Source: Flavobacterium sp. 83
Lineage (GTDB): Bacteria > Bacteroidota > Bacteroidia > Flavobacteriales > Flavobacteriaceae
NCBI RefSeq assembly: GCF_000744835.1
Contig: NZ_JQMS01000001.1
Location: 2,852,001-2,916,000, forward strand
Direction of reading: 5' to 3'
Length of the DNA: 64,000 nt
Position 1 is the first letter of the stretch, and the number at the start of each line of letters is the position of its first letter. A program made the translations under genes and the position numbers. Shown here one piece after another: positions 1-64,000 of the stretch. The notes below the pieces were generated by a model. The model worked only from the letters and a program-made list of their open reading frames with translations. It had not been told where the DNA came from and did no database searches.

Positions 1-929
1 AGTCCCCTTGATGAAGATTGTGTGGTAAAACCAAGACTGGATTGACTTTCAGAAAAATTATATCCGGTATTTAGTTTCACTGTTGGATAGCGTCCTGCTT
101 TTATTTGCTTCAATTGTAATTCAACAACATTCTTATTGATAATTTGTGTTTCTAATTGTGGATTTTGCTTTTCAGCTAAAGCATTTAATTCAGCTAATAC
201 TAGTGTATTATCTACTACAATTAAATCCACCACTTTGAAATCAATTTTAGCATCTCGTGCAAGTATATGATTCAATTGAATTTTAGTATTAGCCAATAAT
301 TCCTTTTGCCTCAGTAAGGTCACTTTATCAGTATTTAAATCGACTTGCGCATTTAAAACTTCCAATTTTGATGCTTTCCCAATTGTGAATCGGTTCTGAG
401 CCAAAGTCAATCGCTGGTTTGAAATAACTATTGTAGAATCTAAAGCAGATAATTGCTGTTGTTGTTGAACCAAATCAAAATAAGTAGCATGAACATCGCT
501 TATTTTTGTAATTATGGTTAGTTTTAATTGTGCTTCACCCAATTTCTGTAACTGTTTCAATTGGTCCATTTTTGCAAACATTTTGAATCCGTCAAAAACA
601 GTCCAATCTAATCCCACCCCATAAGTCAAACTATTGTTTTTAGCATTATCAAGTTTATTCACGGTCCCGTCTGAACGTGTTTGTGAAATGTTTTGAATAC
701 CATTATTATCAGTAATTGTAGCTGTCGCTTTTGGCAACATTCCTGCATTTCCAGAACTTACGTTGGTTTTGTCAATCAATAAATTGTTTGATGCAATTTT
801 GATTTCATAATTGTTTTCCAATGCAATTTTTACAGCATCTTCAATCGTTAATACTTCTTGAGCATTAGTTTTTATAACACAAAAAAGTATTAAAATGATA
901 CTTTGAAATAGAATTTTAGTGTTCATCAT
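1..929 (-). CDS. TolC-family outer membrane efflux protein (partial, C-terminus beyond the window)
   Basis: Outer membrane channel of an RND efflux system. Translating the minus strand from the ATG at 929 gives an open frame of about 309 residues to the window edge. It has an N-terminal hydrophobic signal ending near TNAQ, then a TolC-like region beginning VLTIEDAVKIALENNYEI and long amphipathic helices rich in Q, L and N, such as the QQQQQLSALDS stretch and the LAQNRFTIGKAS segment. This pattern is typical of outer membrane efflux proteins. It lies 112 bp downstream of the RND pump gene on the same strand, so it is probably the last gene of the adaptor-pump-channel operon. A second ATG at 926 is an equally possible start. 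The 3' end is not in the window. Confidence 0.88.
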   Translation of the reverse strand, partial: MMNTKILFQSIILILFCVIKTNAQEVLTIEDAVKIALENNYEIKIASNNLLIDKTNVSSGNAGMLPKATATITDNNGIQNISQTRSDGTVNKLDNAKNNSLTYGVGLDWTVFDGFKMFAKMDQLKQLQKLGEAQLKLTIITKISDVHATYFDLVQQQQQLSALDSTIVISNQRLTLAQNRFTIGKASKLEVLNAQVDLNTDKVTLLRQKELLANTKIQLNHILARDAKIDFKVVDLIVVDNTLVLAELNALAEKQNPQLETQIINKNVVELQLKQIKAGRYPTVKLNTGYNFSESQSSLGFTTQSSSRG

Positions 930-1041
930 AATTATATTTTTATTCCACGAATTAATTTTGAAAAACGTACTTAGTAGTTAATTTTAAATTTAAAAAAAAC
1001 AGTAAATCAGTTTTATCTAAATGAACTATGTTTCATTTAAA

Positions 1042-4000
1042 TTATTTTACTCCTTTTTCATATTCTTCAATATGATCAAATTCAGGGTAATGTTTTCTGG
1101 CTTTAGACCACATTAAATACATGGCAGGAATAACGAATAAGGTTAAAACTAAAGAGAAAATAGTTCCACCTACAATAACAACTCCCATCCCAATTCTGCT
1201 GGTTGAAGCAGCACCAAGTGACATTGCAATAGGCAATGCTCCTAATGAAATAGCCAAACTGGTCATTAAAATTGGACGTAATCTCGCTTCTGATGCTTCT
1301 AAAATAGCATCAATTTTTGATTTTCCCTGTTCTCGCAGCTGATTCGCAAATTCTACTATCAGAATTCCATTTTTGGTTACCAAACCAATTAACATTACAG
1401 TTCCAATTTGGCTGAAAATATTCCAGGTTTGACCAAAAAGCCATAACGAAAATAATGCCCCGGCAACTGCCATTGGTACAGTTAAAATGATAATGAAAGG
1501 ATCAATAAAACTTTCAAATTGTGCTGCTAGAATCAAAAATATAAGTAATAATGCTAAACCAAAAGCAAAAGAAGTATTTGAGCTACTTTCTACAAAATCT
1601 CTAGATTCTCCACCTAAATCGGTTGTGAAAGTATCGTCTAAAACTTTGGCTTTTATCTCATTCATCGCATCAATTCCATCGCTGATACTTTTGCCAGGAG
1701 CAAGACCTGCCGAAATAGTTGCAGACATATAGCGGTTATTATGATACAATTGCGGAGGATTACTTTTTTCTTCAATACTAACCACATTATCCATTTGTAT
1801 TAATTCCCCTTTATTATTTTTTACATACATCGAGGTTAAATCCAATGGTTTTGAACGGTCTTCTTGATTAAACTGCCCAATTACCTGATATTGCTTTCCA
1901 TTTCTCATAAAGTAACCAAAACGTTGGCCACTTAAAGAAAGTTGCAAGGTTTGCGCGATATCAATTACGGATATTCCTAAACTCTCCGCTTTTTCTCTAT
2001 TTATGCTTACGTTAACTTCAGGTTTGTTAAATTTTAAATTCACATCACTTACTGCAAAAGTTGGATTTTTACCTACTTCATCCATAAACAATGGAATTTT
2101 TTCTCTTAATTTCTCAAAGTTTGGAGCTTGAATAATATATTGAATCGGTAAACCTCCACGTCTGTTTACAGCAATCGTAGGTTGTTCAATTACTGAGGTT
2201 TTTGCATCAGGATATTGTTTGGACCATTTAGTCAATTTTTGTGCAATCTCTTTTTGGGAATCCTTTCTTTCGTTTGGTTCTACCAAAGAAACCCGAATAA
2301 ATCCACTATTCACAGATGAAGATCCAAATCCAGGTGAAGTAATCACTAAACTCACTTTTTTTCCAGGAATGGAATCATCTACTAATTTTGACATTTCCTG
2401 CATGAAACGATCGGTATATTCATAGGTAGATCCTTCAGGAGTTGACATTCGCATTACAAATCCACTACGGTCATCATATGGGGCAGTTTCTTTTTGCAAA
2501 ATATTGAAAAACAAATAAATCAGTCCAAAACAAGCAATCAAAATGGGAAAACTCAACCACTTCCTTTTCATGAAACGCTTCAATGAATTAGCGTAACTAC
2601 TGTTTAATTTTTCAAAATATGGTTCTGTACGAATATAGAATTTTGATTTTTTTTGTTCGCCACCTTTCATCAAATAGGCATTCAACATAGGGGTTAAGGT
2701 CAATGATACAAATGCTGAAATTAGTACTGCAGCACCAATAACCACACCGAATTCCCTAAACAACCGCCCAACAAATCCTTCGAGGAAAATTACAGGTAAA
2801 AATACAGCGGCTAAGGTTATCGATATTGAAATTACTGCAAAAAATATTTCATTAGATCCTTTTATAGCTGCTTCAATAGGTGTCATGCCTTCTTCTACTT
2901 TCTTGAAAATATTTTCGGTTACCACAATTCCATCATCGACCACAAGACCAGTAGCAAGAACAATCGCCAGTAAAGTCAATACATTTATCGAAAACCCAAA
3001 AAGCCACATAATAAAGAATGTTGCAATCAACGAAACGGGAATATCAATTAAAGGTCTGAAAGCAATAGCCCAATCTCTAAAGAATAAATAGATAATTAAA
3101 ATTACCAAAATGATAGAAATCCCTAAAGTTTCGGCTACTTCAATAACTGATTTTTTTACAAATATGGTATTGTCGATGGCGATATTTAACTTAATATCTT
3201 TAGGTAAGTCTTTTTTTAATTTTTCGAATTCTTTATAAAAAGCGGCAGAGATATCTAAATAATTAGCTCCGGGAAGTGGCACAATAGCCACACCAACTAA
3301 AGGCGTGCCTGATTGTGTCATTTGAGTTTCGGTATTTTCAGGACCTAGACTTGCTGTTCCTATGTCGCTTAAGCGAATTACTTTTTCACCAACTGAACGT
3401 ATAATGATGTTGTTGAATTCTTCAGGTTTGGATAGATTTCCAACTGTTTTAACGGTAAGTTCCGTGTTTTTTCCTGTCAATTTTCCTGAAGGGAGTTCCA
3501 CATTTTGTTTATTCAACGCATCTCGAACATCCGAAATCGTACAGCCATAAGACGCTAATTTCACTGGGTCAATCCACAAGCGCATTGCGTATCTTTTTTG
3601 TCCCCAAATTTGAACACCACTTACTCCTGGAATCGTTTCTAATCGTTGCGAAATTACATTTTCGGCATAATCGCTAAGTTCCAATGCATTTCTGGTATCA
3701 CTTTGTACCGTCATCGAAATAATGGCCTCACCATTGGCATCTGCCTTAGAAACAACTGGGGGAGCGTCAATATCTTGTGGTAAGTTTCTTACTGCTTGTG
3801 AAACTTTATCACGTACATCATTGGCCGCCTCTTCAAGATTTTTATCTAAATTAAATTCGATTGTAATATTACTGCTTCCCTGAGCACTTGAAGAAGTTAC
3901 GTTTCTGATTCCATCAATGGAGTTAATGGCTTTTTCAAGAGGTTCAGTAATTTGGGATTCAATAATATCTGAATTGGCTCCGGCATAGTTTGTCCGAATC

Positions 4001-4137
4001 GAAATTTGGGCCGGGTCAATCGATGGAAATTCTCGAACTCCCAAAAAACTATATCCAATAAGACCAAACAATACAATTGCTAAATTAATGACAATGGTAA
4101 ATACGGGCCTTCTTATACTTGTGGTAGATAAACTCAT
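1042..4137 (-). CDS. RND efflux pump inner membrane permease (AcrB/HAE1 family)
   Basis: Proton-driven inner membrane pump that exports drugs or other amphiphiles through an adaptor and a TolC channel. It is 1031 residues long, normal for the family. It starts MSLSTTSIRRPVFTIVI, which forms TM1, followed by the porter motif FPSIDPAQISIRTNYAGA. TM4 carries the paired aspartates of the proton relay in VVDDGIVVTENIF (about residue 400). The second half repeats the fold and ends with TM segments near LILAAQFESFIDPFIIIL. The gene lies between the adaptor (69 bp upstream) and the TolC gene on the same strand. The substrate cannot be read from the sequence. Confidence 0.95.
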   Translation of the reverse strand: MSLSTTSIRRPVFTIVINLAIVLFGLIGYSFLGVREFPSIDPAQISIRTNYAGANSDIIESQITEPLEKAINSIDGIRNVTSSSAQGSSNITIEFNLDKNLEEAANDVRDKVSQAVRNLPQDIDAPPVVSKADANGEAIISMTVQSDTRNALELSDYAENVISQRLETIPGVSGVQIWGQKRYAMRLWIDPVKLASYGCTISDVRDALNKQNVELPSGKLTGKNTELTVKTVGNLSKPEEFNNIIIRSVGEKVIRLSDIGTASLGPENTETQMTQSGTPLVGVAIVPLPGANYLDISAAFYKEFEKLKKDLPKDIKLNIAIDNTIFVKKSVIEVAETLGISIILVILIIYLFFRDWAIAFRPLIDIPVSLIATFFIMWLFGFSINVLTLLAIVLATGLVVDDGIVVTENIFKKVEEGMTPIEAAIKGSNEIFFAVISISITLAAVFLPVIFLEGFVGRLFREFGVVIGAAVLISAFVSLTLTPMLNAYLMKGGEQKKSKFYIRTEPYFEKLNSSYANSLKRFMKRKWLSFPILIACFGLIYLFFNILQKETAPYDDRSGFVMRMSTPEGSTYEYTDRFMQEMSKLVDDSIPGKKVSLVITSPGFGSSSVNSGFIRVSLVEPNERKDSQKEIAQKLTKWSKQYPDAKTSVIEQPTIAVNRRGGLPIQYIIQAPNFEKLREKIPLFMDEVGKNPTFAVSDVNLKFNKPEVNVSINREKAESLGISVIDIAQTLQLSLSGQRFGYFMRNGKQYQVIGQFNQEDRSKPLDLTSMYVKNNKGELIQMDNVVSIEEKSNPPQLYHNNRYMSATISAGLAPGKSISDGIDAMNEIKAKVLDDTFTTDLGGESRDFVESSSNTSFAFGLALLLIFLILAAQFESFIDPFIIILTVPMAVAGALFSLWLFGQTWNIFSQIGTVMLIGLVTKNGILIVEFANQLREQGKSKIDAILEASEARLRPILMTSLAISLGALPIAMSLGAASTSRIGMGVVIVGGTIFSLVLTLFVIPAMYLMWSKARKHYPEFDHIEEYEKGVK

Positions 4138-4206
4138 TTAAATTTTAGTTTTTTTATAGCTAATTTTTAGAATTATGATCGCTATTGTTAATGGGAGATC
4201 TTAAAT

Positions 4207-5268
4207 CTATTTTATGATTGTTACTTTTACAGGAGTTTCGTCTTTTAAGGTCATTACGGCACTTGTAATAACAGTGTCTCCCGCTTTTAAGCCTGAAAGG
4301 ACTAAAATAGAAGCATCAGTTCTTGTTGCAGTTTCAATCATTACTTCTTTAGCCATTCCATTGCTTGAGATGAAAACTTTTTTCCCGTTTTGTACCGGAA
4401 TAATTGCTTCTGTAGGAACTACGATGGCATCTTTGATGATGTCCAAAGGCAATTCAACATTAGCAAATGTTCCGGGTAATAATTTTCCGTTTTTGTTTTC
4501 TGCAATTGCTCGAACTTGTAAAGTTCTTGTTGCCACTTCTACTCCTGGCTCGATTGCATACACTCGAGCTGTAAATTTTTCAGAAGAACCTGCGACAGTA
4601 AATGTTAATTGGGTATTGGTTTTTACTTGAGTTGCGTATTTTTCAGGAATCGAAAAAGTAATTTTTAGTTTGCCAATATTGACCAATTTAGCCACAAGAA
4701 TAGTTGGTGTAATATAAGTTCCTGGCGAAATAGAACGCAATCCTATTTTTCCTGAAAATGGTGCTCTTACTGATGTTTTTGAAATTTGTGCTTTAATAAG
4801 TTGACTTTGAGATTGTGCCGATTTTAAATCAGCTTTTGCAATGTCATATTCTTCTTGACTTATGGCCTCTTTTTGCAATAATAATTTGGCTCTTCTTTCG
4901 TTTTCAGAAGCTAGACCTTCTTTAGTGGTCATTTGTCTCAGTTGTGCTCTCAGTTCAATATCATTTACTTTAAACAGCACTTGTCCCTTACTGACATTAC
5001 TGCCTTCCTGAAAATAGATACCTTCAACAATACCAGAAACTTCGCTTCTTATTTCAACTTGTTCATTTGCTTCAATAGAACCAGAAAGCGATAGATTATT
5101 ATCAAAGGTTTGCGTATGAACAATAATCCCGTTTACACTAATAGGTTTGTCTTTTCCACCTTTATCATTTCCTGCTTCATTTTCGCTTTTATTTGCATTA
5201 ATTCGGTAACCAATAAATCCAATGATTCCAGCGGTTAATAAGGTATAAACTAGGTATTTTATTTTCAT
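4207..5268 (-). CDS. RND efflux periplasmic adaptor subunit (membrane fusion protein, HlyD/AcrA type)
   Basis: Links the inner membrane pump to the outer membrane channel. It has 353 residues. The N-terminal hydrophobic segment (about residues 5-22) has no lipobox cysteine, so it is probably membrane-anchored rather than a lipoprotein. A lipoyl-like half motif (VEIRSEVSGIVEGIYFQEGS) is followed by an alpha-helical hairpin rich in Q, K and A, then the second lipoyl half (VRAPFSGKIGLRSISPGTYI), and beta-barrel and membrane-proximal domains. It is the first gene of the operon with the RND pump and TolC. A palindrome and a TAnnTTTG box lie upstream. Confidence 0.93.
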   Translation of the reverse strand: MKIKYLVYTLLTAGIIGFIGYRINANKSENEAGNDKGGKDKPISVNGIIVHTQTFDNNLSLSGSIEANEQVEIRSEVSGIVEGIYFQEGSNVSKGQVLFKVNDIELRAQLRQMTTKEGLASENERRAKLLLQKEAISQEEYDIAKADLKSAQSQSQLIKAQISKTSVRAPFSGKIGLRSISPGTYITPTILVAKLVNIGKLKITFSIPEKYATQVKTNTQLTFTVAGSSEKFTARVYAIEPGVEVATRTLQVRAIAENKNGKLLPGTFANVELPLDIIKDAIVVPTEAIIPVQNGKKVFISSNGMAKEVMIETATRTDASILVLSGLKAGDTVITSAVMTLKDETPVKVTIIK

Positions 5269-5317
5269 GAGATGAAGGTAATATTGTGTTAAAGAATACT
5301 ATTTATGATTGATTTAA

Positions 5318-5325
5318 CAAAACTA
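5318..5325 (-). promoter_or_regulatory. Candidate -7 promoter box for the efflux operon
   Basis: On the minus strand this reads TAGTTTTG, which fits the Bacteroidota sigma-ABfr -7 consensus TAnnTTTG. It lies about 50 bp upstream of the adaptor ATG at 5268. No clear -33 TTG element was found at ideal spacing, so it is tentative. Confidence 0.4.
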
Positions 5326-5369
5326 GGTTTTACTATTGGGAATATTTGTTTTGTTGATTTTTATTTAAC

Positions 5370-5385
5370 GTTTGTACATACAAAC
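5370..5385. promoter_or_regulatory. Palindromic operator candidate (TetR-type)
   Basis: Perfect inverted repeat GTTTGTA-CA-TACAAAC, about 100 bp upstream of the adaptor gene and just upstream of its candidate -7 box. Short palindromes of this size are typical of TetR-family operators that control efflux operons. No TetR gene is visible in the window, so the cognate regulator is unknown. Confidence 0.4.
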
Positions 5386-5633
5386 ATTAACATTAAGAAA
5401 ATTTTGAATGACAAATAATATAAAATGACTCCAATTGTTAGAATTTATTAGACTGATAAAAACGGCATTGGTTTAACCCGTAAATCTAAAAAAAATGTTT
5501 TTGGAGAATTTATTTCAGGAAAGAGGAACTACTGAATTGATTTATCCAATAAGAACTGCTATGCTTTTTTACTAGTGAAAAGGTACATGAATTTGTATTT
5601 CTTATATAGTTTAAAGAAAATATATAAAGTAGC

Positions 5634-7739
5634 TTAACTAATGTAATTCCAGATGTTTTTCTTTTTGGTCATTTCGATAAAAACAGCTCGCAAATTAGTA
5701 TGCTCCGGTTTTTGCATGCCCGCATCTTCCTTGAGTAATTTTAAAGCGTAATTTCTGGCTAATGCCAAAGTATCTCTATCTCGAACTAAATCTGCAATCT
5801 GAAGGTTTAGTACACCACTTTGTTGCGTTCCCATCAAATCGCCAGGACCACGAAGTTTTAAGTCTACTTCGGCAATTTCGAAGCCATCATTGGTCTGCAC
5901 CATCGTTTCCATTCGGGTTTTACTGTCGGAACTCAATTTATGGCTCGTCATCAGGATGCAATAACTTTGCTCTGCACCACGACCCACGCGGCCGCGAAGC
6001 TGATGCAATTGCGACAATCCAAACCGTTCGGCACTTTCTATAATCATCACACTGGCGTTAGGAACATTGACACCGACCTCAATAACGGTTGTGGCGACCA
6101 TAATATTGGTTTTTCCTTCCGAAAAACGTTTCATTTCAGCATCTTTATCTGCAGGTTTCATCTTTCCGTGCAATATGGAAATCGAATATTGTGGCAACGG
6201 AAAATCTCTTGAAATACTTTCGTAACCGTCCATTAAATCCTTGAAATCCATTTTTTCTGATTCTTGGATGAGCGGATACACAATATAGATTTGTCTTCCC
6301 AAAGCAATTTCGTCTCGAAGGAATTTCCAAACTTTCAATCTGTTGCTGTCAAATCGGTGAACGGTTTGAATCGGTTTTCGTCCCGGAGGCAATTCATCAA
6401 TTACAGAAATGTCTAAATCGCCATACAAACTCATCGCCAAAGTTCGTGGAATAGGGGTGGCGGTCATCACCAAAACGTGTGGCGGAATCACATTTTTCTT
6501 CCACAATTTAGAGCGTTGTTCTACACCAAAACGGTGTTGTTCATCAATTACAGCGAGTCCTAAATTCTTAAATTTTACTTTGTCTTCCAATAAAGCATGC
6601 GTTCCGATAAGAATGTGTAACGTACCGTTTTCCAGTTCTTCATGAATAATTCTGCGTTGTGCTATTTTAGTCGAACCCGTTAATATTCTGATATTGATAT
6701 TTAAGGTTTCTGCCAATTCGGATAAACCAATGAAATGCTGATTAGCCAAGATTTCTGTAGGAGCCATCAAGCACGCTTGGAAACCATTATCAAGTGCCAA
6801 AAGCATGCTCATAAAAGCCACAATTGTTTTCCCGGAACCTACATCGCCTTGCAGCAATCGGTTCATTTGGGCGTTGCTACCCATGTCCGTTCGGATTTCT
6901 TTAATGACTCTTTTTTGGGCATTTGTCAATTGAAAAGGCAAATGATGCTGATAAAAATCATTGAAATTTTCGCCTACAATTGCAAACGGATGTCCTTTTA
7001 TCTTATGTTTCCTGATGAGATTCTTCGTGATTAATTGCAACTGAATAAAGAACAATTCTTCGAAAATTAATCGGAATTTGGCTTTCGCCAAAACATCAGC
7101 GCTTTTTGGAAAATGAATGTTGAATAAAGCTGCTTTTTTAGGAATCAGCTTCAGTTCGTTGATTAAATAATCCGGCAAGGTTTCTGTAAATAATGCCTGC
7201 GTTTCCAGAAACAATTGCTGCATCAATTTATTAATCACCCGGTTTGAAATCCCCCGATTTGTTAAGGTTTCTGTCGAAGGATATACGGGTTGCATCGCAG
7301 AACGCAGACTTTGTTCATGCTCGGTCATCAGTTCGATTTCGGGATGCGCCATATTGAAAGCATTCCCAAAAGACGTGCATTTACCAAAAATCACACACAT
7401 TTCATTCAACTTTAAACTCTCCCGAATCCATTTGTGACCTTGAAACCAAACGAGTTCCATTTGTCCCGTATCATCCACAAAAGTCGCTACTAATCGTTTT
7501 TGGTTTCGACCAAATTCAACGGTTTTAATGTTGATGATTTTACCGATAATCTGAACTTCGGCAATATTGTTTTGCAGTTCGTTAATCTTGTAGTACCGCG
7601 TCCTGTCAATATATCTATTGGGAAAAAAATTAACCAAATCCTGATACTTATAAATCCCCAATTCCTTGCGCAGCAATTCGCCCCGATTGGGACCAACGCC
7701 TTTTAGGTATTCTATTGGAGTGAGTAGGAGGTTGCTCAT
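5634..7739 (-). CDS. recG: ATP-dependent DNA helicase RecG
   Basis: Branch-migration helicase acting on Holliday junctions and stalled forks. It has 701 residues, the usual length. An N-terminal wedge domain with an OB fold (about residues 1-200, beginning LTPIEYLKGVGPNRGELL) is followed by the helicase core. Walker A is GDVGSGKT (about residue 300), the DExH-type box is DEQHRFG, motif III is MTATPIPRTLA, and motif VI is HQLRGRVGRG. The LKLRGPGDLMGTQQSG segment near the C-terminus is characteristic of RecG. The gene stands alone on the minus strand. Confidence 0.97.
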   Translation of the reverse strand: MSNLLLTPIEYLKGVGPNRGELLRKELGIYKYQDLVNFFPNRYIDRTRYYKINELQNNIAEVQIIGKIINIKTVEFGRNQKRLVATFVDDTGQMELVWFQGHKWIRESLKLNEMCVIFGKCTSFGNAFNMAHPEIELMTEHEQSLRSAMQPVYPSTETLTNRGISNRVINKLMQQLFLETQALFTETLPDYLINELKLIPKKAALFNIHFPKSADVLAKAKFRLIFEELFFIQLQLITKNLIRKHKIKGHPFAIVGENFNDFYQHHLPFQLTNAQKRVIKEIRTDMGSNAQMNRLLQGDVGSGKTIVAFMSMLLALDNGFQACLMAPTEILANQHFIGLSELAETLNINIRILTGSTKIAQRRIIHEELENGTLHILIGTHALLEDKVKFKNLGLAVIDEQHRFGVEQRSKLWKKNVIPPHVLVMTATPIPRTLAMSLYGDLDISVIDELPPGRKPIQTVHRFDSNRLKVWKFLRDEIALGRQIYIVYPLIQESEKMDFKDLMDGYESISRDFPLPQYSISILHGKMKPADKDAEMKRFSEGKTNIMVATTVIEVGVNVPNASVMIIESAERFGLSQLHQLRGRVGRGAEQSYCILMTSHKLSSDSKTRMETMVQTNDGFEIAEVDLKLRGPGDLMGTQQSGVLNLQIADLVRDRDTLALARNYALKLLKEDAGMQKPEHTNLRAVFIEMTKKKNIWNYIS

Positions 7740-7908
7740 TTGGATTATTTGACTGCTGGATTATTAGACTTTTAGATATGTGATTTAAAAAGCTATAAAA
7801 TCTTTAGATGTTTAAATAATTTAATCTTTCAATTAAGAAAAAGCGAAGATAGTTTTTTGTTTGGAAATTTGGAAATGGGATTGTTTAGAAATAGAGTAGG
7901 AAAATATG

Positions 7909-7916
7909 TATATTTG
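7909..7916 (+). promoter_or_regulatory. Candidate -7 box upstream of the DUF2059 gene
   Basis: TATATTTG fits TAnnTTTG. A TTG lies about 24 bp upstream, slightly wider than ideal. The box is about 80 bp before the ATG at 7995. Confidence 0.35.
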
Positions 7917-7994
7917 AGAAATGAATTGTATTATTCATTTGATATGTTTTCATTTAAACATATTACTGATCCTAATTATAAATATAATAATTAA

Positions 7995-8438
7995 ATGAAA
8001 CGATTTTCAATTACACTATTTTTATGTGGGCTTCTCACAAGCGGATTTTCACAATCTTCATCAAAAAAAGATAATATTAAAAACCTTCTTGAATTAACTG
8101 GTTCTGGAAAATTAGGAGTCCAAGTTGGACAAAATATGATTAATAGCTTTAAAAAAAGTTATCCTAACGTACCTGTTGAATTTTGGGATGATTTTTTAAA
8201 AGAAATGAATTCTGACACTCTAATAAATTTGATTATTCCAATTTATGACAAATATTATACTGAATCAGAAATAAAACAATTATCTGAATTTTATCAGTCC
8301 TCTTTAGGAAAGAAAGTAATATCTACAATGCCGTTAGTTGTAAAAGAATCAATGCAAGTTGGACAAACTTGGGGGAAAGAGATTGGAGAAAAAGTATATA
8401 GTGATCTAAAGGAAAAAGGGTTTGCGCCAAAAGAATAA
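7995..8438 (+). CDS. Exported DUF2059 domain protein
   Basis: Function unknown. It has 147 residues with an N-terminal signal peptide (about residues 1-20, ending SGFSQ). The remainder has the pattern of DUF2059: a helical region with KNLLELTGSGKL, then IPIYDKYYTESEIKQLSEFYQSSLGKKV, where YT-x-x-E-I-x-x-L-x-x-FY-x-S-x-x-G is the recognisable core. It is probably periplasmic. It stands alone between recG and the DUF1697 gene. Confidence 0.8.
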   Translation: MKRFSITLFLCGLLTSGFSQSSSKKDNIKNLLELTGSGKLGVQVGQNMINSFKKSYPNVPVEFWDDFLKEMNSDTLINLIIPIYDKYYTESEIKQLSEFYQSSLGKKVISTMPLVVKESMQVGQTWGKEIGEKVYSDLKEKGFAPKE

Positions 8439-8595
8439 TAATCACAGTCGACTAATCCTCGCTCTAAGTGTTTATTAATTTTCTAAGATTTCTTTATTTA
8501 AAATTAATAGTTTATTATAAAGTAATGAGATACTAAACTAAAGTTTTAAATTTCCTCAAAACACAATATCTTCGCAAAAACAAAACACCATAATA

Positions 8596-9141
8596 ATGAC
8601 AACTCATCTCGCATTGCTTCGCGGCATCAACGTTTCAGGTCACAGTATGATAAAAATGGAGGCGCTAAAAACGACTTTGGAAGCCATTGGTTTTCAAAAT
8701 GTGCAAACGTATATTCAATCAGGAAATGTTTTTGTAGATATTGAGGAGGAAAATCCTGCGGCTGTTGGTTTCAAAATCAAGCAGGAAATTTTCAAGGCTT
8801 TTGGTCATGAAGTGCCAGTTGTGGTTATTAGTTCCGCAGATTTAGAAGCGTGTTTCAAGAATAATCCTTTCTTAAAGGAAAAAGATATTGATACAAAAAA
8901 GTTATATGTTGCGTTTATTTCTACTACGTTGCAAAGCACCAGTATGAATGATTTAAAAATTAGTCAGTTCAAGCCGGATGAAGCCAGTATTGACGGTAGC
9001 AGAATTTTTATTAAATACGCTGTTGGAGCCGGAAAGACTAGATTTGATCAAAAATACATTGAGAAAAAACTGAATGTTACCGCAACAATCAGGAACTGGA
9101 ATACAGTGACGCAATTGCTGAAAATGTACGAGGAGCGCTAA
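8596..9141 (+). CDS. DUF1697 domain protein
   Basis: Function unknown. It has 181 residues and matches the DUF1697 family over its full length. The start HLALLRGINVSGHSMIKM and the following YIQSGNVFVD are the signature of the family, and the C-terminal RNWNTVTQLLKM is also typical. It is a cytosolic protein with no signal sequence. It converges on the diphthine-ammonia-ligase-like gene, and a long hairpin terminator lies between them. Confidence 0.85.
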   Translation: MTTHLALLRGINVSGHSMIKMEALKTTLEAIGFQNVQTYIQSGNVFVDIEEENPAAVGFKIKQEIFKAFGHEVPVVVISSADLEACFKNNPFLKEKDIDTKKLYVAFISTTLQSTSMNDLKISQFKPDEASIDGSRIFIKYAVGAGKTRFDQKYIEKKLNVTATIRNWNTVTQLLKMYEER

Positions 9142-9169
9142 GCCAATAAAGATTTTAGAGGATATTTAA

Positions 9170-9234
9170 ACCGCTAATTCGCCAATTTTAAAAGTTAGGA
9201 TTTATTTTGAATTTGCGAATTAGCGGTAATTTTT
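9170..9234. terminator. Hairpin terminator between convergent genes
   Basis: A 13-bp perfect stem (ACCGCTAATTCGC at 9170-9182 with its complement at 9215-9227), a 32-nt loop, then a T-rich run to 9237 on the plus strand. It lies between the stop codons of two convergent genes and may serve both. Confidence 0.6.
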
Positions 9235-9260
9235 TTTAGCTACCTGAAAGAATAGATTGA

Positions 9261-9998
9261 TTATTTTTTAATCAAATCACAATACCAAAATCCATAATCA
9301 AACGCATCAGTAGCGCTCGTGTCGCAAGCGGTATTTGAGGAATCTTCTTCTTTTGGTTTTTCGTATTTTCTATAAACGATTTCGCCAATTTCGAAATCTA
9401 TGGGTTTAGAGAAAATCGGGCCGTCAAAAGTGAACGTATGAAACTCACCATTTTCACCACAAACATCAACGTTTTCTGGTAAATCGTTGATAAAATCTTG
9501 GTCGATAATTCTTCCAACAAAGCTTTTGTTCAGAAACTGTTCGTTGACGCAAACGACAATTGTTTTAAATCCTAAGCTAATAAATTCCTGAATCAAATCT
9601 TTCGTTGGAATTTTCCAAAGCGGAAAAATGCCTTCAAAACCTATTTCGGCTAATTTGTCTTCTCTGTATTTACGTAAATCTTCCAGAAATATATCTCCAA
9701 AAATCGAATGTGTAACATCTTGCTCTTTTAGTTTTGTCAATGTTTCCCGCATGACTTTTTCATAGACTTCCATTGTAGGCATTTCGGGAATTTGCATGAT
9801 TTCAAGCGGTAATCCAATACTTTGCGCTTGTTCTTCTAATAATTCTACCCGAACGCCGTGCATCGAAATGCGTTGAAATTGTTGATTTACGCTGGTAAGC
9901 AAACAGGTAATATCGAATTCAGAATTTTGTAATGTTTTATATAAGGCAAGCGCAGAATCTTTTCCGCTGCTCCAATTAAATAGGGCTTTCTTTTTCAA
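9261..9998 (-). CDS. Diphthine--ammonia ligase-like PP-loop ATPase (Dph6/MJ0570 family)
   Basis: ATP-pyrophosphatase fold protein. Bacteria lack diphthamide on EF-G, so the substrate of the bacterial members is unknown. The PP-loop SSGKDSALA lies at the N-terminus. Family motifs SMHGVRVELLEEQA, FGDIFLEDLRKYRE and CGENGEFHTFTFDGP follow. The frame is open upstream to an ATG at 10145, but that extension overlaps the start of the divergent peptidase gene and looks non-coding. I chose the TTG at 9998, giving a protein starting KKKALFNWSSGKDS (245 residues), the usual family N-terminus. The exact start is uncertain. Confidence 0.85.
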   Translation of the reverse strand: MKKKALFNWSSGKDSALALYKTLQNSEFDITCLLTSVNQQFQRISMHGVRVELLEEQAQSIGLPLEIMQIPEMPTMEVYEKVMRETLTKLKEQDVTHSIFGDIFLEDLRKYREDKLAEIGFEGIFPLWKIPTKDLIQEFISLGFKTIVVCVNEQFLNKSFVGRIIDQDFINDLPENVDVCGENGEFHTFTFDGPIFSKPIDFEIGEIVYRKYEKPKEEDSSNTACDTSATDAFDYGFWYCDLIKK

Positions 9999-10066
9999 TG
10001 GTAGTGTATTGAGGTTTTCTGGGGGTAAACTTACAAAATTTGCACTATTAGTTTGGGAAACCTTTG

Positions 10067-10074
10067 TAACTTTG
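10067..10074 (+). promoter_or_regulatory. Candidate -7 box for the M1 peptidase gene
   Basis: TAACTTTG matches TAnnTTTG and lies 28 bp upstream of the ATG at 10103. TTTG motifs occur about 11 and 24 bp further upstream; neither has the ideal spacing. Confidence 0.45.
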
Positions 10075-10102
10075 GGAATCCTAGTTTTAACTTTTGGAAT
10101 CC

Positions 10103-12166
10103 ATGAAATATATTTTCCTCTTACTATCTGCCATAACATTCGCACAGCAAACCAAATCTGTAGATTTCAAAATCGTTCAAGGACAAATAACAATTAATCC
10201 GAAAGACAAATCCGTAAGAGGAGCGGTTAGTTATTGGTTTGATGTTTTAAATCCTATAGATACCATTAAAATCGATGCGCAAAATATGAATTTTACCGAT
10301 GTAGAATTGAATCAGAAACAAATTCAATTTACTACTGATGGAAAGCAAATTCTATTGATTTCAGCTTTTAAAAAAGGAACCAATAACATTAGTTTCAATT
10401 ATGTTGCTAAACCTAAGCAAGCGCTATATTTTGTTGGCTCTGAGGAAAAAGATAATGTGCAAATCTGGACGCAGGGACAAGGAAAAAATACCAGCAATTG
10501 GCTTCCAAGTTTTGATGATGTTAAGGAGAAAGTGATTTTTAGTTTGGAAGTAGTTGTTGATTCAAAATGCCAAGTGATTTCAAACGGATTTTTAAAAAGC
10601 AAAGTAAATAACAATTCGATGACCTATTGGAAATTTAACATGCAAAAACCAATGAGTTCTTATTTGCTAATGCTTGCCATCGGGAAATTTGAAAAACAAA
10701 TACAAAGTTCAAATTCGGGGATTCCATTAGAAATGTATTATGAACCGAAAGACAAATCTAAATTTGAACCCACCTATCGCTATTCTAAGGAATTATTTAA
10801 TTTTTTGGAAAAAGAAATAGGAGTAAAGTATCCTTGGGGAATTTATAAACAAGCTCCTGTTCGGGAATTTTTGTACGCCGGAATGGAAAATACTTCAGCA
10901 ACATTATTTTCTACGCGCTATGTGGTAGATTCTATAGCTTTTGAAGATCGAAGTTATACCAATGTAAATGCACATGAATTGGCGCACCAATGGTTTGGAA
11001 ATTTGGTCACTGCCGAAAGCAGTAAACACCATTGGCTGCAGGAAGGGTTTGCAACCTATTATGCGTTACTGGCTGAGAAGGAAATTTACGGGGAAGATTA
11101 TTTTTATTCCAAATTATATGAATCGGCTCAACAATTAAAATTTGCTTCCAGAAGCGATACAATTCCTGTTTTGAATGCCAAAGCGAGTTCGTTGTCTTTC
11201 TATCAAAAAGGCGCTTGGGCACTTTTTGTTTTACACGAAGCAATAGGAGATAAAGCATTTAAAAAAGCTGTAAAAAGTTACTTGAAAAAGCATTCGTTTG
11301 AAACCGTAAATACACAAGATTTCTTTGCGGAAATAAAAAAAGTATCTGATTATAACTTGAATAAATTTAGTAAAGTATGGCTTGAATCAACTGTTTTTAA
11401 TACGCAACAGGCTAATATTTTGTTGAATAAAAATAAATCAATTCAAGTGTTATTTGAAGTAGAAAAATTAAAAAATAAACCGTTGTCTGAGAAAGAAGAT
11501 TTTTTCGCGAAAACGTTACAATCGGATGTTTATTTTGCGGTTAAAGAAGCAATTGTTAATCAATTAAAACTAGAGAAATTCGAAGATAAAGTCGCACTTT
11601 TAAGCCTGGCTTTGGCTACTAAAAACGTACAAGTTCGCCAAGCAGTTGCGGCATCATTAAATGAAATTCCAGAAAGTTTTAGAACACAATATGAAACTTT
11701 ACTCGACGATATGTCCTATCAAACACAGGAAATTGCGTTATATAATTTGTGGAATAATTTTCCTGGGAAGCGCACTGAATATTTAGATAAGTCAAAAAAT
11801 TGGCAAGGTTTCAATGATTATAATTTAAGAACACTTTGGTTGTCTCTGGCATTATCCACGGATGATTATGGTACTGATAAAGAAGCTTTGATAAACGAAT
11901 TAATCAATTATTCATCATCAAATTATGAAGCTAATACAAGACAAAATGCTTTAGAGAAACTACTTGCTTTTAATATAATCAATGACGAAGTATTACAAAA
12001 TTTAGTCAATGCAACCACACATCATATGTGGCAATTTTCGAAATTTGGAAGGGATAGTATCAGGAAACTGCTTAAAAATAAGGAAATGAGAGTTTCATTC
12101 GAAAGAATTTTGCTTAATTTAAATGAAATTGAGCAATTTCAATTGAATCGATTATTGAAAGAATAA
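10103..12166 (+). CDS. M1 family metallopeptidase (aminopeptidase N-like), exported
   Basis: Zinc aminopeptidase, probably in the periplasm or on the cell surface. It has 687 residues. The signal peptide MKYIFLLLSAITFAQQ supports the ATG at 10103 over a TTG 9 bp upstream. The aminopeptidase motif AGMEN (in place of GAMEN) precedes the zinc site HELAHQWFGN, and the third zinc ligand lies in WLQEGFATYYALL, giving HExxH-18-E. The C-terminal third is helical and HEAT-like. It is divergent from the PP-loop ATPase gene, and their upstream regions overlap. Confidence 0.93.
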   Translation: MKYIFLLLSAITFAQQTKSVDFKIVQGQITINPKDKSVRGAVSYWFDVLNPIDTIKIDAQNMNFTDVELNQKQIQFTTDGKQILLISAFKKGTNNISFNYVAKPKQALYFVGSEEKDNVQIWTQGQGKNTSNWLPSFDDVKEKVIFSLEVVVDSKCQVISNGFLKSKVNNNSMTYWKFNMQKPMSSYLLMLAIGKFEKQIQSSNSGIPLEMYYEPKDKSKFEPTYRYSKELFNFLEKEIGVKYPWGIYKQAPVREFLYAGMENTSATLFSTRYVVDSIAFEDRSYTNVNAHELAHQWFGNLVTAESSKHHWLQEGFATYYALLAEKEIYGEDYFYSKLYESAQQLKFASRSDTIPVLNAKASSLSFYQKGAWALFVLHEAIGDKAFKKAVKSYLKKHSFETVNTQDFFAEIKKVSDYNLNKFSKVWLESTVFNTQQANILLNKNKSIQVLFEVEKLKNKPLSEKEDFFAKTLQSDVYFAVKEAIVNQLKLEKFEDKVALLSLALATKNVQVRQAVAASLNEIPESFRTQYETLLDDMSYQTQEIALYNLWNNFPGKRTEYLDKSKNWQGFNDYNLRTLWLSLALSTDDYGTDKEALINELINYSSSNYEANTRQNALEKLLAFNIINDEVLQNLVNATTHHMWQFSKFGRDSIRKLLKNKEMRVSFERILLNLNEIEQFQLNRLLKE

Positions 12167-12195
12167 AAGTTCATTTAAGAAATGGTACTAATATC

Positions 12196-12717
12196 CTACC
12201 ACAATTGTCCAACTTCATTTTTGATATACGCTAAAGCAGCATTACTTGGAGATTGTTTTTCCATTAAATCATTCAAAAGCACTTCACGCAATTTGTCCGC
12301 ACTATCCACACGATCACTCATATTTGCTTTGCGAATCATTTGAATGGTAGCATTTTTTGCTGTTACAATAATGGTCCAACATTCATCAGACATATAAATT
12401 TGCTGTGTCAAATTATGTTCAAACTCCTGTTCGATTTGTGCAATTATAAGATTTTCATAATCATTTTTATCCTGTGAAAGAGGAGAAATTCGAATCAATA
12501 ATTTGGTAGGATTGATTCGTTCCATATACAATGTCATGCGTTCAAATGCTTGTAAGCGCAAGGGCAAAGCGTTTTTTTGTGCCTCTTTGTTTAATAAATA
12601 ACGGCGTCTTCCTTCTTCGTTTTTGGTATGTAGATCAAAAAAATAATAGGCCACAACCCCTGTAACAACTGCTGGTAAAGTATAACTTAATAATTCTATA
12701 ATTGGTAATGATTCCAT
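12196..12717 (-). CDS. Conserved Bacteroidota protein of unknown function with one N-terminal membrane segment
   Basis: I do not recognise a named function. It has 173 residues. A single hydrophobic segment (about residues 8-27, LLSYTLPAVVTGVVAYYFF) is followed by a charged cytosolic region with LPLRLQAFERMTLYMERINP and LIAQIEQEFEHNLTQQIYMS. Proteins of this shape are common in Flavobacteria next to housekeeping genes. It converges with the M1 peptidase gene (29 bp between stops) and is divergent from the permease gene. Confidence 0.8.
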   Translation of the reverse strand: MESLPIIELLSYTLPAVVTGVVAYYFFDLHTKNEEGRRRYLLNKEAQKNALPLRLQAFERMTLYMERINPTKLLIRISPLSQDKNDYENLIIAQIEQEFEHNLTQQIYMSDECWTIIVTAKNATIQMIRKANMSDRVDSADKLREVLLNDLMEKQSPSNAALAYIKNEVGQLW

Positions 12718-12848
12718 TTTTATTTTAAAATTTAGTAAAGCAAAAATATACTTTTTTGACTACAAATCAACTTGATTTTATTAGCAATAAAGCAATTCGA
12801 ATAGTATTTTTACCATTTCTTCCGGATTATTTAATATCGACAATTAGA

Positions 12849-13616
12849 ATGGAAACGTACATATTGGTTTTACTTTGTTTAGCCGCTTTTGCTGCAGGAT
12901 TTATAGATGCGATTGTAGGCGGCGGCGGACTGATACAAACACCTATGGGCTTGATATTATTGCCTAATTTACCAGTTTCAACAGTAATTGGAACCTTGAA
13001 AGTTCCTGCTTTTAGCGGTACTTCTTTTGCAGCCTATCAATATCTTAAAAAGGTTGATATGAACTGGAAATTGCTAGGAATTATGATGCTTTTGGCTTTT
13101 CCGTCTGCATTTTTAGGTTCTACATTATTGACGTATGTAAGTAATGATTTCATGAAGCCATTATTACTTGTTGTGCTTTCATTTTTAGTAGTTTATACCT
13201 ACGCAAAGAAAAATTTTGGGCAACATATTGAAAAAACACATTCTCCCAGAACACAAATCTTAAATGCTATAGGAATCAGTTTTGTAGTTGGCTTATACGA
13301 TGGATTTATTGGTCCTGGAACAGGTAGCTTTCTTGTGGTTGCATTTATCGCTATTATGGGATTCGATTTTTTGCATGCTTCCGCAAATGCTAAAATGGTG
13401 AATCTATCGACGAACTTTGGTTCTATTTGTCTGTTTATTTTGAAAGGTAAAATCATTTGGGCAATAGCACTGCCAATGGCTGCTAGTAATGCTTTTGGTG
13501 GATGGATTGGAGCAAAACTAGCTATAAACAAAGGAAATAGTTTTATTCGAATTTTCTTTTTGGTGGTTGTAATCGGTACATTAATCCGTTTTGCTTATGA
13601 TGTGTTTTTTAAATAA
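12849..13616 (+). CDS. TauE/SafE family sulfite/organosulfonate exporter-like membrane protein
   Basis: Multi-pass permease of the TSUP family, whose members move sulfur-containing or organic anions. The substrate here is unknown. The start METYILVLLCLAAFAAGFIDAIVGGGG is the family signature, and a second copy of the motif, GLYDGFIGPGTGSF, lies mid-protein, reflecting the internal duplication of the family. About 7-8 hydrophobic segments. An upstream in-frame TTG at 12756 would add 31 residues that do not look coding, so I placed the start at the ATG at 12849 (255 residues). Confidence 0.88.
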   Translation: METYILVLLCLAAFAAGFIDAIVGGGGLIQTPMGLILLPNLPVSTVIGTLKVPAFSGTSFAAYQYLKKVDMNWKLLGIMMLLAFPSAFLGSTLLTYVSNDFMKPLLLVVLSFLVVYTYAKKNFGQHIEKTHSPRTQILNAIGISFVVGLYDGFIGPGTGSFLVVAFIAIMGFDFLHASANAKMVNLSTNFGSICLFILKGKIIWAIALPMAASNAFGGWIGAKLAINKGNSFIRIFFLVVVIGTLIRFAYDVFFK

Positions 13617-13703
13617 TAAATACAGAATATCTTATTAAAAACAATTGTAAAATGAATTAGTCAATTGTTGATTTTTGGTACTAAAAACCTCATTCAAAAT
13701 CGC

Positions 13704-13711
13704 TATTTTTG
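13704..13711 (+). promoter_or_regulatory. Candidate -7 box for the UvrD/PcrA helicase gene
   Basis: TATTTTTG fits TAnnTTTG and lies 23 bp before the ATG at 13735. Confidence 0.45.
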
Positions 13712-13734
13712 CATAATATAATTTAAAAATTTCC

Positions 13735-16071
13735 ATGCATAAATATATCGATCAACTTAACGAAGCGCAACGCGAACCCGTTTTACAAAAAGACGGTCCT
13801 ATGATCATTATTGCAGGAGCTGGTTCCGGTAAAACGCGGGTTTTGACTATCAGAATTGCTTATTTGATGCATCAGGGAATAGACGCATTTAGCATTCTTT
13901 CGCTGACTTTTACCAACAAAGCAGCACGAGAAATGAAAAAACGTATCTCTGATATTGTAGGTGCTGGCGAAGCTAAAAACCTTTGGATGGGAACTTTTCA
14001 CTCGGTTTTTGCTCGAATTCTTCGTTCTGAGGCGGAACATTTGGGCTATCCTTCGAATTTTACCATTTACGATTCTCAAGATTCACTTCGGGCCATTTCT
14101 GGAATTATCAAAGAAATGCAATTGGATAGAGATGTGTACAAACCAAAACAGGTTTTAAGCAGGATTTCTAATTTCAAAAATAGTTTGATTACGGTAAAAG
14201 CCTATTTCAATGATCCTGATTTACAAGAAGCCGATGCGATGTCTAAAAAGCCTCGAATGGGCGAAATTTATCAAAATTATGTAGACCGGTGTTTCAAAGC
14301 GGGAGCGATGGATTTTGATGATTTATTATTAAAAACCAATGAGTTGCTGACTCGTTTCCCGGAAGTTTTAGCGAAATATCAAAACCGTTTCCGTTACATA
14401 TTAGTCGATGAGTACCAAGATACGAATCACTCACAATATTTAATTGTTAGAGCGTTATCAGATAAATTTCAGAATATTTGCGTGGTAGGTGATGATGCAC
14501 AAAGTATTTATGCGTTTCGAGGTGCCAATATCAACAACATCCTGAATTTCCAAAAAGATTATGAAGGGGTGAAAACCTTTCGATTGGAACAGAATTACCG
14601 TTCGACAAAAAACATTGTGGAAGCGGCGAATACTATCATCGATAAAAATAAAGTTAAACTTGATAAAATAGTTTGGACAGCCAATGATTTTGGTCCAAAA
14701 ATAAAAGTACACCGCAGTTTAACGGATAACGAGGAAGGTCGTTTCGTGGCAAGTACCATTTGGGAGCAAAAAATGCAAAATCAGTTGCCAAACGGCGCAT
14801 TTGCTATTTTGTATCGTACTAATGCACAATCTCGTGCGATGGAAGATGCTTTGAGAAAGAGAGACATTCCATACCGAATATATGGTGGGCTTTCTTTTTA
14901 TCAAAGAAAAGAAGTGAAGGATGTGCTGTGTTATTTACGATTGGTAATCAATCCAAAAGATGAGGAAGCTTTGGTTCGCGTAATCAATTATCCGGCTCGT
15001 GGAATTGGGAATACAACAATTGAAAAATTAACAATTGCCGCTAATCATTACAAGCGTTCGATATTTGAAGTGATGCAAAACATTGAACGAATCGACTTAA
15101 AATTAAACTCGGGAACAAAACAGAAACTTCTTGATTTTGTGACTATGATTCAGAGTTTTCAAGCCATAAATGAAAATCAGGATGCTTTTTATCTTGCTGA
15201 TCATGTTGCCAAAAAAACAGGATTGGTACAAGAATTAAAGAAAGATGCGACTCCGGAAGGAATGGCTAAAATCCAAAATATCGAAGAATTATTAAACGGT
15301 ATCAAGGATTTTACTGAAGGACAAAAAGAAGTTGACGGTGCTCGAGGTGCATTAGCTGAGTTTATGGAAGATGTGGCTTTGGCAACAGATTTAGATAAAG
15401 ATACCAGCGATGAAGATCGTGTGGCATTAATGACGATTCACTTGGCTAAAGGATTGGAATTCCCTCACGTTTTTGTGGTAGGAATGGAAGAGGATTTATT
15501 TCCTAGTGCCATGAGTATGAGTACCAGAAGCGAACTGGAAGAAGAAAGACGTTTATTTTATGTAGCTTTGACAAGAGCGGAACATCAAGCGTATTTGACC
15601 TATGCGCAATCGCGTTACCGTTGGGGAAAATTGACTGATAGTGAACCTTCGCGTTTTATTGAGGAAATCGACAGTCAGTATTTAGAATATATGACACCAC
15701 CGGAGAATAATTATCGTTATAAACCAATGATTGACAGTGATATTTTTGGTGATGTGGATAAATCCAAATTGCGTTTGGCAAAACCAATAGGAAGTACACC
15801 ACCAAAACAGGTTACAAATAACGAACCCAAAGCAGATATAAACGTTAGGAAACTGAAACCAATGTCCAATACAAATGCATCTTCAGGAGCTGCTAATTTA
15901 TTTGATAATAAACTGGTTGCCGGAAATATAGTGATGCACGAACGATTTGGAAAAGGGCAAGTTATCAACATGGAAGGCGTTGGCGCTGATAAAAAAGCGG
16001 AAATCAAGTTTGAAGTGGGCGGAATTAAAAAATTATTATTGCGATTTGCAAAACTGGATATTATAGGATAG
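13735..16071 (+). CDS. UvrD/PcrA-type ATP-dependent DNA helicase (SF1A)
   Basis: 3'-5' helicase for excision repair and removal of proteins from DNA. It has 778 residues. Motif order is complete: Q-motif LNEAQREPV, Walker A AGAGSGKTRVL (about residue 28), Ia TFTNKAAREMKKR, motif II VDEYQDTNHSQY, motif III GDDAQSIYAFRGA, motif IV RLEQNYRST, motif V TIHLAKGLEFPHVFVVG and motif VI EERRLFYVALTRA. The C-terminal tail (GNIVMHERFGKGQVINMEG) is the Tudor-like RNA-polymerase-binding domain of PcrA/UvrD. The GIY-YIG element starts a few bases after its stop codon. Confidence 0.96.
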   Translation: MHKYIDQLNEAQREPVLQKDGPMIIIAGAGSGKTRVLTIRIAYLMHQGIDAFSILSLTFTNKAAREMKKRISDIVGAGEAKNLWMGTFHSVFARILRSEAEHLGYPSNFTIYDSQDSLRAISGIIKEMQLDRDVYKPKQVLSRISNFKNSLITVKAYFNDPDLQEADAMSKKPRMGEIYQNYVDRCFKAGAMDFDDLLLKTNELLTRFPEVLAKYQNRFRYILVDEYQDTNHSQYLIVRALSDKFQNICVVGDDAQSIYAFRGANINNILNFQKDYEGVKTFRLEQNYRSTKNIVEAANTIIDKNKVKLDKIVWTANDFGPKIKVHRSLTDNEEGRFVASTIWEQKMQNQLPNGAFAILYRTNAQSRAMEDALRKRDIPYRIYGGLSFYQRKEVKDVLCYLRLVINPKDEEALVRVINYPARGIGNTTIEKLTIAANHYKRSIFEVMQNIERIDLKLNSGTKQKLLDFVTMIQSFQAINENQDAFYLADHVAKKTGLVQELKKDATPEGMAKIQNIEELLNGIKDFTEGQKEVDGARGALAEFMEDVALATDLDKDTSDEDRVALMTIHLAKGLEFPHVFVVGMEEDLFPSAMSMSTRSELEEERRLFYVALTRAEHQAYLTYAQSRYRWGKLTDSEPSRFIEEIDSQYLEYMTPPENNYRYKPMIDSDIFGDVDKSKLRLAKPIGSTPPKQVTNNEPKADINVRKLKPMSNTNASSGAANLFDNKLVAGNIVMHERFGKGQVINMEGVGADKKAEIKFEVGGIKKLLLRFAKLDIIG

Positions 16072-16080
16072 TATTCAAGG

Positions 16081-16143
16081 TTTTTTCACGTCTGTTCGAG
16101 TGTTTTTTGTGGAGAGAAACGGAACAAAAAATGTATCGAGAAC
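16081..16143 (+). repeat. Left inverted repeat of the GIY-YIG element (copy A)
   Basis: Imperfect palindromic repeat starting about 10 bp after the helicase stop. Order on the plus strand: TTCGAGTG (16095-16102), an 8-bp stem TTTTTTGT/ACAAAAAA (16103-16110 and 16124-16131) around a purine-rich loop, then TGTATCGAGAA (16132-16142). The same order of blocks occurs in reverse orientation at 16507-16576, so the two copies face each other across the GIY-YIG gene. Confidence 0.7.
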
Positions 16144-16178
16144 TATTTTAACAAAAATTATTATTGTGAAGAAATAAT

Positions 16179-16469
16179 ATGAAACAGTCTTACGTATATA
16201 TTTTAAAATGTTCTGACAATTCTTATTATACTGGAGTTACAAGTAATTTAACCCAAAGACTTTTTCAGCACGAAACAGGTTTCTATCCGGATTGTTATGC
16301 CACAAACAAAAGACCTATTGAACTGGTTTATTATTGTAAATTTACAGATATTAATTTTGCAATAGATATTGAGAAAAAAATTAAAAAATGGTCAAGAGTA
16401 AAAAAAGAAGCATTGATTAATGAAGAGTATGACAAACTTCCTAATTTAGCAAAGAAAAGTTTTATATAA
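16179..16469 (+). CDS. Small GIY-YIG nuclease domain protein
   Basis: Single-domain GIY-YIG protein of 96 residues. The two halves of the signature appear as YVYILKC and YYTGVTS, followed by the catalytic arginine region NLTQRLFQHETG and the metal-binding glutamate in AIDIEKKIKKWSR. Stand-alone proteins of this size are common in Bacteroidota, and their biological substrate is not established. Inverted structured repeats flank the gene on both sides, suggesting a nuclease-linked mobile unit. The gene has an AAGAA-rich leader but no clear promoter. Confidence 0.9.
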   Translation: MKQSYVYILKCSDNSYYTGVTSNLTQRLFQHETGFYPDCYATNKRPIELVYYCKFTDINFAIDIEKKIKKWSRVKKEALINEEYDKLPNLAKKSFI

Positions 16470-16506
16470 CTATCGAAATTCCGAGGACTAATAAACTTTT
16501 AAATGC

Positions 16507-16576
16507 TTCTCGATACAATTTTTAATAGTAAAGCTGTCGCATTACTATTAAAAATCACTCGAAGTGACGGAAAAAT
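16507..16576 (-). repeat. Right inverted repeat of the GIY-YIG element (copy B)
   Basis: Reverse-oriented partner of the repeat at 16081-16143. Read on the plus strand it begins TTCTCGATACA (16507-16517), then has a 14-bp perfect stem (ATTTTTAATAGTAA at 16518-16531, complement at 16542-16555) around a 10-nt loop, then CACTCGAAGTGACGG (16556-16570). The flanks match copy A almost base for base, while the stem sequence differs. The 3' end is 16-22 bp from the next gene. Confidence 0.72.
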
Positions 16577-16591
16577 AATAAAATAAAAAAA

Positions 16592-17212
16592 ATGGCTCAA
16601 TTTATAAAAATATACGAAGATAAACCCAATGAAGCAGCAATTGCCAAAGTGGTTAAGGTTTTAAAAGAAGGTGGGTTGGTGATTTATCCAACGGATACCG
16701 TTTATGGTCTGGGTTGTGATATTACTAATACCAAGGCTTTGGAACGCATTGCCAAGATTAAAGGAATTAAGCTGGAAAAAGCTAATTTTTCCTTCATTTG
16801 CCATGATTTGAGCAATATATCCGATTATGTGAAGCAAATTGACACAGCTACTTTTAAATTGCTAAAAAGAGCTTTACCCGGTCCATATACTTTCATTTTA
16901 CCTGGAAACAATAACTTGCCTAAAGAATTTAAAAAGAAAACGACTGTCGGAATTCGGGTTCCCGATAACTCAATAGCACTCGAAATTGTTCGTCAATTAG
17001 GAAATCCTATTGTTTCAACTTCAATTCACGATGAGGATGATGTGATAGAATATACCACAGATCCAGAGCTTATTTTTGAGAAATGGCAAAACCTCGTAGA
17101 TGTTGTTATTGATGGTGGCTATGGTGATAATATAGGTTCTACTATTATTGATTTGTCTGGTGATGAGCCTATTGTAGTAAGAGAAGGAAAAGGAAGTTTG
17201 GATATTTTGTAG
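16592..17212 (+). CDS. YrdC/Sua5/YciO family protein (L-threonylcarbamoyladenylate synthase-like)
   Basis: The family makes threonylcarbamoyl-AMP from threonine, bicarbonate and ATP for the tRNA t6A modification. It has 206 residues, the length of the single-domain YrdC/YciO type without a C-terminal Sua5 domain. Motifs: GGLVIYPTDTVYGLGCD (about residues 28-44), LKRALPGPYTFILPG and TTVGIRVPDN, then NPIVSTSIH. The phrase KANFSFICHDL is closer to the YciO branch, so the precise enzymatic role is uncertain. TsaE, another t6A factor, is encoded at 28854-29261. Confidence 0.88.
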   Translation: MAQFIKIYEDKPNEAAIAKVVKVLKEGGLVIYPTDTVYGLGCDITNTKALERIAKIKGIKLEKANFSFICHDLSNISDYVKQIDTATFKLLKRALPGPYTFILPGNNNLPKEFKKKTTVGIRVPDNSIALEIVRQLGNPIVSTSIHDEDDVIEYTTDPELIFEKWQNLVDVVIDGGYGDNIGSTIIDLSGDEPIVVREGKGSLDIL

Positions 17213-17255
17213 ATTTTAGATTATGAATACTAAATATCTTTATAAATAAATGCAT

Positions 17256-17290
17256 AAAAAAAACGTCTTGATTTCTCAAGACGTTTTTTT
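17256..17290. terminator. Bidirectional terminator between the YrdC and OmpA-like genes
   Basis: Stem AAACGTCTTGA with its complement around a TTTC loop, A-run before and T-run after. It lies between convergent genes, so it can serve both strands. Confidence 0.85.
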
Positions 17291-17308
17291 ATGAAATCTC
17301 TCAACTGA

Positions 17309-18142
17309 TTATTTTTGTTGTTTTTTCATTTCTTTTTCAATCATATCATAGAATTGATCGATTTTAGGCAATACAACAATACGAGTTCTTCTGTTACGTG
17401 CTCTGTTTTCGGCTGAATAATTAGCAACTAAAGGAACGTATGAACTTCTTCCCGCAGCAATTAATTGTTCCGGTTTAACACCTAATTGATTCGTTAATAC
17501 ACGGATAATAGAAGTAGAACGTTTCACACTTAAATCCCAGTTATCCAATAAAACACCATTTCCAATGTAAGGAACACTATCCGTGTGCCCTTCAATCATA
17601 CATTCGAAATCAGGTTTGTCATTAACAACTTTAGCTACCTTCGCCAAAACTGCTTTTGCTCTGTCAGTTACATCATAACTTCCAGTTTTAAATAACAATT
17701 TGTCTGCAATAGAGATAAATACAACTCCTTTTTCAACATTTATTTCGATATCCGGATCAGAAATTCCAACAGCACTTTTTAAACTAGTAACAACAGCAAG
17801 CGTAACGCTGTCTTTTTTAGTTAATGCATCTTGCATTCTACTGATTTTTAAATCTTTTTCTTTGATAGTTTCTAAAGCTTTCTCAATGTTTTCGGCACCT
17901 TTAGTAGTCAATACAGTCATGTCTTTAGATGTATTGATTAGTGTTTGATTGTGTTCTTTTAAACCCGCAACAGTAGCAGAAAGTCCCGCTTTTTCTTCTA
18001 AGCATGAATTTAATTTTACGGTAGCAGAATTCAATAAATCTTGAGTTTCTTTATTTTTTGCTTCTAAATCGGTATATTTCTTTTTAGAAACACAAGAAGT
18101 TAAAAGTGCCAATACGGATAAGGCGATTACGATTTTTCTCAT
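17309..18142 (-). CDS. OmpA/MotB family outer membrane lipoprotein
   Basis: Peptidoglycan-associated protein. It has 277 residues. The lipoprotein signal MRKIVIALSVLALLTSC has the lipobox LTSC with the acylated Cys at residue 17. A coiled-coil region (about residues 25-110, rich in E, K and L) follows, then a C-terminal OmpA domain with MIEGHTDSVPYIGNG, NWDLSVKRSTSIIRVL and the peptidoglycan-binding NRARNRRTRIVVLP. This matches the MotB/OmpA-like proteins of Flavobacteria. It stands alone and ends at the bidirectional terminator. Confidence 0.92.
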   Translation of the reverse strand: MRKIVIALSVLALLTSCVSKKKYTDLEAKNKETQDLLNSATVKLNSCLEEKAGLSATVAGLKEHNQTLINTSKDMTVLTTKGAENIEKALETIKEKDLKISRMQDALTKKDSVTLAVVTSLKSAVGISDPDIEINVEKGVVFISIADKLLFKTGSYDVTDRAKAVLAKVAKVVNDKPDFECMIEGHTDSVPYIGNGVLLDNWDLSVKRSTSIIRVLTNQLGVKPEQLIAAGRSSYVPLVANYSAENRARNRRTRIVVLPKIDQFYDMIEKEMKKQQK

Positions 18143-18172
18143 AAAATGTTTAATTTAATTAGACGTGAATTA

Positions 18173-18180
18173 CAAACTTA
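18173..18180 (-). promoter_or_regulatory. Candidate -7 box for the OmpA-like gene
   Basis: Minus strand TAAGTTTG, a good TAnnTTTG match, about 30 bp upstream of the ATG at 18142. Confidence 0.45.
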
Positions 18181-18195
18181 GTTTTTAATAGTTAT

Positions 18196-19194
18196 TTAAT
18201 AGTTAAATAAATGTTTAAATATTCGAACCTTTTTAATAAAATATAAAAAAACGATACTTTTTTGGTTGTAGTATATTTTAGACTGAAATTGTTCTCTTTT
18301 TTTTAAATTACTTAAAAACAACCGATAAAACGATCCATGTGCTTTTAATATCGCTAAAAAATGATTCATTTTTCCTTGCGTAATAAATTGCAATCCGGCC
18401 ATTCCATCCAGAATCATTCGGCAAAATAGAATCCAATATAACTTGTCTTTTGGCAAATTTTTAGTCAACATCAACAAGGAGTTTCTAAAATTTAAAAAAG
18501 TTTTCTTCGGATTTCCTTGCTGTAATGTGGCTCCACCTACATGATAAACAATAGATTCCGAAATGTATTTAATTTTATATCCTTTATTGTTTGTACGCCA
18601 GCATAAGTCAATCTCTTCCTGATGGGCAAAAAAATCGGCATCAAAACCTTTTAATTCGTTATAAACCGTACTTCGCATGAAAAAACACGCTCCGGAAGCC
18701 CAAAATATTTCACAATCATCATTGTATTGTCCATTATCTTTTTCTAAAGTATCAAAAATACGTCCGCGACAATAAGGGTAACCATATTTGTCTATAAATC
18801 CTCCCGCAGCACCAGCATATTCAAAGTATTCTTTACGTTTAAAATCTAATATTTTAGGCTGGATAATAGCAGTTTTAGGCTCACTTTCAAAAGTTTTAAG
18901 GATAGGCTGTAACCAATTTTCGGTAACTTCAATATCTGAGTTTACCAAAGCATAAATTTCTGCATCAATATGTTTTAACGCTTCATTGTAACCGCCTGCG
19001 AAACCTAAATTGGAGTCATTTTTTACAATTTTGACAGAAGGGAAATTAGCCAATACGAATGAAATGGAATCATCTGTCGAAGCATTATCTGCTAAATATA
19101 TAGTAGCTTCGGGTGAATATTGCAGTACCGAAGGTAAAAATTGTTCTAATAATTGTACTCCATTCCAATTGAGTATGACAATAGCTATTTTCAT
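18196..19194 (-). CDS. Glycosyltransferase family 2 protein
   Basis: Transfers sugars from nucleotide donors, probably for cell-surface glycans; donor and acceptor are unknown. It has 332 residues. The GT-A start MKIAIVILNWNGVQLLEQFLPSVL is followed by YLADNASTDDS, GFAGGYNEAL and the DxD-like NSDIEV (about residue 88). ASGACFFMR and FFAHQEEIDLCWR are conserved in rhamnosyltransferase-like GT2 proteins. The C-terminal part is hydrophobic and basic, possibly membrane-associated. The HSDR_N-like gene lies 66 bp upstream on the same strand. Confidence 0.9.
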   Translation of the reverse strand: MKIAIVILNWNGVQLLEQFLPSVLQYSPEATIYLADNASTDDSISFVLANFPSVKIVKNDSNLGFAGGYNEALKHIDAEIYALVNSDIEVTENWLQPILKTFESEPKTAIIQPKILDFKRKEYFEYAGAAGGFIDKYGYPYCRGRIFDTLEKDNGQYNDDCEIFWASGACFFMRSTVYNELKGFDADFFAHQEEIDLCWRTNNKGYKIKYISESIVYHVGGATLQQGNPKKTFLNFRNSLLMLTKNLPKDKLYWILFCRMILDGMAGLQFITQGKMNHFLAILKAHGSFYRLFLSNLKKREQFQSKIYYNQKSIVFLYFIKKVRIFKHLFNY

Positions 19195-19222
19195 TTAGAT
19201 TTTTAGATTTTTAGACATTTTA

Positions 19223-19253
19223 GACTTATTAGATTCTAACAATCTAATAAGTC
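19223..19253. other. Hairpin between the HSDR_N-like and glycosyltransferase genes
   Basis: A 13-bp perfect stem (GACTTATTAGATT at 19223-19235, complement at 19241-19253) with a 5-nt loop. No T-run follows on either strand, so it may be an mRNA processing or stability element rather than a terminator. Confidence 0.5.
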
Positions 19254-19260
19254 TAATAAT

Positions 19261-19707
19261 CTAACTATTATAATTTGGCAGATTCTCTAGAAAAGCATAT
19301 TTCTCGTTTTCAAAATCCATTTGGCAAAAGTAATGATTCAATCCGTTAGTCACCATCAAAAACTGGGCTTGCATCGTCATATTATAACGTGCAATTTGGT
19401 CGAAAGTAGCTTGAGCAATTTTTATTTCGGGAGCTTTACATTCGATTAAAATGAAAATTGAACCGTCAGGATTAAAAACTACAATATCGTATCTTTTGCG
19501 TAAGCCATTGACTTTTAAAACTTTTTCTACATTTATCAGTGATTTTGGATATTTTTTTTCTTCCAATAAAAACTGGACTACATGCTGGCGAACCCATTCT
19601 TCGGGAGTGAGAATGATAAATTTTTTCCTTATTTCATCAAAAATGGAGACTTTATTTTCGCTATTTTTGAACCGAAAGTTATAAAGTTGAAAATTTAGTT
19701 TTTGCAT
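19261..19707 (-). CDS. Small protein with a type I restriction HsdR N-terminal-like (PD-(D/E)xK) fold
   Basis: It has 148 residues. The pattern EEWVRQHVVQFLLEEKKYPKSLI, then RYDIVVFNPDGS, then LIECKAP and LMVTNGLNHYFC is that of the HSDR_N_2 family. The D...ECK residues (RYDIVV and IECKAP) form a PD-(D/E)xK nuclease-like active site. No helicase domain or methylase gene lies nearby, so this is a stand-alone domain widely found in Bacteroidota, not a restriction system by itself. It is divergent from holA. Confidence 0.85.
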   Translation of the reverse strand: MQKLNFQLYNFRFKNSENKVSIFDEIRKKFIILTPEEWVRQHVVQFLLEEKKYPKSLINVEKVLKVNGLRKRYDIVVFNPDGSIFILIECKAPEIKIAQATFDQIARYNMTMQAQFLMVTNGLNHYFCQMDFENEKYAFLENLPNYNS

Positions 19708-19798
19708 AAAGCAAAAGTATTAAATAAGTTTAAAATTTAAAGTTTAAAGTTTCAATTGAAACAACAAACTTTAAACTTCAAACTTTAAACAATAAAAA

Positions 19799-20803
19799 AT
19801 GGACGAGGTTGTAAAAATTGTAAATGATATAAAAAGCGGCACTATTAAACCTATCTATTTTTTGATGGGAGAAGAACCTTATTATATTGACAAATTATCT
19901 GATTATATTGAGGAAAAAGTCTTAACTGAAGAGGAAAAAGGCTTTAACCAAACCGTTTTATATGGAAGAGATGTTTCAATTGAAGATATTATTTCGACCG
20001 CTAAAAGATATCCGATGATGGCCGAGCGTCAAGTTGTGATTGTAAAAGAAGCACAAGATTTGATTCGGACAATTGATAAATTAGAAAGTTACGCCGAAAA
20101 CCCGATGCCATCTACCGTTTTAGTTTTTTGTTACAAATATAAAACTTTGGATAAACGTAAAAAATTGACTAAATTATTAGCGAAACATGGTGTCGTTTAT
20201 GAAAGTAAAAAATTATACGAAAATCAAGTAGGCGAGTGGATTAAACGCGTTTTAGCAGGGAAAAAATATTCGATTGAACCTAAAGCAAATGCCATGTTAG
20301 TGGAGTTTTTAGGAACTGATTTGAGCAAAATAAATAATGAACTCGAAAAATTACAGATTATCCTGCCTGTTGGAAGTACAATAACTCCAAAGCATATTGA
20401 GGAAAATATAGGTTTCAGCAAAGATTTTAATGTTTTTGAATTGCGAAAAGCACTGGGAGAACGAAACCAACTAAAAGCTTATACGATTGCCGAAAATTTT
20501 GCCCAAAATCCAAAAGATAATCCAATGGTGGTCACAACGAGCTTGGTGTTTGGATTTTTTATCCATTTGTTAAAATACCACGGATTAAAAGACAAGAACC
20601 CAAAAAATGTAGCGGCAGTATTAGGCGTAAACCCTTTCTTTTTGAAAGAATATGATGTGGCTTTGAAGAATTATCCCATGAAAAAAGTGAGTCAAATAGT
20701 TGGAGCTTTAAGAGACATTGATGTAAAAAGTAAAGGTGTTGGTGCAAATGCGATGTCACAATCTGATTTATTAAGAGAAATGCTTTATAAAATATTTAAT
20801 TAG
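19799..20803 (+). CDS. holA: DNA polymerase III subunit delta
   Basis: Clamp-loader subunit that opens the beta sliding clamp. It has 334 residues, the normal length. The N-terminus IYFLMGEEPYYIDKLSDYIE, the AERQVVIVKEAQDL segment and the C-terminal domain with LLREMLYKIF fit the HolA family. The Walker-A-like lysines are degenerate, as expected for delta. AT-rich tandem GTTTAAAGTTT-type repeats precede the start. Confidence 0.9.
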   Translation: MDEVVKIVNDIKSGTIKPIYFLMGEEPYYIDKLSDYIEEKVLTEEEKGFNQTVLYGRDVSIEDIISTAKRYPMMAERQVVIVKEAQDLIRTIDKLESYAENPMPSTVLVFCYKYKTLDKRKKLTKLLAKHGVVYESKKLYENQVGEWIKRVLAGKKYSIEPKANAMLVEFLGTDLSKINNELEKLQIILPVGSTITPKHIEENIGFSKDFNVFELRKALGERNQLKAYTIAENFAQNPKDNPMVVTTSLVFGFFIHLLKYHGLKDKNPKNVAAVLGVNPFFLKEYDVALKNYPMKKVSQIVGALRDIDVKSKGVGANAMSQSDLLREMLYKIFN

Positions 20804-20865
20804 CGACTAAAATTACCGATATTTGCACTCCTGAAACTTCGTGATAAATTATAATTTACCTAAAT

Positions 20866-21048
20866 ATGGGAATGAATAAAAATACTGTCTTAGGTTGGGC
20901 TACTTTAATAATGATTTTAATGGGTTTATTGCTTATTGCATTAGGCGCTTTCAGATATGATGATGTAGCCGGTTGGGGATTTGCAGCCGTAGGCGTTGGC
21001 TTTTTAGCTAATGCTTGGGTTTTTAGTTCGCTTAAAGGCAGACTTTAA
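20866..21048 (+). CDS. Small two-helix membrane protein (CAL67264 family)
   Basis: Function unknown. It has 60 residues and two hydrophobic segments (about residues 10-27 and 38-54) separated by the hydrophilic loop FRYDDVAGWG. It resembles the CAL67264 family of small membrane proteins found across Flavobacteriaceae. An internal ATG at 20872 is an alternative start. It lies 44 bp upstream of ettA on the same strand. Confidence 0.78.
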   Translation: MGMNKNTVLGWATLIMILMGLLLIALGAFRYDDVAGWGFAAVGVGFLANAWVFSSLKGRL

Positions 21049-21091
21049 TAGTTATTTTAAATGTTGAATTTTAAATTTTAAATAAAAAAAA

Positions 21092-22786
21092 ATGGCAGAC
21101 GATAAAAAAGTGATATTCTCAATGTCAAAATTGAGTAAAACTTATCAAGGAGCGGATAAACCTGTTCTTAAAAATATTTATTTAAGTTTCTTTTACGGAG
21201 CTAAAATTGGTATTTTAGGTTTAAATGGATCAGGAAAATCTTCTTTATTAAAAATTATTGCCGGAGTTGATAAAAACTACCAAGGTGATGTAGTTTTTGC
21301 ACCAGGTTATACGGTGGGTTATTTAGAACAAGAACCTATTTTAGATGATAGTAAAACGGTTATTGAAATTGTAAGAGAAGGAGTTGCTGAAACAATGGCA
21401 GTTTTAGAAGAATTTAACCAAATCAATGATAGTTTCGGTTTACCTGAAGTATATGAAGATGCGGATAAAATGGAAAAATTGATGGACCGTCAAGCGTTAT
21501 TACAAGATAAAATTGATGCGCTTGGTGCTTGGGAAATCGATACAAAATTAGAAATAGCTATGGATGCGCTACGTACTCCCGATGCTGATACGCCAATTAA
21601 AAATCTTTCTGGTGGTGAACGTCGCCGTGTGGCTTTATGTCGTTTGTTGTTACAACAACCTGACGTTTTGCTTCTTGATGAGCCTACGAATCACTTGGAT
21701 GCCGAAAGTGTTCTTTGGTTGGAACAACATTTAGCTCAATATGCTGGAACGGTTATCGCTGTAACTCACGATAGATACTTCTTGGATAATGTTGCAGGTT
21801 GGATTTTAGAATTAGATAGAGGAGAAGGGATTCCTTGGAAAGGAAACTACTCTTCTTGGTTAGATCAAAAATCAAGCAGAATGGCATTGGAAGAAAAAGT
21901 AGCTTCTAAACGTAGAAAAAACTTAGAACGGGAGTTGGATTGGGTTCGTCAAGGAGCAAAAGGTCGTCAAACTAAGCAAAAAGCGCGTTTGCAGAATTAC
22001 GATAAATTATTGAATGAAGACCAAAAGCAATTGGATGAGAATCTAGAAATTTATATTCCAAACGGACCTCGTTTAGGGACCAATGTAATTGAAGCTAAAG
22101 GTGTTGCAAAAGCCTATGGTGATAAATTGCTATATGACAACTTGAACTTTACATTACCTCAAGCTGGTATAGTTGGGATTATCGGGCCAAACGGAGCTGG
22201 TAAATCAACAATTTTCAGAATGATTATGGGTGAAGAAAAACCTGATGCAGGGGAGTTTGCTATTGGGGAAACAGTGAAAATCGCATATGTCGATCAAGCG
22301 CATTCTAATATCAATCCTGATAAATCAATTTGGGAAAACTTTTGTGATGGTCAAGAATTGATTATGATGGGAGGAAGACAGGTGAATTCAAGAGCTTATT
22401 TAAGCCGATTTAATTTTGGAGGAAGTGATCAAAATAAAAAAGTATCTACACTTTCAGGAGGAGAACGCAACCGTTTGCATCTTGCTATGACTTTGAAAGA
22501 AGAAGGAAACGTACTTTTACTGGATGAACCAACGAATGATTTAGATATTAATACACTTCGTGCATTAGAAGAAGGTTTAGATAATTTTGCAGGTTGTGCA
22601 GTAGTAATTTCTCACGATAGATGGTTCTTGGATAGGATTTGTACACACATTTTAGCTTTCGAAGGAAACTCTGAAGTGTATTATTTTGAAGGTGGTTTCT
22701 CTGAATACGAAGAGAATAAGAAGAAACGTTTGGGTGGTGATTTAACTCCGAAACGATTGAAATACAGAAAATTAATCAGAAGTTAA
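21092..22786 (+). CDS. ettA: Energy-dependent translational throttle protein EttA (ABC-F ATPase)
   Basis: ABC-F protein that binds the ribosomal E site and couples translation to ATP level. It has 564 residues with no transmembrane domain. Two ABC cassettes: Walker A GLNGSGKSS (about residue 44) with signature LSGGERRRVALCRLL and LLLDEPTNHLD, and GPNGAGKST (about residue 367) with LSGGERNRLHLAM and LLLDEPTNDLD. The linker region (about residues 250-310) is basic. The start MADDKKVIFSMSKLSKTY is typical of EttA. Confidence 0.95.
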   Translation: MADDKKVIFSMSKLSKTYQGADKPVLKNIYLSFFYGAKIGILGLNGSGKSSLLKIIAGVDKNYQGDVVFAPGYTVGYLEQEPILDDSKTVIEIVREGVAETMAVLEEFNQINDSFGLPEVYEDADKMEKLMDRQALLQDKIDALGAWEIDTKLEIAMDALRTPDADTPIKNLSGGERRRVALCRLLLQQPDVLLLDEPTNHLDAESVLWLEQHLAQYAGTVIAVTHDRYFLDNVAGWILELDRGEGIPWKGNYSSWLDQKSSRMALEEKVASKRRKNLERELDWVRQGAKGRQTKQKARLQNYDKLLNEDQKQLDENLEIYIPNGPRLGTNVIEAKGVAKAYGDKLLYDNLNFTLPQAGIVGIIGPNGAGKSTIFRMIMGEEKPDAGEFAIGETVKIAYVDQAHSNINPDKSIWENFCDGQELIMMGGRQVNSRAYLSRFNFGGSDQNKKVSTLSGGERNRLHLAMTLKEEGNVLLLDEPTNDLDINTLRALEEGLDNFAGCAVVISHDRWFLDRICTHILAFEGNSEVYYFEGGFSEYEENKKKRLGGDLTPKRLKYRKLIRS

Positions 22787-22816
22787 TACCTTTCTAATAT
22801 CGTTAATAGAATCAAG

Positions 22817-22845
22817 AGGATGTCCGTAAAAGACATCCTTTTTTT
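22817..22845 (+). terminator. Rho-independent terminator of ettA
   Basis: Stem AGGATGTC/GACATCCT around CGTAAAA, followed by seven T residues. Confidence 0.85.
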
Positions 22846-22848
22846 GTG

Positions 22849-22977
22849 TTATTTTTTCTTTTTATCAGAATTCATCATTATTAAAACAGCGGCAACTAAT
22901 CCAATTATTACCAAACCGAATACGACAATCATTATAAATGAACCGTTATCCCAAGAAAAAAGCGATATGTCTTTCAT
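22849..22977 (-). CDS. Small membrane protein of 42 residues
   Basis: The minus-strand ORF starts MKDISLFSWDNGSF, has one long hydrophobic helix (IMIVVFGLVIIGLVAAVLIMM) and ends NSDKKKK, so it is a single-span membrane protein with a positive tail. Function unknown. The stop codon lies just past the ettA terminator, and the gene is convergent with ettA. Similar short membrane proteins are common in Flavobacteria. Confidence 0.65.
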   Translation of the reverse strand: MKDISLFSWDNGSFIMIVVFGLVIIGLVAAVLIMMNSDKKKK

Positions 22978-23054
22978 AAATTAAAATTTTAAGGTTGGTC
23001 AAATATAGAATTAGTGTTAAAAGTAATGCATGATAATTATCATAATTAATAATT

Positions 23055-23480
23055 TTATTCTAAAAACTTAGCTTGAAGTTCTTTTGTAGGAATCATGCAG
23101 CTTTCCTTTTTTCCATACCATTTGTATCGATTTTTAGCAATGTAATCGTAAATGTAATTATTAAAGGATGTGGGAAAAATCGAAAATAAAGTTCCACAAT
23201 AAAAAATTCCGCCTAAACTTTTAGCAATTTCTAATGCAGCTTCTGATTTGTAATAATAAGCAATACCGGGCTCGTAGAGAATTATACTATCTATTTTTTT
23301 AGCATCGATTCCAATGTGTTTTATGATTTCCTGACCTAAATCTGATTGCAGCGCTACAAACCTAAAAATATCTTTTTTATCCTGTTTAATGATGAATTGC
23401 ACTGCCGAATCACAGAGATTGCAAACGCCATCAAATAGGATTATTCTTTTATCTTCAGGGAGGTTTAGCATATTTTTCAT
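23055..23480 (-). CDS. Thiol-disulfide oxidoreductase DCC family protein
   Basis: It has 141 residues of the DCC (formerly DUF393) family, named for the conserved Asp-Cys-Cys region. ILFDGVCNLCDSAVQFI (about residues 14-30) holds the CxxC-like DGVCNLC motif, and FVALQSDLGQEI and LFSIFPTSFNNYIYDYIAKNRY follow. It is thought to be a thioredoxin-like protein; the substrate is unknown. It lies 24 bp downstream of mutS2 on the same strand, probably in one transcript. Confidence 0.9.
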   Translation of the reverse strand: MKNMLNLPEDKRIILFDGVCNLCDSAVQFIIKQDKKDIFRFVALQSDLGQEIIKHIGIDAKKIDSIILYEPGIAYYYKSEAALEIAKSLGGIFYCGTLFSIFPTSFNNYIYDYIAKNRYKWYGKKESCMIPTKELQAKFLE

Positions 23481-23504
23481 TTTGTCATTGCGACCGCTAA
23501 TGGA

Positions 23505-25670
23505 TTACTTTTTTCCCGCTTCTACAAATTCCAATTCCTCTAAACTTACTTTAGAAGTAAACACACCATAATTCACTACAGCTTTATTCTTTTCAATCTT
23601 ATCAATACTTCCCACTGATTTTCCGTCTAGCATTCGAACCCGATCACCAACTTTAAGGATGGCTTTTGGTTTTACAACAACTGGTTTTAGCTTCTTTTCT
23701 TTCTTTTCCTGACGAATTTCTTCTACATGAACCGTAATTTCTTGTATAACTTCTTTTTTCTTTTCAATAATAGCTTTTGCCTCTTTTGGTGTTGCTTTTT
23801 TTCGTTTTGAATTTTCGATTTCAATAATTTTTAAAAACTCCCCAATCAGGTCTTTTTTGTTTTTATTATTAAAATATTTCTCGGCTATATCTTCAATTTT
23901 TTGACCTATGTAAATTGTTTTCTGATTGCTGTCATATAATTCTTGATAGCTTTCCAGTTTTTGTTTGATTTTTACATTGATGGTTTCCATCTTCTTACCT
24001 TCTTCACGGGCTTTCGTTTCTTCTTCTTTGAGCGTTTGTGACGTTTTTTCCATTTTAGAACGTTCTTTCTGAAGGGTAGCAATCGTTTTATCGAAACGTA
24101 CTTTTCCAACTTCGATTTTCTTTTTAGCGCGATTAATTAAACTAAATGGAATTCCGTTTTTTAAAGCGACTTCAAATGTAAAAGAACTTCCTGCTTGTCC
24201 CAAAACCAATTTGTATAAAGGCTCTAATGTTTTTTCATCAAAAAGCATGTTAGCATTGGTAGCACAAGGCAATTCATTCGCTAGAATTTTTAAATTTGAA
24301 TAATGCGTTGTAATAATCCCAAAGGCTTCCCGATGATAGAACTCTTCTAAGAAAATTTCGGCCAGTGCACCTCCTAATTCAGGATCAGAACCGGTACCAA
24401 ATTCATCAATAAGGAACATGGTTTTTTTATTGCACTTCTTTAAAAAGTAGTTCATGTTCTTTAATCGGTAACTATAGGTACTTAGATGATTTTCAATAGA
24501 TTGATTATCTCCTATATCTGTTAAAATACGATCAAAAAGAAACGTTTCACTGCGTTCGTGTACCGGAATTAACATTCCGGATTGAAGCATCAATTGGAGT
24601 AAACCAACCGTTTTCAATGAAATGGTTTTTCCTCCTGCATTAGGACCTGAAATCACAATGATTCTACTTTCCTGATTTAATTCAATCGTTTGTGGATGCG
24701 TAATTTCATTTTTTTGTTTGTTATTCAAATATAAAATGGGATGATAGGCATCTCTAAAATAGAGGCGGCGATCCTCCGTAATTGTTGGTAAAATTCCATT
24801 GATTTTATTGGCATATTTTGCCTTGGCAGCAATCACGTCAATATCACTTAAAAAATCCTGGTACTGAATTAGTAATGGTAAAAAAGGACGAATTTTATTT
24901 GATAATTGCTTTAGTATTCGGGTGATTTCCTCTTTTTCCTCGTATTCTAAATTGCTGAGTTCACGGGAATATTTGAGTGTTGCTTCGGGTTCGATATAGG
25001 CAATGCTTCCTGTTTTGGAACTGCCTAGAATCGATCCTTTAACTTTACGGCGATACATCGCTAAAACCGCTAAAACACGTCTGTTTTGAACGAAACTTTC
25101 CTTGATATCATCTAAATAACCTAGCGAATTATATTGTGTTAATGCAGCTCCGAAACTTTGATTGACTTTACCACGAACTACATTCATATTCCTGCGAATA
25201 TCCAATAAGTCCGGTGATGCATTGTCCTTTATTTCGCCATATTTGTCGACTACTTCATCGACCATTGTGATAATATCTTTGGTAAATTCGACTTGTAAAG
25301 CTCTATTGTTTAAGTTAGGGTAATAATCTTCGAATTTTTTAAGGAAATTTAATAAGAAATTAGCAGTGGATGAGATGGTGGCAATTTTTCTAAAACTGCC
25401 TACTTCAAGAAAGCTGTCTTCAATGGCAAGAAATTTAATTTCATGCGTTATGGCATCAAAACCATGATTGGGAATGGCATTGTTATTCTGGAAAGAGGAA
25501 ACATATTCAGATGTTTGCATTAATGCTTGCAACAAGGTTTCCTTATCTTTAAAAGGAGTGATTTCTAATGCTTTTTGTTTTCCAATATCAGTATTACAAA
25601 TCGTCGAAATAGTATCGAGAACGGTTGGGAATTGTAAATCTTGTAACGTTTTTTCGGTGATGGATATCAT
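23505..25670 (-). CDS. mutS2: MutS2-type ATPase (anti-recombination or ribosome-rescue MutS paralogue) without a visible Smr domain
   Basis: MutS2 proteins act at branched DNA or stalled ribosomes. It has 721 residues from the ATG at 25670; an in-frame TTG at 25697 is less likely. The ATPase core includes Walker A ISGPNAGGKTISLKTVGLL, Walker B FLIDEFGTGSDPELGGALAEIFL and the signature ITTHYSNLKILA. A long coiled coil follows (about residues 520-620). The C-terminus is a KOW-like segment (VGDRVRMLDGKSVGSIDKI) and ends soon after. The C-terminal Smr nuclease domain found in many MutS2 proteins is not visible. Confidence 0.9.
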   Translation of the reverse strand: MISITEKTLQDLQFPTVLDTISTICNTDIGKQKALEITPFKDKETLLQALMQTSEYVSSFQNNNAIPNHGFDAITHEIKFLAIEDSFLEVGSFRKIATISSTANFLLNFLKKFEDYYPNLNNRALQVEFTKDIITMVDEVVDKYGEIKDNASPDLLDIRRNMNVVRGKVNQSFGAALTQYNSLGYLDDIKESFVQNRRVLAVLAMYRRKVKGSILGSSKTGSIAYIEPEATLKYSRELSNLEYEEKEEITRILKQLSNKIRPFLPLLIQYQDFLSDIDVIAAKAKYANKINGILPTITEDRRLYFRDAYHPILYLNNKQKNEITHPQTIELNQESRIIVISGPNAGGKTISLKTVGLLQLMLQSGMLIPVHERSETFLFDRILTDIGDNQSIENHLSTYSYRLKNMNYFLKKCNKKTMFLIDEFGTGSDPELGGALAEIFLEEFYHREAFGIITTHYSNLKILANELPCATNANMLFDEKTLEPLYKLVLGQAGSSFTFEVALKNGIPFSLINRAKKKIEVGKVRFDKTIATLQKERSKMEKTSQTLKEEETKAREEGKKMETINVKIKQKLESYQELYDSNQKTIYIGQKIEDIAEKYFNNKNKKDLIGEFLKIIEIENSKRKKATPKEAKAIIEKKKEVIQEITVHVEEIRQEKKEKKLKPVVVKPKAILKVGDRVRMLDGKSVGSIDKIEKNKAVVNYGVFTSKVSLEELEFVEAGKK

Positions 25671-25694
25671 TTTGTGAGCTAAGTTGTAAAGTTT

Positions 25695-25702
25695 CAAAGT
25701 TA
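25695..25702 (-). promoter_or_regulatory. Candidate -7 box for mutS2
   Basis: Minus-strand TAACTTTG, about 25 bp upstream of the ATG at 25670. The short region between mutS2 and ung holds several CTTTGnAA-like repeats, so the assignment is uncertain. Confidence 0.35.
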
Positions 25703-25782
25703 CAAAGATTCAAAGTGAAATGCATTAAATTTTTAATGGACTTTGCGAAAAACTTTGCGAACTTTGCTGCAAAATAAATTAC

Positions 25783-26463
25783 ATGCAAATCAATCTCAAT
25801 CCGGAATGGCAATCTATTTTATCAGACGAAATCCAGAAACCTTATTTTCAGGATTTAATGGAAACTGTTACCGAAGAATATAAAAATTATACTTGTTATC
25901 CTCCAAAAGAATTGATTTTTGCTGCTTTCAACTATTGCAGTTTCAAAGATATAAAAGTGGTTATTATTGGTCAAGATCCGTATCATGGAAAAGGCGAAGC
26001 CAATGGTTTGTGTTTTTCTGTGAATGACGGTGTTAGAATCCCGCCTTCTTTGCGCAATATTTTTCGCGAAATGAGTGATGATTTGGGAACTATTTTTATG
26101 CCTACTTCCGGTAATCTGGAGACTTGGGCGAAACAAGGTGTTTTGCATTTGAATGCGTCACTGACTGTGAGAGAAGATAATCCAAATAGCCATAAGCATT
26201 TAAAATGGAATGTTTTTACGGATGCTGTAATTCAGAAAATTTCGGAGGAAAAAGAGCAAGTCGTTTTCTTGCTTTGGGGAAATTTTGCCCATAAAAAAGG
26301 ACTCAAAATAGATCGAAATAAACATTTAGTTTTAGAATCCGGGCATCCATCGCCTATGAGCGCGAATCAGGGAAAGTGGTTTGGAAATAAACATTTTAGT
26401 AAAACAAATGCTTATTTAAAACAAAATGGAATGCGATTAATTAATTGGATTTTAGAAAATTAA
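25783..26463 (+). CDS. ung: Uracil-DNA glycosylase (family 1)
   Basis: Removes uracil from DNA as the first step of base excision repair. It has 226 residues, normal length. The catalytic water-activating motif GQDPYHG, the uracil-binding LNASLTV and the DNA-minor-groove loop HPSPMSANQG are all present. It is divergent from mutS2, with its start close to the shared promoter region. Confidence 0.96.
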   Translation: MQINLNPEWQSILSDEIQKPYFQDLMETVTEEYKNYTCYPPKELIFAAFNYCSFKDIKVVIIGQDPYHGKGEANGLCFSVNDGVRIPPSLRNIFREMSDDLGTIFMPTSGNLETWAKQGVLHLNASLTVREDNPNSHKHLKWNVFTDAVIQKISEEKEQVVFLLWGNFAHKKGLKIDRNKHLVLESGHPSPMSANQGKWFGNKHFSKTNAYLKQNGMRLINWILEN

Positions 26464-26498
26464 GCGTTTTTTAGATATAGATTATTGTTTACACTGCT

Positions 26499-26609
26499 TT
26501 GCGTGAGTGATGGTAGTAAAGCTCTTTTATTGAGAGGTGTTTTTTTAACCTCTCAATAAAAAGCGGGAACGTACAGCACGACCCGAAATTTTTATGTAGG
26601 GTCACGCCC
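26499..26609 (-). repeat. Dispersed palindromic repeat, copy 1 (conserved flanks, variable hairpin)
   Basis: Read on the minus strand: GGGCGTGACCC (26599-26609), about 13 bases, CGGGTCGTGCTGTAC (26571-26585), GTTCCCGCTT, a 14-bp perfect hairpin (arms 26548-26561 and 26525-26538, 9-nt loop), then a conserved right flank with ATCACTCACGCAAAGC. The right flank is the reverse of ung's downstream side. The stem may also terminate ung. The same flanks recur at 31039-31143 and a related copy at 60391-60470. Confidence 0.6.
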
Positions 26610-26665
26610 AAATTGAAATAGTGCTATTTGCAGAATTACGTTGTAAATAGCACTAATTAAAGTGT

Positions 26666-27040
26666 TTATTTCTTAATAATTTCTTCTAAAGTAGCTTTGT
26701 CATCTTCGTTTCTTATTTTTAGGGTAATTTCTTGGCCTTTCAAGGTTTTACCTTCAATAACGTAAATTTTAGCTTTATGAAATTCGGTATTGCTTTTGTC
26801 AAAGTCAACATCTCCGTATTGCAAGGTGTTTTTTATATCGATGGTGTCAATCCACTTTTCGGCTAATATTTGAGACGCTTTTTCAGAATAATTAAAAGGT
26901 TTGTTTCTTAAATCATTTAATACTCTTGCATTTGGGAAATAATTGCAACGGGTGTCTTTCCCACTGAAAATAGCGGCTACAAAAAACAATCCTAATATTA
27001 ATCCAATAAGATAATAAGCAAAACGATGTACAAATTTCAT
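26666..27040 (-). CDS. Membrane-anchored protein of unknown function (possibly DUF4258-like)
   Basis: Function unknown. It has 124 residues. A hydrophobic N-terminal segment (about residues 7-25, FAYYLIGLILGLFFVAAIF) is followed by a basic CNYFPNARVLNDL region and a C-terminal domain with WIDTIDIKNTLQYGDVDF and KIYVIEGKTLKGQEITLKI. The last part resembles DUF4258-type folds, but I could not confirm this. It lies 36 bp downstream of alanine dehydrogenase on the same strand. Confidence 0.7.
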   Translation of the reverse strand: MKFVHRFAYYLIGLILGLFFVAAIFSGKDTRCNYFPNARVLNDLRNKPFNYSEKASQILAEKWIDTIDIKNTLQYGDVDFDKSNTEFHKAKIYVIEGKTLKGQEITLKIRNEDDKATLEEIIKK

Positions 27041-27076
27041 GTTTTAATTTTTTGGCAAAGGTAAAAGAAAGTTAGC

Positions 27077-28276
27077 TTAAAAAACAATTAAATTGATGTC
27101 GTTATCAGGTATGTCAAACCAGTCGCCAATTGCTTTATTGGTCAGGATGCCATGATAGAGATAAACTCCGTTTTTTAATCCTTTATTGCAGCGTAAAGCA
27201 CTTTCAATACCGCCATCTTCAGCTATTTGCAGTAAATAAGGGGTGAGAATATTACTAATGGATAACGATGCTGTTTTGGAGTATCGTGAAGGGATATTAG
27301 GAACACAGTAGTGCAAAACATTATTTTTGATGAAGGTTGGTTTTTCATGTGAAGTCACTTCTGAGGTCTCAAAACAACCTCCGGTATCTATACTTACATC
27401 TACTATAACAGCTCCTTTTTTCATGTATTCAACCATGGTTTCAGTCACTACAACCGGGCAGCGTTCCTGACCTCTCATAGCGCCAATAGCTACATCACAG
27501 CGTCTCAATGCTTTTAGTAATGACTTAGGTTGGATGGTAGAGGTAAAAACCCGCTGATTCAAATTATTTTGCAGTCGGCGTAATTTAGTAATGGAATTGT
27601 CAAATACTTTGACTGTTGCGCCTAAGCCAATGGCAGTTCTGGCTGCAAATTCTCCAACTGTTCCTGCGCCCAAAATAACAACTTCAGTAGGAGCAACGCC
27701 GGTAATATTTCCGAATAATAATCCTTTCCCAAATTCATTGGTAATCATTAATTCGGCAGCAATTAAAATTGATGCAGTTCCGGCAATTTCGCTCAAAGAT
27801 TTAACTGCAGGGTAGGTCCCATCCTCATCTTTTATGTATTCAAAAGCAAGTGCTGTAATTTTCTTTTTGGTTAAAGCTTCAAAGTAGTTCTTTTTTCTGG
27901 TTTTCAATTGAATTGCTGATATGAGAATTGCTTCTTGGTTCATCATTTCAATTTCGGGTAGAGTAGCAGGTTCAACCTTGAGTATCATTGGGCAGCTAAA
28001 TACCTTTTTTGTATCATTAGTAATTTCGGCTCCTGCTTCAAAATATTCTTTATCTGAATAACTGGAACTTTCACCTGCACCAGCTTCAATCATAACCCTA
28101 TGGCCATGATAGGTCAGTGTATTTACAGCATCAGGAGTCAGGCAAATACGGCGTTCTTGATAACTGGTTTCTTTAGGAATACCAATAAAAAGTTCACTTT
28201 TTCTTCTCCGTATCTCAAGTTTTTCTTCTTGAGGTAATAACTGCTGTTTAGTAAATGGTGTTATTGTTATTGGCAT
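27077..28276 (-). CDS. Alanine dehydrogenase
   Basis: Catalyses NAD-dependent interconversion of L-alanine and pyruvate plus ammonia. It has 399 residues, slightly longer than classical enzymes because of an N-terminal extension (residues 1-29). The family pattern begins FIGIPKETSYQERRICLTPDAV (K and R of the substrate site). GHRVMIEAGAG, the Rossmann motif VVILGAGTVGEFAA (about residue 200), GAMRGQERCPVVV and VPNIPSRYSKTASLSISNI follow. The downstream DUF4258-like gene is on the same strand. Confidence 0.88.
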   Translation of the reverse strand: MPITITPFTKQQLLPQEEKLEIRRRKSELFIGIPKETSYQERRICLTPDAVNTLTYHGHRVMIEAGAGESSSYSDKEYFEAGAEITNDTKKVFSCPMILKVEPATLPEIEMMNQEAILISAIQLKTRKKNYFEALTKKKITALAFEYIKDEDGTYPAVKSLSEIAGTASILIAAELMITNEFGKGLLFGNITGVAPTEVVILGAGTVGEFAARTAIGLGATVKVFDNSITKLRRLQNNLNQRVFTSTIQPKSLLKALRRCDVAIGAMRGQERCPVVVTETMVEYMKKGAVIVDVSIDTGGCFETSEVTSHEKPTFIKNNVLHYCVPNIPSRYSKTASLSISNILTPYLLQIAEDGGIESALRCNKGLKNGVYLYHGILTNKAIGDWFDIPDNDINLIVF

Positions 28277-28369
28277 TAGCGCTGTAAAATTTAGGGGACA
28301 ATTTACGTAAAAAGTTTTAAAAAAAAGACAATTGAACTTCTGAAAATGCGGCGATGCTGAAATTTAAAA

Positions 28370-28843
28370 TTAGCTAATGATTCTTTCCATTTTAATATCG
28401 GCTCTTTCGTAAACGCCATCTTCCAGAGGTATTTCTACAAAACCAAATTTTTCATACAAATGAATTGCTGGTAATAATTTTCTGTTGGAATATAAAATAA
28501 GTTTTTTTATTGCTTTTTCTTCCGCGATTTTGATACAATGAATCATCAGTTTTTTGCCTATTCCCAAGCCTTGAATCTTATCTGTAACTGCCATTTTACT
28601 CAATTCAAATGTGGTTTCATCGATTTTTATTAAGGAAACCGTTCCAATGATTTCGTTATTGTATTTGGCATAAAAAATCATTCCGCCTTTGTCAATGATT
28701 TCACCTTGAGGATTCGATAATACGATTTCATCTTTGGGCTCCACTTTGAAATATTTTTTTAACCATTCGATATTTAATGATTTTATAGGCTCTGTTAAAC
28801 CTGTAGTAAAAGGAATAATTTCAACTGTATTTTCTAAACTCAT
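28370..28843 (-). CDS. GNAT family N-acetyltransferase
   Basis: Acetyl-CoA-dependent acetyltransferase of unknown substrate. It has 157 residues. The acetyl-CoA-binding motif A is seen as KMAVTDKIQGLGIGKKLM (Q/R-x-x-G-x-G). GTVSLIKIDETTFELSK precedes it, and YEKFGFVEIPL is the typical C-terminal beta-bulge region. It lies 10 bp downstream of tsaE on the same strand. Confidence 0.9.
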   Translation of the reverse strand: MSLENTVEIIPFTTGLTEPIKSLNIEWLKKYFKVEPKDEIVLSNPQGEIIDKGGMIFYAKYNNEIIGTVSLIKIDETTFELSKMAVTDKIQGLGIGKKLMIHCIKIAEEKAIKKLILYSNRKLLPAIHLYEKFGFVEIPLEDGVYERADIKMERIIS

Positions 28844-28853
28844 AGGTATTGTT

Positions 28854-29261
28854 TTATTTTAATTCTAAAAAACGTTTTCCATCAGAAAGTAGATTAATTG
28901 TAATCACAGAATGAGCTTCTGGAATTAAATTTGGAATCCTCTCTGCCCATTCTATAAAGCACCAATTATCAGAATATAAATAATCATCAATGCCCATATC
29001 CAACGCTTCCTCTTCCTTGTTTAATCTGTAACAATCAAAATGATAAACAATTTGATTGTTAGTTGTTTGGTATTCATTAACTAAAGAAAAAGTTGGGCTG
29101 CTCGTAGCGCTTAGAACCCCTAGAGTTTTACACAATTGTTTGATTAATGTGGTTTTACCAACACCCATTTCTCCGTGAAAAAGAATTACTTTGTTTGGGT
29201 TTTCGGCTATGATTTTTTGTGCAACTTCTTCGAGTTGATCTAAAGAAAAAATAACATTCAT
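28854..29261 (-). CDS. tsaE: tRNA t6A biosynthesis ATPase TsaE
   Basis: Part of the TsaBDE complex that makes t6A37 on tRNA. It has 135 residues. Walker A GEMGVGKTTLIKQL (about residues 30-43), SSPTFSLVNEY and VYHFDCYRL, and the downstream WCFIEWAERIPNLIP are family-specific. The genes for TsaB/TsaD are not in the window, but the YrdC-like gene at 16592 supplies an earlier step of the same pathway. Confidence 0.94.
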   Translation of the reverse strand: MNVIFSLDQLEEVAQKIIAENPNKVILFHGEMGVGKTTLIKQLCKTLGVLSATSSPTFSLVNEYQTTNNQIVYHFDCYRLNKEEEALDMGIDDYLYSDNWCFIEWAERIPNLIPEAHSVITINLLSDGKRFLELK

Positions 29262-29331
29262 TACTTTAAATTTGTTTAAAGTTTAAAGTTTAAGGTTGCA
29301 CCTAAAACTGAAAACTGAGGCTAAAAAAATC

Positions 29332-30885
29332 CTATTTTGGATTAAAAACTAAAAACGGAATTATCATTTCTTCCAATGAAATTCCACCATGCTGATACGT
29401 ATTTTTGTAATAACTCACATAATGATTGTAATTGTTGACATACGCCAAAAACAAATCATTTTTTGCAAAAATATAAGAACTGCTCATATTTATAGTAGGT
29501 AAACCAATATTTTTTGGTTCTTTTACTGCATAAACATCTTTATGTTCGTAGGTCAAACTGCGTCCTGTTTTATAACGCAAATTCAAACTGGTATTTTTAT
29601 CACCCACTACTTTCGATGGGTTTTTCACGTTTATAGTTCCGTGATCAGTAGTTAAAATTAATTTGAAACCTAATTTTTGTGCTTGTTGAATAATTTCCAA
29701 CAAAGGAGAATTTTTAAACCAACTCAACGTCAGCGAGCGATATGCTTTATCATCGGAGGCAAGTTCTTTTACCACATCCATCTCCGTTTTGGCGTGCGAC
29801 AGCATATCTACAAAATTGTAAACTACAGTGACCAAATCGTTGTTTTTTAGCGATTTAAAACCTTCAACTAGTTTTTTACCTCCGGCAAGATTGGTGATTT
29901 TAAAATAATCTTCCTTTATATGTAATCCTAAACGTTTCAATTGTGCCGACAAAAACTCTGCTTCATACAAATTTTTTCCGCCTTCCTCCGGGTCATTTTT
30001 CCAATATTGTGGAAACTGTTTTTCCATTTCAAGCGGTGTTAAACCAGAGAAAATAGCATTTCTGGCATATTGTGTAGCCGTTGGCAAAATAGCGTAATAG
30101 GGAACCTCTTTTTCAAGTTTATAATATTTTCCCACTACACTTTCAAAGGCTTTCCATTGATCGTAACGTAAATTATCAATCACTACAAAAAGTACTGGTT
30201 TGTCTTTTTTTACAATTTCAGGAACCACTAATTCTCTAAATAATGTGTGCGATTGCACTGGTTTATCCGCTTTTGGTTTAAACCAATCCTCATAATTGCG
30301 CTCAATGAATTTTCCAAATTGCGAATTGGCTTCCGTTTTTTGGGATTCTAGAATTTCAACCATGCTTTGATCGTTGATATTCTCCAATTCCAGTTCCCAA
30401 AAAATCAATTTCTTATACAATTCAATCCAGTCTTCATAGGAATTCACCATTGCCATTTCCATGGTGATTTTTCGAAATTCCTTCTGGTAATCCAAGGTTG
30501 TTTTTTGCGAAATCAATCGGGAATGATCTAGATTTTTCTTCAAACTCAACAAAATCTGATTTGGATTCACAGGTTTTATCAAGTAATCGGCAATTTTAGA
30601 GCCAATCGCTTCCTCCATGATGTATTCCTCCTCGCTTTTGGTAATCATAATCATGGGAACCGAAGATTTTTTCTCTTTCATCTCCGACAGCGTTTCCAGA
30701 CCACTCATTCCGGGCATATTTTCGTCCAGAAAAACAATATCAAAATTGTTTTCGTCAAAAATATCCACTGCATCACGACCGTTGTTACAAGTAGTAACTT
30801 CGTAATTTTTCTTTTCCAGAAACAATATGTGAGGCTTTAAAAGGTCGATTTCATCATCCACCCAAAGTATTTTTATTTTATCCAT
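29332..30885 (-). CDS. porX: PorX-type response regulator with PglZ domain
   Basis: Response regulator that controls the type IX secretion system; in Porphyromonas it works with the histidine kinase PorY. It has 517 residues. The receiver domain begins IKILWVDDEIDLL (acidic pair), has the phosphoacceptor in IVFLDENMPG (about residue 53), the TKSEE switch and the LIKP lysine. The long remainder is a PglZ/alkaline-phosphatase-like domain (FVVIDNLRYDQWK, TTDHGTINVKNPS). The ATG at 30885 was chosen over a TTG at 30894. The downstream tsaE gene is 70 bp away. Confidence 0.9.
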   Translation of the reverse strand: MDKIKILWVDDEIDLLKPHILFLEKKNYEVTTCNNGRDAVDIFDENNFDIVFLDENMPGMSGLETLSEMKEKKSSVPMIMITKSEEEYIMEEAIGSKIADYLIKPVNPNQILLSLKKNLDHSRLISQKTTLDYQKEFRKITMEMAMVNSYEDWIELYKKLIFWELELENINDQSMVEILESQKTEANSQFGKFIERNYEDWFKPKADKPVQSHTLFRELVVPEIVKKDKPVLFVVIDNLRYDQWKAFESVVGKYYKLEKEVPYYAILPTATQYARNAIFSGLTPLEMEKQFPQYWKNDPEEGGKNLYEAEFLSAQLKRLGLHIKEDYFKITNLAGGKKLVEGFKSLKNNDLVTVVYNFVDMLSHAKTEMDVVKELASDDKAYRSLTLSWFKNSPLLEIIQQAQKLGFKLILTTDHGTINVKNPSKVVGDKNTSLNLRYKTGRSLTYEHKDVYAVKEPKNIGLPTINMSSSYIFAKNDLFLAYVNNYNHYVSYYKNTYQHGGISLEEMIIPFLVFNPK

Positions 30886-30906
30886 AAGTCGCAATTAACA
30901 GGTGTT

Positions 30907-30914
30907 CAAAAATA
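30907..30914 (-). promoter_or_regulatory. Candidate -7 box for porX
   Basis: Minus-strand TATTTTTG, about 21 bp upstream of the ATG at 30885, a good fit to TAnnTTTG. Confidence 0.45.
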
Positions 30915-31038
30915 GTAATTGAAAGTGCCAATTTACTGTTTTTAGCAACGGTGAGTTGCTAATATTATGATAATTTTTCGCGCAATAGTTCTCTTGTTGC
31001 TAAAAAAAGATAAGTTTTTTTGTTCTAAAATTGTTTCT

Positions 31039-31143
31039 GGGCGTGACCCATCCTCCGTAAACTCCGTCCGGGTCGGGCTGTGCGCTGTATCTTTCCTTTT
31101 AAAAGAAAAAAGGAAAGGATGCCGCTTCCATCCCTCACACAGC
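31039..31143 (+). repeat. Dispersed palindromic repeat, copy 2 (conserved flanks, variable hairpin)
   Basis: Plus-strand order: GGGCGTGACCC (31039-31049), a spacer, CGGGTCGGGCTGTGCGCTG, a 10-bp stem CTTTCCTTTT (31091-31100) with complement 31108-31117 around AAAAGAA, then GATGCCGCTTCCATCCCTCACACAGC-type right flank (31118-31143). The flanks match copy 1 at 26499-26609 closely while the stem differs. Confidence 0.65.
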
Positions 31144-31408
31144 TTCGATAATGATTGGTGTTTATAACAGCTATTAGGGTAAGAAAATTTTCAGGAAATA
31201 AATAGTGTTTTTAATTGTTTTTGATTGTTTTTTTATAATTTCGTTCAAATTAGATACAGTGTTTATAAGAGCAATCTATACGAATTTGTATGCATTGAGA
31301 TGATTTTGTCAGACCAATAAGTTAGCAGACAGTTTGTGAAAAAAAATAGATTTTCACTAAAAAATATTTTTTTGAAAAAGTTAAACTTAAAATGTATTGC
31401 ATTAAAAT

Positions 31409-31522
31409 ATGATAGATTTGACTAACTTTTTTGATTCTCATTTACGAGCAGCAATGTTTTATTTCGTCTTGTTAGTTTTAATTATTTTTCTTTACAGATA
31501 TGAATTAAACAACAAACTATAA
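31409..31522 (+). CDS. Possible very small membrane protein (37 residues)
   Basis: The short ORF starts MIDLTNFFDSHLRA and contains one hydrophobic helix (AMFYFVLLVLIIFLYRY). It has no clear promoter or neighbour. It may be a real small protein or chance in an AT-rich, decayed area. Low confidence. Confidence 0.25.
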   Translation: MIDLTNFFDSHLRAAMFYFVLLVLIIFLYRYELNNKL

Positions 31523-31898
31523 TCAGGGGATCCTCTAACAAATTATGATAAGTATTATTGTCGAAGTTCAATGAAATCTATATTTTTAATTATAGTCTCA
31601 TTTATTGGTACAATAATCTATTTTCTAAAATCATTTTTTTAAAAATTTTAACTAAAAAAACTTACAACACAGTATTAGCTCAATATGGTTTTTAACTGTC
31701 CCTGAAAACAATAGTGTAAATTTTAAATAAGAAGACAATATAAGTTTGGAGAGCAACCAAGAAATTAATTTATAAGTTTTTGCTATCGTAAAATTGGACA
31801 GAAGTGGTTTGGTACAGTTCTTCAATTCAACAGCAGAAATGCTACTTATTTTCGCAAAATTGCACTGATTTTTAAATAAAAAATATAATTAAATTCAA

Positions 31899-32177
31899 AT
31901 GTTAGATAAAAAACACTATGTAAACGGACAAATAACCCATGAGTTAATTGGGAATAAATTGACTTATTTTTTCAAAAATGGAAAAGTGAAAGCGAAAGGT
32001 ACTTTTATTAATGAACTGATGGAAGGGGAGTGGTTGTTTTATAGAGAGACTGGACAGCTTTGGCAAGTTGGGAATTTTATAAACAGCAAGAAAAATGGTT
32101 CTTTTATTAGGTATAACAGAAACAATCAAGTAGAATATCAAGAGACTTTTGAAAACGATAAAATCATTAAAAAATGA
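31899..32177 (+). CDS. MORN-repeat-like small protein
   Basis: It has 92 residues. Three or more MORN-type units can be seen: LTYFFKNGKVKAKGTFINE, GEWLFYRETGQLWQVGNF and GSFIRYNRNNQVEYQETF, each with the G-x-W/F-x-x-Y/F pattern. MORN-like proteins include the YwqK antitoxin family, but no toxin partner was seen, so function is unknown. It has no signal peptide. Confidence 0.72.
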   Translation: MLDKKHYVNGQITHELIGNKLTYFFKNGKVKAKGTFINELMEGEWLFYRETGQLWQVGNFINSKKNGSFIRYNRNNQVEYQETFENDKIIKK

Positions 32178-32263
32178 TAGTAAAGTCATGAAAATGTAGC
32201 TTAAACCTGTTTTCTATAATTTAATTGGTTATAACTCTGTAACTTTACTAAAAAACAGAAAAA

Positions 32264-32431
32264 ATGGAAATAAATTGGATTATTATAGCCGTGGTTTTGG
32301 TTTGTGCAATCGCTTTAATTCTTTACTTGATTAAAAAAAATCAAAAGGATAAAAAAGACGTAACCAATTTTTTTAATTCAGATACTACAATTAGAAAGGA
32401 ATCAGAACTTGATGAAGAGGAGGAGTATTGA
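32264..32431 (+). CDS. Small membrane protein of 55 residues
   Basis: The ORF starts MEINWIIIAVVLVCAIALIL, a single transmembrane helix, followed by a charged cytosolic tail (KKNQKDKKDVTNFF...) ending in an acidic DEEEEY. This layout is typical of short conserved Flavobacterial membrane proteins. Function unknown. It lies downstream of the MORN-like gene by 86 bp on the same strand. Confidence 0.65.
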   Translation: MEINWIIIAVVLVCAIALILYLIKKNQKDKKDVTNFFNSDTTIRKESELDEEEEY

Positions 32432-32825
32432 TTGCGGTATTTTTAATCACAATTCTAAGGTATTGTATCAATTCAATATTACCTATAACTGTTTTTAATT
32501 TCTTAGGGGGAATAATTATACTTTAATTCAGCTAAAGAGCTAGTATTAAAAAATCCCGGACCCAACAGCACGGAAATTGTGATTCACATCCAGAATATTA
32601 GAAAATTATATTAATAAAAATTGCAAGCTATACTTTAAAAAAAGTCACGTCTTTTTTTATTCTATTGATTTAAAAAATTACTTCAAAACTTAAGTTTCGA
32701 AAAATAGATTATTATTTGTAAAATTTAAATGAGAAATTCAATTGATGGCATTGAATGTTTTGTAGTTTATTTATTTAAATTCGTAAACGAAATCAATTAC
32801 AAATAGTAATAATTAAATTCATAAA
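32432..32825. other. Intergenic region with a possible decayed gene fragment
   Basis: About 394 bp. In the plus strand, in the stretch before 32613, an open segment reads NSAKELVLKNPGPNSTEIVI-HIQNIRKLY before a stop. It has no start codon and an in-frame TAA just upstream. It looks like the end of a DNA-binding or winged-helix protein (EVxIxNIRxxL-like), but this is only a guess. Nothing else is visible. Confidence 0.4.
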
Positions 32826-33926
32826 ATGAAATTCAAAATTATTTTCACAGTCTTTATAGCTATACTATCACTTAACTGTATTGCTCAAAAAAAAGTACTC
32901 AAAGTGGGAGTTATAGGTCTTACACACACTCATGTTCATGGAATTTTAGGTATTAAAGACCGTGGGGATATAGAAATTGTGGGTATTGTAGAAACGAATC
33001 GAGAGTTGGCACAACGTTATGCTGATCAGTATCACTTTTCAATGGATTTAGTTTACAATACAATGGATGAAATGATAGCCAAAAAACATCCTGAGGCAGT
33101 GACCGCTTTTGGAAGTATTTATGAACATCTTGGTGTGGTAGCCACTTGTGCTCCTAAAGGTATTGATGTAATGGTTGAAAAACCACTAGCAGTAAGTTTA
33201 GAACATGCACAAAAAATGGAAGCGCTTGCCAAGAAGTATGAGATAAAATTATTGACAAACTACGAGACCACTTGGTATCAATCTAATAAGGAATCCTATG
33301 ATTTACTGAAGGACGGAAAAATAGGAGAATTACGCAAAGTGGTGGTTCATGATGGACACAGAGGTCCTAAAAAAATTGGAGTCAATTCGGAGTTTTTGGA
33401 TTGGTTAACAGATTCTGTCCAAAATGGAGGAGGCGCTATAACTGATTTTGGTTGTTATGGAGTCAACTTGATGACATGGTTGATGGAGGGCAAGAAACCT
33501 AATACAGTTACAGCCGTAACACAACAATTACAAAAAGAAAACAATCCAAAAGTAGATGATGAATCTACAATATTATTGACTTATGATACTGCAAATGCTA
33601 CGATTCAAGGTTCTTGGAACTGGCCAATAGGACGAAAAGATATGGAAATTTACGGATTAACAGGAGCCATCTACGCTGATAACAAAACAGACCTACGCGT
33701 ACGAATGGCCGAAGGATATGATGGTTTTAGGGAAGATGCGCATAAAGCTACTGCACTGCCAGCTCCTTACAATGATCCATTCACTTTTTTTGCAGCGGTA
33801 GTACGAAATGAAATCACGTTAAAGCCTTATGATCTTTCTTCTTTGGAAAATAATATGATTGTTATGGAAATCCTAGATGCAGCTATAAAAAGCAGTAAAA
33901 CAAACTGTGCAATTGAAATTAAATAA
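32826..33926 (+). CDS. Exported Gfo/Idh/MocA family oxidoreductase
   Basis: NAD(P)-dependent sugar dehydrogenase. It has 366 residues with an N-terminal signal-like peptide MKFKIIFTVFIAILSLNCIAQ, so it is exported or membrane-bound, possibly via a lipobox-like LNC; the cofactor-binding Rossmann start is VLKVGVIGLTHTHVHGI. The EKPLAVSLEHA motif (catalytic Lys-Pro) and the GGGAITDFGCYGVNLMTWL helix are characteristic of the family. A DUF1080 hydrolase follows on the same strand, suggesting a 3-keto-sugar pathway. Confidence 0.88.
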   Translation: MKFKIIFTVFIAILSLNCIAQKKVLKVGVIGLTHTHVHGILGIKDRGDIEIVGIVETNRELAQRYADQYHFSMDLVYNTMDEMIAKKHPEAVTAFGSIYEHLGVVATCAPKGIDVMVEKPLAVSLEHAQKMEALAKKYEIKLLTNYETTWYQSNKESYDLLKDGKIGELRKVVVHDGHRGPKKIGVNSEFLDWLTDSVQNGGGAITDFGCYGVNLMTWLMEGKKPNTVTAVTQQLQKENNPKVDDESTILLTYDTANATIQGSWNWPIGRKDMEIYGLTGAIYADNKTDLRVRMAEGYDGFREDAHKATALPAPYNDPFTFFAAVVRNEITLKPYDLSSLENNMIVMEILDAAIKSSKTNCAIEIK

Positions 33927-34340
33927 AATTCAAGAACTTCAAATTATTGCTTACAATCTAAAATAACATTAAGAATATAAAACATTTTCTATAAAATGGT
34001 TAGAAAAATTTGATGTAATTGTAGTGTAAAATTGGTCTATACCAAATTAGTTAGTGCAATCACACTTCACAAAAGTTTAGAATTCCAAGAATTTTCATTA
34101 GCAGATGATTTATCTCTCACCGTGGATTGTAACGTCGAGCTGCCACTTTTAGATTATTTTGCAACTGCAGAATAATGGATTGACAAAGTGATTTAAATTT
34201 TGATGACAGGAAGGTTGCTAAACGTGAGTTATTTTAACAACAACATAATAATACCTTATATTTTTTTTGTTAATGATGTAAAAACATGGCCGTTTTATTA
34301 TAAATTTATACTTTGTCCAATAAAATAAATTTAGTCAGTT
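33927..34340. other. Intergenic region with a possible gene remnant
   Basis: About 414 bp between the oxidoreductase and DUF1080 genes. An open frame after a stop at 34011 continues to a TAA at 34173-34175 and reads, in part, LEFQEFSLADDLSLTVDC. It has no ATG start and no recognised family, so it may be a decayed gene. No RNA gene or repeat recognised. Confidence 0.4.
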
Positions 34341-35135
34341 ATGAAATTTAAAAAAGTTAGCAGTTATTTTTTATTAGTTGTTTTATTTTCAACTACAATT
34401 GCAATGGCACAGCATACATTTGTTAATACGCCACCAGAAGTATCACCAATGCCAATGAAGCCAGAAATGACTGAGATTTGGCAGCCAGAAGTAGCGGTTA
34501 TTACTCCTGGAAAAAATGTTAATGATGCGCCATCGGATGCAATCATCTTATTTGATGGTAAAAATTTAGATCAATGGGTAAGTCAAAAAGATATCACAAA
34601 GCCTGCTCCTTGGAAAATAGTAGATAAGGAATATATGGAAGTAGTTGATGGCTCTGGAGGGATTCAAACAAAAATGCAGTTTGGAGATTGTCAATTGCAT
34701 GTTGAATGGAGTGCACCAGATGCAGTGGTTGATGGAGGACAATGGAGAGGAAACAGTGGAGTGTTTTTACAAAACAGGTACGAACTTCAAGTTTTGGATT
34801 CTTATAACAACAGAACTTATAGCAACGGTCAGGCCGGAAGTATTTATAAAGATGTACCGCCTTTGGTGAATGCCATGAAGGCGCCTTTAGAATGGAATAT
34901 GTATGATGTTATTTATACAGCACCACGTTTCAAAGCTGATGGGCGACTCGATGCTCCAGCAAGAATAACAGTATTACATAATGGTGTTTTAGTTCAAAAT
35001 AATACTACTATCAGTGGGTTGACACTTTACATTGGGTTACATAATTATCCTTTATCACATGGTGATGATGTAATAGCGTTACAAGAACATGGTTGTAAAA
35101 CTCAATTCAGAAATATTTGGATTAGACGATTGTAA
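34341..35135 (+). CDS. Exported DUF1080 (3-keto-disaccharide hydrolase-like) protein
   Basis: It has 264 residues with a signal peptide (about residues 1-23, ending TIAMAQ). The family pattern is DAIILFDGKNLDQWVSQKD (about residue 65), then PWKIVDKEYMEVVDGSGGIQT, WRGNSGVFLQNRYELQVLDS and AGSIYKDVPPLVNA. This concanavalin-like fold is annotated as 3-keto-disaccharide hydrolase in some members. The exported Gfo/Idh/MocA dehydrogenase upstream could supply 3-keto sugars, so the two may work together in the periplasm. Confidence 0.88.
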   Translation: MKFKKVSSYFLLVVLFSTTIAMAQHTFVNTPPEVSPMPMKPEMTEIWQPEVAVITPGKNVNDAPSDAIILFDGKNLDQWVSQKDITKPAPWKIVDKEYMEVVDGSGGIQTKMQFGDCQLHVEWSAPDAVVDGGQWRGNSGVFLQNRYELQVLDSYNNRTYSNGQAGSIYKDVPPLVNAMKAPLEWNMYDVIYTAPRFKADGRLDAPARITVLHNGVLVQNNTTISGLTLYIGLHNYPLSHGDDVIALQEHGCKTQFRNIWIRRL

Positions 35136-35157
35136 ATTAATTTGTCAATAGTTTATG

Positions 35158-35194
35158 AAAAAGCCACTAAGGATACAGATCTTAGTGGCTTTTT
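35158..35194. terminator. Bidirectional terminator between the DUF1080 and TolC genes
   Basis: Stem AAAAAGCCACTAAG with its perfect complement 35181-35194 around GATACAGAT, with an A-run before and a T-run after. It lies between convergent genes. Confidence 0.87.
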
Positions 35195-35230
35195 ATGAAT
35201 TAACGAAGATTATTTTTTAGCAAAATTTTA

Positions 35231-36631
35231 TTATTGCCATCCACCACCAAGGGCTCTGTACAATTGAATTACAGCTTTATATTGTTGAAATTTATTATCT
35301 ACTAAACTTAATTTGGCATTTAGAGCATCATTTTTAGATGTTAATACTTCTAAATAATTGGCTAAACCGTAAGTCAATAATTCATCAGAGAAAGAAGCCG
35401 CTTTTGTTAAAGCATCTGCTTGTTTCTCACGAACGGTAATTTTATAGGTTTCATTATTATATTGTGCTAATGCGTCCGATACTTCTTTACCAGCCGTAAG
35501 TAGTGATTGCTCAAATTGGATATAGGCTTTTTCCTGATTTGCTTGTGCGATTTCATACTTTGTCTTCACCTGTCTTTGATTGAAAATAGGCTGAGTTAAA
35601 CCAGTTACAATATTGGCAAAAATAGAATTGGTACTAAACCATTCTTTCAAATCAATACTTTGAAGACCACCTGTAGCAGTAATTTTTAAACTAGGATAAA
35701 AACCACTTTTGGCCACATTTGTCAACTCAAAATTATTAATCAAGTTATATTCGGCAGCAATGACATCAGGTCTGTTTCGCAATAAATTAGCAGGAACACC
35801 AGTAGTAATACTAGGTTGCATTTTTTGAGCTTCAAAAGTAGAACGCTCAATTTTACCTGAAGCTTCTCCTAAAAGCACACTCATTGTATTTTCTAATATA
35901 ATGATGCTGTTTCTTAAATCAGCAATAATAATTTCAGTGGCATATTTTTGTGCTTCCGTTTGTTTTACACCAACTTCAGTCACTGTTCCCCCTTTTTTTA
36001 ATGCTAGAATAGTTTCAATACTTTTGTTTCTATTTATTAAAGTTTCTTCGGCAATTTTTATTTGTGCATCAACTGAAAGGAGTTGGTAATAAGTAGAAGC
36101 TATATTGGCAATTAATTGCGTTTTTATTGCTTGATTGGCTGCGGTTGTTTGCAAGTAAGCAGCATTAGTTGCTCTTTTATTACTTCTTATTTTTCCCCAA
36201 ATATCAGCTTCCCAAGAAAGATTTCCGGTCAACTGGTATTGATCTGTATTCAAATCTGATAGGAAAGATCCAGATTGACTGTTTTTAGAAATTTTGTTGT
36301 GCGTCCAGTCAGTACCCGCGGAAAGAGCAGGAAAATAGCCTGCTTCTCCTTGTTTCATTGTAGCTTGTGCGGCAGCAATGTTTTGCATGGCTATGCGAAT
36401 GTCTAAATTGTTCACTAAACCTTTTTTAATATATCCTTGTAAAAGAGGGTCAGTGAAAATTTTATCCCAAGAAACATTGGCTAATGAAGTAGTATCTGTA
36501 GGTACTACTTCATTTCTATACAAATTTTCTGTTTTTAATTTGGGACGTTTGTAATCTTTAGCAACAAAACACGATTGTATTAGTATTGCTGTCACTCCTA
36601 AGAGTATGATTTTATTTATATTATTTTTCAT
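35231..36631 (-). CDS. RND efflux outer membrane lipoprotein (TolC/NodT type)
   Basis: Outer membrane channel of the second RND system. It has 466 residues. The lipoprotein signal MKNNINKIILLGVTAILIQSC has the lipobox IQSC. NVSWDKIFTDPLLQGYIKKGL and NLDIRIAMQNIAAAQATMKQGEAGYFP are the NodT-type first-repeat motifs, and RPDVIAAEYNLINNF and FYPSLKITATGGLQ mark the second repeat. It overlaps the pump gene by 4 bp, so the two are translationally coupled. Confidence 0.94.
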   Translation of the reverse strand: MKNNINKIILLGVTAILIQSCFVAKDYKRPKLKTENLYRNEVVPTDTTSLANVSWDKIFTDPLLQGYIKKGLVNNLDIRIAMQNIAAAQATMKQGEAGYFPALSAGTDWTHNKISKNSQSGSFLSDLNTDQYQLTGNLSWEADIWGKIRSNKRATNAAYLQTTAANQAIKTQLIANIASTYYQLLSVDAQIKIAEETLINRNKSIETILALKKGGTVTEVGVKQTEAQKYATEIIIADLRNSIIILENTMSVLLGEASGKIERSTFEAQKMQPSITTGVPANLLRNRPDVIAAEYNLINNFELTNVAKSGFYPSLKITATGGLQSIDLKEWFSTNSIFANIVTGLTQPIFNQRQVKTKYEIAQANQEKAYIQFEQSLLTAGKEVSDALAQYNNETYKITVREKQADALTKAASFSDELLTYGLANYLEVLTSKNDALNAKLSLVDNKFQQYKAVIQLYRALGGGWQ

Positions 36632-39600
36632 TTTTTTTCATCTAAAAGTGCAACATCTGATTCCTGATTTTCTATAGGAAGTGGTTTTGTAGAAATTTTT
36701 TCCTGTAAGGTTTGGAAAATGATAAACAATACCGGTATAACAAATACTCCAAAAATGGTTCCTATTAACATTCCTCCAATTGCTCCAGTTCCAATAGCAT
36801 TGTTTCCAACAGCTCCAGCTCCTTTAGCTAACATAAGAGGTAATAATCCAAATATAAATGCAAATGATGTCATTAAAATAGGACGTAAACGGGCAACAGC
36901 TCCATGAATAGCGGCTTGTGCAATAGTCATTCCTTTTTTTCTTGAATCTACTGAAAACTCGACTATCAAAATGGCGTTTTTAGCCAGCAATCCAATAAGC
37001 ATAATAAGTGTAATTTGTAGGTAAATATTATTACTAACATTGAATAAATAAGCAAAGATATAAGCACCTGCTAAACCAATTGGTAGTGAAATTAAAACTG
37101 CAAAAGGCAACATATAACTTTCATATTGAGCGGCCAATAAGAAGTAAACAAAAACTAAACACAATAAGAAAATATATAAGGTTTGTCCACCTGCACTAAT
37201 TTCTTCACGAGTCATCCCAGAAAATTCATAACCATATCCAACTGGCAAATTCTGCTTTGCAACTTCTTCAACTGCTTTAATAGCATCTCCAGAACTGAAA
37301 CCTTCATTTGGCGCACCTGTTACTTTTACAGAGGTAAACAAATTGAAACGGTCTATTGCCTGAGGTCCAAAAACTTTTACTAAAGTCACAAATTGCGAAA
37401 TAGGTGCCATCTGACCATTACTATTTCTGACCAATACTTTATTTAGTGATTCAGGATTACTTCTAAATTCTGGATCTGATTGGTAAACCACTCGGTATTG
37501 TTTTCCAAACTTGTTGAAATTAGAAGCATAAACTCCACCATAATATCCTTGCATTGTTCCTAAAACATCAGTAACCGTAAGTCCTGATTTTTTTATCGCA
37601 GGAACGTTCAAATCTATTCGGTATTGAGGATAATTTGGAGAAAAAGAGGTAGCTGCATATTTGATTTCAGGACGGCTGTTTAATGCTGCCAAAAATTTAT
37701 TATTTACTTCACTTAACTCTTGTATAGTTCCTCCTTTTTGATCTTGTAATTGAAATTCAAATCCATTGGTGAAACCAAAACCAACAAGTGTAGGTCGAGC
37801 AAAATAAAGCACTTTCGCATCTTTAACAGCTGCTGTTCGTTTAAATAATTCCCCAACCACTGCAGTTATTTCTTGATTAGCTTCTTTACGTTCAGCCCAT
37901 GTTTTTAATTTTACAATTACCATTCCGTAATTACTACCAGTACCACTAATTAAACTTCGACCGGATATTCTAAGCACTTCTTTTATTTCAGGAATGTCTT
38001 TTACTTTATTTTCAATTTGCAATAGCACTTCTTCTGTTCTTTTTAACGAAGTACCCGGTGGAAGGGAAACATCAGAAAGAATAGCACCTGTATCTTCACC
38101 AGGAACAAAAGCCTTAGGTGTAATATTTAATAATAAGATAAAAATTCCAGCAAATACAGCTATTCCTAAAAAAGCCAACCATTTGCGTTTTATGAAAAAT
38201 TCAACGGATCTTTTGTATTTAGCAGTTGTGGTTTCAAATCCAGTATTAAATGCACTATAAAAACGTTCCATAAAACCTTTTTTCTTTGCACTTTTATCGT
38301 GTTCTTTTAAGAAAATAGCACATAATGCTGGGGAAAGTGTAAGGGCATTAATAGCTGACAACACAATTGAAACTGCCAAAGTCAATCCAAATTGTTTGTA
38401 GAAAACCCCAGCAGAACCACTAATAAAAGAAACAGGTATAAATACTGCCGACATAACAAGCGTAATGGAAATAATCGCACTACTAATATCTTGCATGGCG
38501 CTGTGAGCAGCTTTTTTTGGATTGTGTTCTCCCGCTTCCATTTTAGCATGGACGGCTTCTACTACTACAATGGCATCATCCACTACAATTCCGACTGCTA
38601 GTACTAAAGCAAATAGCGTTAACAAGTTTATCGTAAAGCCAAATAGACTTAGAAAAAAGAAGGTACCTAAAATAGCAACCGGTACTGAAATAGCAGGAAT
38701 AAGTGTTGACCTCCAATCTTGTAAGAATATAAAAACCACTATAAATACCAATAGAAAGGCTTCAATTAAGGTATGAATTACTTTTGTGATCGATTCATCT
38801 AAAAAGTCATTTGCATTAATTAATGTTGCATATTTAACCCCTTTAGGGAAATTTACTTCCGATTGATTCAATACTTTTAATGATCCTTCAATTACTTCTT
38901 GTGCATTAGAGCCTGCAGTTTGTGCAATTGCAATTGCAATAGATTTATTACCATTTGTATAGGCATTACTAGCATAATTTACTGCACCAAGTTCAATTCT
39001 TGCTACATCACCTAACTTAAGGATTTCTCCATTTTCGGTGGAGCGAACAACAATTTCTTCAAACTCTTTTGCATTTTGTAAACGTCCTTTGTATTTTAAG
39101 GTATATTGAAAAGATTGGTCACCGCTTTCGCCTAATTGTCCAGGTGCTGCTTCAATATTTTGTTCAGCTAATAAAGCTGTAATGTCTGAAGGAACCAGTC
39201 CATAAGCTCCCATTACATCAGGCTTAAGCCAAATACGCATAGAGTAGTCCTTTTGTCCAAAAATCATTGCTTCTCCAACTCCAGCTACCCGTTTTATTTT
39301 TGGTAAAATATTGATATTAGCATAATTTTGAAGAAAAATATCATCATAATCTGGGTTTTCACTATATAATGATAAAATCAAAATATTGTCACTTTGCCTT
39401 TTAGATGTAGTAACACCAGCCTTTGTAACTTCTTGAGGCAACAAAGGTGTAGCACGTGATACACGATTTTGTACATTTACCGCTGCTAAATCAGGATTTG
39501 TTCCTAATTTAAAGTATATATTAATGGAAGCAGAACCATCATTATTTGATGTAGAAGTCATGTAAGTCATATCTTCCACACCATTAATTTGTTCTTCTAA

Positions 39601-39792
39601 TGGAATTACTACCGAGTTCATTACAACTTCGGCACTAGCCCCTTGATAATTTGCAGATACAGTTACTGTAGGTGGGGCTATTTCTGGATATTGTGAAACT
39701 GGAAGCGAGATTAACCCTAAAACTCCCAAAATTACGATGATAATAGAAATCACCGTTGACAATACCGGTCTGTCAATGAATTTTGAAAACAT
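36628..39792 (-). CDS. RND efflux pump inner membrane permease (AcrB/HAE1 type)
   Basis: Second RND pump, 1054 residues. The N-terminus MFSKFIDRPVLSTVISIIIVILGVLG is TM1, followed by LPVSQYPEIAPPTVTVSA. TM4 carries the proton-relay aspartates in VGIVVDDAIVVVEAVHAKM (about residue 410). The trimerisation and porter segments, such as GKQYRVVYQSDP, are intact, and the duplicated TM half includes LAKNAILIVEFSVD. The gene lies between the adaptor (30 bp upstream) and the TolC gene. Confidence 0.95.
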   Translation of the reverse strand: MFSKFIDRPVLSTVISIIIVILGVLGLISLPVSQYPEIAPPTVTVSANYQGASAEVVMNSVVIPLEEQINGVEDMTYMTSTSNNDGSASINIYFKLGTNPDLAAVNVQNRVSRATPLLPQEVTKAGVTTSKRQSDNILILSLYSENPDYDDIFLQNYANINILPKIKRVAGVGEAMIFGQKDYSMRIWLKPDVMGAYGLVPSDITALLAEQNIEAAPGQLGESGDQSFQYTLKYKGRLQNAKEFEEIVVRSTENGEILKLGDVARIELGAVNYASNAYTNGNKSIAIAIAQTAGSNAQEVIEGSLKVLNQSEVNFPKGVKYATLINANDFLDESITKVIHTLIEAFLLVFIVVFIFLQDWRSTLIPAISVPVAILGTFFFLSLFGFTINLLTLFALVLAVGIVVDDAIVVVEAVHAKMEAGEHNPKKAAHSAMQDISSAIISITLVMSAVFIPVSFISGSAGVFYKQFGLTLAVSIVLSAINALTLSPALCAIFLKEHDKSAKKKGFMERFYSAFNTGFETTTAKYKRSVEFFIKRKWLAFLGIAVFAGIFILLLNITPKAFVPGEDTGAILSDVSLPPGTSLKRTEEVLLQIENKVKDIPEIKEVLRISGRSLISGTGSNYGMVIVKLKTWAERKEANQEITAVVGELFKRTAAVKDAKVLYFARPTLVGFGFTNGFEFQLQDQKGGTIQELSEVNNKFLAALNSRPEIKYAATSFSPNYPQYRIDLNVPAIKKSGLTVTDVLGTMQGYYGGVYASNFNKFGKQYRVVYQSDPEFRSNPESLNKVLVRNSNGQMAPISQFVTLVKVFGPQAIDRFNLFTSVKVTGAPNEGFSSGDAIKAVEEVAKQNLPVGYGYEFSGMTREEISAGGQTLYIFLLCLVFVYFLLAAQYESYMLPFAVLISLPIGLAGAYIFAYLFNVSNNIYLQITLIMLIGLLAKNAILIVEFSVDSRKKGMTIAQAAIHGAVARLRPILMTSFAFIFGLLPLMLAKGAGAVGNNAIGTGAIGGMLIGTIFGVFVIPVLFIIFQTLQEKISTKPLPIENQESDVALLDEKK

Positions 39793-39822
39793 ATTTTGTT
39801 ATTTATTCAATAGTTAGTTTGT

Positions 39823-40932
39823 CTATTTTTTTGTTGTTGGATTGATAATAGAATTAAAATCAACCAGTTCAGGTTTAATGAGAGTTCCTTCAGTTACTAT
39901 TCCTACTCCTTCAACAAGAACTTTATCGTTTATATTTAATCCGCTGTCAACAACAAAAAATTGACCACCCGGAATTGCACGAACTTCAATTGGAACGGCT
40001 TTTACTTTGCTGTCTTTGTCCACAACAAGAGCAATGCGTTTGTCTTGTAATTCTAAAGTAGCATTTTGGGGGATTATAATAACATCTTTTAAATCTGTTG
40101 GGATTTGGATAATTCCACTTCCTCCTGAACGTAATAGTTTGTTTCCATTTTGAAAACTTGCTCGCACATTAAAAGAACCTGTTTGCATATTGGCTTGTCC
40201 ACTAAAAGTTTCAATTTTACCCTTTTGTTCATATTGCATGCCATTGCTCAAAATCAAATTTACAGCTTCCATATTATTGATTTTTTCTTGAAATGACTTT
40301 CCTGTGGCGTGCATCATCATATCCAATTGTTCTTTTTCATTTATGGAGAAATAAGCATAAACGGTACTGACATCAGATATACGAGTTAATGGTTCTGTTG
40401 TTGCATTGCTCACATAACTTCCAAGTCTTAGAGGTAACGTACCTACAATTCCATTAACGGGGCTTTTTATGGTAGCATAATTGATTCTGGCAACGATACT
40501 TTGGTAGGTACTTTTAGCACTAGCTAAATTTGCTTTGGCAGTTTCTAATTGCACATCACTGATTATATTGCGTTCTACTAATGGAATTAAACGATTTACT
40601 TCTACTTGAGCAGCAGCAACTTTTGCTTTTGCAGCTCCAGCTTCTTGTGTTGCTGTTTGTGTTTCTAATTTAAAAAGTAGTTGTCCTTTTTTAACTTCTT
40701 GTCCTTCTTTTACAAATATTTTTTCAATATATCCATCCACTTTTGGGCGAATGTCAATATCTGTAATACCTTCTAAACTTGCAGGATATTCTGCTAATAA
40801 AGTGGTATTTGATGTTCCAATTTCTACTACTTTATAAGGCATAACAGTAGGAGGAGCTTGAGTTGTTTCTTTTTTACAGGAGAGCAAGCTTATTGACAAT
40901 AAAATTGCGCTTATAAAATATCTCTTTTTCAT
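39823..40932 (-). CDS. RND efflux periplasmic adaptor lipoprotein
   Basis: It has 369 residues. The signal MKKRYFISAILLSISLLSC has a lipobox LLSC, so it is lipid-anchored like AcrA. The lipoyl halves are DIDIRPKVDGYIEKIFVKEGQ and INYATIKSPVNGIVGTLPLR, separated by a coiled-coil hairpin rich in A, K and Q. The GSFNVRASFQNGNKLLRSGGSG segment belongs to the barrel domain. The regulator gene lies 28 bp upstream, so the order regulator-adaptor-pump-channel forms one operon. Confidence 0.94.
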   Translation of the reverse strand: MKKRYFISAILLSISLLSCKKETTQAPPTVMPYKVVEIGTSNTTLLAEYPASLEGITDIDIRPKVDGYIEKIFVKEGQEVKKGQLLFKLETQTATQEAGAAKAKVAAAQVEVNRLIPLVERNIISDVQLETAKANLASAKSTYQSIVARINYATIKSPVNGIVGTLPLRLGSYVSNATTEPLTRISDVSTVYAYFSINEKEQLDMMMHATGKSFQEKINNMEAVNLILSNGMQYEQKGKIETFSGQANMQTGSFNVRASFQNGNKLLRSGGSGIIQIPTDLKDVIIIPQNATLELQDKRIALVVDKDSKVKAVPIEVRAIPGGQFFVVDSGLNINDKVLVEGVGIVTEGTLIKPELVDFNSIINPTTKK

Positions 40933-40960
40933 AGGTGAATATTTACTAAATTTGAATTAT

Positions 40961-41464
40961 TTATAAATTGGTATTATTATTATTATTATTATTTGTTTCT
41001 GTTTTTTTAAATCCAGCGATGGTTTTCATGAGTAATTGCTCAACCTCTGTGACGTGTGATTTATAAGCTATTACATTTTCCAAATTGCATTTTTCCTCAG
41101 GACAGGAAATCGTTTTTTCTCGATAATGAATCAATTTGTCAATTACAACTTTCTCTGATTCTAACATTTTTTTATATTTTAATAATCGCTCACTCAAAGG
41201 AGCTCCTTTAAAATATTTTTTTCTGTCACCACTAATTGTGAAATAGTAAATCAACTCCATTTTTAAAAGTAAATTCAGATTTGTAGAAACCGAACTTTTA
41301 CTGGCTCCTACTGTATCTACTACATTTTCAAATGTCAATCCCGACTTACAACCATCAACAACTAAGAGACCTAATATTCTTGCTGCAAGAGGTGGTATGT
41401 TATGTAGCGATTCAAAATGGACACAAAATACTTCTATGAGTTCCTTTCTCTCTTTATTATACAT
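40961..41464 (-). CDS. GbsR/MarR-type transcriptional regulator
   Basis: Winged-helix regulator likely controlling the efflux operon. It has 167 residues. PPLAARILGLLVVDG starts the winged helix, and LTFENVVDTVGASKSSVSTNLNLLLKMELI holds the recognition helix with SKSSVSTNLNLL. SGDRKKYFKGAP forms the wing. A conserved cysteine region (ISCPEEKCNLENV) suggests possible metal or redox sensing, which is inference. The C-terminus has a run of seven asparagines. It lies directly upstream of the adaptor gene on the same strand. Confidence 0.88.
   Translation of the reverse strand: MYNKERKELIEVFCVHFESLHNIPPLAARILGLLVVDGCKSGLTFENVVDTVGASKSSVSTNLNLLLKMELIYYFTISGDRKKYFKGAPLSERLLKYKKMLESEKVVIDKLIHYREKTISCPEEKCNLENVIAYKSHVTEVEQLLMKTIAGFKKTETNNNNNNNTNL
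40973..40993. repeat. Trinucleotide microsatellite, seven ATT units
   Basis: Seven perfect tandem ATT units within the C-terminal codons of the regulator gene, encoding a poly-Asn tract on the minus strand. Triplet gain or loss would not shift the frame. Confidence 0.9.
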
Positions 41465-41477
41465 TATTTTTTTTTTG

Positions 41478-41485
41478 CAAATATA
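41478..41485 (-). promoter_or_regulatory. Candidate -7 box for the GbsR-type regulator operon
   Basis: Minus-strand TATATTTG, about 14 bp upstream of the ATG at 41464. It is close to the operator candidate at 41492-41518. Confidence 0.5.
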
Positions 41486-41491
41486 CTAATG

Positions 41492-41518
41492 GTTCGCAAA
41501 ACACCGAACTGACCGAAC
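41492..41518. promoter_or_regulatory. Operator candidate for the efflux operon regulator
   Basis: Two CGAAC sites (41505-41509 and 41514-41518) and an inverted GTTCG (41492-41496) give the pattern GTTCG-n8-CGAAC-n4-CGAAC. They sit immediately upstream of the -7 box, where a -33 element would be, fitting autoregulation by the MarR-like protein. Binding is an inference. Confidence 0.5.
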
Positions 41519-41647
41519 TTAATTTTATGTTAATTTTAAGACACTATTTTTATGTTAGTAATTAGTAGTAAAAAACATGAAATTGATAATTTAAGGCATT
41601 AAAAAGTATGTATTAATTAGGTCATAAATTATAAAGTCTAATTTACT

Positions 41648-41655
41648 TATATTTG
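41648..41655 (+). promoter_or_regulatory. Candidate -7 box for the HD phosphohydrolase gene
   Basis: TATATTTG, about 21 bp upstream of the GTG start at 41677. Confidence 0.5.
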
Positions 41656-41676
41656 TTCCTTAAAAATTAACCTCGA

Positions 41677-42906
41677 GTGAGTCAAATCAATAAACTAAAG
41701 ATATTCAATGATCCTATTTATGGGTTCATTACCATACCCAATGCATTAATTTACGATTTAATACAGCATCCTTATTTTCAAAGACTTAGGCGAATTTCTC
41801 AAATGGGATTGTCTTATTTAGTTTATCCTGGGGCAAATCATACTCGTTTTCATCACGCTTTGGGCTGTATGCATTTAATGCAAAAAGCAGTAGATGTATT
41901 GCGCTTTAAAGGGGTATCTATATCATCTGAAGAAGAAAATGCGTTGTATATTGCGATTTTATTACATGATATAGGTCACGGACCGTTTTCGCATGCAATG
42001 GAAAAAAGCATAGTTGAAGATGTTCATCATGAAGAAATATCACTGTTGTTTATGAACCAATTGAATGTGGAATTCGATGGTCAGTTGAGTTTAGCAATTC
42101 AAGTTTTTAAAGGGGAATATGATAGAAAATTTATGTTGCAATTGATTTCGAGTCAATTGGATATGGATCGAATGGATTATCTCAAACGAGACAGTTTTTA
42201 TTCGGGTGTTGCTGAAGGAAATGTCAATTCAGAGCGACTGATTCAAATGATGAATGTTGTGGATGATTTTTTAGTTATTGAAGAAAAAGGAATTTATTCA
42301 GTAGAGAAGTTTCTGATGTCAAGACGCTTAATGTATTGGCAGGCATATTTGCACAAAACGAGTTTAGTAGCAGAGTTAATTTTGACGAAAGTCTTAAAAC
42401 GCGCCAAAGAATTAACATTAAAAGGAGTTCAATTGCCTTGTAGTGAGCCGTTGCTGTTTTTTATGCAAAATAGAGTTACCTTAGACACTTTTAATACTGA
42501 AAATTTGGATTTATTTTCTCAATTGGACGATTTTGATATTATTAGTGCTTTAAAATCTTGGCAAAAACAAGATGATTTTATATTGTCATCATTGAGTAAA
42601 ATGATAGTTAATCGTGATTTATTAAAAATAAAATTAACAAGTGAAAAAGTAGATATTGAAGACTTACAACCTTTAAAAGAACGTTTTGCATTGGAAAATA
42701 ATATTTCGTTATTAGATGCTAATTATTTTATTTTTAAAGGTAAAATAAAGAATCAAGCCTACAGCAAAGAAGCGGAACCAATACGGATATTAAAAAAAGA
42801 CAGAACAATTGAAGATGTTATAGAATCTTCTGATCAGCTGAATTTAAAATCGTTATCTAAATTGGTTACTAAATATTATATATGTTTCCCAAAACAACTT
42901 GTATAA
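41677..42906 (+). CDS. HD domain phosphohydrolase (dGTPase-like)
   Basis: Metal-dependent phosphohydrolase; the family includes dNTP triphosphohydrolases, but the substrate here is not known. It has 409 residues and uses a GTG start. The N-terminus INKLKIFNDPIYGFI is conserved in Bacteroidota. The HD-site motifs are TRFHHALGCMHLM, ILLHDIGHGPFSHAME (HD pair) and SSQLDMDRMDYLKRDSFYSG. It lies just upstream of lpxD, in the same orientation, with its own promoter box. Confidence 0.92.
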   Translation: MSQINKLKIFNDPIYGFITIPNALIYDLIQHPYFQRLRRISQMGLSYLVYPGANHTRFHHALGCMHLMQKAVDVLRFKGVSISSEEENALYIAILLHDIGHGPFSHAMEKSIVEDVHHEEISLLFMNQLNVEFDGQLSLAIQVFKGEYDRKFMLQLISSQLDMDRMDYLKRDSFYSGVAEGNVNSERLIQMMNVVDDFLVIEEKGIYSVEKFLMSRRLMYWQAYLHKTSLVAELILTKVLKRAKELTLKGVQLPCSEPLLFFMQNRVTLDTFNTENLDLFSQLDDFDIISALKSWQKQDDFILSSLSKMIVNRDLLKIKLTSEKVDIEDLQPLKERFALENNISLLDANYFIFKGKIKNQAYSKEAEPIRILKKDRTIEDVIESSDQLNLKSLSKLVTKYYICFPKQLV

Positions 42907-42933
42907 AATGAACATTTAAAATCTATTTTTTTA

Positions 42934-42941
42934 TATTTTTG
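42934..42941 (+). promoter_or_regulatory. Candidate -7 box very close to the lpxD start
   Basis: TATTTTTG fits TAnnTTTG but ends only about 5 bp before the ATG at 42947. If functional, the transcript would have almost no leader. The HD gene ends 40 bp upstream, so read-through from it is the alternative. Confidence 0.35.
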
Positions 42942-42946
42942 TCGCA

Positions 42947-43990
42947 ATGAAATTTACAGCAGAACAAATAGCAGGGATTTTAGAAGGAGAAGTTGTAGGG
43001 AATCCCATGGCGGAAGTTTTTAGATTATCTAAAATCGAAGAAGGTGACGAGGGTTCACTTACTTTTTTATCAAATCCTAAATATCTTAATTATATATATA
43101 CTACAAAAGCTTCAGTAACAATTGTTAATGATACTTTTGTTCCTGAATCTGAGATTACGACCACATTAATAAAAGTACAAGATGCTTATGCTTCATTTTC
43201 AAAATTATTAGAATTTTACAATCAGGTAAAATTGAATAAAACTGGAATAGAGCAACCGTCTTTTCTTTCGCCAAGTGTAAAATACGGAGATAATTTATAC
43301 CTTGGTAGTTTTAGTTATGTTGGTCAAAATGTAGTTTTAGGAGAAAATGTGAAAATTTACCCTAATTGTTTCCTTGGTGATAATGTTGTTGTGGGCGATA
43401 ATGTGATATTATTCGCTGGTGCAAAAATCTATTCGGAGACCGTTATTGGTAATAATTGTACTATACATTCGGGAGCAATTATTGGTGCTGATGGTTTTGG
43501 TTTTGCACCAAATCCAGATGGTACTTACACTAAAATTCCTCAAATAGGGAATGTTATTATTGAAGATAATGTCGACATTGGTTCTTGTACTACAGTTGAC
43601 AGAGCTACAATGGGATCAACAATTTTAAGAAAAGGAGTGAAGCTTGACAATCAAATTCAGATTGCGCATAATGTCGAGATTGGTGAAAATACTGTGATAG
43701 CTGCTCAAACAGGCGTTGCAGGATCTACAAAAATTGGCAAAAATTGTATGATTGGTGGTCAGGTAGGAATTTCAGGACATTTGACCATTGGGAATAATGT
43801 TAGGATTCAAGCTCAATCAGGTGTAGGAAGGAATATAAAAGATGATGAAGTCTTGCAAGGAAGCCCGGCTTTTGGTTACAACGATTTCAGTAAATCCTAT
43901 GTTCATTTCAAGAATCTACCTAAAATTGTTGCGGAAATAGAAGAATTAAAAAAACAAATATTAAACCAAAAAAATGGAAAAAATGGTTAA
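42947..43990 (+). CDS. lpxD: UDP-3-O-acylglucosamine N-acyltransferase LpxD
   Basis: Third enzyme of lipid A synthesis. It has 347 residues, standard length. An N-terminal uridine-binding domain (about residues 1-100) is followed by a left-handed beta helix of hexapeptide repeats (for example [19 protein letters not shown]). The catalytic histidine lies in [13 protein letters not shown] (about residue 240), and [26 protein letters not shown] is typical of LpxD. The C-terminal helix ends in KNGKNG. The gene overlaps the lpxC-fabZ start by 8-17 bp. Confidence 0.96.
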
Positions 43991-45371
43991 ACAGAAGACC
44001 ATCAAAACAGAAATCTCACTAACTGGAGTTGGATTACACACAGGAAAAGAAGTTACAATGACTTTTAAACCTGCTCCAGTCAATAATGGTTTCACTTTTG
44101 TTCGAGTAGATCTAGAGGGACAACCTATTATTGAAGCTGATGCAAATTATGTTGTAAATACGCAGAGAGGAACCAATTTAGAAAAACTAGGGGTGAAAAT
44201 TCAAACACCTGAACATGTTTTAGCAGCATTAATTGGTTGTGATTTAGACAACGTAATTATCGAATTAAATGCTTCTGAGCTGCCTATAATGGATGGTTCG
44301 TCTAAGTATTTTGTAGAAGCTATCGAGAAAGCCGGAATAGAGGAACAAAGCGCTAAAAGAAATGTTTATGTGGTAAAAGAAGTTATTTCTTTTACTGACG
44401 AGGCTACTGGAAGTGAAATTTTAGTGATGCCTAATGACCATTATTCTGTTACAGCGATGGTGGATTTTGGTACTAAAATTTTAGGAACCCAAAATGCAAC
44501 TATGAAGAGTATTTCGGATTTTAAAACTGAAATATCGGAATCCAGAACGTTTAGCTTTTTACATGAATTAGAATCATTGTTAGAAAATGGCTTAATTAAA
44601 GGAGGTGACTTAAATAATGCCATCGTATATGTTGATAAAGAAATATCGGCAGCAACAATGGAGAATTTAAAAATCGCTTTTGGGAAAGATGAAATAACTG
44701 TTAAACCAAATGGTATTTTAGATAATCTAACTTTACATTATCCAAATGAAGCTGCAAGACATAAGCTACTTGATGTTGTAGGTGATTTAGCTTTAATAGG
44801 AACTAGAATTCAAGGTAAAATAATAGCCAATAAACCAGGACATTTTGTAAATACACAATTTGCAAAAAAAATGGCAAAAATTATAAAAATCGAACAAAGA
44901 AATTTTGTGCCTGTTTATGATTTACACCAAGAGCCTTTGATGGATATTCATAAAATTATGGCTGTTCTTCCTCATAGACCCCCATTTTTATTGATTGACA
45001 GAATTATAGAAATGTCTGAAAGTCATGTTGTGGGTATGAAAAACGTAACAATGAATGAAAATTTCTTTGTTGGACATTTTCCAGAGGCTCCAGTTATGCC
45101 AGGTGTTTTAATTGTTGAAGCAATGGCTCAAACCGGAGGAATCCTTGTGTTGAGTACCGTTCCAGATCCAGAAAATTATTTAACTTATTTTATGAAAATA
45201 GATAATGTTAAATTCAAACATAAAGTGTTACCTGGTGATACTTTAATTTTTAAATGTGATTTGATAACACCTATCAGAAGAGGAATTTGTCATATGCAAG
45301 CAAATGCTTATGCAAATGGAAAACTAGTTGCTGAAGCGGAGTTAATGGCGCAAATTGCCAAAAAACAATAG
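43974..45371 (+). CDS. lpxC-fabZ: Bifunctional LpxC deacetylase / FabZ dehydratase
   Basis: Fusion typical of Bacteroidota: LpxC catalyses the first committed step of lipid A synthesis and FabZ dehydrates 3-hydroxyacyl-ACP. It has 465 residues. LpxC (about residues 1-300) begins [19 protein letters not shown], with the zinc ligands in [10 protein letters not shown] and the HKLLDVVGD region. FabZ (about residues 315-465) shows [14 protein letters not shown] and [20 protein letters not shown] (catalytic H and E). A second in-frame ATG at 43983 is an alternative start. Confidence 0.97.
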
Positions 45372-45451
45372 ATTAGATATACAATCTTGCTTTATTTAAA
45401 AAAGAGTAAGGAAGTTATTTTTTTCTAATAAATATAAAAACAAAAAAGCAG

Positions 45452-46237
45452 ATGAATCAACCATTAGCATATGTTCATCCTGGCGCTAAAATCGCCAAAA
45501 ACGTGGTCATCGAGCCTTTTACAACCATACACAATAATGTAGTTATTGGTGATGGAACTTGGATAGGTTCAAATGTTACCATTATGGAAGGCGCAAGAAT
45601 TGGGAAAAATTGTAATATATTCCCTGGAGCTGTAATTTCTGCCGTTCCACAAGATTTAAAATTTGGAGGCGAAGATTCTTTAGCTATAATTGGTGATAAT
45701 TGCACGATTAGAGAATGTGTTACCATTAATAGAGGTACTATAGCATCTGGGCAAACTACTTTAGGTAACAATTGTCTGGTAATGGCAACGGCGCATATAG
45801 CTCATGATTGTCACATAGGTGATAATGCAATTATTGTTAACGGAGTAGCTTTGGCTGGTCATGTAACAGTAGGTAAGTTTGCAGTTATTGGAGGTTTGGC
45901 AGCAATTCATCAATTTATTAGTATAGGAGATCATGCAATGATTTCAGGTGGTTCTTTGGTAAGAAAAGATGTTCCACCCTATACAAAAGCAGCTAAAGAA
46001 CCCTTATCATATGTTGGAATTAATTCTGTTGGATTGAGAAGACGTGGTTTTGCAACTGAAAAAATAAGAGAAATACAAGATATTTATAGAATTCTATATC
46101 AAAAAAATTACAATACTTCTCAAGCATTAGATATTATTGAAGCTGAGATGGAAGCCACCACGGAAAGAGATGAAATTATTGATTTTATCAGAAATTCGTC
46201 ACGAGGTATAATGAAAGGATATTCAGGGAATTATTAA
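45452..46237 (+). CDS. lpxA: UDP-N-acetylglucosamine acyltransferase LpxA
   Basis: First enzyme of lipid A synthesis. It has 261 residues, the normal length. The start YVHPGAKIAKNVVIEPF opens the hexapeptide beta-helix. The catalytic histidine is in MATAHIAHDCHIGDN (about residue 120), and SGGSLVRKDVPPYTKAAKEPLSYVGINSVGLRRRGF is the conserved C-terminal entry. It lies 80 bp after lpxC-fabZ on the same strand. Confidence 0.97.
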   Translation: MNQPLAYVHPGAKIAKNVVIEPFTTIHNNVVIGDGTWIGSNVTIMEGARIGKNCNIFPGAVISAVPQDLKFGGEDSLAIIGDNCTIRECVTINRGTIASGQTTLGNNCLVMATAHIAHDCHIGDNAIIVNGVALAGHVTVGKFAVIGGLAAIHQFISIGDHAMISGGSLVRKDVPPYTKAAKEPLSYVGINSVGLRRRGFATEKIREIQDIYRILYQKNYNTSQALDIIEAEMEATTERDEIIDFIRNSSRGIMKGYSGNY

Positions 46238-46316
46238 GAATAAGTCGGTTAATCGTTTGTTTGTTTAAACGATTAAACAAATAAGCGAATAAACAAATCA
46301 ACAAATAAATATAAAA

Positions 46317-46883
46317 ATGGCATCTACATCAGATATTAAAAACGGATTGTGTATAAAATACAATAATGATATATACAAAATCATAGAATTTCTTCACGTT
46401 AAACCAGGTAAAGGCCCGGCTTTCGTTAGGACTAAATTGAGAAGCTTAACGAATGGAAAAGTATTGGACAATACTTTTTCTGCAGGTCATAAAATCGAAG
46501 AAGTTAGAGTAGAAAACCATAAATTCCAGTTTTTATATCCAGAAGGTGATGAATTTCATTTTATGAATACGGAGACTTTCGAACAAATTACTTTGAATAA
46601 AAATATTTTAGATTCACCGGATTTATTGAAAGAAGGAGAAAATGTAATGGTAAGTATCAATACAGAGACTGATTTACCGCTTTCTGTAGATATGCCAGCA
46701 TCTGTTATTCTTGAAGTTACTTATGCGGAGCCAGGAATTAAAGGAAATACGGCTACAAATGCAACAAAATCAGCAACTGTTGAAACTGGTGCAACTGTAA
46801 ATGTCCCTTTATTTATTAATGAAGGAGATAAAATTAAAATTGATACTGCATCAGGTTCTTACATGGAACGTGTAAAAGAGTAG
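46317..46883 (+). CDS. efp: Translation elongation factor P
   Basis: Relieves ribosome stalling at polyproline. It has 188 residues, normal length. The start MASTSDIKNGLCIKYNNDIY is standard, the loop with the modifiable lysine is HVKPGKGPAFVRTK (about residue 33), and the C-terminus has INEGDKIKIDTASGSYMERV. A 10-bp hairpin (46249-46276) lies upstream of the start. Confidence 0.96.
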   Translation: MASTSDIKNGLCIKYNNDIYKIIEFLHVKPGKGPAFVRTKLRSLTNGKVLDNTFSAGHKIEEVRVENHKFQFLYPEGDEFHFMNTETFEQITLNKNILDSPDLLKEGENVMVSINTETDLPLSVDMPASVILEVTYAEPGIKGNTATNATKSATVETGATVNVPLFINEGDKIKIDTASGSYMERVKE

Positions 46884-46892
46884 ATTACAGTG

Positions 46893-46928
46893 TTCAGTAT
46901 TCAGCTTAAAAATGAGCTGAATACTGAA
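46893..46928. other. Hairpin between efp and the LpxD-like gene
   Basis: A 14-bp perfect stem (TTCAGTATTCAGCT at 46893-46906, complement at 46915-46928) around an 8-nt loop. There is no T-run, so it is not a standard terminator; it sits 23 bp before the next ATG and could affect its translation. Confidence 0.55.
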
Positions 46929-46951
46929 TATTGAAACCGAACATTAAAATT

Positions 46952-47881
46952 ATGAAATTCCAAAAAGTTTATACTTTAGAAGAAATTGCAAATATCATCG
47001 ACTGCGTATATGTTGGTGATAAAAATTTTCCAGTGACTGGAATGAATGAAATTCATGTTGTCGAATCTGGAGATATTGTTTTTGTGGATCACCCCAAGTA
47101 TTACGACAAAGCATTAAATTCAGCAGCTACCATAGTTTTAATAAATAAAAATGTAGCATGTCCAGACGGAAAAGCATTGTTGATTTCTGAAGATCCTTTC
47201 AGAGATTTCAATAAATTGACAAATTATTTTAAACCTTTTCAGTTTTCTAATGTTTCAATCGCTACTTCAGCTTCAATAGGTTCGGGGACTGTAATTCAGC
47301 CTAATGTATTTATTGGTAATCATGTTGTTATTGGGGAGAATTGTTTAATCCATTCCAATGTTTCCATATACGATTATACGGTTATTGGAGACAATGTTAT
47401 TATTCATGCAGGAACAGTTTTGGGTGCTGATGCATTTTATTACAAAAAACGCCCCGAAGGATACGACCAGTTACTTTCTGGAGGAAGAGTAGTGATTAAA
47501 GACAATGTTGGAATAGGTGCGCTTTGTACTATTGATAAAGGAGTTACTGGTGATACAACTATTGGTGAAGGCACAAAAATTGACAATCAAGTACATGTTG
47601 GTCACGATACTGTAATTGGAAAAAAATGTTTGATTGCTTCACAAACTGGAATTGCAGGTTGTGTGATTATAGAAGATGAAGTTACGATTTGGGGACAAGT
47701 AGGAACCACAAGTGGAATTACAATAGGAGCGAAGGCTATTATTCTTGGTCAAACTGGAGTTACAAAATCAGTAGAAGGTGGTAAATCATATTTTGGGACA
47801 CCAATTGAAGAGTCAAGAGAGAAATTAAAGCAACTGGCTAATATCAAAAAGATACCAGAAATTCTAAATAAACTTAAATAA
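46952..47881 (+). CDS. LpxD-like acyltransferase paralogue
   Basis: It has 309 residues from the ATG at 46952; a TTG 21 bp upstream would add seven residues. The N-terminal domain [21 protein letters not shown] and the beta-helix of hexapeptide repeats are LpxD-like. Its histidine motif is [13 protein letters not shown], parallel to the one in lpxD. It has lower similarity to the first LpxD and lacks its C-terminal end. The product may acylate a different sugar or be a second step. Confidence 0.88.
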
Positions 47882-47882
47882 T

Positions 47883-48245
47883 ATGTCTGCCAAAGAAATT
47901 GTTCAGAAATTTTATAAATCGGATGCACTAATTGACAGTGAAGTTATGAGAGATTTTTTGCATCCTGAGATAGTTGTTGAATGGAATAGCAGTAAGGGAT
48001 TCATACAACATAATTATGATTCACTACTTAGTTTAGCAAATGATTTAAGTAAAGCTTATGTTCGATCTAAAGTGAGAATAAGTCACATTATTGCAGAAAA
48101 TGATTTAATTTCAGTTCGTTATTCTCATTTTGTAAAAACGATAGAAAATCCAAGAGAAGAAATGCTATTGGCGCATTTTATAACAATTTGGCAAATAAAG
48201 GATAATAAATTGTTTAGAGGCTATCAAATGAGTCAATTATACTAA
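47883..48245 (+). CDS. NTF2-like/SnoaL-like protein
   Basis: It has 120 residues. The pattern IVQKFYKSDALIDSEVMRDFLHPEIVVEW... and ENDLISVRYSHFVKT with LAHFITIWQIKDNKLFRGYQMS is that of small cone-like NTF2 folds (SnoaL family), often of unknown function. The gene begins 1 bp after the LpxD paralogue stop, so it is probably co-transcribed. Confidence 0.85.
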   Translation: MSAKEIVQKFYKSDALIDSEVMRDFLHPEIVVEWNSSKGFIQHNYDSLLSLANDLSKAYVRSKVRISHIIAENDLISVRYSHFVKTIENPREEMLLAHFITIWQIKDNKLFRGYQMSQLY

Positions 48246-48288
48246 TACATTTTGATAAAAAAAGGCATCAAAATAATTTACAAAACCT

Positions 48289-48296
48289 TACTTTTG
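48289..48296 (+). promoter_or_regulatory. Candidate -7 box for sucD
   Basis: TACTTTTG matches TAnnTTTG and lies about 35 bp upstream of the ATG at 48332. Confidence 0.45.
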
Positions 48297-48331
48297 CATC
48301 ACAATTTTAAAAACTACATAAAATATATATC

Positions 48332-49204
48332 ATGAGTGTTTTAGTTAATAAAGATTCCAAAATAATTGTTCAAGGATTTACAGGAAGTGAAGGGACTTTC
48401 CATGCTTCTCAAATGATTGAGTACGGTACTAACGTTGTTGGTGGTGTAACTCCAGGAAAAGGTGGGACAACTCACTTAGACAGACCAGTTTTCAATACTG
48501 TAAAAGATGCTGTAGAACAAGCGGGTGCTGATACAACTATCATTTTTGTACCACCGGCTTTTGCTGCTGATGCAATTATGGAAGCTGCAGATGCTGGAAT
48601 TAAAGTAATTATTGCAATTACTGAAGGAATTCCTGTTGCTGACATGATAAAAGCAAATAGTTATGTTAAAGAAAGAAACGCAAGATTAATAGGTCCAAAC
48701 TGTCCTGGAATTATTACTCCGGGTGAAGCTAAAGTTGGTATTATGCCAGGTTTTGTTTTCAAAAAGGGAACAGTTGGAATTGTTTCTAAATCAGGAACTT
48801 TAACATACGAAGCAGCTGACCAAGTTGTAAAACAAGGATTAGGAATCACTACTGCAATTGGTATTGGTGGAGATCCAATCATTGGAACTACTACAAAAGA
48901 AGCGGTTGAATTATTGATGAATGATCCAGAAACAGAATGTATCGTAATGATAGGTGAAATTGGTGGACAATTAGAAGCTGATGCTGCTCACTGGATTAAA
49001 GCTGATGGTAACCGTAAACCAGTTGTAGGTTTCATTGCAGGAGTTACTGCTCCTCCAGGACGTACAATGGGACATGCAGGTGCTATTGTTGGTGGATCTG
49101 ACGATACCGCTGAAGCTAAAAAACAAATCATGAGAGAATGTGGAATTCACGTTGTGGATTCTCCAGCTGAAATTGGTAAAAAAGTAAAAGAAGTTTTAGG
49201 TTAA
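48332..49204 (+). CDS. sucD: Succinyl-CoA synthetase alpha subunit
   Basis: TCA cycle enzyme with SucC. It has 290 residues, standard length. The CoA-binding [16 protein letters not shown], the [21 protein letters not shown] segment and the phosphorylated histidine in [12 protein letters not shown] (about residue 247) are all present. sucC is not adjacent, which is common in Bacteroidota. Two terminator-like hairpins follow. Confidence 0.97.
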
Positions 49205-49227
49205 TCTAATCAAGAATTTAATATTTT

Positions 49228-49256
49228 AAAAGCCTCACAATTTGTGGGGCTTTTTT
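49228..49256 (+). terminator. Rho-independent terminator of sucD
   Basis: Stem AAAAGCCTCACA/TGTGGGGCTTTT (one wobble pair) with a short loop, followed by T residues, 24 bp after the sucD stop. Confidence 0.85.
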
Positions 49257-49359
49257 ATTATAAATTGAATTAAAGAAATATCTTTGCACTTTATTAAATT
49301 GATCTGTTTTTTAAGATGTAATACTAATAAGAGCAAACATAAACGAATGGTTTCTAATG

Positions 49360-49388
49360 GGCCTCACGATTTTGTGGGGTATTTTTTT
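49360..49388 (+). terminator. Second terminator-like hairpin resembling the sucD terminator
   Basis: GCCTCAC...GTGGGGT followed by T residues, nearly the same sequence as the sucD terminator 130 bp upstream. It lies ahead of the next gene, so it may be a duplicated remnant. Confidence 0.5.
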
Positions 49389-49420
49389 GCAGAAGCCAAT
49401 TCATATAAAAATAAAATAAT

Positions 49421-49843
49421 ATGTACAAAGAGTTAAAAAAATTCAAAATTACCAATCAGTTTTCATTTACTACAGACGATAGTCTAGAAGAAGTATGCAA
49501 CGCTTCAGAAGGATCTGGAGTATTTTTAGTGTATTCAGTAGGTGATGAAAAAGAACTAATTATGGTTGGTTCAACTGGAACTGTTCAAAATAATGGAACT
49601 TTGAAAATTAAAAATGGTGGTTTAAAAGATAAAATTGTAGAAGGACACCAATTTGCAAAAACAGGAAGGAAATATTCTTGGCCAGCACAAATGAAAATCG
49701 AAGATATTAGTACTATTGAAGTAGTTTGGTATGAAACATTCAATGATACAACTAAAGCAATACCAACATTCGTAGAGGGGCAAGTTTTACAAAATTTTCT
49801 TGACGAAAATGGAAGATTACCAAAATGGAATGTAGCTTTCTAA
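49421..49843 (+). CDS. Protein with a GIY-YIG-like fold signature (unknown function)
   Basis: It has 140 residues. GVFLVYSVGDEKELIMVGSTGTVQ resembles a degenerate GIY-YIG start (GVFLVYS ... MVGSTG in place of GIY ... YIG). The C-terminal FVEGQVLQNFLDENGRLPKWN resembles the E-x-x-x-L-x-x-x-F-x-x-x-x-GRLP-x-WN pattern of Bacteroidota and Firmicutes proteins of this class, with the glutamate that binds metal. It may be a nuclease or inactive; this is inference. It has its own terminator. Confidence 0.68.
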   Translation: MYKELKKFKITNQFSFTTDDSLEEVCNASEGSGVFLVYSVGDEKELIMVGSTGTVQNNGTLKIKNGGLKDKIVEGHQFAKTGRKYSWPAQMKIEDISTIEVVWYETFNDTTKAIPTFVEGQVLQNFLDENGRLPKWNVAF

Positions 49844-49866
49844 GGCAATTTAAAAACATACAATTC

Positions 49867-49895
49867 AAAAGCTTTACTTCGGTAAGGCTTTTTTT
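49867..49895 (+). terminator. Terminator with TTCG loop
   Basis: Stem AAAAGCTTTAC with complement GTAAGGCTTTT around TTCG, followed by T residues. The same 29-nt sequence occurs at 53422-53450. Confidence 0.85.
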
Positions 49896-50132
49896 ATGAA
49901 AAATCAAATCCTATTTCATAAGTATTGCCAATTATAATATCACGTCCATATTTTCAAAGTATTCAAAAATAAAAACATAAATCTTATTTTATATTGAAGC
50001 ATATTGTTTTATTTTTTTTTATTCAAGTAATATAAAATTAAAAAAATTAATCATTTGGTAACATACTGTTATTCGTAAGTAAACTTTGTTGAATGTTCAT
50101 TTATATACATTTACCCACTTAATTTTATATAA

Positions 50133-53100
50133 ATGAAAAAAATCTACTTTTTAGCATTGACTTTATTCTTATTTACTTCAATAAATGCACAAAATATAAC
50201 AATCCCGGATAGTAATTTTAAATTAAAATTATTAGATGCGAATTCTGCTAATGTTGTTGCTAAAAATTTACAGGGTGCTTATTTTAAAATTGATTCAAAT
50301 AATGACAATGAAATTGATAATTCTGAAGCATTACAGGTTAGCGAGTTAAATCTTAATGGATCAACTATTTCTGATATTTCAGAGATTTCATATATTTCTG
50401 ATCTAGATGGGATTCAATATTTTGTCAATTTGAAAACATTGGATTGTTCATATAATACTATTACTTATTTAAATTTATCAACTTTAGTTAACATTAATTC
50501 TATTGATTGTAAGGGTAATTTAATTACATCTTTAAATATTAATGGATTGGCTAATCTTAATTCTGTTGATTGTAAAAGTAATTTAATAACATCTTTAAAT
50601 CTTATCGGATTGAGTAATCTTGAATCGCTAATATGTAATGACAATAAAATATCAAAATTAAATCTGACAGGATTAACAAAACTCAAAACTTTAGATTGTG
50701 GATTGAATATATTAACAAGTTTAGATTTAAGAGACTTAATAAGTCTTACAGATTTATGGTGTCAAGACAATAATTTATTTTCGTTATTCATTAAAAATGG
50801 GAGTAATGAAAATTTAAATGACATCAATGGCAATCCGAATTTGAGTTATATCTGTTTAGATGAGTTTCAACGCAGTAGCGTTAAGATTTTAGTTGAGGAT
50901 CTAAATTATACAAACTGTGTTTTGTCTAATGATTGTGATGCATCAGAACCAATAGTTAGTATTCCTGATTCTAAATTTAAAACAAAATTGTTACAAGCCG
51001 ATTCCTCTCATTTTATTGCCGAAACAATTACTGGAATTCCAATTAAAATTGACGCAAATTACGATGGCGAAATACAGGTAAATGAAGCTTTGAATGTTGT
51101 AAATTTAGACCTTTCTAATTCTGGAATTACTAATTTATCTGGTATCGAATACTTCACAAATCTTGTCATTTTGGAATGTGGTAATAATGTATTAACAAAA
51201 TTAGACATAAGTAAATTAATTAATCTGGAAAGTTTAGATTGCAGAGTTAATCAATTATCGGATTTAGATGTAACCAAATTAAAAAAACTTACCTCTTTAA
51301 ATTGTAAAGAAAACCTTTTAATAAGTTTGAAATTGGCGGGTCTTGCCAATCTTAAATATATTGAATGTCAAGAAAATAAACTTGTTGGTTTAGATTTAAC
51401 AACAATTGTTAATTTAATTTATATTGATTGTTTTGCTAATAAATTAGCAAGTTTAAATATTGCCCATTTAAATAATTTAGAAAGTTTAAATTGTAATACT
51501 AATAATATTACAGCTTTAGATCTCAATGGTTTAATAAATATCACCAGTTTTTTTTGTGCAGAAAATCTTTTGTCGACTTTAGATATTACTGGATTGAACA
51601 ATCTTAGATATTTAGGAATTTGGAACAATCAAATCACAACTATAGATCTTTCTGGTTCATTGAATTTAATTTCACTATATGGTGGTAATAACCCAATAAA
51701 ATCTTTTGATTTTTCTAAAGTGCCAAATCTTCAAAATTTATGGTGCGGTTACACCTCTATAAACACTCTTGATGTAAGTAATTTAAAAACATTAACAGGC
51801 ATAAATGTTTCAGGTTGCCCAAATTTAGAATCAATCAATCTTAAGAATGGAAGTTTTGAGGGACTCACTTTTTATGAAAAACAAGTAGCCGATTTACATT
51901 TGGACGGTAGAAATTTTTCTAACTGTCCAAAACTCAATTACATTTGTGGAGATGAAACAGAAATAGATTTTATTTCCCAAAAAATTTCAAGCTATAATTA
52001 TGTGAATTGTGTTGTAGGCAATTATTGCTCCTTTAGTCCCGGTGGAAATAATTATAAAATAGGGGGTAATATCCATATAGATAGTAACAATAATGGTTGC
52101 GATGCATCGGATTTAAAAGCAGCTAACATTAAATTTAATATATATAATGGTGATCTAGCAGAGGATTTTATTGCTAATGAAACAGGTAAATATGCTCTTA
52201 ACGTTCAACAAGGATTTTATACAATAACGCCACTAATAGAAAATCCAGAATATTTTACGATTTCTCCATCTGCAATAAATATTGATTGTACTGGAGAAAT
52301 CACTTCGTTTTCTCAAGATTTTTGTATTGCATCTGTTGGCTCACATGACGATTTAGAAATTACCTTTATTGCATTAGATGAAGCAAAATCAGGGTTAGAT
52401 GCAAAATACAAAATAGTTTATAAAAATAAGGGAACTAATATGCAATCTGGGACTGTTAATCTTGTATTTAATGATGCTGTTTTAGATTTAACTTCAACAA
52501 TTCCTTCAGTTTCAAATTATACTGCAAACAATTTATCGTGGGCTTTTTCTAATTTAGCACCGCTTGAAAGTAGAGAAATCTCGATTGTATTCAATTTAAA
52601 TTCACCCTTAGAATTACCCGCAGTAAATAATGGAGATATTCTTAATTATACGGCAACAATCAATTCATTAAAAAAGGACGAAACAATAAATGATAATACT
52701 AAGATTTTAAGCCAAAAAGTAACAAGTTCTAATAATTCAAATGATAAAACTTGCTTGGAAGGAGATGTTATTACTCCAAGTTTGATTGGGGAATACGTGA
52801 ATTATCTAATCCGATTTGAAAACACAGGAACGTATCCTGCGCAAAATATTGTAGTGAAAGATTTGATTGATTTAACCAAATTTGATATTTCAACATTAGT
52901 TCCAACCAAAGCCAGTCATGAGTTTACCACAAAAATATCGAATGGTAATAAGGTCGAATTTATTTTCGAAAATATCAATCTTCCTTTTGAAAATGCGACT
53001 AATGACGGTTATATAGCTTTTAAAATTAAAACTTTTCCAACACTTGTAGTAGGTGATTCTTTTGCAAATGAAGCTAATATCTATTTTGATTATAATTTCC

Positions 53101-53399
53101 CAATTCTGACTAATAAAGCAACATCCACTTTTAAAACATTGGGAACTCAAGATTTTGAGTTTGTTGATCATTTTAGTGTATATCCAAATCCTATTAATGA
53201 TATTCTAAACATTGAAATAAAAAATCATATTGAAGTGCAATCAATGGCTATTTATGATATTTTAGGGCAAATAGTAATTGTAGTTCCAAATGCACAAACC
53301 GTTTCTAAAATTGATGTTTCTAAACTAACAACGGGAAACTATTTCTTAAAAATGAACACAAATAAAGGAACTTCATGTATGAAGCTTATAAAAAATTAA
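50133..53399 (+). CDS. Secreted leucine-rich-repeat protein, T9SS type A sorting domain, paralogue 1
   Basis: Likely cell-surface or secreted protein. It has 1088 residues. Signal peptide 1-20. An EF-hand-like loop DSNNDNEIDNSE (54-65) precedes LRRs (about 95-235), each with L-x-x-L-x-C-x-x-N. A second copy of the module follows (loop DANYDGEIQVNE at about 307-318, LRRs about 330-620). A small beta domain with DSNNNGCDASD (about 650), a CARDB/DUF11-like region and an FENTGTYPAQNIVVKDLIDL domain (about 880-1000) come next. The C-terminus is a type A sorting domain (FSVYPNPINDILN...). First of four tandem paralogues. Confidence 0.93.
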   Translation: MKKIYFLALTLFLFTSINAQNITIPDSNFKLKLLDANSANVVAKNLQGAYFKIDSNNDNEIDNSEALQVSELNLNGSTISDISEISYISDLDGIQYFVNLKTLDCSYNTITYLNLSTLVNINSIDCKGNLITSLNINGLANLNSVDCKSNLITSLNLIGLSNLESLICNDNKISKLNLTGLTKLKTLDCGLNILTSLDLRDLISLTDLWCQDNNLFSLFIKNGSNENLNDINGNPNLSYICLDEFQRSSVKILVEDLNYTNCVLSNDCDASEPIVSIPDSKFKTKLLQADSSHFIAETITGIPIKIDANYDGEIQVNEALNVVNLDLSNSGITNLSGIEYFTNLVILECGNNVLTKLDISKLINLESLDCRVNQLSDLDVTKLKKLTSLNCKENLLISLKLAGLANLKYIECQENKLVGLDLTTIVNLIYIDCFANKLASLNIAHLNNLESLNCNTNNITALDLNGLINITSFFCAENLLSTLDITGLNNLRYLGIWNNQITTIDLSGSLNLISLYGGNNPIKSFDFSKVPNLQNLWCGYTSINTLDVSNLKTLTGINVSGCPNLESINLKNGSFEGLTFYEKQVADLHLDGRNFSNCPKLNYICGDETEIDFISQKISSYNYVNCVVGNYCSFSPGGNNYKIGGNIHIDSNNNGCDASDLKAANIKFNIYNGDLAEDFIANETGKYALNVQQGFYTITPLIENPEYFTISPSAINIDCTGEITSFSQDFCIASVGSHDDLEITFIALDEAKSGLDAKYKIVYKNKGTNMQSGTVNLVFNDAVLDLTSTIPSVSNYTANNLSWAFSNLAPLESREISIVFNLNSPLELPAVNNGDILNYTATINSLKKDETINDNTKILSQKVTSSNNSNDKTCLEGDVITPSLIGEYVNYLIRFENTGTYPAQNIVVKDLIDLTKFDISTLVPTKASHEFTTKISNGNKVEFIFENINLPFENATNDGYIAFKIKTFPTLVVGDSFANEANIYFDYNFPILTNKATSTFKTLGTQDFEFVDHFSVYPNPINDILNIEIKNHIEVQSMAIYDILGQIVIVVPNAQTVSKIDVSKLTTGNYFLKMNTNKGTSCMKLIKN

Positions 53400-53421
53400 G
53401 TTGATAAATATAATTATGCCA

Positions 53422-53450
53422 AAAAGCTTTACTTCGGTAAGGCTTTTTTT
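53422..53450 (+). terminator. Terminator with TTCG loop after LRR paralogue 1
   Basis: Identical over 29 nt to the terminator at 49867-49895: same stem, TTCG loop and T-run. Confidence 0.85.
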
Positions 53451-53508
53451 TGTAAGAAAATTTTTTTAAATATTCCTTTTCTTATATTTACATTCTAAAT
53501 GAATTTAA

Positions 53509-55878
53509 ATGAAAAAAATCTACTTTTTACTTATTGGAATATTGTTTTTTAATGGAATGAATGCTCAGGTTATTAATTTTACGGACGCTAATTTTAAGGC
53601 CAGATTGTTATCTTCAAATGTAAATAATGACATTGCAAAAGATCTTAGTGGAAATAAAATCAAGATAGACGTAAATAATAATGGAGAAATTGAAGTTAGT
53701 GAAGCATTAAATATTTATGAGTTAAATATCAATAAACCCAACTTTGATTATACTTATATCTTAAATTTGATTGGAATTAATGATTTCTTAAACCTTAAGG
53801 TTTTGTATTGTCAATATAATAGAATTAATGATCTTAATTTTATTACACTTAAAAATTTAAAATATATTAATTGTAGCAATAACCTCTTAACAAATCTTAA
53901 TTTGAGTTCTTTATTAAATCTTGAGCATTTGGATTGTACATTTAATAATTTAAATAGTATTCAACTTACTGGGTTTAATGGGTTAGTTTTTTTAAGTTGC
54001 GGGAATAATCAATTAACAAATATAAATTTATCTTCTTTAACAAAGTTAAAAGAATTATTTTGTAATAGTAATCAGATTTCGTCAATTGATTTATCAAAAA
54101 ACATTTTGTTAACTGAATTAGGATTAGATTCCAATATTTTATTGTCTTTAAATATTTCTAATTTAATTAATTTGGAACGATTGACTTGTGCAAACAATAA
54201 ATTAGGCGAATTAAATTTTGCGGGGTTAGGAAAATTAGTTCAAATAGAAGCCTATAACAATCTATTAACATCAATTGATCTTAATCATATAGGTGAAAAT
54301 TGGGTCAATGATTTTGATGGATTACTAGATTTTAGAAACAATAATTTTTCAACAATCTATATGAAAAATGGATTGAAAGAAAATTATATAATGATATTGG
54401 ACGGTAATCCAAATCTGCAATATATCTGTTGTGATGAAAATGAAATTAGCACTATTGAAACACAAATAGGATATTTAGGTTATAAAAATTGTGCAGTTAA
54501 TTCCTATTGCTCTTTCAATCCTGGAGGCAATTTCTTTGCAATACGAGGGAAAAGCGTTTTAGACAGTAATAATAATGGTTGTGATGTAAGTGATATTATT
54601 TTCCCAAATTTAAATTTTTCGATTTCAGATGGAACGCTCAAAGGCAATGTGATTTCAAATATATCGGGTAATTATTATATTCCAGTTCAAGAGGGAACTT
54701 ATACAATCACTCCAATTTTAGAAAATCCTACTTATTTCAATGTTTCACCTTCATTAATAAATATTACTTTCCCACTTCAAGCAAGTCCGTTTACTCAAGA
54801 TTTTTGTATTACTCCAAAAGGAAATCATCAAGATGTTGCAGTTACTATTATACCAAGAATTCCTGCCAGACCGGGTTTTGATGCAACATATAAAATTGCT
54901 TTCAAAAATAAAGGCAATACAACGCTTTCAGGTAATGTTTCTTTAACGTTTAATGATGCTGTTTTAGATTTTGTTTCGGCTGTACCGTTGATTAATAATC
55001 AAATTTTAGACAAACTAACTTGGGATTATGTCAATTTACAACCTTTTGAAACTCGTGAAATAACCGTTACTCTAAACGTAAATTCTCCTATGGAAACTCC
55101 TGCAGTAAATATTGGGGATCGTTTGAGTTTTAATGCCTTAATTAACCCAGTTACTGGTGACGAAAAACCAGTTGACAATTCTTCGGCGTTGCGCCAAAGT
55201 GTTGTTGGTTCTTTTGATCCTAATGATAAAACGTGTTTAGAAGGCGATGTTATCACTCCAAGTTTGATTGGGGAATACGTAAATTATTTGATTCGTTTTG
55301 AAAATACTGGAACGTATGCTGCTCAAAATATTGTAGTGAAAGATTTGATTGATTTGTCCAAATTTGATATTTCGACATTAGTTCCAACAAAAGCCAGTCA
55401 TGACTTCGTTACTAAAATATCTGGTAATAAAGTAGAATTCATTTTTGAAAATATCAATCTACCTTTTGATAATGCGACAAATGATGGTTATATAGCTTTC
55501 AAAATCAAAACGCTGCCTACACTTGTTGTAGGAGATTCTTTTGCTAATGAAGCCAATATCTATTTTGATTATAATTTCCCAATTCTGACTAATAAAGCAA
55601 CATCCACTTTTAAAACATTGGGAACTCCAGATTTTGAGTTTGCTGATTATTTTAGTGTGTATCCAAATCCTGTGATTGACATTTTGAACATTGGAACAAA
55701 AAACGCTATTGAAGTAAAATCAATGGCTATTTATGATGTTTTGGGCCAATTGATTATTGCTGTTCCAAATGCGCAGACTGTTTCTAAAATTGATGTTTCT
55801 AAACTGACTATTGGAAATTATTTCTTAAAAATGAATACAAATAAAGGAACTTCGAGTGTGAAGTTTATCAAACAATAA
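53509..55878 (+). CDS. Secreted leucine-rich-repeat protein, T9SS type A sorting domain, paralogue 2
   Basis: It has 789 residues. Signal peptide 1-20 (ending MNAQ). Module layout: EF-hand-like loop DVNNNGEIEVSE (54-65), LRRs with the LxCxxNxLTNLNLSSL pattern (about 85-290), a SYCSFNPGGNFFAIRG linker, a DSNNNGCDVSD segment, CARDB/DUF11-like domains with IPARPGFDATYKI, then GSFDPNDKTCLEGDVITPSLI and the FENTGTYAAQN domain. A C-terminal type A sorting domain ends in KFIKQ. It has one LRR module where paralogue 1 has two. Confidence 0.93.
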   Translation: MKKIYFLLIGILFFNGMNAQVINFTDANFKARLLSSNVNNDIAKDLSGNKIKIDVNNNGEIEVSEALNIYELNINKPNFDYTYILNLIGINDFLNLKVLYCQYNRINDLNFITLKNLKYINCSNNLLTNLNLSSLLNLEHLDCTFNNLNSIQLTGFNGLVFLSCGNNQLTNINLSSLTKLKELFCNSNQISSIDLSKNILLTELGLDSNILLSLNISNLINLERLTCANNKLGELNFAGLGKLVQIEAYNNLLTSIDLNHIGENWVNDFDGLLDFRNNNFSTIYMKNGLKENYIMILDGNPNLQYICCDENEISTIETQIGYLGYKNCAVNSYCSFNPGGNFFAIRGKSVLDSNNNGCDVSDIIFPNLNFSISDGTLKGNVISNISGNYYIPVQEGTYTITPILENPTYFNVSPSLINITFPLQASPFTQDFCITPKGNHQDVAVTIIPRIPARPGFDATYKIAFKNKGNTTLSGNVSLTFNDAVLDFVSAVPLINNQILDKLTWDYVNLQPFETREITVTLNVNSPMETPAVNIGDRLSFNALINPVTGDEKPVDNSSALRQSVVGSFDPNDKTCLEGDVITPSLIGEYVNYLIRFENTGTYAAQNIVVKDLIDLSKFDISTLVPTKASHDFVTKISGNKVEFIFENINLPFDNATNDGYIAFKIKTLPTLVVGDSFANEANIYFDYNFPILTNKATSTFKTLGTPDFEFADYFSVYPNPVIDILNIGTKNAIEVKSMAIYDVLGQLIIAVPNAQTVSKIDVSKLTIGNYFLKMNTNKGTSSVKFIKQ

Positions 55879-55892
55879 ATTTATTTTATCTA

Positions 55893-58226
55893 ATGAAAAT
55901 ATACTTTTTAGTAATTGCTTTATTGGTCTTTAAAGTGATCAATGCACAAATTATCAATATTCCTGACGTTAATTTTAAAAATAAATTACTTCGAGCAGAT
56001 ATAAATAATGATACAGCCAAAAACTTAAGTGGTAACTTTTTTAAAATTGATGCTAATAATGATGGAGAAATTCAAGTTGAAGAAGCTTCTCAAGTAAGTT
56101 TACTAAATCTTGTGAACTATAGTATTTTAAATTTGGAAGGTATTTTAAATTTTAAAAATATCAAGTCATTAGATTGTTATTATAATTCACTTTCCTCAAT
56201 TAATTTAGACGGATTGATACATCTTGAATCTTTAGATCTAAGTACAAATTACATCAAATCACTTGATGTTAGTAGTTTGAAAAATCTTAAAAATCTTAAT
56301 TTACATCAAAATGAGCTTGAATTATTAAATGTAAGTGGTTTACCTAATCTTTTATGGTTGGATTGCGGAAGAAGTAAACTTGCTTCATTAGATGTCAGTA
56401 GCTCTACAAACCTAGAACAATTAATTTGTTCTGAAAATCAAATTTCAGAATTAAATATAAGTGGTTTATCAAAACTTAGATTCCTTGATTGTTATACAAA
56501 TAAGCTTACTACATTAAATTTAACTAATTCATCAAGTTTGACGCATTTAAGATGTGAAGGAAATAATTTAACATCATTAAACTGTGAAAATTTAAAAGAA
56601 CTTACTTATGTACAATGTTTTCAGAATAAAATTAGCACTTTAGACTTTAGCAGTTCCAAAAATCTTACGCATTTGATGTGTTTTGACAATCAACTAATTT
56701 CAATAATTGCAAAAACAAGTGTTCTATTCGATTCTTTTTGGTTTTACAATAATCCAAACTTAAAATACATTTGTGTAGATACAAACAATTTAGATTATGT
56801 TAAGGGTTTAATTAATCAATTAGGTTACAGCAATTGTGAAGTTAATACTTACTGCACATTCACTCCCGGGGGGGAATTCTATTTAATAAAAGGAATAAGT
56901 AAGGTTGACATTGACAATAATGGATGTGATGTAAATGACATTATTTTCCCCAATTTAAATTTTTCTATTACTAATGGAACAAATAAGGGGAATATTATTT
57001 CTAATGCAATGGGTAATTATTCTATTCCCGTTCAGGATGGAACGCATACGATTACTCCAGTTTTAGAAAATGCATCATATTTCAATATTTCCCCTTCTTC
57101 AGTAAATGTTACTTTTCCAACACAAAGTAGTCCTTTTGCACAAGATTTTTGTATTACTCCAAATGGTGTTCATAACGATTTGGAAATAAATGTTTTACCC
57201 ACGATTCCCGCAAGACCAGGTTTTGATGCAACCTATAAAATTATATATAAAAACAAGGGGAATACAAGTCAATCGGGTTCAGTAGCTTTAACTTTTAATG
57301 ATGCCGTTTTAGATTATGTTTCGGCTGTGCCAAATGTGAATAGACAAATTACAGATAAAATCAGTTGGGATTACAGCAATTTATTGCCATTTGAAACACG
57401 TACAATAACTGTAACTCTAAATGTAAATTCTCCTATGGAAATTCCTTCAGTGAATATTGGAGATCGTTTGAGTTTTAATGCGTTAATCAATCCGGTGACT
57501 GGGGATGAAAAACCGGTCGACAATTCATCGGCTTTGCGTCAAAGTGTCGTGGGTTCATTTGACCCTAATGATAAAACGTGTTTAGAAGGAGATGTTATTA
57601 CTCCAGATTTGATTGGGGAATATGTACATTATTTAATTCGTTTTGAAAATACAGGAACGTATGCTGCTCAAAATATTGTAGTAAAAGATTTGATTGATTT
57701 GACCAAATTTGATATTTCGACATTAGTTCCAACCAAAGCCAGTCATGACTTTGTTACCAAAATTTCTGATGGTAATAAAGTGGAATTCATCTTTGAAAAC
57801 ATCAATCTCTCCTTTAATAATGCGACAAATGACGGTCATATCGCTTTTAAAATCAAAACTTTACCTACGCTTGTTGTAGGTGATTCCTTTGCAAATGAAG
57901 CCAATATTTATTTTGATTATAATTTCCCAATTCTGACTAATAAAGCAACATCAACTTTTAAAACATTGGAAACTCAAGATTTTGAATTTGGTGATTATTT
58001 TAGTGTGTATCCGAATCCTGTAAACGACATTTTAAATATTGGAATAAAAAACGTTATTCAAGTAAAATCAATGGCTGTTTATGATATTTTGGGCCAATTG
58101 ATTATTGCTGTTCCAGATGCTCAGACTGTTTCTAAAATTGATGTTTCTAAACTGACTATTGGAAATTATTTCTTAAAAATGAATACAAATAAAGGAACTT
58201 CGAGTGTGAAGTTTATCAAACAATAA
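55893..58226 (+). CDS. Secreted leucine-rich-repeat protein, T9SS type A sorting domain, paralogue 3
   Basis: It has 777 residues and starts only 14 bp after paralogue 2. Signal peptide about 1-19, EF-hand-like loop DANNDGEIQVEE (53-64), LRRs (about 80-285), then the same linker, beta and C-terminal domains as paralogue 2. The last roughly 180 bp are almost identical to paralogue 2 at the nucleotide level. The carboxy end is the type A sorting signal ending KFIKQ. It is probably in the same transcript as paralogue 2 and 4. Confidence 0.93.
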   Translation: MKIYFLVIALLVFKVINAQIINIPDVNFKNKLLRADINNDTAKNLSGNFFKIDANNDGEIQVEEASQVSLLNLVNYSILNLEGILNFKNIKSLDCYYNSLSSINLDGLIHLESLDLSTNYIKSLDVSSLKNLKNLNLHQNELELLNVSGLPNLLWLDCGRSKLASLDVSSSTNLEQLICSENQISELNISGLSKLRFLDCYTNKLTTLNLTNSSSLTHLRCEGNNLTSLNCENLKELTYVQCFQNKISTLDFSSSKNLTHLMCFDNQLISIIAKTSVLFDSFWFYNNPNLKYICVDTNNLDYVKGLINQLGYSNCEVNTYCTFTPGGEFYLIKGISKVDIDNNGCDVNDIIFPNLNFSITNGTNKGNIISNAMGNYSIPVQDGTHTITPVLENASYFNISPSSVNVTFPTQSSPFAQDFCITPNGVHNDLEINVLPTIPARPGFDATYKIIYKNKGNTSQSGSVALTFNDAVLDYVSAVPNVNRQITDKISWDYSNLLPFETRTITVTLNVNSPMEIPSVNIGDRLSFNALINPVTGDEKPVDNSSALRQSVVGSFDPNDKTCLEGDVITPDLIGEYVHYLIRFENTGTYAAQNIVVKDLIDLTKFDISTLVPTKASHDFVTKISDGNKVEFIFENINLSFNNATNDGHIAFKIKTLPTLVVGDSFANEANIYFDYNFPILTNKATSTFKTLETQDFEFGDYFSVYPNPVNDILNIGIKNVIQVKSMAVYDILGQLIIAVPDAQTVSKIDVSKLTIGNYFLKMNTNKGTSSVKFIKQ

Positions 58227-58236
58227 ATTTATTTAG

Positions 58237-60326
58237 ATGAGAAAAATCTACTTTTTAGTTATCGCTTTATTGGTTTTTAAAATGATCAATGCACAAATTA
58301 TCAATATTCCAGATGGAACTTTTAAAGAAAAACTAATCCTATCCGGAGAAGGTCAATATTTATATGTTGCTAAAAATTTAAGTGGTGTTTATTTTGAAGT
58401 TGATGCAAATAAAGATGGAGAAATACAAACTAGTGAAGCCTTACAAATTAGTTATTTGAATGTTGTCGGTTCCACAATAGTTGATTTGACAGGTATTTTG
58501 AGTTTTACAAATCTTGAAACTTTGTATTGTAACAATAATAAAATAACATCATTAGACATTAGAGGATTAATGAGTATGAAAGATTTGATTTGTAGCAATA
58601 ATCAATTAAATTCATTAAATATTAGTGGATTGATCAATCTTAAACATATCGATTGTTCTTATAACATACTCACATCATTAGATTTAAGTGATTTATATAA
58701 TCTAGTTGAACTAAACTGCGGAAAAAACAATCTTACTTCTCTAAATACAAATGATTCGGTAAAGCTTACAACTTTAAATTGTTGGGGAAATCAATTAATT
58801 TCTCTTTTTGTAAAAAATGGTAAAGAAGAATCAAGTATTCAATTCAATGAAAATCCAAATCTTGAATTCATCTGTGCTGATGAAACAGAATTAGGGTGGT
58901 TACAAAAGGGTGTCATTTCTTTAGGATATAACAATTGTGTCGTAAATTCTTATTGTTCATTCAATCCTGGTGGGGCTTTTTATACCATTCGAGGAAATCA
59001 AAAAAATGATTTAAACAATAATGGATGTGATGGTTCAGATGCATCTTTATCTAATCAAAAGTTCAGCATTTTTGACGGAATAAATAAAAAAGAAATAATT
59101 TCGAATACTTCTGGAAATTTTATAATTGGTGTTAAAGACGGTTCTTATGCTATAACTCCAATTTTAGAAAATCCTACTTATTTTACAGTTTCTCCAACCT
59201 CTGTAAATGTTACTTTTCCAACACAAAGTAGTCCTTTTGCACAAGATTTTTGTATTACTCCAAATGGTGTTCATAACGATTTGGAAATAAATGTTTTACC
59301 CACGATTCCCGCAAGACCCGGTTTTGATGCAACTTATAAAATTATTTATAAAAATAAAGGGAACATGACACAATCAGGTGCGGTTACTTTAAGTTTTGAT
59401 GATGCCATTTTAGATTATGTTTCGGCTGTTCCTGTTATTAATAATCAAATTACAGACAAACTTAGTTGGGATTACAGCAATTTATTGCCATTTGAAATAC
59501 GTACAATAACTGTAACTCTAAATGTAAATTCTCCTATGGAAATTACTTCAGTGAATATTGGAGATCGTTTGAGTTTTAATGCGCTTATTAATCCAATGAC
59601 TGGGGATGAAAAACCGGTCGACAATTCATCGGCTTTGCGCCAAAGTGTCGTGGGTTCATTTGACCCTAATGATAAAACCTGCCTCGAAGGAGATGTTATT
59701 ACTCCGGATTTGATTGGGGAATATGTACATTATTTAATTCGTTTTGAAAATACAGGAACGTATCCTGCACAAAATATTGTAGTAAAAGATTTGATTGATT
59801 TGACCAAATTTGATATTTCGACATTAGTTCCCACCAAAGCCAGTCATGACTTTGTTACCAAAATTTCTGATGGTAATAAAGTGGAATTTATCTTTGAAAA
59901 CATCAATCTCTCTTTTGATAATGCAACAAATGACGGTTATATCGCTTTCAAAATCAAAACTTTGCCTACTCTTGTAGTAGGAGATTCCTTTGCAAATGAA
60001 GCCAATATTTATTTTGATTATAATTTCCCAATTCTGACTAATAAAGCAACATCAACTTTTAAAACATTGGGAACTCAAGATTTTGAATTTGCTGATTATT
60101 TTAGTGTGTATCCGAATCCTGTAAACGACATTTTAAATATTGAACAAAAAACGTTATTCAAGTAAAATCAATGGCTGTTTATGATGTTTTGGGGCAACTG
60201 ATTATCGCGGTTCCAAATGCTCAAATGGTTTCTAAAATAGATCTTTCTAAAATAACAACCGGAAACTACTTCTTGAAAATGAATACGGATAAAGGAACTT
60301 CAAGCGTGAAGTTTATAAAAAAATAG
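58237..60326 (+). pseudogene. LRR protein with T9SS type A sorting domain, paralogue 4, frameshifted near the 3' end
   Basis: The open frame from 58237 ends early at 60165 (642 residues). Up to about 60140 it parallels paralogue 3: signal peptide, EF-hand-like loop DANKDGEIQTSE (56-67), a short LRR tract and the same C-terminal domains. At 60141-60150 it has one base less than paralogue 3 and then reads out of frame. The expected sorting domain, with SMAVYDVLGQLIIAVPNAQ and ending KFIKK, continues in another frame to a TAG at 60324-60326. The protein would lack most of its sorting signal, unless the base is a sequencing error. Confidence 0.85.
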
Positions 60327-60390
60327 AGATTTGAGAATTTAAACTTTTTAGTGAATTCAACCTGTTTTTTTTACGTTGTGAAATCAAAAA

Positions 60391-60470
60391 AGCACTCTTT
60401 AGCCCTGATTGAAACAAGTATCCTTTTGTGGAGGTTTTTTCGACACAAAAGATACTGTGGAAAGCAGGAG
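60391..60470 (-). repeat. Dispersed palindromic repeat, related copy 3
   Basis: Read on the minus strand: CTCCTGCTTTCCACAGTATC, a stem TTTTGTG (with complement 60424-60430) around TCGAAAAAACCTC, then AGGATACTTGTTTCAATCAGGGCTAAAG-type right flank. The stem has one bulged base. The blocks CAGTATC, GGATAC and TTTCAATC correspond to CTGTATC, GGATGCC and CTTCCATC of copy 2 at 31039-31143, so it seems to belong to the same superfamily. Confidence 0.5.
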
Positions 60471-60514
60471 GGAACTTGAATAAAAACGAAATGTTGTGCT
60501 CCAAATAACAAATA

Positions 60515-62998
60515 TTATCTTTTCAATGAAAAATGAGATTTGAATTCTTTATTGATTCCATCTTCAACATAAATGACTTTGAACCAATAATCAGTGGCAG
60601 GCATTTGATATCCATTATAGGTTCCGTCCCAACCGAAATCATTGGAATTAATTTGTTTCAATAGTTTTCCATAACGGTCAAAAATATATATTATCGCATT
60701 AGATTGCCTGTTGAAGCCAATAATGTTCCAAGTATCGTTATGTCCATCTCCGTTTGGCGTAAAGAATTTTTGATAACCTACAATCGTAATTTCTTGGCTT
60801 AAATCAGTGCAACCATTAGTATCTATAACATTTATTATGTGAGTTCCCGCAGGCACATCAGAGAAAATATTAGATGATTGAAATTGGCCTTGATCCAATT
60901 GATATTCGTATTTTCCTATTCCTTGTACAATTGAAATTGTTACCGTTGCAGCATTGCTAAAAGCATTCGTCTGTTTTATTTCAATAGTAGTTGAGTTTGA
61001 AAAAATTTCTGTAACCGTTGCTTGAACTAGGGTAGATGAGCAATTTGTAATTTTATTTGTGGCAATAACTGCATAAATCCCTTTTTCTGTTGCTTCTAAA
61101 GTATTTCCAATGGCATTACTAATTTTATTTCCATTCAAAAACCAATCGAAATTGTAGTTCGCTGCATTTAATTTTGAATCTAAAATATAGGATTGAATTA
61201 TTGTATTTGTGTTTTTGTCGATGCAAATTATTCCGTTATTCAATAAAGGAATTGGCTTTGGATTTACTGTAATTGTCAATTTAAATGAATTCGCGCATTG
61301 TCCTGAATCTGGAGTAAATGTATATTCAGTTGTTGTAACGTTGTTTAAAGCTGGCGACCAAGAACCTGTAATGTTGTTGTTAGATATTATTGGTAAAGGA
61401 AGTAATAATGTTCCTTCACAAATAGGAGCAATGACAGTGAATGTTGGAATTATTATTGGATTTACTGTAATTGTCAATTTATATGAATTGGCACATTGTC
61501 CTATATTTGGGGTAAATGTATATTCTGTTGTAGCAACTTTATTTAAAGCGGGCGACCAAGTTCCTTCAATGTTGTTGTTTGATTTTATTGGCAAGGGAGA
61601 TAAAACTGTTCCTGCACAAATAGGAGCAATGACAGTGAATGTTGGAATTATTATTGGATTTACTGTAATTGTCAATTTGGTTGTTGTAGCACATTGACCT
61701 GAATTTGGGGTAAATGTATATTCAGTTGTTGCAACGTTATTTATAGCGGGCGACCAAGTTCCTATAATATTGTTGTTTGATTTTATTGGTAACGGAGATA
61801 AAACTGTTCCTGCACAAATAGGATTTACAGCAGTAAATGATGGAATTGTAACTGGATTTACTGTAATTGTCAATTTGGTTGTTGTAGCACACTGTCCTGA
61901 ATTTGGTGTAAAAATATATTCAGTTGTTGTAATGTTGTTTAAAGCTGGAGACCAAGAACCTATAATATTGTTGTTTGATTTTATTGGCAAGGGAGCTAAA
62001 ACAGTTCCTTCACAAATAGGAGCTACAGCGGTAAATGATGGAATTGTACCTGAATTTACTGTAATTATCAATTTGGTTTTTGTAGCACACTGTCCTGAAT
62101 TTGGGGTAAATGTATATTCAGTTGTTGTAATGTTGTTTAAAGCTGGAGACCAAGAACCTATAATATTGTTGTTTGATTTTATTGGCAAGGGAGCTAAAAC
62201 TGTTCCTTCACAAATAGGAGTCACAGTAGTAAATGATGGGATTGTAACTGGATTTACTGTAATTATTAATTTGGTTTTTGTAGCACACTGTCCAGAATTT
62301 GGTGTAAAAGTATATTCAGTTGTTGTAATGTTGTTTAAAGCTGGAGACCAAGTTCCTATGATGCCGTTATTAGATTGTAAAGGAAGTGCAGCAAGAAACT
62401 CTCCTTCACAAATAGAAGGAACCGCAGCAAATGTTGGAGTTGTTATTGAGTTTACAGTAATTATTCCGCTTATACTTGCGTTTGTCCCGCAACCTCCAGA
62501 AGTAGAAATAGTATAATTAAATATACCTGTATTAGTTGCAATTCCCTTAATAGTAAATTGATTTCCAACTAAACTAGTTGTTACACCTGTGGGTAAACTA
62601 CCTAAGGTTAATGCAGCAGTTGTTGCACCTCCATCAATTGTAAAAATTATATCTGAAATAGTTTCATTTTCACAAATTTGTTGTGAACTTGCTCCTTGAG
62701 TAACACTTAATGTGGGACTTATTAAGCAAGCGTCAAGCACGCAGGATATTGAATTTGGTCCAAAGCAATCTGCCGGCGTGCCTGTTGGAGTAACTGTTAT
62801 CACAACAGTTTCACCAGACGGAACATTTGGAACTGTATAGGTATAAACACTACCAAGATATCCAACATCCACAATAGGGTTATTTCCTATTTGATACGAA
62901 ACAGAAAATGTTGCTGTTCCTAGGGCCAGCCAATCAAAGGTGATCGAATTAGCGGTTTTTGCACCACAATAAAGATAGGGAGTCGCAATGGTGCTGAA
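60515..62998 (-). pseudogene. C-terminal part of a very large T9SS type B sorting domain protein (separated from its N-terminal part by a stop)
   Basis: The frame opens right after the TAA at 62999-63001. Without readthrough, the first usable start is the GTG at 62872, giving 785 residues. It starts with a fibronectin-like domain (FDWLALGTATFSVSYQIGNNP), has a cadherin-like TLSVTQGASSQQICENETI stretch, six tandem 66-residue repeats, a further SprB-like domain (TVTISIVQGIGKYEYQLDQGQF) and the gliding-motility-type C-terminal sorting domain FFTPNGDGHNDTWNIIGF ... ATDYWFKVIYVEDG. It belongs to the choice-of-anchor L protein upstream. Confidence 0.85.
61258..62446 (-). repeat. Six tandem 198-bp repeats encoding 66-residue domains
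   Basis: Six units of 66 codons, each with the pattern PICEGTVL-x-PLPIKSNNN, GSWSPALNN, TTTEYTFTPNSGQCA and LTITVNP. The units differ by a few residues (positions such as APLP/SPLP and CATKTK/CANSYK). The borders are approximate. The regular period produces long open frames on the opposite strand, which are not genes. Confidence 0.92.
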
Positions 62999-64000
62999 TT
63001 AAATTTTTATTTCATCATTAACGGGACAAGTTGCCCCAAAAGGAAAAGCTTGAACAGAATATAAGCCGGACTGATTAACAGTAATTTGTGGCCCAAATTC
63101 TCCGGGAATTACATTGCCGTTGAAGCGCCATTCATGAATTTCGCTACCATTTAATCCTGAATTTAATACATGGTTTGAAGCACTGCATATTTTCAGGTCA
63201 GGTCCTAAATTAATTGCAGGAGAACTAAAACTCGCACCTTCTATAAATACAGCCGAATCATAATTATTGTCCCCAACATTAGCAATGGCTAACTTTATAT
63301 GATAAGTTTCACCGCAAATTACATTGGCATTTGCTGCTAGGACCTTAGTAAATCCATCATATTGTATGGTTGAACCTCCTTCATTATTAACATAGTATGC
63401 ACAATATTCACAAGGTCCTGTATTTGAATTTCCATTATTCAAATTGTTTATGGAGACAGGAAGTACAGTACTTGGTATGAGAGCTATATTTTTGGCGCCA
63501 CCAGAAAAAGGCCCCGTTATTCCTGGACCACTTAAGAAAAAACCAAAATTATCATTATAAGAATCATTAACAAATTCGGGATACTCTTCTGAAGCAAAAA
63601 CAAAATTAAAACTTAATTTATTTCCAACTGGAACAAAATCAAATTCGAGAATAGCAACGTTCTTAATCAATTGATTGTTAGAAAGAATTTTTAAGTCATT
63701 GTCTCCTACAAAAGGATTTGAAGTGGGTAACGTAGCTAAATCTCGGTCATTTGGTCCCACGGCAATTGCAGAATTACCCGTACTCAAAATTATTCCTTTA
63801 TCAATCCCAATATTGGTAGTTGTACCGTTAGTAAAAAGTCCTACCTGATCACTAAGTGAATTTGCACTAACTGCAGAGCCATTAAATTTAATATTTGAAG
63901 CGTTTATCCCTTGTCCTACAACAACATTTTGGACTAATTGCAATGGTGTTTGTGTGGTATTATCTATAACTAATTGAGCATTGACAGCGCAATTAACCAG
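62999..64000 (-). CDS. N-terminal part of a large T9SS protein with a choice-of-anchor L domain (5' end beyond the window, stopped by an internal TAA)
   Basis: At least 333 codons, open to the window edge. Just inside the edge it reads NCAVNAQLVIDN, the end of a signal peptide, so the start lies only a few codons outside. The choice-of-anchor L domain is clear: VQNVVVGQGINASNIKFNG, LSTGNSAIAVGPN, LEFDFVPVGNKLSFNFVFASEEYPEFV and FGFFLSGPGITGP. An Ig-like segment follows (INLGPDLKICS, EWRFNG) and ends at DEIKI-TAA. The sequence after the TAA continues in the same frame with an expected downstream domain, so this is probably one interrupted gene. Confidence 0.88.
   Translation of the reverse strand: MVNCAVNAQLVIDNTTQTPLQLVQNVVVGQGINASNIKFNGSAVSANSLSDQVGLFTNGTTTNIGIDKGIILSTGNSAIAVGPNDRDLATLPTSNPFVGDNDLKILSNNQLIKNVAILEFDFVPVGNKLSFNFVFASEEYPEFVNDSYNDNFGFFLSGPGITGPFSGGAKNIALIPSTVLPVSINNLNNGNSNTGPCEYCAYYVNNEGGSTIQYDGFTKVLAANANVICGETYHIKLAIANVGDNNYDSAVFIEGASFSSPAINLGPDLKICSASNHVLNSGLNGSEIHEWRFNGNVIPGEFGPQITVNQSGLYSVQAFPFGATCPVNDEIKI

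Follow-up and report, generated by a model that had tools for sequence, protein, structure and literature searches.

A GIY-YIG nuclease gene set between inverted CGTC-type REPs in Flavobacterium sp. 83 and its relatives

Why should a small nuclease gene lie between two inverted copies of a structured repeat, and do gene and repeats form one system? The question is raised by a locus of Flavobacterium sp. 83 within a window of 64,000 nucleotides (the whole stretch of DNA analysed), in which an ORF encoding a single-domain protein of 96 residues (16179-16469, plus strand) is located between a uvrD-type helicase gene (13735-16071) and a yrdC-type gene (16592-17212). The ORF was assigned through its match to the GIY-YIG domain PF01541, which scores 60.3 bits (cut-off 22.6) and covers residues 4-75, and through residue conservation, with Y7, Y17, R27, H31, E65 and K76 conserved in 173-179 of 180 aligned homologues. 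Its catalytic residues being kept, the enzyme is probably active. PF01541 is the sole domain of the protein, which contains no Y1/HUH domain of the REP/RAYT kind. At E values up to 0.001 a single protein homologue was detected in its own genome, and the three other PF01541 loci of this genome (L011-L013) carry no REP motif.

The flanks of the ORF match the pattern TTCGAGTG-hairpin-TGTATCGAGAA exactly on both sides, in inverted orientation and aimed at the gene. The initial annotation had described precisely this bracketing of a GIY-YIG gene, and both blocks of the block-hairpin-block layout that it proposed are present; each repeat, however, is longer than that layout and carries an outer CGTC tag. 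The left CGTC-REP (16089-16143, plus strand), identified by reading the sequence, by a pattern search with its control and by family covariation, consists of the tag (16089-16092), a GTTCGAG block, an inner hairpin and a TATCGAGAAC block. Its inverted counterpart on the right (16506-16569, minus strand), identified by sequence reading and folding, begins with the tag at 16569-16566 and features a long inner hairpin. Compared with shuffled sequences the right REP folds far better (z -5.31) and the left one weakly so (z -1.55). Both copies are tagged CGTC and not GTAG, as REP/RAYT repeats would be, and they combine the tag, the stem-loop and the head-to-head dimers repeated in the genome that characterise the CGTC-REP superfamily.

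The anatomy of the repeat was analysed by covariation in 392 distinct type-A REPs, a mutually related and unweighted set. The base preceding the TTCGAG block forms a standard pair with the base following CGAGAA in 362 of the 392 REPs, where 188 would be expected for independent positions, and the next pair is standard in 384 of them (326 expected). The pair adjoining CGAG is nearly invariant and the next base outwards does not covary; where REPs of the superfamily have a short unpaired tail, mostly fitting CCA, the base after the lower stem is C or T in most of the 392 REPs and shows no covariation. Because of the covariation, the two blocks are probably not independent boxes next to a hairpin; they would pair with each other to form a single lower stem (STTC/GAAS, containing a tandem G.A mismatch). 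The order of this stem is S-T-T-C, the tandem G.A/A.G mismatch and then G-C, under a variable inner hairpin. ViennaRNA favours a shifted TCGA/TCGA register in which the covarying bases are not opposed, an arrangement unsupported by the covariation. The left window REP is of G-type (covarying pair G16094:C16143) and the right one of C-type (C16564:G16506, in minus-strand reading). With a search pattern that required either tag, 225 of the 392 family REPs were found to carry CGTC and 167 TGTC. The loci examined contain 67 distinct head-to-head REP dimers with a median spacer of 21 bp, and the two REPs are of opposite S type in 55 of these dimers and in 38 of the 45 scored pairs around a gene. 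The GIY-YIG gene occupies the spacer between the two REPs of a head-to-head CGTC dimer, and gene-less dimers of the same type are found in genomes holding the gene. A compensated variant of the REP, with A..T for T..A, is present in all four Aquimarina-named genomes (3 to 7 copies each) and in none of eight other genomes; the same four genomes also hold the usual REP type (1 to 14 copies).

The bracketing recurs widely among 80 named GIY-YIG loci, the best of 416 confirmed, nearly all of them from Flavobacteriaceae and several from one genome. An REP head pointing inwards within 400 bp was observed on both sides of the gene at 52 of the 80 loci, on one side at 26 and on neither at 2; the corresponding numbers for 435 control ORFs taken from these loci are 6, 32 and 397. 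REP motifs number 330 in 62,816 bp of flanking DNA, whereas the remaining 597,579 bp of the loci contain 96, a density about 33-fold higher in the flanks. The early suggestion of a REP/RAYT-like arrangement with GIY-YIG in place of Y1 is supported well beyond the locus that inspired it. We also compared the left and right REPs of individual loci (77 loci, three of the 80 with short flanks being left out). Only one of the 77 exceeds the 99th percentile of 610 mismatched pairs, and the left-right match scores have a median of 17 versus 10 in 336 control ORFs, for which the 99th percentile is 15.8. Since REPs of one locus match no better than REPs across loci, the pair represents a shared recognition type and not a private TIR, and locus-specific terminal repeats were rejected.

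On the level of whole genomes, at least three REPs were found in 21 of 21 family genomes with a close homologue of the nuclease (median 13); the proportion falls to 17 of 77 where all homologues are distant and to 4 of 51 where there is none. The rank test for this comparison of 149 genomes gives p 2.5e-12 and ignores relatedness, and a close homologue was defined as E<1e-35, a cut chosen after seeing the data. Among the 128 genomes without a close homologue, 44 have at least one REP. The genome G168 contains 26 type-A REPs but, at E values of 0.001 or below, nothing that matches GIY-YIG, which could reflect a lost gene, an assembly gap or another mobiliser. In G021, with 16 type-A REPs, the best match is a broken piece (L115, C20:113160-113327) with two stops, in which residues 1-56 are matched. 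G208 contains 46 REP copies, many of them in head-to-head dimers with varied hairpins. GIY-YIG copies lie about 0.4 to 1 kb apart at L170 (G066:C86:45033-46110) and at G111:C15:33.6-36.3 kb, and in G111 REPs occur about every 180 bp around them.

The association of GIY-YIG genes with REPs is strong, and from it we infer a mechanism. Ssn proteins of Neisseria and others, reportedly the subject of a 2025 paper, are said to be site-specific single-strand GIY-YIG nucleases with cognate NTS repeats. With moderate confidence, we interpret the window unit as a REP-associated GIY-YIG nuclease cassette, in which a site-specific and probably single-strand nuclease akin to Neisseria Ssn is encoded together with its cognate REPs. 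A single GIY-YIG domain with catalytic residues and a genome-dispersed cognate repeat, here a statistical association, are common to both systems; the Flavobacterium REP differs in sequence and architecture. Judging by the anatomy of the repeat, the nuclease would recognise the folded single-stranded REP by its CGTC tag and lower stem, and it could cut the REP at replication forks, in the course of repair or when transforming DNA enters the cell. As the least certain steps of this scheme, we conjecture that such cuts might start repair or recombination exchange between REP-bearing sites, and that cassettes might thereby spread as autonomous forms, linked to gene-less dimers as the non-autonomous ones. 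Several results described here and below speak against the interpretation: REPs of one locus match no better than REPs across loci, REPs also occur in genomes without a close homologue, REP type B does not cluster on the nuclease tree, ten of 20 plasmid-collection loci have no REP pair, and more than half of the REPs of this genome lie in IS982-type elements. In this particular genome, IS982-type mini-elements have also carried REP dimers along.

The last point derives from the distribution of the REPs in the 3.79-Mb genome. The strict pattern, as first read at the window locus, has 8 matches (0 for the reversed control) and a relaxed pattern with a TATCGAGAA tail has 16 (control 0). The initial annotation would have been refuted by repeats confined to its locus, and these matches elsewhere in the genome pass that test. 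Of these 16 REPs, nine are located in IS982-type mini-elements, four in a tandem array, two at the GIY-YIG gene and one elsewhere. The tandem array (L001 1430-2400, G000:C1:285.4-286.3 kb) is built from units of ~180-205 bp with an inverted REP pair in each. The REP-bearing mini-elements are mostly about 183 bp long and share their terminal repeats with an IS982-family element of 1000 bp; the five best, at L234, L236, L243, L248 and L258, run from base 1501 over 182-184 bp with a CGTC-REP dimer inside, and four of them are bordered by 5-bp direct repeats. Pairs of IS982 ends exactly 1000 bp apart occur eight times in the genome, and the one copy read (L232 1501-2500, G000:C1:226087-227086) is a 1000-bp IS982-family element (NF033520) with AACCCGTTGGGTG ends and a 5-bp direct repeat. 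The outer AACCCGTTGGGTG repeat was accordingly rejected as a part of the REP system, being the terminus of this element. An IS can thus carry REP dimers along as passengers, and with nine of 16 REPs in IS982-type elements such hitchhiking explains much of the REP dispersal in this genome.

These observations raise an alternative, in which the REPs owe their dispersal to other transposases, of the RAYT or IS982 type. The nuclease would then have no part in the dispersal and would only make use of the REPs or police them, for instance by modulating recombination or transformation. The nine mini-element REPs and the direct repeats argue for it, as does the fact that GIY-YIG enzymes hydrolyse DNA and do not rejoin it, and the work on Ssn in Neisseria reportedly concerns transformation, not mobility. 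However, the mini-elements carry REP dimers of the same type as those at the window GIY unit, yet no IS982 terminal repeats were found within about 600 bp of that unit, and of the 80 named GIY-YIG loci a single one (L041) has IS982-like ends at a distance of up to 600 bp. A role for RAYT as the REP mobiliser is unsupported in this genome, as none of the six Y1-like loci of the genome (L226-L231) contains a CGTC-REP motif and the Y1 genes at L227 and L228 are flanked by other repeats. The alternative also fails to account for how frequently the gene lies within a dimer and for the number of sites at which it does, and we consider it rather unlikely, though a serious contender.

A nuclease cassette with cognate REPs, the reading we prefer, can further be examined through its insertion sites. 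By our own linking rule the 81 loci (window included) represent 57 gene neighbourhoods, a count inflated by the 17 of 80 loci that have <2.5 kb on one side. Seven of the 81, window included, share the uvrD-yrdC neighbourhood, and in Azospirillum the GIY-YIG gene is found between sufB and sufC. We compared the uvrD-yrdC junction across 36 loci, comprising six named loci and, out of 61 genomes of the genus, the 30 with the most similar yrdC (the window among them). Eight junctions contain the unit and measure 520-726 bp, and 20 measure 29-122 bp and have neither gene nor REP motif; longer spacers of 249-565 bp without a GIY-YIG match occur at six junctions, and two lack a uvrD match. At one of the six (L210, about 2119-2522, minus strand) decayed REPs occupy the corresponding position while a GIY-YIG match is absent, so that the unit was probably inherited there and then eroded. 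The many neighbourhoods and the mixed junctions indicate that the unit has been gained and lost at different sites and inherited for some time at uvrD-yrdC, where no boundary or target duplication of the unit is readable, the intergenic DNA being too diverged. The initial proposal of a nuclease-driven mobile unit also passes its second test, since the unit occupies many sites and 20 relatives have a short, unit-less junction in place of one position common to all; the nuclease as driver is put in doubt by the nine of 16 REPs in IS982-type mini-elements, by the unreadable boundaries of the unit and by the hydrolytic, non-joining chemistry of GIY-YIG enzymes. The Flavobacterium-type uvrD-GIY-yrdC block also appears on a contig (L054) that is catalogued under a Klebsiella pneumoniae MAG and is probably misbinned.

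The existence of relatives with a REP-free uvrD-yrdC junction would also suit a homing-type element whose nuclease cuts the empty junction, the REPs being passengers or terminators, and GIY-YIG domains do occur in homing enzymes (PMC1564403). A GIY-YIG homing element combines the domain with an added DNA-binding part and has one conserved target, whereas the protein described here is hardly more than the 96-residue domain, gene-less REPs track the gene, and no single target is common to the loci because they fall into 57 neighbourhoods; we judge such an element very improbable. We give as little credence to the repeats being common transcription terminators, or hairpins for RNA stability, that stand beside a small gene by chance: the hairpins, above all the right copy, are strong enough for RNA elements and RNA roles of REPs have been proposed (PMC3733652), but such a pair brackets no more than 6 of the 435 control ORFs, and terminators need neither the CGTC tag nor the covarying lower stem.

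GIY-YIG genes of other Bacteroidota are flanked by other repeats, among them TGTCA..CTGAGCTTGTCGAAG, CGTCATCCTGAACTTGTTTCAGGATC, GTCATTCCCGCG..CGGGAATC and further types. The patterns and labels of these types were drawn up after inspecting the flanks, and many genes had no recognised pair, with 39 of 181 receiving no REP label. In a permuted-tag control on 173 genes (8 of the 181 were dropped), YGTC pairs with at least 8 matches were found at 94 genes, compared with 18, 5, 2 and 6 for four permuted tags and 8 of 865 for shuffles. A fifth permuted tag, YTCG, gave 67 of 173, a control that is not independent because TTCG lies within the TTCGAGTG motif. REP type is clustered on the nuclease tree calculated with FastTree (178 proteins, 98 columns, 140 labelled rows; 41 of 181 were dropped for a missing label or for length): the nine REP labels require 26 changes versus 50 to 54 in 200 shuffles, and without type A 18 changes versus 30 to 40. 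REP type B on its own shows no clustering on this tree, 207 of 500 shuffles being as low. From 56 records of a plasmid collection we hand-chose 20 homologue loci, ten of which have CGTC/TGTC/CCTC REP pairs: Neisseria gonorrhoeae, Sinorhizobium, Azospirillum, Rhizobium, Sphingobium, Shinella, Planktothrix, Spirosoma and two Methylobacterium. Apart from Neisseria, Planktothrix and Spirosoma these are alphaproteobacteria. The two Methylobacterium loci carry the CCTC variant, and the Spirosoma locus has an REP dimer upstream and a related repeat downstream. No such pair was seen at the other ten, which include yazA and yhbQ; proteins of the UPF0213/yazA/yhbQ group have the same single domain as the window protein (1zg2, E 4.1e-12; 1ywl, E 4.7e-9) but, unlike the window gene, the yazA and yhbQ loci examined lack a flanking REP pair. 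The N. gonorrhoeae homologue, 37% identical over 81 residues, lies between CGTC REPs that resemble dRS3, and it is putatively Ssn itself.

A more far-reaching reading, which we put forward only tentatively, is that the entire CGTC-REP superfamily has its dedicated and so far missing enzymes in the single-domain GIY-YIG nucleases, with each subfamily reading its own folded single-stranded REP and spreading its own gene and gene-less dimers by cut-and-repair exchange, a hydrolytic and transposase-free route. The CGTC-REP class, once deemed to be without an enzyme, may well have one of its own. If true, the subfamily-by-subfamily link to GIY-YIG proteins would give CGTC REPs an enzyme and would allow the repeats flanking a nuclease gene to be used for predicting what that nuclease recognises. 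Further gains could be a source of site-specific single-strand cutters and, in non-pathogenic strains of Flavobacterium, a means of testing how REPs drive recombination and gene transfer.

How much of this had been described before? The initial annotation knew of no description of this exact system. To call it undescribed would be too strong, as GIY-YIG nucleases with cognate repeats are known and Ssn of Neisseria is reportedly in print. CGTC REPs are known as well: the 2013 paper by Di Nocera, De Gregorio and Rocco (PMC3733652) sorts REPs into GTAG and CGTC superfamilies, and describes CGTC REPs with a CGTC or TGTC tag, a stem-loop and head-to-head dimers, in several kinds per phylum and in five phyla, including Neisseria and Rickettsia. 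G. forsetii, a flavobacterium, is listed there as CGTC-positive, and the Neisseria dRS3 is equated with CGTC-1. The repeats reported here are alike in tag, stem-loop and head-to-head dimers, and differ in that two short recognition blocks frame an inner hairpin of very different lengths and in that they bracket GIY-YIG genes, whereas PMC3733652 ties no transposase or other enzyme gene to CGTC REPs. In the openly licensed literature searched we found no link between GIY-YIG genes and CGTC REPs, which is weak evidence of absence. The type-A architecture, the covariation, the mixed dimers, the matching of subfamilies and a candidate answer to the question left open in 2013 may be new.

REP/RAYT systems and REPINs, as presented in PMC3733652, likewise consist of an enzyme gene flanked by a repeat with dispersed gene-less dimers; here the enzyme is GIY-YIG instead of Y1/HUH and the tag CGTC instead of GTAG. 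Flavobacterium sp. 83 has three Y1_Tnp matches over the cut-off, one of them within a frame of 1239 residues. One REP-associated tyrosine transposase (NF047646), encoded at L227 1423-1989 (G000:C1, about 2320.5 kb), shares the genome with the GIY-YIG system but is flanked by a distinct repeat of its own; L228 contains a second Y1 gene. At L226 1-3198 (G000:C1, about 2632.7 kb), a Y1-transposase-like stretch is embedded in frame in a long methylase-like protein, with repeated GFKPLV-like peptides near this stretch; we read the protein as a putative type II restriction-modification protein.
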